In this document: positions 1 to 64,000 of the stretch, piece after piece
How positions within the stretch are numbered: the first letter of the stretch is position 1
How the letters are laid out: each line of letters opens with the position of its first letter
Assembly: GCA_963576475.1 (NCBI GenBank)
Contig: OY754990.1
Coordinates: 9,406,921 to 9,470,920 of the forward strand
DNA from: Molanna angustata
Lineage: Eukaryota > Arthropoda > Insecta > Trichoptera > Molannidae
Direction: 5' to 3'
DNA: 64,000 nt
Notes under the pieces: generated by a model
Database searches by the model: none
The model's input: only the letters and a program-made list of their open reading frames with translations
What the model was told of the DNA's origin: nothing
Program-made: the position numbers and the translations under genes

Positions 1-832
1 TTGCGCCCTCGTCAATTCTGTACTTAGAGAAGAGCAGGACGAACGCCTTTAGTCTCGCTCGGCAGTGACTCGTCAACTGTGGCGAATGTTGTTGTGTGGT
101 TCGGGCACACCGCCGGCGCAGACGTCGGGTCAGACATCCTGTGTTGACAAATAGACGTCATATCTGACAGGTGATGATTGCGTCGGATGCCCCCGGTGTT
201 AGCCCGCGGAACCTTCGGACGCCAACACGAGGACCGATGCGTCGGGATATAAGTCTAGGTTGCGGCTCTAAGGGCCCAGGCAGTAAAGGCGGGGGTGGGC
301 GGCCGACGCTGTTGTGCCCTCGTCATTCTATACTTAGAGAAGAGCAGGACGGACGCCTCTAGTCTCGCTCGGCAGTTACTCGTCAACTGTGGCGAATGTT
401 GTTGTGTGGTTCGGGCACACCGCCGGCGCAGACGTCGGGTCAGATATCCTGTGTTGACAACGAGACGTCAAATCTGACAGGTGATGATTGCGTCGGATGC
501 CCCCGGTGTTAGCCCGCGGAACCTTCGGACGCCAACACGAGGACCGAGGGGTCAGGGTACAAGCCCCTCCGACTTGAAACGGAGTGTACTTAGCGGCCGA
601 TTTCGAGACCAATCGGAGGCCCTGACGTGTGTGGTTGGATTCTCGGGGGCAGTGGTTGAACCCGATGGATGGTGGATATTTTGTGTTTGTCCGATGTTGC
701 GGCTGCGTCCGGTGGTGAACAGGGCCAATGAGCTCTATAGCGTCGCCGGCGTGGAAGTGGATCGCGATCTCCCTCGATGTACTATGTTAGTATAATACAA
801 TGCAGTTGACAATAAATAAAATAAAATAAAAA
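1..832 (+). mobile_element. GC-rich retroposon-like 3' end with ~310-bp tandem unit
   Basis: The block is far more GC-rich than the DNA after it. A unit starting at base 1 begins again at about 311 (the TTGTGCCCTCGTCATTC region), so the period is about 310 bases; the second copy diverges after about 546. It ends in an A-rich run of AATAA-type repeats at 810-832, as the 3' ends of non-LTR retrotransposons do. No reverse transcriptase motif is visible in the open frames, so this is inferred to be a 3' untranslated region of a 5'-truncated element. The left end lies outside the window. Confidence 0.45.
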
Positions 833-1085
833 AGTCTAATTTACAACGGCGGTTGTGCAATATCTCAAAACCCAATAAATTTTCATAAAATTCTTAAATA
901 TCATTTCAACAGCTACGATTTGATTGTAATGTGTGCGAACTTTCAGATAATTTCCTTTAAAAATGTAAATATTATAAAGAAAGATATATATTTTTTCTTC
1001 ATTTCGCTCTCCTGTAAAATTAAATTTTCGCAGAAACGACACTGTAACTAGGGCATAGCGAAATAAGTTGTTATATTGTACATGT

Positions 1086-1640
1086 TATGGCGCGCGCTAG
1101 TGTCTGAATCCGGACGATTCAGCCCTATATAAAGACGCCTCAGACCGGGAGCGTTCATTCGATCTACCCTGTTCCAGTTGTCGCGGTCGCGCTGTCCTTG
1201 CGACCCCATAGTTTTCAATCCGCGTAATCATCGTATATTATTCTAATTTAAAATATAATTATTTATTAAGTCAACTATTTTCAATGTATTAGAGTCACTT
1301 ATCCAAATAAATTCATGTAAGTAATTGCACCAATTATCTTTTGATTTCTGCCATCTAATTACCTGTGTTTTACTGTAATATTAAATATCTATATGTACGT
1401 AGTGCTGTGTTAGGTAAGTACCTACACAGTCATTACAATACCTTCGCTTGGGGATAGGCAAACAGGTTGAAATACCTAAAGCCTATATAGACCGGCATAG
1501 CCTATCCTGGGTGACCACCGACAGGTTATCTAACTTGATCGGCAGCACAACCCAGTCCTCGGTAACCAAGATCAGGTAACTTGGTATCCCGAGGGCCCAA
1601 AGCCAAACAGGTGACGAGAGTACACCTAAAAAGAGGTAAA
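1086..1640 (+). repeat. 5' LTR with promoter and poly(A) signals
   Basis: A TATATAAAG box lies at 1126-1134, and an initiator-like TTCATTCGATCT follows about 25 bases later, so transcription probably starts near 1155-1165. AATAAA-type signals lie downstream (near 1306). The same elements recur in the 3' copy. Confidence 0.9.
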
Positions 1641-1641
1641 C

Positions 1642-1658
1642 TGGTGACCCAAAACACG
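1642..1658 (+). promoter_or_regulatory. Primer-binding-like site
   Basis: TGGTGACCCAAAACACG begins one base after the 5' LTR. PBS sequences start with TGG because tRNAs end in CCA. I cannot name the tRNA. Confidence 0.6.
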
Positions 1659-4095
1659 TGAATTTGATCACAATTGGTTACCAATAAGTAATCTGGTAAA
1701 CCAAAAACGTGAAGTAAAACACAATGGTTACCAATCAGTAAACTGGTAACCACCGAAATTGTATTTGAGCATATAATCTAACATAAAAAAATAAAGGTTT
1801 TAAACTGGTAAGCCCCATGTATTATTTTAAAAATTGCATTATTTCGTGTACTATTTTTGTATTAAATTGGATTATTTTATAAATATTTTTGTTGCCAAGT
1901 AAACGTGCTCAATTTGTGATAATTATTGTAACCGGTAAATTGTTAAAAGGAACAAAATAATTTTGTGCATTAATAATCTACCTATATAATTTCACAAATA
2001 ATATATATTTTTTTTTAAAGAATTAATCATAACAGGTAGCCAGAAATTAAAAAATAATTGAATTTGTCGTTAAAAAGGACTGGCTAGATCGAATCCCACG
2101 GGTAACTCTATACGAATTCAGAAGTAATCGTATTTTTTTGTATTTAATTTAGCCTAATATAATACCTACGCAAACCCCGTGTGAAGCGTATTAATTTTAA
2201 AAAATGCTTCGATATAATTATATAAATAAATACATGTAAATTTAATTATAAAAAGCGACATATATAAATATGTAATATAACCATATTATTGTTGAATACT
2301 TTTGTATCATAACTGATATTTCTTTTAGATATAAATGTATATGTTTATTAATAATATATGTTATTTTTTTTCATGAAACGAGACAAACCAAACAAAACAA
2401 GTAAACTAGACGAAAAAAAATAATACCCAAAAAAAACCAAGGAAGTTGGAAACGAAGTAAAAATAAAAAATTACATGCCAGAGAAGCAAGAATTCTACAA
2501 AAAGTTAAGTAAAATAATAATTTTTTATAATAATATTCAGTTGTGCAGTAAAAAATATAGTAATTTCATTGAAAAATATATATATGTAAAGTCATTGCTA
2601 AAAAAAAAATAGTTAAAAATATGTAAAATTATTGCCAAAATTAGTAAAAAATATATAAAATCAGTGCACAATCTAAAGTAAAATCATTGATGATTTTTTA
2701 AAAAAATTAATAATAGACGCATTTTTTATTGGCAAATTGTAGAGGCATTTTAATAAAAATACCTACAAAAAAAGGAATATAATACTCCGAATATTTTTTA
2801 AATATATGTTGTTTGTCTAAAATTATAACCGAATACAAGGTAACGAGAAATCTAGCACATTTAACAATCATATCAAAATCGTGTAACAAAAATACCTATT
2901 ATCAAGGTGATATTATTTTTGCGTTCGCATAAATTATTATCATGATATTTTGATATCTACCAATAATTCGGGTAGAATTAAATTTTGGAATATTTATCAA
3001 ATCATAATTTATTATTGTGTGTAGTAAAAATACTGCCGAAAATCGTCACCAAGCGTAATATTATTCCGCGTGATATAAAAAAAAATACCCATCGAAAAAA
3101 ACCGAACAACAATTTTGCCAGTGACGCGCATAATATACAAGAATAAAACCAAACAAAAAAATATTATTTTGCATTTAAAAAAAAAAAAAACACAATAACA
3201 TTTTTAGCAACAAAGTGAGAATATATACTATATTGTAAAAAAAACCATTTGAAAAATAATATTTTATTTAAGCCATTTTTGTTAAAACCAAGGGTATAAC
3301 TTAATAAATAATATTAAATACCTAACTAACTTTGAAAAATTACAACATAATCATCTTATCAAACATCAGAATATTTATAAAAACTTAAAATCATATTCAT
3401 TAATTCGTGTCCAAACAAATTTATTTTAAATTAATCGTAAAATAAATAACATCGCAACAATATTTCGGACGCCACTGCATTCCCGAAATAACTAATCCCG
3501 CAAAGCGAGAAACCGTATCCCGAACGTCAGTTAACTCGCCGCGAATCTCGTAACGGAAATAATATTGTCATCTAGCATTAATACCCGGAGTTTCACAAAC
3601 AACATTATATTATTTAATATTATTTATTTTCTGTAATAACTTGTAACTTTATTTCAGATTTTAAACTTATAATATTTTAAAAAGATATAATATTTAACCA
3701 ATATCAACTTAATCAACGGCAACAAGAAACAAAACATCGCACTTCAAACAAATACAAATAGAACTTCAAAAAAAAAAAAAAATTTTTCGAAACGCGTATA
3801 AATAATTATAAAACAAATTTTATTCCTCTTTAATTAAAAAGAAAAGAAACAAAAGAAACATTTTTAAGATTCAAAACTTCTTTAATATCAAATTTTTTTT
3901 AAGATTCAAATTTTTTTTTAAGATCCAAATTTTTTTTAAGATTCAAATTTTTTTTTATTTACAAATTCATTTCTAAATTGATCAAACATTATTTCATCAA
4001 GCAATTTCAAACATTAATTGAAAGCAACTTAGTTAATTAACAAATACAATCGTCTACAAATAATAAAAATTTAAATTTAAATAAAATTGTATACA
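1659..4095 (+). other. Long non-coding leader of the LTR element
   Basis: About 2.4 kb of very AT-rich sequence separates the primer site from the gag remnant. Repeated ggta/accagt words occur at 1640-1760, and a short ~19-base tandem (AAGATTCAAATTTTTTT type) lies at about 3860-3955. No coding frame is convincing. Confidence 0.6.
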
Positions 4096-4377
4096 ATGTC
4101 CTACGATAAATTAAGCATTATGGATCAAGATAATCTACATCAGACATCACAAGAAACAGGAAACGAAATATCTTCAGCGAACCTCAAACTACCATACGTA
4201 TGGAGAGAGAAAATCCACTTATGGTTTTTTACGATAGAAGCGCAATTCGCGAACGCGAGAATCACAAAAGACGAATCGAAGTATAATCATGTTTTAGCAG
4301 CATTGGATCCTGAAACCATGTCTTGCGTCGCAGATATTATTCAATTTCCACCTATGGACAGAGACTACAAACAATGA
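4096..4377 (+). pseudogene. Gag N-terminal (capsid) remnant
   Basis: A 93-codon frame begins at the ATG at 4096. It contains the motif of gypsy-type Gag proteins in which a tryptophan-rich 'lhlWF..iEaQFa.ari' segment is followed by 'ALDPE....VADII..PP'. A usual Gag of this kind is several times longer and ends in a zinc knuckle; here the frame stops a few residues after the PP motif, next to the pol remnant. The structural function is therefore lost, but the region could still serve as a packaging signal (inference). Confidence 0.8.
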
Positions 4378-4378
4378 T

Positions 4379-4811
4379 GTCAAAAATTCGCCCCATTCCA
4401 ATCTCAAATCATAGCAGATTAAAAACATTCGTGCATAAGCAGATGAATCAGACAAAATACGTCTTCCTAAGGAACGACGCAGTGAGACGCCCTCTTCAGA
4501 AACCTTACGACGGACCTTACTTAGTGCAAGAGAGGGATGATAAAACAGCCACTATAAATATCAAGGGAAAAAGCAGAAAAATTTCATTAGATCGTCTAAA
4601 ACCAGCCTTCTTCCTAAATGAGAGTATGGACCCCTGCGATGAGATGAACACCAGACAAGCCACTTCCCCAGAGCAGAGAAGGATGTCTATTCCGCAGACT
4701 AACAACGCCACTACGTCAGAAGCCACTTCATCACAGCAATCACACACAACCACCAGAGCTGGAAGAAGAGTGTACTTCCCTGAAAGATTCACAAGCTACA
4801 GATTTTTTTAA
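4379..4811 (+). pseudogene. Pol C-terminal remnant (after integrase core)
   Basis: The frame ending at 4811 encodes the post-integrase tail of gypsy-type Pol: a 'VFLRNDAVRRPLQ' segment, then 'YDGPYLV' and 'DRLKPAF', which mark the C-terminal chromatin/DNA-binding region. Protease, reverse transcriptase, RNase H and the integrase core are missing between this segment and the gag remnant; the deletion junction falls near 4350-4380. The tail is Ser/Thr/Gln-rich and ends at a TAA. Confidence 0.85.
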
Positions 4812-5532
4812 GTTAAGTAACGTATATTTTTTTCTTTTCATATATCTATGAAAATATGTATAATTTATGTAAAATATGTAACACAAAGTGCATTCGTTAT
4901 AATATAATATACATAACTGTTTTATTCAATTTGTAGCACCTCACAGTAAAGTGCATTGAATAAAATAATATAATTAATTAAAATATTGTGTATAATTTAA
5001 TATGTAAAAAAAATCACTTACAAGCTCATAAGTAATGAGTAATTATTTAAAATTTTGTGTATAATGTAATATGTAAAACTAAGTACTTACAAACTCATAA
5101 GTAATGAGTAATTATTTAAAATTTTGTGTATAATGTAATATGTAAAACTAAGTACTTATAAACTCAGAAGTAAAGAGTTATTAATTTAAATTTTATGTAC
5201 CTATATGTAAACCAACTCAGAAGTAATAACTAGTTAATTTATTTATTTTTTGATACCAAGGAATGTAATTATAAAGAATTAAAATTGTATTGGAAAACTC
5301 ATACAGCATGAAAGTACGCTATATTTTTTCCATTATTATGTCAACATAACAAAGAAACATTTGTATCTAATACCAAAGAAATATTTTTTTATTTCATGCC
5401 AAAATAAAAAAAACTTAATTTTTCCTCATGTCGAATCAACAAATGTTTTAAATTTTTTTTCCATTGTTACAGAATGCTGTAAGGACTATAGGGGAAGCAA
5501 GGATATCGTCGAATCGACTGGAAAGGGGGTGA
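4812..5532 (+). other. 3' untranslated region with ~69-bp tandem repeats and polypurine tract
   Basis: At about 4975-5215 a ~69-base unit (core ATAATGTAATATGTAAAAC, then ACTCATAAGTAATGAGTAA) recurs about three times with drift. The polypurine tract GGAAAGGGGG sits at about 5520-5529, just before the 3' LTR, where plus-strand priming is expected. Confidence 0.7.
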
Positions 5533-6087
5533 TATGGCGCGCGCTAGTGTCTGAATCCGGACGATTCAGCCCTATATAAAGACGCCTCAGACCGGGAGCG
5601 TTCATTCGATCTACCCTGTTCCAGTTGTCGCGGTCGCGCTGTCCTTGCGACCCCATAGTTTTCAATCCGCGTAATCATCGTATATTATTCTAATTTAAAA
5701 TATAATTATTTATTAAGTCAACTATTTTCAATGTATTAGAGTCACTTATCCAAATAAATTCATGTAAGTAATTGCACCAATTATCTTTTGATTTCTGCCA
5801 TCTAATTACCTGTGTTTTACTGTAATATTAAATATCTATATGTACGTAGTGCTGTGTTAGGTAAGTACCTACACAGTCATTACAATACCTTCGCTTGGGG
5901 ATAGGCAAACAGGTTGAAATACCTAAAGCCTATATAGACCGGCATAGCCTATCCTGGGTGACCACCGACAGGTTATCTAACTTGATCGGCAGCACAACCC
6001 AGTCCTCGGTAACCAAGATCAGGTAACTTGGTATCCCGAGGGCCCAAAGCCAAACAGGTGACGAGAGTACACCTAAAAAGAGGTAAA
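5533..6087 (+). repeat. 3' LTR
   Basis: A same-length and apparently identical copy of the LTR at 1086-1640, including the TATA box and AATAAA signals. It is followed by ATGT, the target duplication. Confidence 0.92.
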
Positions 6088-6152
6088 ATGTAAAACATTA
6101 ATTAGAAGAATTAGAAGCGACGGCTTCTAATTTGTATACCTAGTTCCATCAT

Positions 6153-6527
6153 GAAAATGAAAAATATGAACACATATAATTCTACAATGGATTTATTTCA
6201 CTTCCGACGTCCGTTTCGGCTTAAAAGGCCATAATCATGGCTTATTTCAATTTTAATTGTATATCTTCCTTCTCTATCTTTCACACAAATACCGGTCCCT
6301 TTTTTCCAGTACCTCATTGTGTGTCCGGATTTTTCCCATCATTAATAGCATTACATTATATACATACATTTATATATTTACCTGATGTAACCTTTGATTA
6401 ACTTTGTATAAAAGAAATGTGAACTGTGTCCTTAACACCAGTTGATTATGGCCTTGTAAGCCGAAATGGTCGTCGGGAGTGAAATAAATCTATTGTATAT
6501 TTATATGTGTTCATATTTTTCATTTTC
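6153..6527. mobile_element. MITE with ~85-base imperfect terminal inverted repeats
   Basis: The left end (GAAAATGAAAAATATGAACA...) is the reverse complement, with scattered mismatches, of the right end. The match continues through the TTTATTTCACT.CCGACG..C segments and past the CGGCTTA.AAGGCCATAATCA words. There is no coding frame. The target duplication is unclear. Confidence 0.75.
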
Positions 6528-6566
6528 GATATAAATACATAAACAAAAAAAAATAACTAAAAAAAA

Positions 6567-7190
6567 GAATGCAGAAAATAAGAAGTATGGTCATCATAGA
6601 TCGCATAGCGAAGCTCAAATGGCAGTGGGCAGGGCATGTCGCAAGTTGGTGAGTACTGGGCCCCAAAAATCCTTAAATGCACCACAAAAAAAATAAATAT
6701 AAATTATATGCATACTTAGATGCATACTTGAAACAATATCATTTATTAATTAGGTATCTACCTACATAGACGTTGAACTGTATCAACTGATTGTAGTGAG
6801 CTCAATATTGACTGGTCGTTCAGTATTGGGGTTACCTGCTAGATTTTGGTGCGGATGGCTAATTAGATAATATACTCTTCTTTCCTTTTCTTTCGAATGT
6901 TTTAAAGTACTTACTTATTATTAAACAAATGCAAGTGTTAAATATATTACTAATTTAAAATTAAATTATTTAAAAGAACCTTTAACAGGTTTATAACTTG
7001 ATTCACATAATATAGCTATTGTAAATTTGTATAGTAAACACTTGGTTCTGTAAATCAATAAAATAAAATGAATGGACACCATGGAAAAACAGAAGAGGCA
7101 TCGGCTGGCCCCAATAACGATGGGCCGATGATATTGTCAGGACGGGCGGGTTAATATAAGATGCAGATGGCATCAAATAAATAGAGGAAG
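6567..7190 (+). pseudogene. RTE-like LINE Pol C-terminal remnant, interrupted
   Basis: The first piece (about 6567-6655) reads as the 'IAKLKWQWAGHVA' motif just before the end of many RTE-type LINE polymerases. The second piece (about 7068-7190) reads as the following 'GIGWPQ.RWADDIV' part. About 410 bases with an A-rich right end (AATAAAATAAAATG) lie between them and look like a separate insertion. Stops and frame changes show it is dead. Confidence 0.6.
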
Positions 7191-7458
7191 GCTGATAAAT
7201 AAGAAGAAAAAATGAGAAAAAAAAAACAAAATATCACTGTTATCATTCTGTTTCGATAGTCAGTATTGCAGTGTACCCGAGCATAAAAAATGTAGTATAT
7301 AGTAGGGGTCCCTCCAGGAAGGGATGGCATGACCAATTGAAAGAGGGAAATGAATTCCATAGTGATCGTTATAGAATTGAGTAGTTCTTCTCGTCCCCGA
7401 AGCGGCTGCTCGTCGGACAAAACAAGAAACTACTATCACGCATATTTCATACCGTTAC

Positions 7459-7663
7459 TGATTTAAATATTATAATAAATTAAAACACATTTTGTGACAT
7501 TCAGTTTAGGTTGAAAAAGTAACCTTCATCTTTTATTATTTTAAACCATAGCAGCAAAAAACATTATAAAAATTATAGAAATAAAACAATGATAAATGTT
7601 CCACATTTAAATATTTTAACACATCGAATCCAACAATAATAATTTTCCATAGATAACACAACA
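7459..7663 (-). repeat. 3' LTR of the TRIM-like element
   Basis: Matches 16500-16703 with a few substitutions and small indels. It lies just downstream (minus strand) of a polypurine tract. Confidence 0.8.
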
Positions 7664-7829
7664 CCCCTTTCTTTAGTCTCTTCCAAATATGATTCTTATG
7701 TCCTAGCATTTTTATAAACAAGTATTATTAATATTAACTTACATTTATATATCCAATTTTAATATATTATATTTAAAGTAGAGTCTTATAAACTAGCATT
7801 TTTAAACAATCTTATTCCTATTACACTAA

Positions 7830-7991
7830 TCACATAAATCTATTTGGTTTCTTAATAACCCTCCCATATCTAGAGGTTTGGACAATTTCATGATTTTCAT
7901 CATTTTTGATAGTTGGAAATGAAACATACTTTGTATGATTATTATTATCGTTTATATTGACATTAATAGTATCTTTACTACCTTCCCTATC
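7830..7991 (-). pseudogene. Pol extreme C-terminus (second half)
   Basis: The minus-strand frame ending at 7830 has the closing motif of gypsy-type Pol, 'TSRYGRVIKKPNRF'. It resumes in the same reading frame as the fragment at 16328-16490 if one copy of the 8-base duplication TCCCTATC and everything between is removed. So the coding sequence was open at the time of the insertion. Confidence 0.75.
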
Positions 7992-8180
7992 TAGTGATGA
8001 GCAAAAGTCTTGCAAGTCTTGCAGTCTTGGTCTTGGTCTTGCATTTTTTGCAAGACCAAGACCAAGACCAAGACCACATACTTCACTGCAAGAACAAGAC
8101 CAAGACCAATAACAAGACCATGCTTGCAAGACCAAGAGTCTTGCAAGACTTAAATGCAAGACTCTTGCGGTCTTGCATTT
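7992..8180. repeat. Left subterminal AAGACC/GGTCTT array
   Basis: Dense repeats of AAGACC and its complement, with CTTGCA spacers, in both orientations. The region could fold into hairpins. The open frames here are repeat artefacts. Confidence 0.85.
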
Positions 8181-8446
8181 TTTCAATATGTTGACATATT
8201 ACTCATAGAAATTGCATTGGAACGACAGTAAATGACTTATCCAACTGTCGATTCGTTTAAGGGAATGAAATTCTCTTGAAGGAAGAGGCAGTTTAAATTC
8301 AAGATACGCAAGATTGTATGCAGGGTCTATATTTTTCACGGTGTTTCCAACTTTGAAGTCAAAAAACACCAACATAGAGGCTTCGCAGCATATATGTTCC
8401 GTAGACGGATTTACTCAGAATTCGGAGTAGAACATTTCGTGAGTCT

Positions 8447-8467
8447 GTGTGTGTGTATGTGTGTGTG

Positions 8468-8508
<41 letters not shown>

Positions 8509-8530
8509 GAGGGTGTGTGTGTGTGTGTGT
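8447..8530 (+). repeat. TG microsatellite
   Basis: Interrupted (TG)n in copy A; the matching array in copy B is at about 12008-12107 and is longer. Confidence 0.9.
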
Positions 8531-11500
8531 CCGTCCCCCGTATTAACTTTTGATCCGCTCAATTCTCAGAGCCGAAAATTTCAGAGTATATAAACAGTAA
8601 TAGGCCTACAAAACTGTTATACTCAGAATTTTGAATTTTTGTTTCAGTCAGGAGTTATCAACTTTTGAATTTTCACTTTATTTTTCCATATATCTCAGAA
8701 AGCATAAAAGCTAGAACGCTGAAAATTGGTATGAATATAGACAAATACAAAATCTCAAATTTAATTATTCAAAAAAATTACAGAGTTTCTTTTTTAATAT
8801 ATTTTTTATGACAAATTTATGTGTTTAACTGCCTATATTTCCATAATTTTTAAAAATATCGCAAAAAGCCGAAACACCTCATTAGCATTGTAGTATTACA
8901 TCTCCATTTTTTTTTAACAATTTTTATAAAAATTTACGACATCGCTTCATACAATTTGTATGGCAGTCGCCTATACACAATATTTAAGAAGACTTAATTG
9001 TTTGATACTTAAATCTCCAAACATACATACATACCATCATGCTGGTTTCATATTCCGGGTAGGAAAAAGGACTGACCTCCACACTATCCTTTATTGACAT
9101 ACATACCTACATGTGTTGTATGTAAAACTAAATATCTTAAAATATTCAATAATATTGATTTTTGGGTTTATAGTTTGGTAGGTACTTATTCTTCAACTAT
9201 ACATAGGTACTATCGCTATCGACAGTTGGATCTCATGTGTTACATGCAACTAGTAGTATGGTTTAAAATAACATACAAAGATCGAATTTTATGACATCAT
9301 TTTATAAAAATGGTATAAAAATAATTTATAATTTAAATAATTTTGTTTCATTGTTAAATGAATTCATAATAATAAATAGGTGTAGTTACCAAAATGTAAT
9401 TTCTAGGTAGGTACTTCTTTAAGAATGAAATTTACATATCGGTTTAAAATACAAATATTTTTTATACTATGAACACGTGCGTGTATACACAGGAAGTCAA
9501 CATCTCAGATTCAAATTGTCTCATATTACGTTTACGTGATGCAAAAATAACTCTTATCATTACTAGCGCAAATGTCATATTTGACCGCGGTGTGTAAAAG
9601 AATAAAATAATAATATTATTCTTCGAGACAATAATTTTGGCCGATGTAAACAAACGTACTCAGAGGCGTTGCAAGTGTAGGTACTTTACCTTGTGCATAA
9701 AGTAAATACAATTAATTATTTTATTTAATGTTTTCCAAATTTCGATTTGTTCAAGAGAATTTATTTCTATTAACAGACCGATAAAAGTTTCAATCGAAGA
9801 TGTGCGAGATATGTATGCCAGATCTATATTTTTCATGGTTTTTTCAACTTTGAAAATACCATTCCTATGGAGCACGTTACAACTATTTAATTTTAATACG
9901 AATAATACTGCCGAAGGCCATTTACAATTACAATTATACACAATACAAATAAAAATATTCATCACAGTCAATAATAATAATGTACCTATTTATTTTATCG
10001 ATTGAATGAATATGCAAACAAAGCATTAAATATACATATAAGGGACACACACAGACACACTAAGCCTCTAAGTTGGTGTTTTTTGACTTCAAAGTTGAAA
10101 AAAACATGAAAGATATAGACCTGGCATAAAATTCTCTTAATACTGACGATTCATTAAGATAAATAAATTCTCTTGAACGTGTCGACAGTTGGAATATTAT
10201 GTATCTATGTATATATGGGTATGTATGTATGCATGTATATATTTTTAAGTGTTTAGATTTTCTTATTAGTATGAATACCTAAATTTTGTATTTTTGTAAA
10301 GTAATCCTTTCAGAATACAATCTCACCATGATACTAGTTAATAATCTGCAATAAAAAGAATACCCTTAATAATTTCAAATTCATAACTCCGCACTATATC
10401 ACCTTCGGGGGTAGTGGAGGGTAAAAATATTTCACATCAAACCATTGATTTTTTACGTTCATATTGCCAATGTCAAACGCAGTGGTTCAACCATGTTAAG
10501 TAAAAATACATAATATCTACTGTGAAACAATATTTAATAAACAGTAAGTACTTAAGGCAAACAACACGTACTCTAATGATGTATTTGTAAAAGAATGTAA
10601 TTTAATTAATATTATATATGGCGCCCATAGAAGAGGGTACCTATATATATACATACATAAGCAATATAGAGGTATACTCTTTGACAAAAAGAACCTCAAT
10701 GACTTTCAAACTTAAAAATCTAATGAATTACGTATGATTGTTTGACCATTGGATGATCACTAGTAGGTACATACAAATTTAAGAAATCTTTGTATGAAGT
10801 TAGATTGAAAAAGCCAATTTTCTAAAAGCATAACATTTTTTCCACTTTTAATAATAGATGCACATTATTTTAATTAAACAATAAAAAAATGATTAATTAA
10901 ATTTACCATACAAGGAAATAAAATAAAATCAATTATTAATAAAAAAAAAACACGGCACTCGGCTCTGAACGAGCGGTATGTATGTCAAAGAAAGGATTAG
11001 TACTTCTCTTGTGTTACGCCGCCGTTAGACAAACATAACATTTATGATTGTATCATAAAAGTATATGTTTGCATGATTTTGCACGAAATAAGACATTTTG
11101 AAACTGGCACGGTTCATATTTTAACATCCTGTGTAGGACGTAGGTATATGTTTCTGTGCGAGTTTTGACATGATATAATATTATACCTACATAAATATCT
11201 ATCATTCAAGTAAGTTGGAAGGTATATTCATTATTTCACGAGTTGCATGTAACACACGAGACACAATTTAAGAGTACGTATCAAACTAAAAACACACATT
11301 AATAAATATTTTAATTTTTTTTTATTTTCCAACAACAACTGTCGATTTGTTTAGGGGAATTTATTCTCTTAACATATGTATCAAGCGATGATACGCGAGA
11401 TTTGTATGCCAGGTCTATATTTATCGTGTTTTTTTCAACTTTGGAGTAAAAAAAGTCAACTTAGAGGCTACTCAGCATATATGTTATATAAATAGATTAT

Positions 11501-11539
11501 TATTAGATGGGTCGATGGCAGAGCGGTTAGCGTGCTGGG

Positions 11540-12014
11540 TAGTGATGAGCAAAAGTCTTGCAAGTCTTGCAGTCTTGGTCTTGGTCTTGCATTTTTTGCA
11601 AGACCAAGACCAAGACCACATACTTCACTGCAAGAACAAGACCAAGACCAGGTACGCAAGACCAAGACCAAGAACAAGACCATGCTTGCAAGACCAAGAG
11701 TCTTGCAAGACTTAAATGCAAGACTCTTGCGGTCTTGCATTTTTTCAATATGTTGACATATTACTCATAGAAATTAAATTGGAACGACAGTAAATGACTT
11801 ATCCAACTGTCGATTCGTTTAAGGGAATGAAATTCTCTTGAAGGAAGAGGCAGTTTAAATTCAAGATACGCGAGATTGTATGCAGGGTCTATATTTTTCA
11901 CGGTGTTTCCAACTTTGAAGTCAAAAAACACCAACATAGAGGCTTCGCAGCATATATGTTCCGTAGACGGATTTACTCAGAATTCGGAGTAGAACATTTC
12001 GTGAGTCTGTGTGT

Positions 12015-12059
<45 letters not shown>

Positions 12060-12065
12060 TGTGTG

Positions 12066-12108
<43 letters not shown>

Positions 12109-15100
12109 GTCCCCCGTATTAACTTTTGATCCGCTCAATTCACAGAGCCGAAAATTTCAGAGTATATAAACAGTAATAGGCCTACAAAACTGTTATACTC
12201 AGAATTTTGAATTTTTGTTTCAGTCAGGAGTTATCAACTTTTGAATTTTCACTTTATTTTTCCATATATCTCAGAAAGCATAAAAGCTAGAACGCTGAAA
12301 ATTGGTATGAATTTAGACAAATACAAAATCTCAAATTTAATTATTCAAAAAAATTACAGTTTCTTTTTTAATATATTTTTTATGACAAATTTATGTGTTT
12401 AACTGCCTATATTTCCATAATTTTTAAAAATATCGCAATAAGCCGAAACACCTCATTAGCATTGTAGTATTACATCTCCATTTTTTTTTTAACAATTTTT
12501 ATAAAAATTTACGACATCGCTTCATACAATTTGTATGGCAGTCGCCTATACACAATATTTAAGAAGACTTAATAGTTTGATACTTAAATCTCCAAACATA
12601 CATACATACCATCATGCTGGTTTCATATTCCGGGTAGGAAAAAGGACTGACCTCCACACTATCATTTATTGACATACATACCTACATGTGTTGTATGTAA
12701 AACAAAATATCTTAAAATATTCAATAATTTTGATTTTTGGGTTTATAGTTTGGTAGGTACTTATTCTTCAACTATACATAGGTACTATCGCTATCGACAG
12801 TTGGATCTCATGTGTTACATGCAACTAGTAGTATTGTTTAAAATAACATACAAAGATCAAATTTTATGACATCATTTTATAAAAATGGTATAAAAATAAT
12901 TTATAATTTAAATAATTTTGTTTCATTGTTAAATGAATTCATAATAATAAATAGGTGTAGTTACCAAAATGTAATTTCTAGGTAGGTACTTCTTTAAGAA
13001 TGAAATTTACATATCGGTTTAAAATACAAATATTTTTTATACTATGAACACGTGCGTGTATACACAGGAAGTCAACATCTCAGATTCAAATTGTCTCATA
13101 TTACGTTTACGTGATGCAAAAATAACTCTTATCATTACTAGCGCAAATGTCATATTTGACCGCGGTGTGTAAAATAATAAAATAATATTATTCTTCGAGA
13201 CAATAATTTTGGCCGATGTAAACAAACGTACTCAGAGGCGTTGCAAGTGTAGGTACTTTACCTTGTGCATAAAGTAAATACAATTAATTATTTTATTTAA
13301 TGTTTTCCAAATTTCGATTTGTTCAAGAGAATTTATTTCTATTAACAGACCGATAAAAGTTTCAATCGAAGATGTGCGAGATATGTATGCCAGATCTATA
13401 TTTTTCATGGTTTTTTCAACTTTGAAAATACCATTCCTATGGAGCACGTTACAACTATTTAATTTTAATACGAATAATACTGCCGAAGGCCATTTACAAT
13501 TAGAATTATACACAATACATATAAAAATATTCATCACAGTCAATTAGAAAAACATAATAATGTACCTATTTATTTTATCGATTGAATGAATATGCAAAGC
13601 ATTAAATATACATATAAGGGACACACACAGACACACTAAGCCTCTAAGTTGGTGTTTTTTGACTTCGAAGTTGAAAAAAACATGAAAGATATAGACCTGG
13701 CATAAAATTCTCTTAATACTGACAATTCATTAAGATAAATATATTCTCTTGAACGTGTCGACAGTTGGAATATTATGTATCTATGTATATATGGGTATGT
13801 ATGTATGCATGTATATATTATTAAGTGTTTAGATTTTCTTATTAGTATGAATACCTAAATTTTGTATTTTTGTAAAGTAATCCTTTCAGAATACAATCTC
13901 ACCATGATACTAGTTAATAATCTGCAATAAAAAGAATACCCTTAAAAATTTCAAATTCATAACTCCGCACTATATCACCTTCGGGGGTAGTGGAGGATAA
14001 AAATATTTCACATCAAACCATTGATTTTTTACGTTCATATTGCCAATGTCAAACGCAGTGGTTCAACCATGTTAAGTAAAAATACATAATATCTACTGTG
14101 AAACAATATTTAATAAACAGTAAGTACTTAAGGCAAACAACACGTACCTACTCTAATGATGTATTTGTAAAAGAATGTAATTTAATTAATATTATATAGG
14201 GTACCAATAGAAGAGGGTACCTATGTATATACATACATAAGCAATATAGAGGTATACTCTTTGACAAAAAGAACCTCAATGACTTTCAAACTTAAAAATC
14301 TAATGAATTACGTATGATTGTTTGACCATTGGATGATCACTAGTAGGTACATACAAATTTAAGAAATCTTTGTATGAAGTTACATATATTGAAAAAGCCA
14401 ATTTTCTAAAAGCATAACATTTTTTCCACTTTTAATAATAGATGCACATTATTTTAATTAAACAATAAAAAAATGATTAATTAAATTTACCATACAAGGA
14501 AATAAAATAAAATCAATTATTAATAAAAAAAAACACGGCACTCGGCTCTGAACGAGCGGTATGTATGTCAAAGAAAGGATTAGTACTTCTCTTGTGTTAC
14601 GCCGCCGTTAGACAAACATAACATTTATGATTGTATCATAAAAGTATATGTTTGCATGATTTTGCACGAAATAAGACATTTTGAATCTGGCACGGTTCAT
14701 ATTTTAACATCCTGTGTAGGACGTAGGTATATGTTTCTGTGCGAGTTTTGACATGATATAATATTATACCTACATAAATATCTATCATTCAAGTAAGTTG
14801 GAAGGTATATTCATTATTTCACGAGTTGCATGTAACACATGAGACACAATTTAAGAGTACGTATCAAACTAAAAACACACATTAATAAATATTTTAATTT
14901 TTTTTTATTTTCCAACAACAACTGTCGATTTGTTTAAGGGAATTTATTCTCTTAACATATCAAGCGATGATACGCGAGATTTGTATGCCAGGTCTATATT
15001 TTTCGTGTTTTTTTCAACTTTGGAGTAAAAAAAGTCAACTTAGAGGCTACTCAGCATATATGTTATATAAATAGATTATTATTAGATGGGTCGATGGCAG

Positions 15101-15118
15101 AGCGGTTAGCGTGCTGGG
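11540..15118 (+). repeat. Tandem copy B inside the hAT-like element
   Basis: Begins with the complete terminal repeat TAGTGATGAGCAAA and the GGTCTT array (11540-11748), then follows copy A. Together with 15119-16327 it forms what looks like one complete monomer, 11540-16327, about 4.8 kb. Confidence 0.9.
12008..12107 (+). repeat. TG microsatellite (copy B)
   Basis: Interrupted (TG)n, longer than its counterpart in copy A. Confidence 0.9.
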
Positions 15119-15160
15119 CTAGTAATCCAGTGGTTGTCAGTTCGAATCCTGCCTTGAACG
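15089..15160 (+). other. tRNA-like sequence, probably tRNA-Thr-derived
   Basis: TGGCAGAGCGG fits the pol III box A and AGTTCGAATCC fits box B. CTGGG-CTAGTAA-TCCAG forms a 5-base anticodon stem with a 7-base loop reading AGT (Thr). The acceptor stem does not pair and the T stem is poor, so it is not a working tRNA gene; it may be a SINE head. Copy A breaks off exactly between the anticodon stem and loop of this motif. Confidence 0.55.
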
Positions 15161-16153
15161 TTTTCTTTCACCTATAGCATAAGCATTTATGCTTATTTTA
15201 GGGAAAGTAGGAAGATACATATATATGTACTTGTTTAGCAAGGACATATTCATTTTGTATGTAATGTTTTTTAACATTTTTTATAAAAATTGAATTTAGT
15301 GACGACATCTTTTCATACAATTTGTAAGGCATCTCAAAATTTAACAATTATTGTAATAAAAGTTTAGTGACGACATTTCATAAAAATTGTGTGGCAGTGA
15401 CCTATACACAATACCTATATTATAAGGCAATGAAATATAATATCATTGATCTAAGGTGACTAAATAGTTTGATACTTAATCTTCAAAATAAATACATACC
15501 ATCAAACTGTTTTCATATTCTAGGTAAGAAGGAAGGACTGACCTCTCCATACTACCCTATCTTGACATACATACCTACATGTTTTGTATAGAGTACAAAA
15601 TATCTTAAAATATTCAATTGTTTGTATTTAGGGGTTTCTATTTCTGTGCGTATTCTTTAACTAAACATACTATCGCATGTCTGATAGTTTCCTTGTATTT
15701 ATTTGTATATTATTATAATTTTAGGGAGAGGACTTATATAATTATTGGCATCAATGTTCATGACTAGAAAAATATGTTGTTAGATATTTTCATAAGAATA
15801 ATCTTTGAAAGATTTATAATATTCAGACAATGATTTTAGTTTTGATTCACTTCAGCTTATACATCGACGTTATGGATCTTAAATTCTTCAACATGTTTGT
15901 ATTTCATTTTTTATTTTTATAACTATAATGACAACATTATATGAAAAGTTATAAAAATACAGAAATTTCAAGACGACATATAAACGATATTTCATAGTTT
16001 GGTGATTTTTTTTTTCCAAAAATTGTAATAATTTGATCTTAGATTATATATGTTTGATAGGTACCTAAAATTATATAACATGTTTACTTTAATGAAAATT
16101 TAGGTTTTATTAAAAAAAATCGAATATGTACCTACTTTACCTACTCATAAAAG
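15161..16153. other. Single-copy right part of the hAT-like element
   Basis: AT-rich. The part at 15280-15560 is a diverged repeat of the 8935-9090 block (GACGACAT...TTTCATA, then GATACTTAATCT). No coding frame is seen. Confidence 0.6.
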
Positions 16154-16327
16154 TGCAAGACTTGCAAGACTCTTGCTGCAAGACCAAGACCAAGACCAAG
16201 ACTATGTATGCAAGACCAAGACCAAGACCAAGACTATACTTGTAAACGCAAGACCAAGACCAAGACCGCGGGTGCAAGACCAAGACCAAGACCACCCCGG
16301 TCTTGGTCTTGCATTTGCTCATCACTA
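16154..16327. repeat. Right subterminal AAGACC array and terminal repeat
   Basis: AAGACC arrays with GCAAG spacers run into the terminal TTTGCTCATCACTA. It mirrors the left subterminal region. Confidence 0.85.
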
Positions 16328-16490
16328 TCCCTATCCGCCTTTTTTCTTAAGAAAAAATGGTTTCTTCTAAAAGGACATCCATTATTATGTTTAACTATAT
16401 AAGATCTAGGGGACTGATGTTTTTTAACTATGACTGCATCTTCCCAAATGTCTTTAATTGTATTTTTCATTAATACTTTTTCTCCCGGCT
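16328..16490 (-). pseudogene. Pol C-terminal fragment (first half)
   Basis: The minus-strand frame carries 'GEKVLMKNTI..W..AVIVKK', 'PRSYIVKHNNG' and 'RRNHFFLRKK', the typical post-integrase tail of gypsy Pol. It starts immediately at the primer-binding site, so everything from gag to integrase has been deleted, with the join at GAGCCGGGA. Confidence 0.8.
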
Positions 16491-16499
16491 CTGACACCA

Positions 16500-16703
16500 T
16501 GATTTAAATATTATAATAAATTAAAATACATTGTGTGACAGTCAGTTTAGGTTGAAAAGTAACCTTCCTCTTTTTTCTTTTAAAACCATAGCAGCAAAAA
16601 ACAATATAAAAATTATAGAAATAAAACAATGATAAATGTTCCACATTTAAATATTTTAACACATCGAATCCAACAATAATAATTTTCCATAGATTACACA
16701 ACA
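16500..16703 (-). repeat. 5' LTR of the TRIM-like element
   Basis: Partner of 7459-7663; its minus-strand end TTTAAATCA abuts the primer-binding site. Confidence 0.8.
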
Positions 16704-16820
16704 GTAACCACTAAGAGTCCAACCACAAACGTGAAGGCCCATCAATCATGGCGAGGTTTTCGCTCTCAACAGTGCCACGGTAACACTAGACTGTCACAGG
16801 AAGCTTTCGCCAAGCCTGTA

Positions 16821-17185
16821 GTACTTTCAGTTCTTCGATTTCCACACCAGGCGCAGAGTCCGCTACACCTGTCCCATTATCATGGCGGGCTACCGCCGAG
16901 TGGGTCGTGCCGACCAATCATGCCGGGGGGCTCCTCCACCCCTTAATACTCGTTTTGGCGATTTACAGGTACCAAACCACGAGAACAGTACTTTCAGTTC
17001 TTCGATTTCCACACTAGGCGCAGAGTCCGCTACACCTGTCTCATTATCATGGCGGGCTACCGCCGAGTGGGTCGTGCCGACCAATCATGCCGGGGGGCTC
17101 CTCCACCCCTTAATACTCGTTTTGGCGATTTACAGGTACCAAACCACGAGAACAGTACTTTCAGTTCTTCGATTTCCACGCTCAG
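16821..17185. repeat. 167-bp GC-rich tandem repeat
   Basis: GTACTTTCAGTTCTTCGATT begins at 16821, 16988 and 17155, a strict 167-base period, with CATGGCGGGCTACCGCCGAG and TGCCGGGGGGCTCC in each full unit. The base composition is unlike the flanks. It may be the 3' untranslated repeat of a retroelement; no family was recognised. Confidence 0.8.
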
Positions 17186-17264
17186 TGAATAATGCAGCCT
17201 GGATCGTTGCCGCGTGTGACGAGTCACCGTTGAGCGTCTGCCCTACTCTTCCATAGGTAACATT

Positions 17265-17583
17265 TTTTAATAAGAAAAACATTTTTTTATGATAAATTTT
17301 TCATGTTTTACTGCCTATATTTCCAAAGCTTTTAAAAATAACGAAAAAAGCCGAAACACCCCACCTAGATAATTTAATTTTCTATAAAAAATATGAACAT
17401 TGTAGAAGTACATCTCAAAATTTTCTTAGCAATTTTTTTTTTAAATTGAATTACTGACGACATCGTTTCATACACAATATATATGGGGACTTAATATTTT
17501 GATACTTAATCCCCAACATACATACATACCTACCACCATGCTGTATTCATATTCTGGGAAGGAAAAAAAGACTGACCTCTATA
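17265..17583. repeat. Fragment of a dispersed repeat shared with the hAT-like element
   Basis: Shares ordered blocks with 8790-9090: TTTACTGCCTATATTTCC, AGCCGAAACACC, GACGACATCG.TTCATAC, then GATACTTAAT, CATACATACATACC and GACTGACCTC. It lies outside the element's target duplications, so it is a separate copy. Confidence 0.7.
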
Positions 17584-17891
17584 CATAGAATAATAATAGT
17601 ATAGAATACTCTTTAGCCTGCAGTAAACGCGACTGCTTTATGTTGACTAATTTGCTACGAGCATTCAGTAATCATTTGGCCGTCTACGTGATACGTTCTC
17701 CAAATAGGTAATGTGTTTAATTGGTTGCAAAATAATTTACGCAGTCATAACGAGTAGTACTATACGAACAATGTCTACCAGCAGAGTCATACATACATAT
17801 ATTGACACGAGCCGGCCAATAAAACGGTCTCACTTTTTCAGCGAGGTATTGTATGGGAATAAGTATTCTATAGTTTTATTATTATTCTATG
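17584..17891 (+). mobile_element. MITE, copy 1 (CATAGAATAATAATA termini)
   Basis: Ends in CATAGAATAATAATA...TATAGAATACTC and its inverse. A reverse-orientation copy is at 44383-44694, sharing the inner CCGGCCAATAAAACGG segment and the terminal repeats. There is no coding frame, and the target duplication is not clear. Confidence 0.8.
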
Positions 17892-18350
17892 TCTACATAC
17901 ATACCTACATATCTTTAAATATTTATTAATTTGTGTTTGAGTGTTTGTAGTTTGCTACGTATTCTTCTACTATCGCCATCGACAGTTGGATCTCATGTGT
18001 TACATGCAACTTGTAATATCAAATTCATATTAATAAATGTTGAACAAGAGAACACTAATTTGAATGTCAGAGGACATTGGAGTGAACGTAACCTTCTCAT
18101 GTTACAAGAAACAGTGGGTATAGGGCCTAGTTATGGGAGAAGAAAGGGGTGATGTTTAAACAGAGAATGCAACATACATAGCTCCAATTCCCAAACTTTT
18201 GAGACAATACTTAATTAAATATATAAATTAATGTAAATAATGAAACTTATACTTAACTCAATTGTCTGCTGTATTATGTATATTCATTTAGTCAATAATA
18301 TAATTCCCAATCCTAACTAATCAATTAATATTCTTAAATAATATTATGTG
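17892..18350. other. AT-rich spacer
   Basis: No gene or RNA is seen. The stretch around 17930-18010 resembles the hAT-like interior (CGACAGTTGGATCTCATGTG, as at 9220). Confidence 0.5.
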
Positions 18351-18612
18351 ACGTTGATATGTTATAAAAATATAAAAATACTTGGTTAATGTTCTATTAT
18401 ATTTATTGGATTATTGACGCGTTTCGTGCAGTCAGAATTCAGAAGAATTCTGACGATGTCGTCAGAATTATTCTGACGATGTCGTCAGAATTATTCTGAC
18501 GATGTCGTCAGAATTATTCTGACGATGTGCTTTGCACGAAACGCGTCAATAATCCAATAAATATAATAGAACATTAACCAAGTATTTTTATATTTTTATA
18601 ACATATCAACGT
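18351..18612. mobile_element. Perfect 80-base palindrome arms around a 23-base repeat loop
   Basis: The left arm 18351-18430 and right arm 18533-18612 are exact reverse complements over 80 bases. The 102-base loop contains about four copies of GTCAGAATTATTCTGAC joined by GATGTC, each itself a palindrome. This is a fold-back type element; its superfamily is unknown. Confidence 0.9.
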
Positions 18613-18770
18613 ACAATGGAGTTCTATCAAGAATTGTCGATCGACAAACTAAACTTAGTTAATATTATGTGATGTTATTCCTAACATCACTAAGGTTGCT
18701 TTACATAATATTTCTTAGAAAATTTCAAGGAATCCTTTTCTTTTCCATACACTTGGTCCGAATGCAGAGT

Positions 18771-19490
18771 CCGACCTAAATACTAAATTCTAAATACTAA
18801 CCATGTTTTCACCGCACAGTCGCTCACTTAAGCTAGGAGACCACGTGACTTCCTAACTGGAGGATGCTAAGAAGTTTTTGTATGAGTATGTTACAGAGAT
18901 ATATCTAAATTATTAGCGCATGCGTGTTGGCGTAAACTAACATTTCCGATTTGTCAAAAAATAAGGTAGATCGCGAGGAACCTTACGAGTGGTTTAATAC
19001 TAAAATACGAGATGTTATCAATGGATGATAATTTTAGCGACTTCGACATTATGTAATTGGTAATTTTGGCAATATAGGTTTAGACTAACGTTTAATATAT
19101 TTTTTTGTCATAAAAACACATGTCACAATTTTTCTGATTTTACAGGGAATTTTCGACATCTCGTATAGATAGCTGAAAACTCCGAGTGTGGTATTTGATT
19201 TGACAAAATTACAAAATACATATTCAACGAAGTCGTTAAATTCATCATCCATCGAAAACATCTTGTATTTTAGTATTAAACCACTCGTAAGGTTCCTCGC
19301 GATCAACCTTACTTTTGACAGTTTGTAAATGTTAGATTACGCCAACGCGCATGCGTTAAGTATTTAGGTATGTCTCTGCAATGCTATTCTCATACAAAAA
19401 CTTCGTAGCATCCTTAAGTTAGGAAGCCAAGTGATCTCCTAACTTAAGTGAGCGACTGTGCAATGAAAACATGGTTAGTATTTAGGTTGG
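18771..19490. mobile_element. Fold-back element with ~300-base inverted arms
   Basis: The arms begin CCGACCTAAATACTAA and end with its near complement. They match inward with drift through ACAGTCGCTCACTTAAG, CGCATGCG and GATCGCGAGGAACCTTACGA to about 19050 and 19200. The centre of about 150 bases is unique. No transposase is encoded. Confidence 0.8.
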
Positions 19491-21762
19491 ATTTTGCCTT
19501 CAGATCATAGTTTCACTAAATAATTATTAAAGGCATTGGTATCGTTCTATCAAATATAAGTTCAAAAATAAATATCTGTACATTAAATATACAAAAAATA
19601 AACATATTCTTAATATAATCACTCGTTTTACTCAGCAGCAACACAGTGGGTAGAAAACCTTAAATTTCCACGAATCAGTCGCTTCTCCAACTCTTTTTAT
19701 TAACACAGGAGCCTTGCTGTGGAACGATCTTACGAGTTCTGGGTTTCCACATTCTTAAAACTCGTGTCTTCTTAAGATCCGAATTAATATTTTCCTGAGC
19801 AAATTGCCAACCCTCCCCAAATCTATTTATTTCTCTTCATGGGGAAGAGCAAAATGAACCCCAATTCTAATAGCCATGTTTAAATTAGTAAAAGAGGGAC
19901 TAAAACTATTTTACGTTATCATCATGGAGATTCACTAAGAATTTCCCTGTAGAAATACTAGATTGTTACAATAAAATATGTTTGAATTAGGGTCTGGTAT
20001 TGCTTGTCAACGGTACGTCATGGGCCGTGATAATGACAGACCCCCTCTTAACGCCGTTAGCCGCTATGCTAGACTCGTTACTCGTTAAGGACAGCCCGTT
20101 ATAACGAATTTACTTCAACAATAAACTATACGGGAGAAATGCGAAGCCTCTGATGTCGGTGATTTGAATTCTAACAATTAATGTTTCTCGCAAGTACCTA
20201 ACATCAAGTTAGTCATATAATATTGTCACAAATAAACATTGACCAAAGCATCGAAGATTACAAATCACATACATTTAACTACGTAACTTGCAAAGTAAAT
20301 TAATTCTCTCACACTGCACCCAATTGATGGCCTTGTTCATGTTTACACTTAAGTGTGTCTGACACCAGGATAAAAGTTTTAGCTACCAGTTGCGGATAAA
20401 TAAAAGTGGCTTATTAAAAAAATACTATTCATGACACTATTTATTTATCATAATTTACGACTTAATATTCATTAACACACACATTTTAAAACAATATTTA
20501 AATATGATTAAAACGAACCAAAAACAAGAAGAAAAAAAAGAAAAATATAAAACTTATATAGGTAGTCGTTAAAATTAAAAAGTTATTTTATAAGAAGAAA
20601 CAATACGAAAATTATAAAAGAAACAAAAACTAATGCACATACATATGTAGATACTATCAAACAATTGAAATTCACTCAAAATAACTAAAAATTCAAATGA
20701 GCGCATGTTTAACATGACAATAAAGCAAAAGGATCAAAAGAAATGGAAATAGCATAGAATTATCTATAAAATAAAAACGAAAATCTAGAAAAAAAGAACA
20801 TAAACGAATTAGAAAAAAAATCATGAAACAAAACAGCAAATAAGATGCTTAAAAATACATATAAACCTATAAACTGTAAGCTACATATATCATGATTTCT
20901 CCAGCTGTCACTGTAAAATACCTAAAATCTCCTGAGATAAACTTATTTGGATTGCAAAATGTTATTAGTCACGTTATTATTGGCTGAAGATTATTTAAAT
21001 GCTTTGCTGACACGAAAGAAGAAGAAGAAGATGTTATAAGTCATATTAAAACGAAAGAATAACAGTGTAAACGATGGTTTTTCAAAAATAATTAAATAAT
21101 GGACAGTCAAATAGTATTATTAATGATATTTTATCCAAAATAATAAAAAATGTTAACTTGTGGTTTCTAAATCTAAATGGCTTTAAAACTGAACCGGGTT
21201 GATTTCAGCGACTGATGACTATTAATAAAGACTTAGAGGCGTTCGTTTCGAGTAGAAAGATTCGAATGTGAACGAAACGAGCAGGAAAAGTAATTGCTTA
21301 CTGAAAAGAGAAGGGGAGCATGATGAAACCAAAGACAAAAGTGATATCGAGTCATTAATTTTCACAAGTACATCGGTTTCAGATCTCATTACGACCAACC
21401 GGGCACTCGTTTTGGATGAATTATTATAATGCTTTAGTCGACGAGAATGGAGTTATTAAAAGGAAATGCAAAATGATCGCACAAATATTGCCCAACTCCA
21501 ACACTCCTATACCCATATTATATCATTCAACTCGGTCCAACGCTGCCTTTAAGAGAAGGTTTTGTAAACACCAAGGCGAGATTCGTATAGTTTACTGCGG
21601 GTCGAAAGAGAGATATTGTGTTTTTGTTGCGCCACTTGCAAAGATCCTTCGACCAACAAATACGTCTTTTGTATTTCTTGGTTGAAGCAATACATTTATT
21701 TGATAACACCCGATTCTCTTTTCTTATTCTTTTGTATTGTTATGTATTATTTTTTGTTGAAA
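19491..21762. other. Spacer with no convincing gene
   Basis: About 2.3 kb. 19640-19860 faintly recalls a LINE end ('GALLWNDL' in one frame). An 89-codon frame at 21416-21685 has no family I recognise and no supporting context. No tRNA or tandem repeat is seen. Confidence 0.4.
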
Positions 21763-22731
21763 AGCGTTATATCTACAAGATACTTATTAGATTTCGTTAA
21801 AAGCTTACTAAAAACGCAACTAGATAATCACGACTAAAAAAGTTAATATTGGTATTAAAAATCTTACTTATTAAAGAATACTAAGATGTGACTAAATAGT
21901 TCATCGAATTGTTTACGAAAACTCATTTATTTTTTTCAATTGGCCGCATTGGCTTCAAAGATGTCAAAAAATAGATAAATGCATGTAATTTTTGGATCGA
22001 AAATTGAAAACAAACACCGCTTTGTGCCGTGTTGAGTCAACTTAATCACGATTGCGATGATTAATAACAAAGAAAAACCTTATAAGGATTAAATTTTTCT
22101 GTCAATCTCAAATATTCGGCGAATCATATGTGAAAGATCCGCCATTTTGAAATATTTGGTATGACGTATGACGCATTAGTCAAGCGTTGAGTAACCTCTC
22201 GACCGGTTCTAAGTTGATGTCTACTAAATAAAGGTGTAAAAAAGGTAGTCACGATTTATCATTACGTAAAATATTAGGCCCAAGACCAGGAATTGCGGCC
22301 GGTTCCTGGAGACCACGAAGCAATGAGGAAATTTGTGCATTGACAGGACAACCTTTAATCACCAGCGAAATCAGGTCCAGAAGATTAGCTTAGATTGGAC
22401 ATGTTGTCAGATCAGGGGAAGAAAGAGCCACAAAACGTATCCTGCAAAATAACCCCGTGGGCAAGAGAATCCTAGGAAGACCAAGGCAGAGATTGATGGA
22501 CAATGTTACCCGAGATCTGAGCGTGCTGAATGCTTGTGATGACTGGGAGTCCACTACAGCTGACAGGAAGGCTTGGAAAGCTTTTGTTCAGGAGGCTAAA
22601 GCTAAAGGAGTTGTATGGCCATCGGAAGTAAGTAAATAAGTAAGTACGGTTTATAAGAAAACTTTTTCGTTAATCACGCTTTATACTATAGATAGTTTAC
22701 GTTTGTAAGTAAGACGTTAGATGTTCTGAAC
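21763..22731 (-). mobile_element. MITE family M, minus copy, interrupted by a LINE fragment
   Basis: Reverse-strand match to 37724-38288: the shared blocks are AATGGCGGATCTTTCACATAT, TTTGAGATTGACAGAAAA, GCCAATGCGGCC and TTAGATTTCGTTAA. The LINE piece at 22262-22642 splits it between GTAGTCACG and GTTTATAAG. A further isolated end of the family lies at about 22868-22965. Confidence 0.75.
22262..22642 (+). pseudogene. 5'-truncated LINE Pol end with TAAG tail
   Basis: The plus-strand frame encodes the C-terminal part of a LINE polymerase: 'IGHVVRSGEERATKRIL', then 'GRPRQRLMDNV', 'WESTTADRKAWKAFVQEAKA' and 'GVVWPSE'. It ends in a GTAAGTAAATAAGTAAGTA tail, typical of LINEs that end in short repeats. 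An in-frame TAG in the first third shows decay. It landed inside MITE family M with at least ACG duplicated. Confidence 0.8.
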
Positions 22732-24060
22732 ATAGATTGGGACTAGATGACCCAATGATAATATGGAGCACAGTAGACCGTAAAGGCCATAATGCACGGT
22801 ACCACCCCAAAAATAGTTTTCAAATACCCATTAACACAATTATGCAAGAGTTATTGCGCAGAGATATTGCGATCTTAACTATTTAAGTCCTGATTATCTA
22901 GTTGCGCGTTTAGTAAGCTTTAAAGGAAATCTAATATGTAAGACCGCTATTGTATAAGGGTCGTCTATGTGGTATCAACAGTCTGGACGTTAATTTGACA
23001 AGAACGGAAATAACTAATCGTTGGTTTTAAATAAGCCTGAATTAATAAACAGCGTATTGTTTCACGAGGCTTTGAAGTGAAATGTTACTGCCTCAATTTC
23101 CATTTTGACATACCGCAGTAGCTACCGGCAAAACAAACAAATTATAATGATTTTCAAATTGATCGATGGGGGTAATTAGTTGTGGGCGAATTCTTGTGTA
23201 ATAATTTAAACATTTTGCCACAATGAACGATAATTTAGACAAAAACAATTTACCACAGTGAACAATCGATCTCATACCTGACAGAAAACATACAATTAAT
23301 ATTTAATTTTGCACACTAGCGGAACAAAAACATTATATTACCTGCTGATATGGGTAAAAAGTTGTTTCCAAAAAGTATATGTTAATAATACTGTTCGTAA
23401 AAAAATATTTATATAATAGGTACATTGACAGGAATACCCGTTAGATAGCCATTTATACTCTTCTCAGACCACATTCGCACAGCGTAGTTTTAAATTTCTT
23501 GGCCCTAAGATGTAAAATATACTACCTGACGCTTGGAAAAATATGAAAATAGATATTCTAAAAAAAAAGCAACAAACGATTAATTGGCTTGTATCCATCG
23601 GCATAGATGAATCTAAAAATAAACTAAGTTTGTTAAGCTTTATTTAAGTTTAAGCATCAAATATTATGGTTAAATTATTGATACTGATCGTATTTACATA
23701 CAGGACGTCCTAAAACAGGTTCACCTAGTTGGACGTCTAATAAAACAATATAAAAATAATACACAATTTTATAAGAAAACACTTACATAGGTATTCTGCC
23801 ACACACTTTAAATTTTTACTTAGCGTTTTTATTTATTTATATTTATTTATATAACACTTCTTTGTACATACATAAAATTACATAGTACAAATGGCGGACT
23901 TATTGCCTGGAGGCAATTTCTTCCAGTCAACCATCGTTAAATTTGGGATATAATATTATCACTGTTACCTTGAAATTATTTTTTTATTATAAGTACTAAA
24001 CGCTGCGCTGTAGGTATTATTTATAATGTAATTATGTATCGTTGCCAATAAATATACGAA
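22732..24060. other. Spacer; LINE 3' tail on the minus strand at 23822-23950
   Basis: No gene is seen. At 23822-23950, read on the minus strand, AAATTGCCTCCAGGCAATAA, then GTCCGCCATTTGTAC and an AAATAAATAAATAAA tail form a LINE 3' end of a type I associate with lepidopteran genomes. Confidence 0.55.
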
Positions 24061-24149
24061 GAACTGTCGCAGCCGAGGAGGAGAAGCGAAAACAAAAAAA
24101 GCGATCTCAAACACCCCCTGTATGGATGCGACCCCCCAATATCGAGTCT

Positions 24150-24575
24150 CAGATCAAGACGCAGTTTCTTATCAAAAACCAATGATTTGCACACCACCCC
24201 GCATGAAAGAAGAATCGAGTTGTGGCGGGAACAAGGTGGGGAGAACGAATGCTTAAAACCAACCGAGATTCTCCCAACCGGACACCAACTCCCATACGGG
24301 ACTTGGAAAACCCTGAAAAGACTCAGAACGGGTGTGAGCAGATGAAGGTCAACATGCAGAGATGGAAACTGCTGGAGGATGAGCAGGATGTGACGTGTGA
24401 ATGTGGAGAAGAGCAAAACGCGGCGCACCTGCTGATGTGCCCACTCACGGAGGAGCCTTGCAATGAGGAGGACTTCCTGGCTGCAAACGACAAGGCTGTG
24501 ACAGCTGCAAGATATTGCAGAGGGCGCATATAGGGTCTGGAGACGGAAAGTAAGTAAGTAATAAATAAATAAATA
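24150..24575 (+). pseudogene. LINE Pol C-terminus with CCHC-like motif, frameshifted
   Basis: One frame reads 'GTWKTLKRLRTGV' and the next, after a frame change near 24325, reads 'CECGEEQNAAHLLMCPL' and 'DFLAANDKAVTAARY'. That is the end of jockey/R1-type LINE polymerases, which carry this C-x-C...H...C knuckle after the RNase H-like region. A (TAAG)n/(AAAT)n tail follows at 24550-24575. Confidence 0.8.
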
Positions 24576-24754
24576 GGCATGATGACAGTAAGAGAGAATC
24601 ACTGAAATTATGATTTTAATAGGAAAATAGGTTAAAAGATTTTTAAAAAATGTATTCTTTATATTTTAAAATAGTGTATAATATTATATTTTAAAAAAAA
24701 GTTATACAATTTTGGAAATACGCCATTTTATCTAAAACAACAATCTTAACTTTA

Positions 24755-24829
24755 GTTTGTATAAGTGATGTTTGTATAAGTGATGTTTGTATAAGTGACG
24801 TTTGCATAAGTGACGTTTGCATAAGTTAC
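24755..24829 (+). repeat. 15-bp minisatellite, five copies
   Basis: GTTTGTATAAGTGAT repeated five times with single-base drift (T to C in the later units). Confidence 0.9.
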
Positions 24830-25367
24830 CAACTTGTTGCACCGCGGAGAGTTACTTACGGGCTACGAATTTGACGGACTTGATATTATAATATGGAGTT
24901 TTTGGAGGTGTTACGTCAACCGGCAGACGCCATGACACTGTAAGCGTTTTTGACAAATTCGATTTTGAATTGGCGATTTTTGCTACTCAACCTTTATTTT
25001 ATGTAGAAATGTATATATATTTGAAAACAGTGGATGCGTAAAAACATCGTGAGATAGTTTTTCAAAATTAGTAATCATGCCTATTGTACCTTTTTTATTA
25101 TTTTATTACATTATATTTGGGGAATAAACAGCTCACTTATGAGTACACTTTTGTTGTTTCAACTCAGATATGATATAATTACAGAGTCGTTGCCAAGTTT
25201 AGTAATGGTCGAGAACTGTTTGATTGCTGCTGACACGAAGATGAAGACAGGGTCAAAATAAAAATCCATCAATAAGTACAAATAAAAACAACAGTCAACA
25301 ACACAAACAAACATACACAATTAAGTATGGGAGGGATGGGAGATTAGGAGGGTAAGAGAGAGGAAGA

Positions 25368-25568
25368 TTAAGAGCGTATCACTTTCAGAAGTTCGCGACG
25401 AAACTTATCACATTTTGCCTTAAAGACGTCCACCCCGGCTGAGAATAACGTGTTGTGAGAATCACATATGCGTGGAATTGTGGCATTCTCCCTGACATTA
25501 GTTCTACATGTTCGTAAATTTATAAGTTCGGGTCGGCGAACCTTTCGACCTGGAACATGGATACTCAC
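25368..25568 (-). pseudogene. Possible LINE C-terminal remnant
   Basis: The minus-strand frame 'NATIPRI...SAGVDVFKAKCDKFRREL' is like the 'yiPR...WN.LP...FK..l' end of LINE polymerases, but the diagnostic WNSLP is lost. The next best reading is chance. Confidence 0.35.
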
Positions 25569-25744
25569 TGGGTTGACAAACTCAGGTGATTCTTTGGCAA
25601 AGCAAAGCTTTAAATATAAAAATTATCTATAACCATAGATACAAAAAAGGCAAACAGAGATCATTATGGACACTGGACAAAAGGACATTAATAAAAAGTG
25701 GAGCACTTGCATTTTGCTACATTTTGTTATCAGTTAGTCTTTTT

Positions 25745-26172
25745 TTTTTCTTCTTCTTCTTCAGCCTGTTTTTTCCATTCTTGGGCATAGGCCTCCCCAT
25801 TGATCCTTCACAACTTCCTGTCCTGGGCACAGTGCATCCATCTCCCTCCGACACATATCTTGATGTCATCAGACCATCTTACCTGGGGTCTGCCGACACC
25901 TTTTCGGCTTGTTCTCGGTCGCCATTCTACGATCTTTTTGGTCCATCGTGAATCCTGGCATCTGCAAATATACCCAGCCCAGCTCCATTTAAGACCAGCG
26001 ACCCATGACATTCTGAATTCTGTCCCTTATTGAAATATCCAATAACTTTCTCTCCATAGGTCTCTGTATAACTAACAGCTTGTGCATTATTTTTCTTTTC
26101 GTTAAGACCGATGTTTCCATTCCATAAGTAAGCACTGGGAGAATACATGAATCAAATAGCTTCTTTTTCAAA
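25745..26172 (-). pseudogene. RTE-type LINE Pol C-terminus
   Basis: Two minus-strand frames, displaced by a frameshift near 26000, read 'LFDSCILPVLTYGMETSVLT', then 'ISIRDRIQN', 'WAGYI', 'VEWRPRTSRKGVGRPQVRW' and 'AQDRK'. This is the well-known end of RTE-clade LINE polymerases. The element's 3' end, with a CTT-rich run on the plus strand, lies at about 25740. Confidence 0.85.
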
Positions 26173-29468
<3,296 letters not shown>

Positions 29469-29472
29469 CTAT

Positions 29473-29688
29473 TGTACCGAAATTTATATTTATTTATTTT
29501 ATTATGGTTCAAAGTCTTATTTATTTTTACAATTTATATTTCTACAATTTATATTTTTACAAGGTTTGTCTAGTTTTTTTCAACTCACTACTCAAATCTT
29601 TTGTTTTCATTTTTCTTGGGTTCTTATTTTCAAAATATTTCTATTTAAATTTTCAATTTAAATAGAAATAGTACTTAATTTCATAACA
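29473..29688 (-). repeat. 3' LTR (left, minus-strand element)
   Basis: 216 bases, apparently the same as 35198-35413. It is bounded by CTAT on the outside and the polypurine tract on the inside. Confidence 0.95.
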
Positions 29689-29699
29689 CTGCCTCCCTC
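29689..29699 (-). promoter_or_regulatory. Polypurine tract
   Basis: The minus strand reads AGAGGGAGGCAG next to the LTR. The pol stop codon (29700-29702) directly abuts it, leaving no 3' untranslated space. Confidence 0.8.
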
Positions 29700-32600
29700 T
29701 TAGTTCAGTTCGTCCCGAACAGAATTCTCTAGATGAATAAATCGGCATTTCGAACCTTCTCTACAGTGAGATGCTTTGAAAAAGTAACATGGTACACTTT
29801 TTTTTATATTTTTACTGTATCTTGGATTATAGCAGCAAACTAGAACATTAATTCCAGTATTATGAAAAATCTCTTCTATCATATTCCGAACCACTTTCCA
29901 ATCCATACCATCACTGATCTTTGGAATGCCGAGCTTCATAAGATTCAACTGTAACATTTGATCCCGCATACTTCGTAGACAGTTCCACATCTGAGCATAC
30001 TCTGCTCGTTCCTCAGACGTTTCCTTATTCGTCATGTAGAATAAATGCTGTTTTCCATGCTGTGAATGGACCGCTTCTCCAATCTTCAGATTCTTGGCTT
30101 TTAGCTCATATAACATCCCATACTTTCTCATGATAACTTTGGCTATACCACTAGTCATCTTCATGTCTTGAGCCACACAGTAAGCTAAAACATTATCTTC
30201 TGGGATATCGAAGAGGTCTTGCTCAATTTCCACAGTCACACCATGGCGAGTGCGTCGATAAGGAGTCATCATGAATTCCTCGAAGGTCTTTTCTTCACTT
30301 TGGACATTGCAAACTTGAGCAACTGGATTTTTTTCCTCATCCTTGTTATCACCTAAAAAGGGAGCCAGGCGATTGAAATGTACCACTCTTGGCTTCCCAT
30401 TTGGTTTTCTTCGTATACGATAAACCACATCATTAATCCTTTTGATCACTTCATACGGTCCTTCCCAGGATTTCTGAAGCTTTGGTGAGTAGCCTCGTCG
30501 TCGTTGTGGATTAAATAACCAAACCAAGTCTCCAGCCTGATAACCACCTTCCACAGCTTTAATGTCGTATCGCTCCTTCATCTTGTCACTAGCTACTTGA
30601 ATATTGGACCGTACACGGTCATGTATAGCATTCATTTTCCTCCGAAGATCTGACACATAATCTTCTCCAACTAGATCTTCTCCAGGCTTAGATCCATACT
30701 GCAGGTCGCAAGGTAACCGTAACTCACGGCCAAAAATCACACTTGCCGGTGTTTGCCCTGTTGTCTCATGAATAGCTGCTCGATAAGCTAATAAGAACAA
30801 GTGGATGTATTCGTCCCAATCCTTCTGGTGATCGGACACTGCTTTTGACAAAAATCTTCCAATTGTTCGATTCATTCGCTCCACCATTCCATCCGACTGT
30901 GGATGCAAAGCAGTTGTTCTCGTCTTTCGAATTCCTAATGCTTCACAAATTCCCTGGAATACGGCTGATTCAAAGTTTCTTCCCTGGTCCGAGTGTAACT
31001 CCAATGGTACTCCAAAACGACTTATCAGTTCCCTTACCAAGACTTCAGCAACAGTGGTAGCTTCTTGATTCGGTAGTGCATAGGCTTCTGTCCATTTACT
31101 AAAATAGTCCATTGCTACCAGAATATATTTATTCCCTCTTTCCGTTGTGGGAAACGGCCCCGCTATGTCAATGGCTATCCTTTCAAATGGGCTACCAACA
31201 TTATACTGCCTCATTGGCGCACGCCTTCGTTTCTGAGGTCCGTTTGAAGTGGCACAAGTTACACATCTTCTACACCAATCTTTTACATCTCCATTGTAAT
31301 TGACCCAATAAAAACGTTGACGAATTTTTTCTGTGGTTTTTTTAACTCCCAAGTGTCCCCCAGACACATCATTGTGAAGCAGTTTAAGAACTTCAGGAAT
31401 TCTCTTCCTTGGAATCAATAGTTGTTGTCTCTGCTGTGTTCCATCTTCATTCTCCAATACACGCTTTAACAACCCATTTTCCACGACAATGGATTGCCAC
31501 TGAGCCCAGTATGACTTAATATTTGGAGATAGTGAAGCTATTTCTTCCCATAAAGGTCTTTGATCATTTTCCTTCCACTGCATTACAAACTTGAGATCTG
31601 GGTCTTCCAATTGGTCTGCTCGTATTTCATCATCTTGCCAAAAATTGTCAACGACCGTGGTTCTACAAGCTATAAAAAACTTTTCCTCAGCCTTATTACA
31701 GTGCTGGCAATCCTCTGGACATGGTCGCCTTGACAGTGCATCGGCATTTCTATGATGAAGTCCGGCTCGATGTTCAGAATCATAGTCATATTCTTGCAAT
31801 CTCTCTATCCATCTTGCCACTTGACCTTCAGGATTCTTGAATCGCAAAAGCCACACAAGTGCCGAGTGATCTGTCCTTAAAAGAAATTTCCGTCCATATA
31901 AATACTTGCGAAAGTGCTCAACTGACTTGATAACAGCAAGCAATTCTCTTCGTGTTACACAGTAATTGCGTTCTGGTTTCGACAATACTTTACTGAAGTA
32001 AGCAATCACGCGTTCTGCCCCATCTTGTACTTGGGAGAGCACACTTCCGATACCAACGTTACTTGCATCTGTATCCAGAATAAACATTCCTTCAGCTCGA
32101 GGATAACTCAAAACCGGAGAATTAATTAGAACCTGTTTTAATTCTTCAAATGCATGTTGGCACTTGAAATCCCATATGAATTCACTGCTTTCCTCCGTGA
32201 GTTTTGTCAGTGGCTTTGCGATGTCAGCAAAGCCTGGAACAAATCGTCGATAGTAGGTACTCAGACCCAAAAAGCTTCTTACTTCATGTTTGTCTTTAAG
32301 TACTGGCCAATCTCGAACAGCTTTAATCTTCTCAGGATCTACTGCTACTCCCTCCTCAGAGACAACATGACCTAGATAGTTGACTTGCTTTCGGAACAAT
32401 ATACATTTCTTGCAATTGAGTTTAAGGTTGGCCGACCTCAATCGTGAAAATACCTGTTCCAAATTTCCTAAATGTTCTTCAAAACGCTTCCCAAGTACGA
32501 TGATGTCATCTAAGTATACCAAACAGGTCTCCCACGATAATCCTCTTAGCACACTTTCCATTAGTCGTTCAAACGTAGCCGGTGCATTGCAAAGTCCAAA

Positions 32601-33875
32601 TGGCATCACTTTGAATTGCCACAATCCACTTCCAACAGAAAATGCCGTTTTTTCTCTATCCTTGGGTTCCAATCCAACCTGCCAATAACCACTCTTTAGA
32701 TCCAAAGTTGAGAAGATCTTACAACCAGCCAATGTATCTAGGGTGTCATCGATTCGAGGCAGTGGATAACTATCCTTCTTAGTTACATTATTCAATAAGC
32801 GAAAGTCCACACAGAACCGAGTTGAGCCATCTTTTTTTTTAACTAACACTACTGGTGAACACCATGGGCTGCTTGATGGTTCAATAACGCTATCCCTTTC
32901 CATGTCTTGAATAATTTGATCTGCTTCCGCCCGCTTTGCTAATGGTAGCCTTCTAGGTAATTGGCGGATAGGCCTTGCGTCACCCGTATCTATTTGATGT
33001 TGAACAACATTGGTTCTTCCTTTAGAAAGACTCGCATTCTCAAAAACATCTTGATAATGAGCAATGAGGTATCTAATTTGTTTGCTTTGTTCTTTGGTAA
33101 GTTCCTTACAAGCATCTTTTACAAAGTCTTCAAGATGTTTTGGTACATCCTCTGAAGAAACTTGTGCGATGCAGGCATTTTGTGTTACTGATGAAACTGA
33201 TGAACACACACTTAAATAAGCTCCTTTTTTGACAGTTACTGGATATTCATTTATGTTCATTAATCTGACTAAAATTTCCTTTTGGTTTTGAATCAGTGCT
33301 CTTGCAATTAATACTCCTTTTCCTGCTTCATTGTTGGCGTTGGACTCCACAACCAAAACATGTCCATTCGGGATAACACAGTCTAAATTGACTCGTACTA
33401 ACATCTCACTTTGTTTTGGAATAGTTACAACATCCGCTGCAAGAACACGTGTAGAAAATTCCTCACGCTCTTGCACGAGAACATCTTCATCTCCAATTTT
33501 CAAAGATCGCCTCTTTAGATCCAACTGGAATCCATATTTCGCCATTATGTCCATTCCGAGAATAACTTCCTCCTCTATATTCGCCACTAGCACCTGATGA
33601 TCGAAGATAGAACTACCAATTTGAAAGTTGGCATATGTCTCACCACATATAGATGCCGACTCCCCAGTAGCTGTTCGTAATGTCCATTTAGTTGGTGTAA
33701 TACACTTTTTGTTATAAAGCAAATCTGGTCTCATGATTGTCATCGTTGCTCCAGTATCCAGCAAAAGTTTCAAATTCTTTCCATTTACTTTGCCATTTAT
33801 AAACATACTGGTATCTCGACCACTGAATGATGCAACAACTGCAGATCTCTTTGAGGCATTGGTAATGTAGGTCAA
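29700..33875 (-). CDS. Pol polyprotein: PR-RT-RNase H-integrase-macrodomain-CCCH
   Basis: 1391 codons are open. Protease: LLDTGAT at residues 38-44 and ILGMD at 105-109. Reverse transcriptase: about 320-500, with CVDFRLLN and the YLDD catalytic motif at 454-457. RNase H: about 598-715 with D603, E644, D669 and the NADALSRR end. Integrase: H834/H841/C871/C874 zinc region, then the D903-D963-E999 catalytic triad and a GPY-like tail (KSWEGPYEVI, 1136-1144). Beyond the normal end lies a macrodomain at about 1215-1350 and a C-x7-C-x5-C-x3-H finger at 1363-1381. The first codon of the frame given here is TTG, not ATG, and the frame stays open upstream into gag in the -1 register, so Pol is probably made as Gag-Pol by -1 frameshifting. 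It would act in cytoplasmic particles, then in the nucleus at integration. The extra domains are seen directly; their function is inferred. Confidence 0.96.
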   Translation of the reverse strand: MTYITNASKRSAVVASFSGRDTSMFINGKVNGKNLKLLLDTGATMTIMRPDLLYNKKCITPTKWTLRTATGESASICGETYANFQIGSSIFDHQVLVANIEEEVILGMDIMAKYGFQLDLKRRSLKIGDEDVLVQEREEFSTRVLAADVVTIPKQSEMLVRVNLDCVIPNGHVLVVESNANNEAGKGVLIARALIQNQKEILVRLMNINEYPVTVKKGAYLSVCSSVSSVTQNACIAQVSSEDVPKHLEDFVKDACKELTKEQSKQIRYLIAHYQDVFENASLSKGRTNVVQHQIDTGDARPIRQLPRRLPLAKRAEADQIIQDMERDSVIEPSSSPWCSPVVLVKKKDGSTRFCVDFRLLNNVTKKDSYPLPRIDDTLDTLAGCKIFSTLDLKSGYWQVGLEPKDREKTAFSVGSGLWQFKVMPFGLCNAPATFERLMESVLRGLSWETCLVYLDDIIVLGKRFEEHLGNLEQVFSRLRSANLKLNCKKCILFRKQVNYLGHVVSEEGVAVDPEKIKAVRDWPVLKDKHEVRSFLGLSTYYRRFVPGFADIAKPLTKLTEESSEFIWDFKCQHAFEELKQVLINSPVLSYPRAEGMFILDTDASNVGIGSVLSQVQDGAERVIAYFSKVLSKPERNYCVTRRELLAVIKSVEHFRKYLYGRKFLLRTDHSALVWLLRFKNPEGQVARWIERLQEYDYDSEHRAGLHHRNADALSRRPCPEDCQHCNKAEEKFFIACRTTVVDNFWQDDEIRADQLEDPDLKFVMQWKENDQRPLWEEIASLSPNIKSYWAQWQSIVVENGLLKRVLENEDGTQQRQQLLIPRKRIPEVLKLLHNDVSGGHLGVKKTTEKIRQRFYWVNYNGDVKDWCRRCVTCATSNGPQKRRRAPMRQYNVGSPFERIAIDIAGPFPTTERGNKYILVAMDYFSKWTEAYALPNQEATTVAEVLVRELISRFGVPLELHSDQGRNFESAVFQGICEALGIRKTRTTALHPQSDGMVERMNRTIGRFLSKAVSDHQKDWDEYIHLFLLAYRAAIHETTGQTPASVIFGRELRLPCDLQYGSKPGEDLVGEDYVSDLRRKMNAIHDRVRSNIQVASDKMKERYDIKAVEGGYQAGDLVWLFNPQRRRGYSPKLQKSWEGPYEVIKRINDVVYRIRRKPNGKPRVVHFNRLAPFLGDNKDEEKNPVAQVCNVQSEEKTFEEFMMTPYRRTRHGVTVEIEQDLFDIPEDNVLAYCVAQDMKMTSGIAKVIMRKYGMLYELKAKNLKIGEAVHSQHGKQHLFYMTNKETSEERAEYAQMWNCLRSMRDQMLQLNLMKLGIPKISDGMDWKVVRNMIEEIFHNTGINVLVCCYNPRYSKNIKKSVPCYFFKASHCREGSKCRFIHLENSVRDELN
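29733..29789 (-). other. CCCH zinc-finger region of Pol
   Basis: Residues 1363-1381 have the spacing C-x7-C-x5-C-x3-H with an aromatic just before the last His, the standard CCCH type found in RNA-binding proteins. It lies ten residues before the end of Pol, after a basic linker. RNA binding is inferred from the family. Confidence 0.8.
29826..30233 (-). other. TARG1/OARD1-like macrodomain of Pol
   Basis: Residues about 1215-1350 follow the TARG1-type macrodomain from end to end: the 'DLF' strand, 'LAYCVAQDMKMTSGIA' with the GIA loop that grips ADP-ribose, 'KYG', 'GEAV', 'LFYMTNKET', 'MKLGIPKISDGMD' and 'MIEEIF...INVLV'. The Asp matching the catalytic Asp of TARG1 (after G-hydrophobic, D1325) is kept. 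At the catalytic Lys position an ungapped alignment gives Asn1283 with Lys1284 next to it, so activity is uncertain. Known members bind ADP-ribose and remove it from proteins or nucleic acids. It could be a captured host gene (inference). Confidence 0.85.
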
Positions 33876-33901
33876 CAGTTGCCCCTTCCCATCAACCCTT
33901 T

Positions 33902-35101
33902 TTAGTTTTCCTGTGGCTGTTGCTGTTGCGTTGTTGCTTCATTTGGACACCGATTACGTAGATGTCCAGCTCGTCCACAACCCCAGCAGCGAAACTGTCT
34001 TTTTCTTCCTTGCAATGCCTTCATCACCTTTTCGACAATGCATTCGATGAGTTTTTGATTCTCTTCAACGGCCTCAACAACGCGGGCTTGAGCATGACCT
34101 CGTAAAGATTTTTTTATAGATTCAAATTCGAGTGCCTGGGTTAGAGCGTCACTCAAAGTTTGTGGTCTAGCTAGTTTTACAGCTTGTTGTGTCTCATTTG
34201 CCCACAATCCATCCAAGAACTTTTCTACTGCAAGGCTTTCACACACATCATCAGGAACCGTAGGGTATGCATATCTAATTAGACGCGCTATATCCGCCTC
34301 AAATTCCTGGAGAGTTTCATTAGATTTCTGATTACGATTCTTAAGTTGTGACCTGTAAAACTGTTCCATGTGCTTATGTCCAAATCGCATCTCAAGTCTC
34401 TCAATCAACAATTTTAAATCTCGTCGCTCAGCTAGAGGAATTGTCTCCAAAACTTTTAAAGCATCACCTCGTAATGATACACTCAACACTGAGGCCTTTC
34501 TTGTCATGGACCAGCCATTTATCATGGCCACTGTCTCGAACAATGTTAAATATTCTTCCCAGGGGCATTTTCCATCAAAGGTTGGCATATCATTTCGCAC
34601 GCACTCCACTGTTGGTACTCTTGTATCTTCTACACACTTAAAATTTGTATCTACAGCTGAATTTTGCTCGGAATTCATTGGCGTGATTGAAGGAAGCACT
34701 TGATTCTCCAAAACTTTCATCTGTTTAGTTAATTTATTTATCTTCTCATCAAAGGTCATAGAATAATTCTCGAATTTCTTTTCTATAGTATTTGAATGCT
34801 TTTGAAGCATCGCTACTTCTCCTTTGATTTCTTTAATTTCTCCTTTTATATCTCTGGAATGTTCTTGAAACTTCTCTTCTATGTCTCTGGAATGTTCTTT
34901 TAAGACTTGACAAAGATCGTTGTTAGAGCAAGGCATTTCAAAAAGGTATGTGTCTGGATCCTCACCTACTTCTTGCATCACTTTTCTCAATCGTAGTTGA
35001 AGTGCATTTTTATTTCCTGATGTATCAGCGTCTCTCTCCTCCAACTCATGTTTTAAATCAACCACTTTCAACTCTAAAAGAGTTATTTTTTTTGATGCCA
35101 T
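33902..35101 (-). CDS. Gag with SAP-like motif, coiled coil, capsid and CCHC knuckle
   Basis: 399 residues from the ATG at 35101. Residues about 7-42 (LLELKVVDLKHELEERD, then GNKNALQLRL) fit a SAP motif, a small DNA/chromatin-binding fold rarely noted in Gag. Residues about 65-140 are heptad-rich with repeated EHSRDI and EIK words, a likely coiled coil. About 170-345 is the capsid-like region (FDGKCPWEEYLTLFE, then the YRSQLKNR / ETLQEFEADI / FLDGL pattern of metavirus Gags). The nucleocapsid knuckle is C372-x2-C375-x4-H380-x4-C385, followed by a Gln-rich tail. It overlaps the open upstream part of pol in the -1 frame; its stop lies 26 bases before the first listed pol codon. It should form the particle and bind the genome RNA. 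Confidence 0.93.
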   Translation of the reverse strand: MASKKITLLELKVVDLKHELEERDADTSGNKNALQLRLRKVMQEVGEDPDTYLFEMPCSNNDLCQVLKEHSRDIEEKFQEHSRDIKGEIKEIKGEVAMLQKHSNTIEKKFENYSMTFDEKINKLTKQMKVLENQVLPSITPMNSEQNSAVDTNFKCVEDTRVPTVECVRNDMPTFDGKCPWEEYLTLFETVAMINGWSMTRKASVLSVSLRGDALKVLETIPLAERRDLKLLIERLEMRFGHKHMEQFYRSQLKNRNQKSNETLQEFEADIARLIRYAYPTVPDDVCESLAVEKFLDGLWANETQQAVKLARPQTLSDALTQALEFESIKKSLRGHAQARVVEAVEENQKLIECIVEKVMKALQGRKRQFRCWGCGRAGHLRNRCPNEATTQQQQPQEN

Positions 35102-35178
35102 AATAAATGTCTTTATAAATAACTATTTCATTTTATTTTATTTTTTTCTTACACAAAAAATACTTGGGTATTTTTATA

Positions 35179-35195
35179 CCCCACACCTGACACCA
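35179..35195 (-). promoter_or_regulatory. Primer-binding site
   Basis: The minus strand reads TGGTGTCAGGTGTGGGG two bases after the 5' LTR. It shares its first nine bases with the primer site of the element at 7459-16703. The tRNA was not identified. Confidence 0.75.
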
Positions 35196-35197
35196 AA

Positions 35198-35413
35198 TGT
35201 ACCGAAATTTATATTTATTTATTTTATTATGGTTCAAAGTCTTATTTATTTTTACAATTTATATTTCTACAATTTATATTTTTACAAGGTTTGTCTAGTT
35301 TTTTTCAACTCACTACTCAAATCTTTTGTTTTCATTTTTCTTGGGTTCTTATTTTCAAAATATTTCTATTTAAATTTTCAATTTAAATAGAAATAGTACT
35401 TAATTTCATAACA
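35198..35413 (-). repeat. 5' LTR (right, minus-strand element)
   Basis: 216 bases, starting the element on the minus strand, and followed outside by CTAT. The LTR is AT-rich and I cannot place a TATA box with certainty. Confidence 0.95.
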
Positions 35414-35417
35414 CTAT

Positions 35418-36479
35418 TTATTGATTTAAATTTACTTTCAAAACCAACTCCAATATTTTTTTCATTTATTTAAATTTAAACATTTCATTATATACATTAT
35501 AACAAAGTAATGTGTTATTGAGTCATGAATTAACTGAAGTTAAAACAAACTACCACTATGCCACATGGATCAGCATTAGTCGCTATGCAAAAACAATTGA
35601 TTGGAGCAGAATATTAATAAAATCTAAAAAAATGTAAATAGATGTTCTCTCTGCCCTATGATAAATATAATATGATATATAATAAATAGAATTTACAAAG
35701 CGCCGTTTAATATTACAAGATCACTCCAAGGGCGCTGTAGCTTATTTGTTGGCTCTACGAAACAAGGCAGTCTTAAGAAGTCTTTCGGCATGTCCAACGG
35801 ATCATCGTCATTTTATCACTTTTCATCGTCTTTTAACGCTCGCAAAAATAAGTATGACATGCTGCAAATAAACAAAACGTGATTAGTATCCTCATTTTAT
35901 ATTATTATACTCAAAGAAAAACGTCATGTTTCATTGTTTGAAACGTCAAATTCATGAAATATTAAGCCTCCAACGACGAAAAGTCGAAAAATTAACAACG
36001 AATGTATAAACAAGTTAAATACAAAAATAAATAATAAATTTGGTTAGTAATATGTATGAATATTGTACAAGATAAATAATACACACCTTGTAAATGATTA
36101 TGGATGAAATAATTCAAGTAATTAGTCAATTTTACAATATCCAACTCGCGTGCATAGAAAATATAGAAGTAAATTCGTCGCGTGATTTGACAGGAGATAA
36201 CTCTTATTCTACAAATAAATAAATAATTTTAACCCCGAGTATTTTATTGGGGTTAAGACAACGAAAGAAAATTCGATTACAAAATACCAAAAATATACAT
36301 ACATTGGTGTTAACGAGCTAAATCCACAGATAAAATAGTACTTAACTCCTTTCTTCTCCTCTGGTGTTTATACAAAATCAAGGAGCAGAAGTAAAATATC
36401 TGTGTGGGAAGTAAAATATCAGAAGTAAAACTTCATATTGATATTGTATGTGTCTATAAATACAAGTTTTTTTACTCTC
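35418..36479. other. Spacer with LINE 3' UTR fragment at 35640-35780
   Basis: On the minus strand, GGAGTGATCTTGTAATATTA then AACGGCGCTTTGTAAATTCTA resembles the 3' ends at 57960-58020 and 61800-61860, so it is a piece of the same L2-like LINE tail. Nothing else is recognised. Confidence 0.5.
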
Positions 36480-36805
36480 CGCTTCTATCTTCTTCAAGGG
36501 GTAGGCAGTGAGAACCGAGCACCGCATTCTTCTACCTTGACACATATCACATGGCAACAATAACATCTCACATAGTTCAGCAATGAGGTTCACCACCCAT
36601 TCTGAATAATAGTGCCTTTTTAAGTGAGACGAGACTGGTGTGTGGGTATACACAGATATGTTGTGCTCCCTTTTATAAGGCAATGCACACCCGCACACCT
36701 TTCGCTGGTTACCCCACATTGTGGGATATGCCGTGATGGTATGAATGAATGAATGAATGACACATATCAATCGCCTCGTCAACAGTGATACATGCTCATA
36801 CATGC
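36480..36805 (-). pseudogene. LINE Pol end split by a SINE-like insertion
   Basis: Minus-strand pieces at 36770-36805 and 36480-36549 give '..VDEAID' and 'MCQGRRMRCSVLTAYPLKK', matching the end of the LINE at 40103-40540 ('VDEAINACQDRKMWRSVLSAYPAK'). The two pieces are separated by the insertion at 36550-36757. Confidence 0.7.
36550..36757 (+). mobile_element. SINE-like retroposon with (GAAT)n tail and 12-bp target duplication
   Basis: TGACACATATCA flanks it at 36538-36549 and 36758-36769. The 208-base body ends in (GAAT)n. A second copy in reverse orientation lies at 39362-39583. No coding frame is seen, and there is no clear tRNA head; it may instead be a truncated LINE end. Confidence 0.85.
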
Positions 36806-36844
36806 TCATTTTACTAGTAATGCAAAAATTTTGTACATCATTTT

Positions 36845-37036
36845 ACTATACAAAGGTCCCGGGTTCGATTCCCGGTGGAGACACAGTTTATAATTGTGTT
36901 TTCAGTCTGGATCTGTGAGACGATTAATATCGCAAGTCCCCAGAATGTGGCAACTTGTTATTGGGTGCGTGTTAAATTAATATTTTACATAGCACCTGTG
37001 AGTTGCCCGATAAGCAATATTAAATAAATAAATAAA
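36845..37036 (+). mobile_element. tRNA-derived SINE, 5'-truncated
   Basis: CCCGGGTTCGATTCCCGG is a perfect T-arm with pol III box B. It is followed by a non-tRNA body and an (AAAT)n tail at about 37020-37034. Box A is absent, so the copy is cut at its 5' side. Confidence 0.75.
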
Positions 37037-37723
37037 CAGATACAATGTAGAAAGTGCATACTATGAGTTTTGTTAAAAAAAATTGTGGGTGTGGTGTATT
37101 GTAAAAACTTTTGTCCTCTGGGGATCTAAAATTTGTGTAAGAATCTAATTAAAATGTACTCAAAAACATTTAGAGATTGTCAACCTTTCAAGAAGAAAAA
37201 AAGTACACTTACTATGTAGTTGAGAGTTTAGCGTTGGCCACAACCCAATCGTTTTATTATACGTTTGATAATAAAGTCGTTATTTGTGCAACGCGGTCCA
37301 ATCCCAACATATAAATAGCTCCCAACAATAAGAAAGTTTTTTTATTAGAAATGTTATGAAATTTCAATTCTCAAAGTTTTCGCCCCCACGGCCACATCTC
37401 TCTCCTTGTCTTACTCGTTCTCCAAGTATATTACTTTTTGAACTTCCACTTTATATCATCTGTATCCCTCAATTCATTTGTTATCTTCATAATGGATATA
37501 ACTCATCCAAAGAGTTTCTCCACGGGACGCTGACTCCGCGATTCATGGGACAGATTGGGGCGGACGTATACCCGATAAAGTTTCATCGAAAATATTTGAT
37601 CGTCAGTGAATTATTTCATCGACGTGTAAGTGTAAATGTTACGCTAGTGTAGGTTTGATTCCATGCGTCGCATGTGTTTTAAATTTATAAAAACAGTTTG
37701 CTATTTTTAAACGGTAAATCAGT
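37037..37723. other. Spacer with no convincing gene
   Basis: A 98-codon frame at 37356-37652 matches no family I recognise. No repeat structure is seen. Confidence 0.4.
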
Positions 37724-38288
37724 AACCGTCTTACTTATAAACGTAAACTATCTATAGTACCTGGTAATAGAGCGTGATTAACGTAAAAGTTTACTTATAA
37801 ACCGTGACTATCTTTATTACACCTTAATTTCATATACGTCAAGTTAAGACAGGTCGAGAGGTAGTTTAACGCTTGACTAACGCGTCATAACAAATATTTC
37901 AAAATGGCGGATCTTTCACATATGTTCCGACGCATATTTGAGATTGACAGAAAAATTTAATATTTTAGAAGATTTTCCTAGTTATTCTTCATCGCAATCG
38001 TGTTTAATTTGACTCAACACGGCACAACGCGGTTTTCGTTTTCATTTTTCGATGTCAGCTATCCAAAAATTACATGCAATTTTCTATTTTTTGACATCTG
38101 TGAAGCCAATGCGGCCATACGAAAAAAATAAATTTGGGTGTTCGTAAACAATTCGGTGAAATAGTTAGTCATATCTTAGTATACGTTTATAAGTAAGATT
38201 TTTTAATACCGATCTTAATTATTTTAGTCGTGTTTATCTAGTTGCGCGTTAAGTAAGCTATTAACGAAATCTAATAAGTAAGATCGTT
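37724..38288 (+). mobile_element. MITE family M, complete copy
   Basis: Termini AACCGTCTTACTTAT and AACGATCTTACTTAT (inverted) enclose 565 bases. Further subterminal copies of the TTACTTATAAAC..TATC motif lie inside. Other copies are at 21763-22731 and 38296-39968. No coding frame is seen. Confidence 0.8.
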
Positions 38289-38387
38289 AGAGTATAACCG
38301 CCTTACTTATAAACTATCTATAGAACCTGGTAATAAAGCGTGATTAACAAAATAGTTTACTTATAAACCGTGACTATCTTTATTACG

Positions 38388-38663
38388 TCTTCACATCCCT
38401 CATTTCCCCCCATATTTCCTACCCCTTCATCTCCAATCAAAATCCTTTTTAATTATTTATTTACATTGTATAATTTTATTTTTTGATAAGCTTTCATCTA
38501 TATATTCTGTTTTTTCTGTTTTCTCATCTACCTATTTTATTCTGTTGTTGATTAAATTTTTAATTTTTGGATAGTAGTTTTGGCGCATGTTTTATTTTTA
38601 CTGTTTTTGTATATTTTTCTTTTTTGGTCGCTGTTTCTGTCCCAAATAAATAAATAAATAACA
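38388..38663 (+). mobile_element. Retroposon 3' end with (AAAT)n tail
   Basis: A T-rich body ends in CCCAAATAAATAAATAAATA. It interrupts MITE family M between TCTTTATTAC and ACACCTTTATTTAG. It is probably a LINE 3' untranslated region. Confidence 0.6.
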
Positions 38664-38889
38664 CCTTTATTTAGTAAACGTCAAGTTAGGACGGGTCGAG
38701 AGGTTGTTTGACGCTTAACTAACGCGTCATAATTCAAAATGGCGGATCTTTCACATATGATCCGACGCATATTTGAGATTGACAGAAAATTTTAGTCCTT
38801 ATAATAAGGTTTTTCTTTGTTATTTTTCATCGCACTCGTGTTTGAATTGACTCAACACTTTCATTTTTTCATTTTTTAATGTCAGTTAT

Positions 38890-39706
38890 TGTAAAATATG
38901 TTTATATATTAATTATATAAAAATTAAAAACAATGAAATGTATAGCAGTGACATCTGTGGAGGTTGGGTTGTGGCTTATAGCTAGGATCAGAACCGTTCC
39001 ACAGGTTCTTCTTTCTTAAAGTGTAAAAGCTTAAGAAGGTGATATATAGATGTCAGTGGTTCATTACTGTTGCTATGATAATAATGATTAATTAAAATAA
39101 TTATTATTTAGTGAAAGGCTTATTATTGTATTGAAAACTTATTTATTGCATGGGAACAATAAAAAGTTTAGGTAATGAATGAAAATTTAACATAGCGGTT
39201 ATTCTAGGAACATTCCTCTGTTAAACAGTATCAATTCTGAGTCTACTTGTAAATTGTACATATTATATTTAATGTGTTGTAAATATATTGTAATTTAGTA
39301 AAAATTACACGAGAAAGTCTTTGTTAAATTACAACTCCCAGATTTCCACGACAAGGAAAAAATGGTCTCATTCATTCATTCATTCATTCATACCATCACG
39401 GCATATCCCACAATGTGGGGTAACCAGCGAAAGGTGTGCGGGTGTGCATTGCCTTATAAAAGGGAGCACAACATATCTGTGTATACCCACACACACGTCT
39501 CGTCTCACCTCAAAAGGCACTATATTCAGAATGGGTGGTGAACCTCATTGCTGAACTATGTGAGATGTAATAATTGTTGCCTGTTGTATTTTCGATTACC
39601 CGCCTCTTACGGGTCACTCGAAAACAATAATAGAAAAGAGTGGAAGCACTATTCTAAGCCGATGCCTCAAAAAGAAGTCTCTCTTGAGATATATAGAGAG
39701 ATTCCA
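38890..39706 (+). mobile_element. Possible solo LTR with target duplication
   Basis: The insert starts TGTAAAATATG and ends GAGATTCCA, so it has TG...CA ends, and is flanked by CAGTTAT at 38883-38889 and 39707-39713. Without the SINE-like copy inside it is about 600 bases. It contains AATAAA but no coding frame, consistent with a solo LTR; another type of non-coding element is possible. Confidence 0.5.
39362..39583 (-). mobile_element. SINE-like retroposon, second copy
   Basis: Near-identical reverse copy of 36550-36757, with a (CATT)n run at its plus-strand left end (39372-39392). Confidence 0.8.
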
Positions 39707-40102
39707 CAGTTATCCATAGATTACTTGCATTCATCTATTTTTTGACATCTGTGAAACCAATGCGGCCATATGAAAATAATAAATGATGGGGTGTTCGTAA
39801 ATAATTCGGTTATTTACGAAGTTCGGTTCGACTAACTAGTTAGTCACATCCTAGTATACGTTTATAAGTAAGATTTTTTAATACCGATCTTATCTATTTT
39901 AGTCGTACTTATCTATGTAGTTGTGCGTTTAGTAAGTTATTAACGAAATCTAATAAAGTAAGACCGTTAATATTTATTATCCAAAGGTATTGATAACAGC
40001 AGACAAAATGGTACTTGTTGGATATACAGAGAAGGGAAAATTGCACACACACACACAGATACATTGTGATGAAACTTTCAGAGTACAATCTAAGCATGAT
40101 AC

Positions 40103-40540
40103 ATACATACATACATACCATCACGCCATGTTCTTTGCGGGGTAGGCAGAGAGAACCGAACGCCACATTTTTCTATCCTGGCACGCATTTATCGCCTCGT
40201 CCACATTCATGCATCGTCTCATACATGTTCGTCTGTTGCTCACACTTCTAACATTTCCGTCTTTCAGAATATCGTTCACATGGTCGTTCCATCCCTTTCT
40301 TGGGCGTCCCCGACCTCTCATTCCATTCCTTTCCGCTCTGTATATTTTCTTTGTCAGGCGCTCCTCATTCATTCTCCCCATGTGACCAAACCATCTCAAT
40401 GTGTTCACCTTCATTCTAGTAATGACATCTTTCTTCAACTTACATTCTTTCCTTATGTCCTCATTTCTTACCCTGTCATACATCGTTCTATTGCAAATTC
40501 TTCTTAACGATCTCATTTCAACTGCATTTATTCTGCACGC
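40103..40540 (-). pseudogene. 5'-truncated LINE Pol end with target duplication
   Basis: The minus-strand frame reads 'NAVEMRSLRRICNRT', then 'DRVRNEDIRKE', 'LRWFGHMGRMNEERLTKKIY', 'RGRGRPRKGWNDHV' and 'ACQDRKMWRSVLSAYPAK', the closing part of RTE/CR1-like LINE polymerases. A (GTAT)n tail marks the 3' end. CATGATAC flanks it at 40095-40102 and 40541-40548. The host sequence around it resembles 10310-10400 in the hAT-like element. Confidence 0.88.
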
Positions 40541-40548
40541 CATGATAC

Positions 40549-40989
40549 TTGTTGATAATGTGCAATAAAAATATAACCTTAAAAATTGGGAATTCATAAC
40601 ACCCCAATTTGACCCATTGTTTTACTGATCTTAACTATTTTTGTCGTAAGAGTATAATGTATACCCAAACACCCCAAATTGAATTGAAATTTCATAAATA
40701 TGTTAAACAGTGTGTTTTAAAAAAAATACCCTCAGTATTTTCGACGCTTCCATAATATTATATCCAGTATATAAATTCCCCTTTAATAATATAAAAACTC
40801 TCATTTTTTTTCAGCTTTTTTTTAAATTACTCCATAACTTTGTGTCATAGAGAAGTATATCGTTTAGGAGCTTAAAGTGTGGATAAAGTGAATGATCGAT
40901 AAAGTTTTTTCATTTTAAGTCAGGTTTGTTCTTAAAATGCAAAAAATTAACAAATTTTGGGTTTCCGATAGTTGAAATAATGTTTAAAC
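40549..40989. other. Spacer before the satellite
   Basis: AT-rich. 40549-40640 resembles 10350-10400 (the GTGCAATAAAAA... and AATTCATAAC words). No gene is seen. Confidence 0.45.
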
Positions 40990-43425
40990 CCTTATTAACG
41001 AACTCGATAGTTACTCTTACTAACACGTAATATTGTGTTGTGCATTGGGCGGTTTTAATATATCATGTTTACAGTCACTAGATTTAGCGTTATATGCCTA
41101 TAAGTATAGTTACCCTTACTAACACGTATGTAACTTCATAGTTCATCAAGCGGTTTTAATATATCATGTTTTCAGTCACTAGATTTAGCGTTATATGCCT
41201 ATAAGTATAGTTAGCCTTACTAACACATATGTAACTTCATAGTGTATTAGGCGGTTTTAATATATCATGTTTTCAGTCACTAGATTTAGCGTTATATGCC
41301 TATAAGTATAGTTACCCTTACTAACACGTAACTTCATAGTGTATTAGGCGGTTTTAATATATCATGTTTTCAGTCACTAGATTTAGCGTTATATGCCTAT
41401 AAGTATAGTTACCCATACTAAAACATATGTAACATCATAGTGTATTAGGCGGTTTTAATATATCATGTTTTCAGTCACTAGATTTAGCGTTATATGCCTA
41501 TAAGTATAGTTACCCTTACTAACACGTAACTTCATAGTGTATTAGGCGGTTTAAATATATCATGTTTTCAGTCACTAGATTTAGCGTTATATGCATATAT
41601 GTATAGTTACCCTTACTAACACGTAACTTCATAGTGTATTAGGCGGTTTTAATATATCATGTTTTCAGTCACTAGATTTAGCGTTATATGCCTATAAGTA
41701 TAGTTAGCCTTACTAACACATATGTAACTTCATAGTGTATTAGGCGGTTTTAATATATCATGTTTTCAGTCACTAGATTTAGCGTTATATGCCTATAAGT
41801 ATAGTTACCCTTACTAACACGTAACTTCATAGTGTATTAGGCGGTTTTAATATATCATGTTTTCAGTCACTAGATTTAGCGTTATATGCCTATAAGTATA
41901 GTTACCCTTACTAACACATATGTAACATCATAGTGTATTAGGCGGTTTTAATATATCATGTTTTCAGTCACTAGATTTAGCGTTATATGCCTATAAGTAT
42001 AGTTACCCTTACTAACACATATGTAACATCATAGTGTATTAGGCGGTTTTAATATATCATGTTTTCAGTCACTAGATTTAGCGTTATATGCCTATAAGTA
42101 TAGTTACCCTTACTAACACATATGTAACTTCATAGTGTATTAGGCGGTTTTAATATATCATGTTTTCAGTCACTAGATTTAGCGTTATATGCCTATAAGT
42201 ATAGTTAGCCTTACTAACACATATGTAACTTCATAGTGTATTAGGCGGTTTTAATATATCATGTTTTCAGTCAATAGATTTAGCGTTATATGCCTATAAG
42301 TATAGTTAGCCTTACTAACACATATGTAACTTCATAGTGTATTAGGCGGTTTTAATATATCATGTTTTCAGTCAATAGATTTAGCGTTATATGCCTATAA
42401 GTATAGTTACCCTTACTAACACATATGTAACTTCATAGTGTATTAGGCGGTTTTAATATATCATGTCTTCAGTCAATAGATTTAGCGTTATATGCCTATA
42501 AGTATAGTTACCCTTACTAACACATATGTAACTTCATAGTGTATTGGGCGGTTTTAATATATCATGTTTTCAGTCAATAGTTTTAGCGTTATATGCCTAT
42601 AAGTATAGTTAGCCTTACTAACACATATGTAACTTCATAGTGTATTAGGCGGTTTTAATATATCATGTTTTCAGTCAATAGATTTAGCGTTATATGCCTA
42701 TAAGTATAGTTACCCTTACTAACACATATGTAACTTCATAGTGTATTAGGCGGTTTTAATATATCATGTTTTCAGTCACTAGATTTAGCGTTATATGCTT
42801 ATAAGTATAGTTAGCCTTACTAACACATATGTAACTTCATAGTGTATTAGGTGGTTTTAATATATCATGTTTTCAGTCAATAGATTTAGCGTTATATGCC
42901 TATAAGTATAGTTAGCCTTACTAACACATATGTAACTTCATAGTGTATTAGGCGGTTTTAATATATCATGTTTTCAGTCAATAGATTTAGCGTTATATGC
43001 CTATAAGTATAGTTACCCTTACTAACACATATGTAACTTCATAGTGTATTAGGCGGTTTTAATATATCATGTTTTCAGTCAATAGATTTAGCGTTATATG
43101 CCTATAAGTATAGTTAACCTTACTAACACATATGTAACTTCATAGTGTATTAGGCGGTTTTAATATATCATGTTTTCAGTCAATAGATTTAGCGTTATAT
43201 GCCTATAAGTATAGTTACCCTTACTAACACATATGTAACTTCATAGTGTATTAGGCGGTTTTCATATATCATGTTTTCAGTCACTAGATATATAGTTTTA
43301 TATAGTTTTCTATAGTTTTTATCATATAGTTTTTCTTACTATCATGTTATTTCATTGTGTATTAAGCGGTTTTGATATATCATGTTTTCAGTCACTTGAT
43401 TAAGCGTTATATTATGCCCTCTTAG
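40990..43425. repeat. 101-bp satellite array, about 23-24 units
   Basis: GCGGTTTTAATATATCATGT recurs every 101 bases, or every 96-97 where ATATG is missing after AACAC. Units contain AGATTTAGCGTTATATGCCT. Early units read CAGTCACTAG and later ones mostly CAGTCAATAG; TTACCC and TTAGCC variants alternate. The outermost units are diverged, as expected at array edges. Confidence 0.95.
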
Positions 43426-44382
43426 TAATAAAGTATTCAGTTTGTTTGTTATCCAATGTTATTTTCCTGTAAAAGGTTGGCTTTGAGAAAAATACACCTT
43501 AGAAAAATATATATTGTGCTAAGTATATTTATGGCTCGACGGTGAACCGTAACGTTAACCGGTCAATCTATAAGTAATTCGGTTCCGGGAAGGACTATTG
43601 TTTTAAAAATTGATCCCTATAAATCATTAATTTATTTATACTGCACAACACAACAATCTATAAATACCCACAAACAAACTTATAAATTGTGGCGAATAGT
43701 CAACATAAGTAGGTACTTAGAAAGTACATCAATCTTCAAGTAGTTTATAAAAACGTGAGGAGAGGTCATCGACCACCAGTATCGACTGTACAACAATATT
43801 CTTTTTAATGTTATGTACCTACAACGAATCGAACATAGTAATTGAGTGTTCAATGACCTTGTGTTTGTTAATGAGCCTCGATGATGAGGTATAAAAGCGA
43901 ACTACCGATACATTCATTATCTCTTTAAGTACCTGGTCTACAAGTTTTAGTGTAGCTTTCGCGCGCGTGTTATTTTCAATTTACGAAACTGTTATTTTAA
44001 TTTACCCACTAACTGTAAATATTAAATGTAATGGTACATGTACCCGAGTATTTAATATTGCCCTCTGCGAATAAGTCGTCTTATTATTGTGACTTGTTTA
44101 GCTAAGATCAGTTTACAAATTCAAATTCAGTAAAGTTTCACTTTACTTAGTGGACAGAATCTGTAACAAACACGTAACAATAGGAAGCAATTCGGGTGCC
44201 TACTCTAACTGCATTCTCTTTAGGAGTCAAGAATCAATTCTAGACCAAACAGAGTTGAGCCCTGCTTGGTTCGGAATTTACTGAAAGCACCTTAAGGGTC
44301 ACTCATAGGTCCTCGGATCGGTCTTTCCAGAAAGTACCTTAAACCTTAGGGGATCCAGTCTACAAAATAAACAGATTAAATG
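43426..44382 (+). other. Promoter-like or LTR-like segment
   Basis: From TGTGGCGAATAG (about 43687) to AACACGTAACA (about 44180) the segment starts TG and ends CA. It has TATAAAAG at 43890-43897 followed by a CATTCATTATC initiator-like site, as an LTR would. I could not find a matching second LTR or a clean target duplication, so this stays tentative. No coding frame is seen. Confidence 0.35.
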
Positions 44383-44694
44383 CATAGAATAATAATAAAA
44401 CTATAGAATACTCATTCCTATACAATACCTCGCTGAAAAGGTGAAGCCGTTTTATTGGCCGGCTCGTGTCAATATATGTATGACTCTGCTGGTAGACATT
44501 GTTTGTATAGTACTACTCGTTTTGACTGCGTAAATAATTTTGCAAGCAGTTAAAAAAATACTTATTTGGATAACGTATCACGCAGACGGCCAAATGATTA
44601 CTGAATGCTCGTAGCAAAATGTTGACCAAATTAGTCAACATAAAGCAGTCGCGTTTACTGCAGGCTAAAGAGTATTCTATATTATTATTCTATG
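44383..44694 (-). mobile_element. MITE, copy 2 (CATAGAATAATAATA termini)
   Basis: Reverse-orientation relative of 17584-17891, with the inner blocks GCCGTTTTATTGGCCGGCTC, then TGACTCTGCTGGTAGACATTG, and both terminal repeats kept. Confidence 0.8.
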
Positions 44695-45049
44695 ATTACA
44701 CGTAAATATATTATGGTGGGGAAATTGAATATTTTTATAAATATTTTGAACTAAAGAAAATAATAAGCATAATATGAATACTTTTCACGATTTCTCATGT
44801 TTCAACAGGGACGCCTCTGTCTGCCAGAAATATGTATTGTTGGCAAACTTTTGAACATTTCTCATTTTTACAAATAAAAATAAAACACAAAATGATATCT
44901 CTAGATATTATAAATATTTAATCCTAAGTGGCACTTAAGATCTCATTCATAATAAAGTTTACAAGATATTCTACTTTTTTGTATTGGAGAGGCTTTTAAA
45001 TCCAATGTATTAAATTTTATATTTCACTAACACCTCTTAACAATACCTA

Positions 45050-45849
45050 ACTATAATTACCAATAATATAAATATGATTTAACATTGTGACTTTCCACTA
45101 TTACTATAGCAGTGCTGGAGAGTATAGAAACATCACTAGGAAACTTACAGTATACAATCTCCACATGATACTCACAGACAGAGAATTATCAATAATATAG
45201 ATATGGTTAAACATTGTGAATACATGACTCTCCACTATTACTATAGCAGTACTGGAGAGTATAGAAACATCACTAGGAAACTTACAGTATACAATCTCCA
45301 CATGATACTCACAGACAGAGAATTATCAATAATATAGATATGGTTAAACATTGTGAATACATGACTCTCCACTATTACTATAGCAGTACTGGAGAGTATA
45401 GAAACATCACTAGGAAACTTACAGTATACAATCTCCACATGATACTCACAGACAGAGAATTATCAATAATATAGATATGGTTAAACATTGTGAATACATG
45501 ACTCTCCACTATTACTATAGCAGTACTGGAGAGTATAGAAACATCACTAGGAAACTTACAGTATACAATCTCCACATGATACTCACAGACAGAGAATTAT
45601 CAATAATATAGATATGGTTAAACATTGTGAATACATGACTCTCCACTATTACTATAGCAGTACTGGAGAGTATAGAAACATCACTAGGAAACTTACAGTA
45701 TACAATCTCCACATGATACTCACAGACAGAGAATTATCAATAATATAGATATGGTTAAACATTGTGAATACATGACTCTCCACTATTACTATAGCAGTAC
45801 TGGAGAGTATAGAAACATCACTAGGAAACTTATAGAATACAATCTCCAT
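45050..45849. repeat. 137-bp tandem array, about six near-identical units
   Basis: GGAGAGTATAGAAACATCAC recurs at exactly 137-base steps, and the inner units look the same base for base. The first unit and the last few bases are diverged. Each unit holds the inverted pair CTCTCCA...TGGAGAG. The identical 65-codon minus-strand frames are by-products of the repeat. Confidence 0.95.
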
Positions 45850-47792
45850 TTAAGGATTGTACTTGCATATTATCATATGATATTTTTAGTGTATTTGTCG
45901 AAGCAGTTATTTGGGTAAAACGTGAAAACTTGTTTGAGCACATACCTACCTGATTCTGTCGACGTTTCACGAGTGATGAAAAGATAAATCTAACAAAGGT
46001 TACAATTTAATTTGGTTAAAGTCTGTGATGTTATTTTTAATGTCATAAGTAAACACATAAATTGAATGGAAATCATCTAAAAAAATCATTTAAATAAACG
46101 CTGGACAACTCAAACTTTGTAATTTTACATTATTTGTAATTTATAATCTTTCTTTTTAAATCTTGACGTATGAAACCTACGTTGTATCCATCCAAATCAG
46201 CACCAAATCGTTACATGATAAAATTTTGGTCATATTGAATATTAAGTAATCTTTGAATTTTGATTGAAATATTTGGAAGGAATTCTGTTCGGTAAATAAG
46301 GTAACCCTTCCAACCCTTTCCTCTCCCAAAAGTAATGCTATATATCTTCGAGATACTAAGGTAATTTTGGATTAGAAACGATATGGTATATCAATAACAG
46401 GATATGTATACAATGTGAACAATGGCGGGTTTATTTACATAAAGCTGATTTTTCCAAACAAACTAACCAACATGAAGCCATAAATAGTTTAGTGGTAGGT
46501 ACATACATGAGCCATAAAGTTGAAAATTCCTGTATAATGGTTTTCTTAAAAAATACAGAAAACGCAAAAAACGTTTCAATAGTTGCTTAGCGATAAATAA
46601 TGACATTTTATGTTTTTAAAATGATAAATGTTACATATCAATACACAAGATATTAATAAAAATTAAGATATTATTAAATTCAAGCAAAAAACTGAATTAT
46701 AAAATTCATTTTAGAGAGATTTGCAAGTGACTATCGTGTTATAGAGAGATTTGCAAACCAACAAGTGAGTTTTAGAGGAGTTTGCAACCAAATCATATCA
46801 AATTCATACTAAAAATTAGATCATGTGATCAAAATGCTTGTCTGCTATTGGCCGAAATTCATTATAGAGCGATTTGCAAACAAACCCTTGTATTATAGAG
46901 GATTTTGAAACTCATTGTATATTTATTTTGACTTTTTTAGTAAGATATAGATGGATTTGTCGCACAATAATGGAATTAATAGAGAGTGAATCAATTTCTC
47001 TACAAATGTACATTCACACCTTATTTTTGTCAATGTTTTGCAACTATATGACTCACATATTGAATGTAAAATCACAGGAAAAAAGAAAGAAAAGAGATAG
47101 AGGTTTTTGGAGGAGAGAGAGGATGGGTAGGAGTGTCATTTAAAATTTGTTAGACAGGTCGATTTGGATTAATTACAGTTAGGTCATATTACATATTTAT
47201 GTGGTCGATTAAGAGTTATTACAGTAAATCAAAGGTTATGGTCTTGGAATAGAGTGAAAGCAGAACAGCGTATCAAATAATAATAATAGTAAATTTTATT
47301 TAGACGCCAAAAAATATAAAAATTAATACATCCAGTATAAACAAAAAGTATATCATTTTTTTAACAATAAGTATGGTACAAAGTATGACGTACATACGGA
47401 CTGTCATATTATTTTTAAGAAATAACCTGACTTACCTACTCCTGGAAGAAAAATGAGAGAGTACAATCCCTTTCATGTAGGATTTATTCCCATGATATTA
47501 AAATTATGCTATCGGGCTGCATTTTTGTCTGCGTGCAACACTGTTGCGCAGCCGCCATAGTAAATACGGTGGTGACGGCTTCCTTTTTTTTTCTTTCGGA
47601 GCTAACGGAGGCGGCCAAAAAAATGTCTGCGGACATTACTTAAGAAAAAAAAAGCGCTGTCGTGCCTATATTTTATTTCAATGTTGTGATTGTCCTAATG
47701 GAACTAGTTTGAAAAGGGTGAGTCTCCATATTAATTATAAAAACATGTAAAACTAGGGAAATATTAATATTTTTTAACTATGTATTCAGCAC
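45850..47792. other. Spacer with short imperfect repeats
   Basis: The words TTATAGAGAGATTTGCAA(AC) recur irregularly at 46710-46920. A 68-codon frame at 47544-47750 with a Cys-rich stretch (QCCDCPNG) followed by GGTGAGT could be an exon, but nothing else supports it. Confidence 0.4.
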
Positions 47793-48059
47793 CTAGCCTA
47801 CGAAAGGTGACAAGACTTGTGCTTTTTTTTTGTTTGATGGCAAACTATTATATATTTTGAGACCTTTATGGTATAAACTATTTTGGGTACTTGTTAATCT
47901 CGTTTTTGGAAGTCTAAAATCCTGACATCCTCTCGTAGGGTAAGTGTGAACATTGGCATTGAATAATATATTTTTCTGTATATATTTTGGAAGCTTATTA
48001 TTGTTTAGTTTGTAAATCCAAGTTATTGTGTTGTATATAATGTATTGTTTTACTGTCAT
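47793..48059 (-). pseudogene. CR1/jockey-like LINE Pol C-terminus
   Basis: The minus-strand frame shows 'KLPKYI', then 'NVHTYPTRGCQDFRLPKTRLTS', 'QNSLYHKGLKIYNSLP', the closing pattern of CR1-like LINE polymerases. The frame is 5'-truncated. A separate retroposon tail (TTGTCCAGTCATTGTATGTG, then AAATAAAATAAAATAAA) lies at 48150-48196 on the plus strand; a related tail is at about 61442-61485. Confidence 0.8.
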
Positions 48060-48198
48060 TAATTTTGGTATTGTTTAACATTAGATTTATTCTTGTATAT
48101 CTGTTGCGTTTTAAAATTGTTCTTATTCCCATATTATGAATAATCTGTAGGAGGTTGTCCAGTCATTGTATGTGTACTTTAAATAAAATAAAATAAAG

Positions 48199-50152
48199 AA
48201 TTATCAAAAGGTATTATAGATAGATGTTTAAAAATTTAAATACATACTTTACTGAACCTACACCGCAGCTCGCAGTGCTGCAGGATTGAATAAAATTTAT
48301 ACGCTGAAACGCTCAGAGAATATTCCTGTTCAAAAAATATTACGTGCATATTTTCCACGGGTTACAAAATTCCCCTGCGGTAGTTCAGTGTCTGATAGAC
48401 ATGCACCGTGCCATAGAATAAAAAATAATTCTGCGCTGAAATTCCTCTTTAAATATTTGTAACCTTTTTTGACGAAAAACTGTAAAAGATTTCAAAATCC
48501 TTTTTACTATTTCAGTTGATATCGGTGTGTCTGACGTAACTTGTTTTAATGAATTAGGTGGGACGGTGAGACTACTAGTAGGACAGTTGACTGGAGAATT
48601 ATTTTTATAGGGGACTCTTAATAATGGTTTGGTAAAAGCAATTTGGATTTAACAGTATTATACTTATAATACTCTGAAATCCCGTATAATTTATAATGAA
48701 ATTTAAATACCTCTAACGAAAAAGAGTAATATATGTAACGTCCATATGAAAATATAGGTGAGAGTAGGAAGTTGTGACGTCATAAAGGTATTTAAAACTA
48801 TTGTGAATAAAATAATTATAATAATATGTCACATATGTCATATATTCTTTGATTTAATTCTGCAGCAAACTTTTTTAATTGTTTCAGAAATATCCACCAT
48901 ACAACTCCACCAGAAATACCAACCTACATACTAACAATAGTTTAAGAAATAATAATGTGGCTAGGGCTATTGCAAATCTATTGCACATCTCTAATTTACT
49001 AAGTCTATAAATACCGCCATCTTGAAAATAAAAAAACCATTCCGTTTCGATACTCCAGCTAGTGCTTAGTGCTCGCGATCTTCGTATTTTCATTCCGAGT
49101 TTACGTGCACATTTTAATTTTAGCATCGATTTTTTCATTAAGTATTTTTTGTATATTTTGTCTGCATAATAAACGAGTAAGCGATACACATTATTTAAAT
49201 CTCTTAAATCCATTATTCTCATAATATATCTCAGCTTGCATTATCCTGATATAATTAATTAAATTTGGATTATCGCCATCCGTGATAATCTAATACATGG
49301 GGCTCTTTGGTTTGTCTACGCACGTTAAATAGTAGTCAGATTATGTTATACATATATCGGTTCGATCCCGAAATATAAGTTTAATTTGCATACCAACAGA
49401 AAATCATATGTATTAAATTCCACTAATTATATATAACCTTTAAATTTCCTTGTCTAATAAACCCCCATAATAATATTGTAAGCACTTAATGCGTTTCACT
49501 GTCCATTAGGGCAAAATACCTTGTATTGTTACACTGGAAAAAAAAACAGCCATCAATTCATTTAATAATTATATTGAATTTCACTAAATTGGCTAAATAG
49601 GGATTGGTCAATAAGTAAATAGTCTCAACCAATCAGGACAAAGTAAATAAATTAATTTATTTGTATTGCTTTTCATAATATCAATAGTTTTAAATGGCCA
49701 ATCACAAGAACTTGTTAGCTCCTCCTACATAATTAGTCGCAGTTTTAATCTATAAATACAAGAAAAAACTGTCATAAATAGTCATAAGCTAGTAAATGCC
49801 CTAACAAGGCGAAATAGGCCTATCGCATAAATTAAATTCATGTAGATTGAAAAAAGTGTTTATAGACATCATTTAAAATAATTATATTTCAGGTAATGTT
49901 GAAAAATTAAACCCTGAAAAGTTTTGTAATTTAGATCTTTCATTGAATCAACGAAAATAGATACTACAGCAAAATTATTTTAAAAAATTTAAATGGAATC
50001 ACTGGTATGAAAAATGCATTTATTATAATCGCTAAATGTAAACATCAAACGATTTTTTTATTGTATCAGCGTAAAAATTAACCACGAATATTATTCGAGA
50101 TCAAACAATAATGATATTTCTATAAATAGACCAGCTTTACATATATTACCTT
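48199..50152. other. Spacer with no convincing gene
   Basis: A 112-codon minus-strand frame at 48884-49222 matches nothing I know. No tandem repeat or RNA gene is seen. Confidence 0.4.
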
Positions 50153-50195
50153 GAGGCGTACCGCAAGGCTCGTACCTGGGACCATTTTCGATTTC
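50153..50195 (+). pseudogene. Reverse transcriptase GVPQGS motif fragment
   Basis: The plus strand reads G-V-P-Q-G-S-Y-L-G-P in one frame, the conserved RT box before the catalytic Asp pair. Nothing else of the enzyme is recognisable nearby, so it is a short LINE scrap. Confidence 0.55.
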
Positions 50196-53100
50196 AGGGA
50201 ACTTCGTTTTCAGAAGTGCGCCGCTGTGGCAGTACAAATGTTGAAAGTTCTTTGCTTTTCGATTCTCAAGTTATGTGAGTTTGGTGTACAAAGCTTTGAA
50301 TGGTGTGGGGTAGATGGGAGTAGGAATTTAGATGGGAGATTGAAAATTGTGTTTACATGTACCGTGCCCTTGAGGCGGGAAGATGTGAAAATGAAGGAAC
50401 GTAATTTAAATTGACAGCTGTTCTGTTGGCAGTTATGCGAAGAAACATTCATCGCTCCAGGAGCGGAATGGCTGTAAACTGGGTGTCTTTAAATACCTCA
50501 GAAATTGCAAATTGAAACAGCGCATACATTCATTCCACAACGTAAGGGAGCACGTTACAATTTATGACGTGCCTTCGCATTTTGAAAATAGAACTATTCT
50601 GGAATGTTTCACGCCTGATTTTAATACCCAGAACTCCGTATTTCGGAGACAAAAAATTGCATTGTTTTCAAGTTTTTAACTAAGAAAACTGAATTTTTGC
50701 TTCTTTTTTATCTATGTCTCTTCGTATTCAGTATTGGTAGTAAATTTTTATTGACTGTAATTTTTATGCTTTAGTATATTTCGTGCCTGGTTTAAACATC
50801 CGAAATCTTGAATTTTTTAAGTAATATTTGAAATGTAAAATTTCAAGGTTCGTAGAAATATGCATATTAATTTAAATTCATGTCTAATCATATTTTGAAA
50901 CCTGAACTATCATTTCTGTGTCTTTTTATTACAGAGCACTGGAATGTTCCATAGCTGATTTAAGTATATGGTATATTATTTTGAAATGTTGCTTGCATAA
51001 ATTGTTTTATTGTTTATTTTCTTGTGTCGTCATAATTTGTTTTGATACGAAATAAAAATGTATAGGCATGCTCAGAGTAACGGATTTATATCGAAGTTCG
51101 CCACTGCAAATAAAAACATTAATTTCGTATTAAGGGTAATGTGATATTTTTATATGTTAAGCGAAGGTTTAGGTGTTGTATCTACATAATGCTGTGTGAG
51201 TAGGTAACATGAATTTAACATAAGCCATAATTTATCTATGTGAATTTCACGGAAAAATTAACAATTCATGAAGCTTAATGTACATAGATTATGAAATAAT
51301 ACATTTCGCCTCGAATCTAGCGAATTTCCCGGAAAAAATATTAAATATTATTTGTGCTTCTTATGGCTAATATATTTCAACACACCAAGTGTACACACAT
51401 GAGACGCGTTGAAAATCATGAGACGCCTAATATAATTAGCAGAATTTTTAAAGATGAAACTCAGGCTGAGATAGGAAGACAAGGTTAAGAAGAATACGGT
51501 GAAGCTTCACCAGATGACGAGTTGGAAGATGACATCTGATGACAGTGATGACAATTGTAGTTGTAGGTAAAAATTGCAGAAGGCCAATACTCTATTTGGG
51601 CTGTAGCACCCTCGGAAAGAGACAGATAGACTTTTGAAGTTGACCTGCGTCTTCATTCGTCGCAATTTCGCCATTGAACATGCGGATATGTAGCCACAAA
51701 GAGCAACTTCAGACCTGTCAAGATCTTTTGTCAAAAATACGGAACAATCTCTTTATCTCCACTTTCGATTATGGCGAGCCTTATGTTTCCTTATAATCGA
51801 CTCTCTTTGATACCACAAGAGCAGTATTTGCAAGGTGTTATAATTCTCTGGAATCTTCGTATGTAATTTATCGGCGGTAACTCGCCACGCTAATGAAATG
51901 GTGTAGCCGACATCGCGCTTGGCGTGTGGAAACTAAAGAACACAAAGTAATATCAATGCGTGGTAAAGGCTTATTGTCGAGTCGCTTGTTACCGAGCACT
52001 GTTGGAATAGGAGACCCTCGCCATAACTGATGGGCTTTCGCGTTTGTGGTTGGACTTTACGTGGTAGCGGTATGAAATATTCTTGATAGTAGTTCCTTGT
52101 TTTGTACGATGAGCTACAAGCTCTAAAACGTTCCCTATGTAGTGGGGTAGGAGACTGCGAAATTCTGTTAAGTTAATGTACTTCATGCGCTCTTTCAGAG
52201 TTTTGCAAAGTTAGGTAAGTCTCCATAAACAGAAAGGATAGTGGGGGATGTAGATCCCAAAGCTTAGGGTGGCCTCTAGTATTGAACGTTCTCTCACGAC
52301 TGAAAAATATATTTTCCAATACAATTCTAATTAATCGCAGCTCGTTCAGAACTTTGTTTATTTTCAGACATTGCAATATTCTCATTGTCTTTTGATTATT
52401 AATTGGTATTTGTTCAAATTTAAATCCTCTATCAGCCTTCGGTGGATTCAATATTATTACTGCAAAGCTTGAACGAGAATGATCGTTCAATTTATACAAT
52501 TATATATTTAAATTCGAATATACACAAACTAAAAGTAATTGAGTGGGTAAAATCCACCATGAAACTGATGGCAATCCACCATGAAGCTGTAATGCTAGAC
52601 AAATTCTTTGGAAAATATCTTGACTTCAATATAAAAATACTCTCTTCAATAGAAAAATTATTTCATTGGCGATCCGTTGAAGGACGAAAAAAGGTGGCGT
52701 GCAGTAATTATATATTATTATAGATAGTCATCCTCAGTCATAAAGCTAAGGAAGATATTCATAAAAAATATTATAAAAAAGATATTCAGTCTTAACTGTT
52801 GTGTACTGTTCGAATGTATGTACATTCAAATTATCAATGATTGTAATTTCAAACGTACGCATTTCATATAGGTAACGCATTTCTTTCAAAACATTGTCGA
52901 AATATTTTTTTTTATAATTTCCGCATTTTTACTACAAAAACACTGTTTATTATTTGATTTTAACGTTTTCACGTAAAGATATTTAGTTTTTAAATGTTGT
53001 GTAATGTCCCTAATCGTATATTTGACGATATTTAGTTTTATAAGGTTATTTCGCAACTGCCTTTGGGGGTTGGGCCGCGGTAGCGTTTATGGGCAGAGCC

Positions 53101-53504
53101 CCTAGTTATATTTAATTACTTGATAAACGGTCACAAACAGATCGAACGGTTTCGATGGTATAGCGGATTTGGAAAGGTCACTCTATTGTGTAAGGAAGCG
53201 TCCTCTAGATTCATGCTTCTAAATTATTATAGCAAAATTTACTTAGCGTCCCTGAGATTAGGACATTTAACGATAACGATAACGATAAAGCGCAACTTAG
53301 ATGGACGATACTTTTAACGCGGTTCGGTTTTCAACGCTTAAAACAACATCCAAATACAGATAACTCCAAACATCGCTTTAAACGAGTATTATTTTCTCCT
53401 TTATTTGCGACCACTATTATTACAATTACGAAAAAATTAAGCATGCCATTTACATAGAATTATATGGGGCAATTTATGTGAAAAATATCGATAAAACGGG
53501 GAGC
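50196..53504. other. Spacer with no convincing gene
   Basis: About 3.3 kb. Frames at 50151-50414, 51507-51734, 51989-52186, 52173-52499 and 52442-52723 show no recognised domain. 53265-53285 holds a short ACGATA repeat. Confidence 0.4.
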
Positions 53505-53815
53505 TATATGAGATCTATAGAGAGCCCGATGCGATCAGTTCCATCAAAATAGGGCGCTTAAGATGGGCTGGTCACATAATCCGAATGGACGACGACAACC
53601 CCACAAAACGCCTCAAACTCTCTGTGCCACAAGGTCGAAGGAGACCAGGATGACCAAGGACTCGATGGATGAACAGTGTCAATGACGATGCTTCCACAAT
53701 AAATATAAGAAACTGGAGAACGAAGGCAACGGATAGACGGGAATGGAGGAGACTCCTGGATTCAGCCAAGGGCCACCCAGGGCATTCGTGCTTATGATGA
53801 TGATGATATATGTGA
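53505..53815 (+). pseudogene. RTE-like LINE Pol end with (ATG)n tail
   Basis: The plus strand reads 'IKIGRLRWAGHIIRMDDDNPTKRL', then 'GRRRPG', a stop, 'PRTRW' and 'DRREWRRLLDSAKGHPG'. This is the end of an RTE-like polymerase, followed by ATGATGATGATGATA. The internal stop shows it is dead. Confidence 0.8.
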
Positions 53816-54255
53816 ACTTTTTGATCGTCAGTTCTTGATGGAATTCCATTTAAATTTCTTATAATTTTTAATAAATAAAAATAAAAAACGTATTTATAAT
53901 CAATTCCACTATTTATTAAGACTACAATCGGTTTCGTGCTAAGTACATTTTCAAGTTCAGCAGTGTTTTATCTTTCTGTCTATTTCTTCGTTTGACTTTG
54001 CATTTTAAATACCCGGCATTTGATTTTTTGATTTTTTTTGTTTTTGTTTTAAAACATTGCTCTCTGGCCAAGAGATGCCAAATAAACAAAATATATCGCG
54101 AACGTCAAAGTCAACAAAACACAAACGGCCGCCATGTTGACTCGTCGGCAACGAACAATTTTACAGATTTCTGTTTTACAAAAAAAAAGACCCAAAACGC
54201 GTTGAAAAACCAGTTCAAATCCCGAACCCCGTTGAAAACTTGAATAGTGCGTTTA
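53816..54255. other. Spacer
   Basis: AT-rich; an 83-codon frame at 53992-54243 is unrecognised. Confidence 0.35.
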
Positions 54256-55022
54256 ATGGTGAATTTCACCAACGTCCCCTAACTCTTAGGTGCTACCTAA
54301 GAATTCTTATGTAGCACCTAACGTTAATTTTCATTTCACCACCTACATAAGAGTTACCTAAGACGCTAAGAGCCCCCTAATTCTGGGGAGCCGATTTCCG
54401 CCACCTGAACGAATACTTAAGAAACAACTGTCAAAATGACAGTCAGTATATAGCCATTTAGTAGCATAATATTGTCAATTGTGTTTATAATTTTAATTTT
54501 TCGTCGATTTACACGCGTTTTGAAAATAAAAATAAATACGATTATAAATGCCGTAATGTTTCAAACTCTCATCGACGGTAAAATTTGGTTGCCGTTTTCT
54601 TTCGATTGGCATTTCCTAAAATACAAGACAAAATTTTAAATAATGTCCTCAATATTTATGTATAACATTATTGCATTTTTAGGCATTGAATATACATATT
54701 ATTAGTAATAGCACAAGTAATAGTTACTTATTAACGAGAAAATAACTAAAATCAACTAAACGAAAACTGAATTATTTGGAAATGTTGAACGAAATCACAA
54801 CGTAATTGACAGAAAGTGACAGTCATAGAAAAAACATGATGCAATATGATGCATTCCAAATACAAATGTTGCCACTGTATAAACAAAAAAATCGTTTTGA
54901 ATTCCTAGCTAGGGAACAGATAAAATAGACTGGTGAAAACCAAACGATACGTTAGGGGCTACCTAAGCTTAGGTGATACCCAGCTATGTGACAGTTTTGG
55001 TAACATTGGTGAAAGTCACCAT
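54256..55022. mobile_element. TIR element flanked by TA
   Basis: ATGGTGAATTTCACCA at the left and TGGTGAAAGTCACCAT at the right are near-perfect inverted repeats flanked by TA on both sides. The subterminal segments CCCCTAAC...TAGGTG.TACCTAAG also match in inverse. No transposase is present. The GGTGAAA..CACCA words recall the element at 59798-60929. Confidence 0.75.
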
Positions 55023-55787
55023 TAGACTCACATGAAGATTTTGAAGGGACCATTTAAAACGCTCCAAATTCCATAGTATATTGCGGCCGACGATGTATGT
55101 ACCTACTACCTGGAAGTCATCTCCCTGAAAGACAACCAAAAAGGTACAAGGATAGCTGGACCTCAGCTTCCCAAGAGTAACATCCCGAAGAAAAAATATA
55201 CTATTCACAATCTATAAATAAATATTCGACGCTAAAGAATTCATCAGAATGTGAAATTCTGCCTAAAAGATTGACATTATAGAAAGACTCGCCCTTTTGA
55301 TAAATTAATTTCGATTTGAATTGGTGTCGCTTCGAGGAACTTATGTAGTACAAGTTGTTCGATCTGTCATTTCGCAACTGCGCGGCGCGGGGTATGAAAT
55401 TAATTTTATTTTATTTATTTATTTGTTCATAAGAAAACCAACAGTTTTTTTTTTATTATTACATAAAATAGATATAAACATTAGAAAATATTAAACAAAC
55501 TAATGACAGGGTTTAACTTAAAGTACCTAATACATTAAAAATATATATAAACACAATCAATTAACACAAATAAAAAAAAAAAAATATACAGATACATACA
55601 CAAATATATTTATTTATTTTATTTTGGGAAACAAAACAGCTGTTACATGTTTTACATTAATAAAAAAATAATAATCAGGAAAGTAAGCCAATTACATTGT
55701 TCCACAGATTAATATACATAATAAAGACAATTCATTACAAAGTCAAAGACAAAAGTGTGGTGTTAGTGTACATTTGTGATTTTGTGT

Positions 55788-55850
<63 letters not shown>

Positions 55851-56459
55851 ATGAAGCGAGGGTGGGACATGAAGAAAGGTAGGAGAGGAGAAAAGGGTTA
55901 GTTGTCATAAGTATTGGACATACCAAAAATTATACAATTTGGTACATAAAGTATTCATTATAATATACTAGGGATTTGAGGTGAAAGTGGGGAGAAAGGG
56001 AGTGGGGAGGTTTTTTTTTTGACATCAAAAATGCTCACGTGAATAAATAAGAGTATCCTTACATTAATGTTTGAAAAAGTGAAATTTAAAATGAAATATA
56101 TCTAAATGATTGAAAAAAGTATTATAATTTCTAGAAATTCTTCGAATCAACTCGTTCTTACCAATATTAGTTCGATAAGGTATAATTTAAAATGTGTCAT
56201 TTTCTCTCCTGGGTACGCTCATTGTTTTACGGGTTCAATAACATCATAATATGAACTCTACAATATATATGATTTGAAATTTAAGAATATGAGAAATTGA
56301 TTTTGGACAGCTAAAATTTTGAATTTTAAGTTACAAAAGAGAAAAGCAATGGTGGTTTCACTGGATTCATGAATCCAGGCCCACGAGCACGGGCGACCAG
56401 AATATCAGCCAGAACAGGCGAGCTACATAGGCTTGCGACCATGTATGTATGCGAGATTA
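55023..56459. other. Spacer with LINE tails and TG repeat
   Basis: T-rich starts at about 55404 and 55607 (TTTATTTATTTATTTG types) look like antisense LINE 3' ends. (TG)n is at 55783-55847. No gene is seen. Confidence 0.45.
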
Positions 56460-56770
56460 AGGGTTCACTAATTCTTCTTCTTCTTCTTTGGCTGGTCCTC
56501 TTCCCAGTTCATCTGGGGTCGGCCCACCTGGTACGCAGTCTCCACGTCTTTCTGTCATGTGTCATCTCACTGGTCAGCTGGTCCTTCCTCAGATCTCTCT
56601 CAATACTCGTCCACCAGGTGGCCTGTGGACGACCTCTAGCTCTGGGTGGTGTGGGAATATTTAGGGCCACCTTGACCACGTGATCGTCTCCCCTTCTATT
56701 CACATGGTCATACCATCGGAGTCTGGTTTCTTTAATTTTCTCACTAATTATTTTTTTGAAATTCAATTTT
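56460..56770 (-). pseudogene. RTE/BovB-like LINE Pol C-terminus
   Basis: The minus-strand frame: 'KETRLRWYDHVNRRGDDHVVKVALNI', then 'RARGRPQATWWTSIERDLR' and 'TSEMTHDRKTWRLRTR.DP', with a stop at the usual place. CTTCTTCTTCTT on the plus strand marks the 3' end. Confidence 0.85.
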
Positions 56771-56840
56771 AGGTTGAAATAAACTTGGATTAGTGCGACG
56801 GTTTCGGCTGTAGTAGTGGATGAACTCCCTTTCATCCACT

Positions 56841-57309
56841 TTGTTTGAAACGTTTTGTCCGTTCGGCCGAGATCGGCCGTCGCCGTAGAACATATTTCGG
56901 CCGACGACGGATTTGGTGTACGCGAAGTGTTCCCGTATGGGTAGCAGTGGGTGTACTGCTAAAAACCCCTCAATGCCGTATAGAATGTCTTCGTATTTAT
57001 GTGGTTTTCAGTTAATTTTAATGTAGATATTTACGAAGAAACAATTTTGGGTCATACATCTTGTACAAATTCCCATTAAGATGCTACGTTAAATTAATGT
57101 TTTCATAATGTTGTCTTACTTTCACATACTCTAGTCTTGTAGCTATTTGGCCAATTTAAATACGGCCAATTTAAGTGAATTTATAGGTCGTTCTAATTAT
57201 ATCTTTTTGAGCTTCTGTGATAAATTAAGTTTAGTACCACGAAGCTTAATATACAAACATTGAATTGTGTCCTTTTATAGATTTGAGTTCTTCATTGTTG
57301 TCTGTGGGC
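56841..57309. other. Spacer
   Basis: Contains a CG-rich patch at 56860-56950 with GGCCGA words in both orientations; otherwise nothing is recognised. Confidence 0.4.
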
Positions 57310-57940
57310 CTCTTTTTTTTTTTTTTTTTTTAATTTATTTGAAAAAATGGGCAACGTACAATAATATTTTTTTAAACAAATATAAAAGATAAGAATAGCA
57401 ACATAAGTAATTGTAACTTAATCAGCCCTCCTTTGATTTCATGGTGCATTGTACTCACTATTGGTAACAAAAAATAAAATATTACTCCTGTCTAACGTGG
57501 CTCCTGAAAAGAGTCCTGGACATACAGAATATGTCCACGGACCTGATCTTTTCCAAATTATTATACGTGGTAAGGCATCGGTACAATGGCGAATTTTGAG
57601 CGGCATTAGTGTTTTTTTTGTCTAAAAAGAACGTTGAGGTGTGTCTTGTTCGTCTGTTTGGTATGTTGAAGTTAATAATTTTCAGAAGGTCTGTACAGTC
57701 AATATTGAAGTTTATTATGTCATAAAGGTACATTAAGTCTGAGGTCCTTCGTCTTGTCTGTAAAGTCTGCAATTCATGTTTGTAGTTATTACCAAATTTG
57801 TACTTCATATGTTTTAAAAATATTTGTTGTATTCGTTCTATACTGTTAATGTAAATATTATATTGTGGATTCCAGATGACTGATGCATGCTCCAATTGAC
57901 TTCTAACAATTATGTTATATAGTAAGATAAATGTTTTCAC
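57310..57940 (-). pseudogene. CR1-like LINE: RT C-terminus and poly(A) end
   Basis: The minus-strand frame 57482-57940 reads 'RSQLEHASVIWNPQYNIYINSIERIQ', then 'LQTRRRTSDLMYLYDIIN', 'INFNIPNRRTRHTSTFF' and 'NSPLYR', the C-terminal part of CR1-like polymerases. The plus-strand T run at 57312-57331 is its poly(A) tail. A fragment of the same LINE lies at 59293-59375. Confidence 0.88.
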
Positions 57941-57949
57941 ATGTGTTTA

Positions 57950-58560
57950 TCTTTAATAATATAATAATTTGAATGATTTATATAGCGCCGTTTTCGTGAA
58001 TATCTCACCTCAAGGGGTGTTAAATTTATTAAGATGTATCATTATGGCTTTGGTAAGATTTGCGAAAAAGGTGTGTTTTGAGATTTTTTCTGAAGGTAGA
58101 TATATTTTCAGTTTGTCTGAGGGTATTTGGGAGCTTATTCCATGCATTTGGTCCTGCCACAGCAAACGCACGATCGCCGAAATTAGTGGCATGCACCCTG
58201 TTTATTTCAAATAATTTTCCAACCATGGATGAAGATGCAGAACGAAGTGATGATTGTCTGTCGTTAATTGAAAGAGGAATGCAAAGTTCGGAGAGGTAAG
58301 TAGGAGCCATACCATGAAGTGCTTTGAAGATAGTGAGACAGAGTTTATATTCAATCCTTTCAGGAACTTTAAGCCAATGGAGATTGCGGAGATGGTGAGA
58401 GATGTGAGAAAACCTGGAGGCTCCGGTGATGAGCCTGGCTGCAGCATTGAAAACTGACTGAATTTTATTAATTTCTTTTTTTGGTAGATTCGCATATATA
58501 CCGTTGCAGTAATCCAAACGGGAGACAACAAAGGGGCTTACCAAAGATTTCATGGCTTCA
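57950..58560 (-). pseudogene. L2-like LINE: RT C-terminus and 3' UTR
   Basis: The minus-strand frame 58029-58553 (174 codons) has 'VVSRLDYCNGIYANLPKKEI', 'QSVFNAAARLITG', 'LHWLKVPERIEYKLCLTIFKALHG', 'APTYLSEL', 'FGDRAFAVAGPNAWNKLP' and 'FRKNLKTHLFRKSY'. This is the closing part of L2/Rex-like LINE polymerases and is intact over this length. The AGCGCCGTTTTCGTG stretch at about 57985 belongs to its 3' UTR. Confidence 0.9.
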
Positions 58561-58615
58561 GATGGGATACTCCTTCGGATTCGGACCCAAATAAATGTTA
58601 GGTTTTAATGTTAAG

Positions 58616-58715
58616 ATCTCATTGATGAAGATGCAGAACGAAGTGATCATTGTCTGTCGTTAATTGAAAGAGGAATGCAAAGTTCGGAGAGGTAAGTAGG
58701 AGCCATACCGTGCGG
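58616..58715 (-). repeat. Duplicate piece of the L2-like LINE
   Basis: Repeats 58218-58315 in the same orientation (GATGAAGATGCAGAACGAAG ... GGTAAGTAGGAGCCATACC) with few changes. It ends just before the Penelope-like fragment. Confidence 0.85.
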
Positions 58716-58723
58716 AACATAGA

Positions 58724-59038
58724 ATGGATGGCAGTGGAGTGTATAAATTAAATTGTAAAGACTGTGATGCCATTTATGTGGGTCAGACTGGGAGATCTAT
58801 AAAACAGCGTTTCCTTGAGCATCATAGAGCGTTTAGGGGACTGTCTGGTTATTCAGAAATGGCGGACCACTGCATAGAACATAATCATTCTTTTGGTTTG
58901 GGAAATGTAGAGGTTTTGCATTCAGAATATAAAGGATGGAAACTTGACGCTGTAGAAATGTTAGAAATTAATAAAAATAAAAAAGGCAACATTGTTAATA
59001 TCCAGATACCAAAGGTATCGCCACTTCTCCAAAAATAA
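58724..59038 (+). pseudogene. Penelope-like element GIY-YIG endonuclease fragment
   Basis: A 104-codon frame has 'GVYKLNCKDCDAIYVGQTGR', the GIY-YIG motif with the CxxC insert typical of Penelope-like retroelements, then 'IKQRFLEH' and 'MADHCIEHNHSF'. The upstream reverse transcriptase is missing, so the copy is 5'-truncated. Downstream (59170-59270) GGCGAAAACGTTCGGTCGTT and an A-rich stretch resemble a Penelope terminus. Confidence 0.88.
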
Positions 59039-59794
59039 GCTCACCCACATAATGGCAACATTGTATAATTACTGTAACTCCACCCACATATTTGGCAACG
59101 CTGTGGAGTTAATGTAGCTCCACCCACACATGTGACAACGTTGTAAATGCTGAGTGAAGTAGAAATTAGCTTATTTTTGTTTTAGTTTCGTTTGGACCTT
59201 GATAATGCCAAGTTACCTTGGCGAAAACGTTCGGTCGTTAGTATAAAAAAAAATTGTGGAAAAATACAAAGTTATTTATTTATTCATTTAAATAAAATTA
59301 TATTGTGGATTCCATATTGTGCACTGACGCATGTTCCAATTGACTTCTAACAATTGTGTTATATAGTAAGCTAAATGAATGGAGTGAATGGACTCGCTGT
59401 ATCTAAATAATATAACAGAATGAATAAGTAATATTGGCAAAGCAATCCTGTCCCCATATTTTCCACATAACCATCACCAATTGACCCGAATTGGTATTCT
59501 GTGTAGGATTTGATCTGGTTAAGTAATAATAATTCGACTTGGTACCGATATTTTCGGTGTCATGATTGAATTTCGACTCCGATGATTACATTTTCACATC
59601 GTATTGGCTGTGCGTTGCCAATAACGAAATTCGCATTTTCTTTATTATTTTTGTGTCATATAGGGTCACTTCCTTAGGGTCACTTCAGTGACTTTATCAC
59701 ATTTCAAAAAGTTAGATAAAGTTACTTACGGATTATATGAACGCACTTATTTCCTACAAGTATTTTCAAGTCAATGCCTTAGGAAAGAGGTCAC
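59039..59794. other. Penelope 3' region, LINE scrap and spacer
   Basis: 59293-59375 repeats part of the LINE at 57858-57935. At 59660-59700 GGGTCACTTC occurs twice. No gene is seen. Confidence 0.5.
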
Positions 59795-60127
59795 TTACGG
59801 CCGCTTTCTCCAAGGTCCCTCAAAATCGAACATCAGCTAAGTACCCATTCGAAACTTAAATCCTTAAGTGGCTTACTTAATAAATTTGCATTTCACCAAC
59901 AAATAACAGCCACACTAAGCTAAGGTAAGGATTAGTTTTTGTTATGTTTCCGGTGAACATGAATATGGACTCAAGATAACGTTACTTTAAAAAATATGCA
60001 AATAAGAAATACATAATAAACTATAAAAATATCATTAAAATATTCTAACGTGTGAATTTCACGATTTTTACTCTATATATAAATTAATTATAAAAAAGTA
60101 CTATTTTGATCTCATGAGTACAGGTAA

Positions 60128-60160
60128 TTGCCGCTGGCGCCAACAGATGGCGCTAGCGGC
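60128..60160. other. GC-rich hairpin
   Basis: GCCGCTGGCGCC and GGCGCTAGCGGC form 12-base arms with one mismatch around AACAGAT, inside the Harbinger-like element. Confidence 0.7.
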
Positions 60161-60507
60161 GCTCGCTGTCAGGGTAGCCTTGTTTGTACACCAGTTTTTG
60201 TTTTTGACACATCATGTACAGACAGTTTATTTAGTATTCACACCAATTTAGTTATTTTATTTTAATATTTGTTACTTTTTTAATATACAATGCAACTGGC
60301 TCATGCCAGCCGCAATTATAACTACATACAAACCTAACCAATCTATTTTTACCAAACTTTTGTAGGTTTGGTTTAAAAAATCGGTGTACATCCTAGGATA
60401 TACTCGCTGTCATGGCTGTTTATTCGCTTCGCACTTGTTGATTGTTGAGATTGTTCGACACGGGACGCGCATATTTATCAGAGTATAATATTTAGCAGAG
60501 TATAATT

Positions 60508-60684
60508 ATGGATAAACCAAGGAAACGTTCTACAAATTTTACCCCCAGTGAAAAAACTAAATTAATTGAATTAGTTTCAAAAAACACGGCAATTACTTCA
60601 AAACAAACGGATGGAGCATGTCTATTCAACGATTTCACGAATCCAGCCATCTTCCAAGATGATAATAAACAAAATATAACTTAA
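60508..60684 (+). pseudogene. Myb/SANT-like (zeste-type) DNA-binding remnant
   Basis: 58 codons from an ATG: 'KRSTNFTPSEKTKLIELVSKN' (21 residues in the genome, shortened here to its start and end, KRSTNFTPSE and LIELVSKN) followed by 'TDGA'. This is the first helix of the Myb/SANT-like protein that accompanies Harbinger transposases or of zeste-type regulators. The rest of the domain is missing. Confidence 0.6.
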
Positions 60685-60932
60685 ATTTTACAAAAAAAAA
60701 GATAAATTCAATAATAAAACAACTCTGCGACGAAATCGTAACCCAAATATCTATCTGTCAAACGCGTTAAGTGACGCTTATGACGGTTAATCCACTAGAG
60801 ACCGCCACTTAAAATTTTATGCGCCGACGTCGCTAAGCGAGGCTAAGATTGTTTGGTGAAATGCAATTTTGCGCTAAGTGGTTCATAAATGTGATTTTTT
60901 AAGTTAAGGAGCCTTGGGGAAATCGGGCATTA

Positions 60933-61799
60933 GAAGAATATGCAAAAAATTATGAGTGATAGACTAAGAGACGAGATTGATGATTGATTGTATGTAGGTA
61001 TGTTGTGTTTGACACTGGTTATCCCACATTTTAGAGTATGCCGTGATACTTACTTACCTTGCCCTTGAATATATTATCAGCATACAGCTTTCGTGGCTCA
61101 TTTGGTTAGGTATCTGAGTGCTGATCCAAAGGTCTTATTTTTCTTCTTGTTCTTTCATTAGGACCAGGGCCTGTTTTATGCTGCATTTTCAGCCTCCTGG
61201 TGATGTGGACTGCCAACTATCTGCCAACTTTGTGCATGTGTGTTTTGGTGTACACGAACGAAAAATGGATCTGACTCGCCATCAAATCAACATGCCCAAT
61301 TTATGTACGTGTTTTTCTTTGTTATTCATTTATAATCCTTTGTTTTTTTCCTAAACAGCTTAATAAATTATAATGTATACATATAATTGATGCTAAGCCT
61401 GACTATGTTTTATATATTGTGTATAACTATTTTTTATATATTGTCCAGTCATTATTGTGTACTGTAAAAGTGAAATAAAATAAAATGTAATAGTAAATAA
61501 ATATGTAGCTATGTAATAATTATACAATCAATATTTTGGCCTTTATGATACACACGGTCTCCCCCTACACAAACTTTGTCAGCTTTAAGAGGGAGGCGAT
61601 GTTGTACAAGATTATGTTTTCTATATATTATATTGTTTTAATTGATGTATTTTTGTATTGTAATAATTCTTCTATTTGGATATATTAGGCTTTCCATACC
61701 AATAAGTTGCAGTAGCAATTCTAAGTCATTTGCCATAACCAAGTATTCCTCGTTTTATTCCTGTACCTACCATGTTTCGGCAGACAAGATGCTTCAGGA
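60933..61799. other. Spacer with retroposon tail
   Basis: 61442-61485 (TTGTCCAGTCATT...AAATAAAATAAAATG) resembles the tail at 48150-48196. A 78-codon frame at 61118-61354 is unrecognised. Confidence 0.45.
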
Positions 61800-62245
61800 C
61801 AATCAGGACAATTTATAAAGTGCCGTTTAGTGACAACCGTGGTCACCTCAAGAGCGCTTTCAGTTTGCGAAATAAATCAATTAAAACTAGTCCTATAGCT
61901 AGCACATTGGAAATAGTGGAACACGAAACTTAAAAAAATACGTAAAAATCACAAATCTATCTAGTAATACCTACATATTATATAATTCAGATGAAATTAT
62001 AATAAAAAATAGTCGATTCAAAGTAAACAGACTTAATATTAAGTAAAGGAATATTGGACGGATGAAGGACAATCTAGATACGATTTGCGGAAAAGATGAG
62101 TTTTTAATTTCTTTTTGAATTCATTGATACTTTCGGCACATCTTATATCCATTGGAAGATTGTTCTTTGACTTTGGTCTAGAAATATCATCTTGGACCTC
62201 CCCGTAATAACAAGATAAATAATATTCTTCTCGTCCTAAATCCAA
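61800..62245 (-). pseudogene. L2-like LINE end, second copy
   Basis: The minus-strand frame 62039-62245 ends 'FKKKLKTHLFRKSYLDC', as in the LINE at 58029, after a diverged 'SKNNLPMDIR' in place of WN.LP. The 3' UTR at about 61810-61860 (GCGCTCTTGAGGTGACC on the minus strand) matches the family. Confidence 0.75.
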
Positions 62246-62869
62246 CCCGTTCTGTTTACATCTTGTGACACCAACACCTAGCCTATTCAGTGTATTCCAT
62301 ACGCGTTAGAGTAAATCCATACCATGATGGTATTATTGAATTAATTCATAGGAAATTTCATAGACCCAATCAGGTAGCTTTTGACTTTAACATTCGTCGA
62401 TTATATTGATGTCAACGGAGTTCTACATACAATGGAAATGCCGAGTTTCCATATAACTTTAGACACTTCAATTTCATCTAAAGATAGAAGAAATATATGC
62501 AAATTGGAATGTACGAGAGGTTTGAAGAGAAGTAGTCACTTTGTTATCCTTAAAAGGATGCGGAAGAAAAAGAATGAGGAGTAAGAAGAGACACGACAAG
62601 AAGACACGGAGAGCTTTTCTTAATGAAATTTTTCCAATTTGTATACCTTTTTACCAATTTCGGAAAGTTTGGGGGGAACGAAATCAAATATCGCCATCAG
62701 AAATCGAATCTCGGATTTGGGGAAAGTTGAAACGTAAGCTTTTTGTTGGAAGATTTGACGAAAAAAACTCCCCGGATTTCGAGACTTTGAAACACACGAT
62801 GATTCGTAATGGAGAAATCGAGATACAAGATGTTGGTGCATCCTTGTAACAATATTTTTAAATACCTAC
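62246..62869 (+). other. Unidentified stretch with a 102-codon frame
   Basis: The frame 62541-62849 is strongly basic at its start (GRKRMRSKKRHDKKTRR) and ends in a Glu/Asp-rich part (GEIEIQDVGAS). I recognise no family. It could be an exon or a degraded transposon gene; there is no supporting splice or promoter signal. Confidence 0.3.
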
Positions 62870-63720
62870 ACAGACGTTAAGCTATGGACAAACATAATGT
62901 GATTCACCTGTCGAATTCGGCAAGAAAATTGAATTATCTTACAAAAACCTACATTTTTCATGGTTTTGAAGTCAAAACCAACTTTGAGGCTTCTCAGCAT
63001 ACTGTTATATATATATGGATGAAATCAGAATTCGGATTAGAACAGAAACTTGATCCGCTTTTCAATATTTCTAAATTTATGTGTTTTACTGTCTCTCTCT
63101 CTCTCCAGTCTCACTCCTGCGGATTGGTTTGCAGAAGAAGTCTACATCTCGATTTCCACTTCGCTATATCTTCTGCAGCCCTCTTTAGCTCAACATATGT
63201 GGCGCAGTTCATGTCTTCGCTTACCTGGAACAAATATTCCCATAGTAGGAGACCCTCGTGGCGCAGGATGTGATCAATGCAGCGAGCACGTCTCTCGGAG
63301 ATTGTTTTGAGTAGGTGCCTTCCTTCTTCAACTCTGTTGAGAACCTCGGCATTCATGATGTGGTCTCTCCAGAATATAATTATCGAAAAACGCCCAAACA
63401 GCCCATCTAGATAATTAAATTTTCTATAAAAATTATAACATTATAGCATTGCATCTCAAACTTTTCTTATGCCACTTTTTTAAAAATCGAATTTAGTGAC
63501 GACATGACGACATTTATTTGCAACTTCTTGTACATATAATTGAACACTGACGGGTTTACAGCCAAACGAAAGCTTCATACAACCAACCAGAGTTAATGTA
63601 TGACATAATACACAATATCTACGGGGACTCTCAATAGTTTGATACTTAATCTTTATTTATTGTTGGCACCGAATTGCCGAATGCAACTCGGGTTAAGATA
63701 AATTAATGAACTGTATGATG
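62870..63720. repeat. Dispersed repeat related to the hAT-like interior
   Basis: Ordered blocks shared with 8225-8420 and 8790-9010: TTTTTCATGGTTTT, GAAGTCAAAA..CCAAC, AGGCTTCTCAGCATA, GAATTCGGA.TAGAAC, TTTATGTGTTTTACTG, then TAGTGACGACAT. A LINE piece (63105-63384) interrupts it. Confidence 0.65.
63105..63360 (-). pseudogene. LINE Pol C-terminal fragment
   Basis: The minus-strand frame reads 'NAEVLNRVEEGRHLLKTISERRAR', then 'HILRHEGLL' and 'CATYVELKRAAED...W', the closing pattern of a LINE polymerase class common in insects. A CTCTCTCT run marks its 3' edge on the plus-strand left. Confidence 0.75.
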
Positions 63721-64000
63721 ATATTCCTACTGTCGATTCGTGAATTGACAGTTTTAAGCTAAGACGCGTGTATAAAGAGCGTGTATTAGAGGCTTCGTAC
63801 CATACATATATCTTCTTCTTCTTATTCGTTTAGTAGACCTAGTTGGTCTGTTCTTCAGAAACTATGCCTCCTGGGATGACGAAGTCCAGCTATCCTTCCA
63901 TCTCTTGGGTGGTATACCGAAATAAAACATTTTGTGTAACTGTGTGTGTATATATGTGTGTGTGTCCGTCCCCCCTTATAACTTTTGATCCGCTCAATTC
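63721..64000. repeat. Start of another dispersed-repeat copy, running off the window
   Basis: CTACTGTCGATTCGTGAATT, AGGCTTCGTACCATA and finally TGTCCGTCCCCCCTTATAAC, then TTTTGATCCGCTCAATTC, match 8240-8560 of the hAT-like element. A LINE scrap (about 63810-63915) interrupts it. Confidence 0.65.

What the first reader, a model, noticed from the sequence alone, without database searches (positions are those of the whole stretch)
29733..30233. A retrotransposon Pol that ends in a TARG1-like macrodomain and a CCCH zinc finger
Seen: one unbroken frame runs from protease to integrase and on into about 135 residues that follow a TARG1/OARD1-type macrodomain, then C-x7-C-x5-C-x3-H. Established: TARG1-type macrodomains remove ADP-ribose, and viral macrodomains counter host PARP defences; CCCH fingers bind RNA and occur in the antiviral protein ZAP/PARP13. 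Inference: the element may have captured host domains to resist ADP-ribosylation-based restriction, or uses them in integration-site repair. The Asp at the catalytic position is kept (D1325); the Lys position reads Asn1283-Lys1284, so activity is open. I cannot say whether such elements have been described.
Basis: partly seen in the sequence, partly recalled or inferred. Interest (0 to 1): 0.93.

Follow-up and report, generated by a model that had tools for sequence, protein, structure and literature searches.

The report
Retrotransposon Pol with ADP-ribose-binding-type tail
A young, high-copy jumping gene carries, fused to the end of its integrase, a relative of the animal enzyme TARG1 that removes ADP-ribose, and other jumping-gene families in the same genome carry a related domain at another place, which suggests that such elements have drawn on the ADP-ribose system more than once.

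The parts
29469..29472 (-). target-site duplication, 3' side (ATAG on the minus strand)
   Evidence: sequence
29473..29688 (-). 3' LTR, 216 bp, TG...CA
   Evidence: identical to the 5' LTR
29689..29699 (-). polypurine tract GAGGGAGGCAG
   Evidence: sequence; the same place in the 8 copies with both LTRs, one with a base change
29700..33938 (-). Pol frame, 1412 aa stop to stop, with a C-terminal macrodomain and CCCH finger
   Evidence: 82 of 150 scored copies show exactly 1412 aa (table, counted)
29733..29789 (-). CCCH zinc finger (C-x7-C-x5-C-x3-H)
   Evidence: Pfam zf-CCCH 21.2 bits, cut-off 20.5
29829..30236 (-). TARG1/OARD1-type macrodomain (tail residues about 31-166)
29901..29903 (-). Asp at the TARG1 D125 position (tail D142)
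30024..30026 (-). Lys at the TARG1 K84 position (tail K101)
30237..30359 (-). linker between integrase C-terminal domain and macrodomain
30360..31415 (-). integrase: H2C2, rve core, p58-type C-terminal domain
   Evidence: Pfam
31845..32174 (-). RNase H
   Evidence: Pfam
32364..32843 (-). reverse transcriptase
   Evidence: Pfam RVT_1 4e-37
33543..33800 (-). aspartic protease
   Evidence: Pfam gag-asp_proteas 2.6e-10
33902..35101 (-). gag, N-terminal SAP domain, C-terminal CCHC knuckle; overlaps pol in the -1 frame
   Evidence: SAP 1e-7; the CCHC is visible in the sequence but below Pfam's cut-off
35179..35195 (-). primer-binding site TGGTGTCAGGTGTGGGG
   Evidence: position after the 5' LTR; which tRNA it fits was not tested
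35198..35413 (-). 5' LTR, 216 bp
35414..35417 (-). target-site duplication, 5' side (ATAG)

Best explanation
Shown: this is a complete, recently inserted Ty3/gypsy LTR retrotransposon of a high-copy family whose Pol ends in a TARG1-type macrodomain and a CCCH finger, directly behind the integrase C-terminal domain. Inferred: the tail is an ADP-ribose-recognising module carried by integrase. It would bring the integration complex to, or keep it at, ADP-ribosylated chromatin or DNA ends (PARP-marked breaks and gaps), with the CCCH finger adding nucleic-acid contact. This resembles the way a chromodomain at the same end of other Ty3/gypsy integrases reads histone marks (recalled). It may also still remove ADP-ribose from cDNA ends or integrase, since the Lys-Asp dyad is kept. 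Likelihoods: identity about 0.97, ADP-ribose recognition on integrase about 0.45, true hydrolysis about 0.3.
Against: No binding or activity data. The same changes that weaken catalysis could weaken binding: the GxG loop holds the phosphates (PMC6397177 passage). The copies are so young that conservation of the tail says little: 12 non-synonymous to 5 synonymous variants, window-only codon 192 left out, against an expectation without selection of 2.9-4.1 to 1. The confident model rests on OARD1 rows; with two retroelement rows alone confidence was poor (pLDDT 47). The CCCH region is not modelled (pLDDT under 50). Pfam's general Macro model stays below its cut-off.
Confidence: 0.45

Rival explanations
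1. Eraser: the tail is an active glycohydrolase that removes ADP-ribose from the element's single-stranded cDNA, its unligated ends, or from Gag and Pol, countering host PARPs.
For: K84 and D125 equivalents kept in all 28 ungapped sampled tails and in P0001. TARG1 and DarG reverse thymidine-linked DNA ADP-ribosylation and need this Lys (PMC8501950 passages). PARP1 adds ADP-ribose to single-stranded DNA at unligated telomeric Okazaki fragments and TARG1 removes it (PMC11102865 passages); reverse transcription and integration leave similar gaps (inference).
Against: Fails the published TARG1 pattern at T83 and the first Gly of GxG, while 116 of 119 OARD1 rows and two of four phage homologues meet it. 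S35 is Ala and the loop after D125 is three residues shorter.
Confidence: 0.3
2. Structural passenger: the domain stabilises or spaces integrase, or is carried along without any ADP-ribose function.
For: Loss of Lys or Asp in internal macrodomains of other families with long open frames; no selection signal in the tail.
Against: K84 and D125 equivalents remain in the window family although it is only about 30% identical to OARD1; the L044 family keeps S35, TK and GxGxD equivalents.
Confidence: 0.22
3. Chance resemblance or assembly artefact: a host gene fused to one copy.
For: Pfam's Macro model alone is below its cut-off.
Against: At least 150 copies on many contigs with identical tails, 82 of them in 1412-aa frames, a metagenomic copy, shuffles.
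Confidence: 0.01

Closest known systems
Animal TARG1/OARD1 (C6orf130), terminal ADP-ribose glycohydrolase
   Different: Fused to a retroelement Pol with a CCCH finger; S35, T83 and the GxG loop changed; three-residue deletion; published pattern not met
Macro-domain ORFs in ray-finned fish epsilon-like endogenous retroviruses (Basta et al. 2009, seen only as cited in PMC4977317)
   Same: A retroelement carrying a macro domain
   Different: Described there as additional ORFs of vertebrate retroviruses; here one frame with Pol of a Ty3/gypsy element, behind integrase. Sequences not compared
Internal macrodomains of other Ty3/gypsy families in this genome (L044, L093, L097, L048)
   Same: TARG1-like macrodomain inside Pol (4.8e-18 for L044)
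   Different: Lies between RNase H and integrase; 21-22% identical to the tail; Lys or Asp lost in several
Chromovirus integrase chromodomain (recalled)
   Same: A reader-type domain at the integrase C-terminus of Ty3/gypsy elements
   Different: No chromodomain match in the four Pol pieces scanned at E up to 1
DarG macrodomain and phage homologues
   Different: Antitoxin (DarG) or separate phage proteins, not part of a retroelement Pol

Membership tests
Ty3/gypsy LTR retrotransposon | LTR pair, TSD, PBS, PPT | tested here: met
   216-bp identical LTRs TG..CA, 4-bp ATAG duplication, PPT and PBS by position
Ty3/gypsy LTR retrotransposon | Pol order protease-RT-RNase H-integrase | tested here: met
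   Pfam
Errantivirus (env-bearing gypsy) | env ORF between pol and 3' LTR | tested here: not met
   only 11 bp lie between the Pol stop codon and the 3' LTR
Chromovirus | chromodomain at the integrase C-terminus | tested here: not met
   no chromo match at E up to 1
TARG1-type macrodomain | TARG1 fold | tested here: met
TARG1-type macrodomain | catalytic dyad K84 and D125 | tested here: met
TARG1-type macrodomain | published pattern TKx(30,35)Px[IL]GxGxD (PMC6397177) | tested here: not met
   N for T and S for the first G; spacing fits
TARG1-type macrodomain | ADP-ribose binding and hydrolysis | not testable with these tools
   needs protein
CCCH zinc finger | C-x7/8-C-x5-C-x3-H | tested here: met
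   Pfam zf-CCCH above cut-off
CCCH zinc finger | RNA binding | not testable with these tools
   needs protein

The most novel reading that the evidence does not exclude
Ty3/gypsy Pol proteins have acquired TARG1-type macrodomains at least twice, at two different places (behind integrase, and between RNase H and integrase). Their job is to read or erase ADP-ribose at PARP-marked DNA, so that ADP-ribose acts as a guide or a barrier for retrotransposon integration, comparable to histone marks read by integrase chromodomains.
Probability: 0.35. Interest if true: 0.88.

Novelty: new variant of a known kind. Interest (0 to 1): 0.73.

Why it matters
If the domain binds or removes ADP-ribose, it links PARP signalling directly to integration of a mobile element, and makes the role of ADP-ribosylation in retrotransposon control testable with one natural fusion protein. 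The family is young and abundant, so insertion sites can be compared with chromatin marks. Related macrodomains at a second Pol position in the same genome offer an internal comparison between forms with and without catalytic residues.

Tried and rejected
Dead ends. Protein search for long Pol proteins (451-1435 aa) with this tail: 184 candidates, none at E 1e-3. The 177-aa tail piece alone: 9 candidates, only P0001. With human TARG1 added: 892 of 1055 candidates at E 1e-3, of which only the best 120 were listed, P0001 and 119 OARD1-type proteins; the other 772 were not seen. Viral-contig scans with the tail, the tail plus TARG1, the integrase piece and the internal macrodomain found no relative; genome contigs neither. 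Phylogeny: the tail and the internal macrodomains sit on branches of about 5-8 changes per column, so the donor is not settled. In one tree the tail fell, weakly, beside an OARD1 row and three phage rows, in the other with OARD1 at 85/80 and the two internal ones apart at 98/95. Two-row AlphaFold model inconclusive. Host OARD1: not seen with coelacanth OARD1 (150 of 489 candidates scored, all copies of this family as far as places and identities show), Pfam Macro (three matches, which I read as MACROD-like and GDAP2-like genes), a PRIGCGLD DNA pattern (none) or the C-terminal half of OARD1 (retroelements only); introns or swamping could hide it, so absence is not shown. Selection on the tail: no signal. 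Rejected: single-copy artefact. In print: searches of the held open library showed no Ty3/gypsy Pol with a macrodomain; one search listed 25 of 13,650 papers and one search listed 10 of 15. The one relevant find was the fish retrovirus review. A review of viral macrodomains (PMC7729036, passages) has no occurrence of retrotransposon or retroelement.

Full report
What is there. The minus strand at 29469-35417 holds a complete LTR retrotransposon. The two 216-bp LTRs are identical, start with TG and end with CA, and are flanked by a 4-bp duplication ATAG. A purine tract precedes the 3' LTR and a primer-binding site follows the 5' LTR. Gag (33902-35101) starts with a SAP domain (1e-7), ends with a CCHC knuckle, and overlaps a 1412-aa Pol frame in the -1 frame. 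Pol has protease, RT, RNase H and integrase in Ty3/gypsy order. There is no env: only 11 bp lie between the Pol stop codon and the 3' LTR.

Active site. In the passages seen of PMC6397177, TARG1 uses K84 as nucleophile and D125 to resolve the adduct, S35 and T83 near the distal ribose, and a GxG loop for the phosphates. Here Lys and Asp are kept (tail K101, D142; Pol K1305, D1346), while S35 is Ala, T83 is Asn, GxG is SxG, and three residues after the Asp are missing. The paper's pattern TKx(30,35)Px[IL]GxGxD is not met by the window or P0001; 116 of 119 OARD1 rows and two of four phage homologues meet it.

The family. The host assembly has 994,815,102 bases in 131 contigs. The tail had 547 candidates; 150 were scored and all 150 are identical over 208 residues without stops. 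Of these, 82 lie in frames of exactly 1412 aa. These are the best-ranked copies, so they overstate conservation. A sample chosen by gag DNA (40 scored of 425 candidates, all 100% over 400 bp and all on C1-C3) does not depend on the tail. At the expected distance 31 of 40 had a full tail, 2 a partial one and 7 none. For each of those 7, a tail on the same strand within about 10 kb is listed, so these look like shifts rather than losses. Three of the 31 had gaps; the other 28 all lacked stops and kept K101 and D142. Variants were 12 non-synonymous and 5 synonymous, leaving out codon 192, where the window alone differs; the expectation without selection is 2.9-4.1 to 1, so there is no selection signal. 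Of ten copies whose LTRs I fetched, both LTRs were found in eight. The pairs differ by 0 or 1 substitution in about 215 bp; one pair also differs by 36 gap columns. Flanks match over 4 bp in six, over 5 bp in one and not at all in one. The family is thus very young. Outside the host, one metagenomic protein (P0001, 242 aa, 98%) has the same junction.

Internal macrodomains. Searching the genome with the C-terminal half of coelacanth OARD1 (473 candidates, 150 scored) gave five matches, all in other Ty3/gypsy Pol frames. Four copies (L044-L047) are 99.9-100% alike over 2796 bp, and their macrodomain lies between RNase H and integrase: TARG1 at 4.8e-18, Pfam Macro 24.3 bits, over its cut-off of 22. 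This form keeps S35, TK, GxG and D125 equivalents, though Ser stands for the pattern's Pro. Searching with that domain (489 candidates, 150 scored) gave 23 matches at 74 bits or more: 4 at 100%, 4 at 51%, 10 at 47-48%, and 5 at 42-50%, four of these partial; 19 of the 23 have no stop in the matched stretch. The other 127 have 23-25% identity and at most 48 bits; those I compared lie where searches place window-family tails. In the 51% group (L093-L096) the Lys is Ala with the Asp kept. In the 47-48% group (3 of 10 read: L097, L098, L101) the Asp is gone with the Lys kept. In L048, which is followed by an env-like frame (my reading of the sequence), the Asp is also gone. RNase H and H2C2 integrase sequence flank the domain in 7 of the 9 loci read; two break off after it. 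Pfam confirmed both neighbours for L044. The window's Pol has no macrodomain there; its RT is 51% and its integrase 34% identical to L044's, and the two macrodomains are 22% identical. The tree puts the internal ones together (98/95) and the tail with OARD1 (85/80), on very long branches; the tree left the tail's place open. Two acquisitions are likely but not proven.

Mechanism. Two readings fit. As eraser, the tail would remove ADP-ribose from single-stranded or nicked DNA, or from proteins. TARG1 reverses thymidine-ADP-ribose and needs its Lys (PMC8501950 passages), and clears PARP1-made ADP-ribose from unligated telomeric fragments (PMC11102865 passages). As reader, the tail would tether integrase to PARP-marked sites, at the place where chromoviruses carry a chromodomain (recalled). 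The eroded ribose and phosphate positions, and the loss of catalytic residues in internal relatives with long open frames, favour recognition; the kept dyad favours turnover. I rank reader over eraser over passenger, with modest confidence.

Prior knowledge. Macro-domain ORFs in fish epsilon-like retroviruses are cited in a review (PMC4977317, passages seen; the original paper was not held). Bdelloid LTR elements with extra enzyme ORFs are a parallel (PMC5408684, abstract and passages; no mention of macro domains there). Eight searches of the held open library showed no Ty3/gypsy Pol with a macrodomain; subscription papers and preprints are not covered, and two of the lists were capped, so it may be described elsewhere.

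Noticed in passing
L044:1309-1707, L093-L096, L097, L098, L101, L048: Other Ty3/gypsy families of the same genome carry a TARG1-like macrodomain between RNase H and integrase; Lys or Asp of the catalytic dyad is lost in several of them.
   Followed up: partly
33902-35101: Gag of the window element begins with a SAP domain (Pfam 1e-7).
   Followed up: no
G000 C3:27736094 and C1:49813978: Two copies show open frames of 1802 and 1807 aa in place of 1412, perhaps gag and pol in one frame.
   Followed up: no
L048:3259-4101: An env-like frame follows Pol in one copy with an internal macrodomain, so that family looks errantivirus-like (my reading).
   Followed up: no
28624-29035: About 410 bp of (TA)n repeat near the element.
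   Followed up: no
58703-59035: GIY-YIG domain just at Pfam's cut-off (22.6 bits), possibly a Penelope-like fragment.
   Followed up: no
model m07bc0aec22f0 against BFVD: Best viral fold match is VP8 of Kadipiro virus (2e-12), and several thrips-associated flavi-, negev- and virga-like viruses follow; a viral donor of the domain is possible.
   Followed up: no
whole genome G000: No separate host OARD1 gene was seen with four kinds of query; introns or swamping by copies could hide it.
   Followed up: partly
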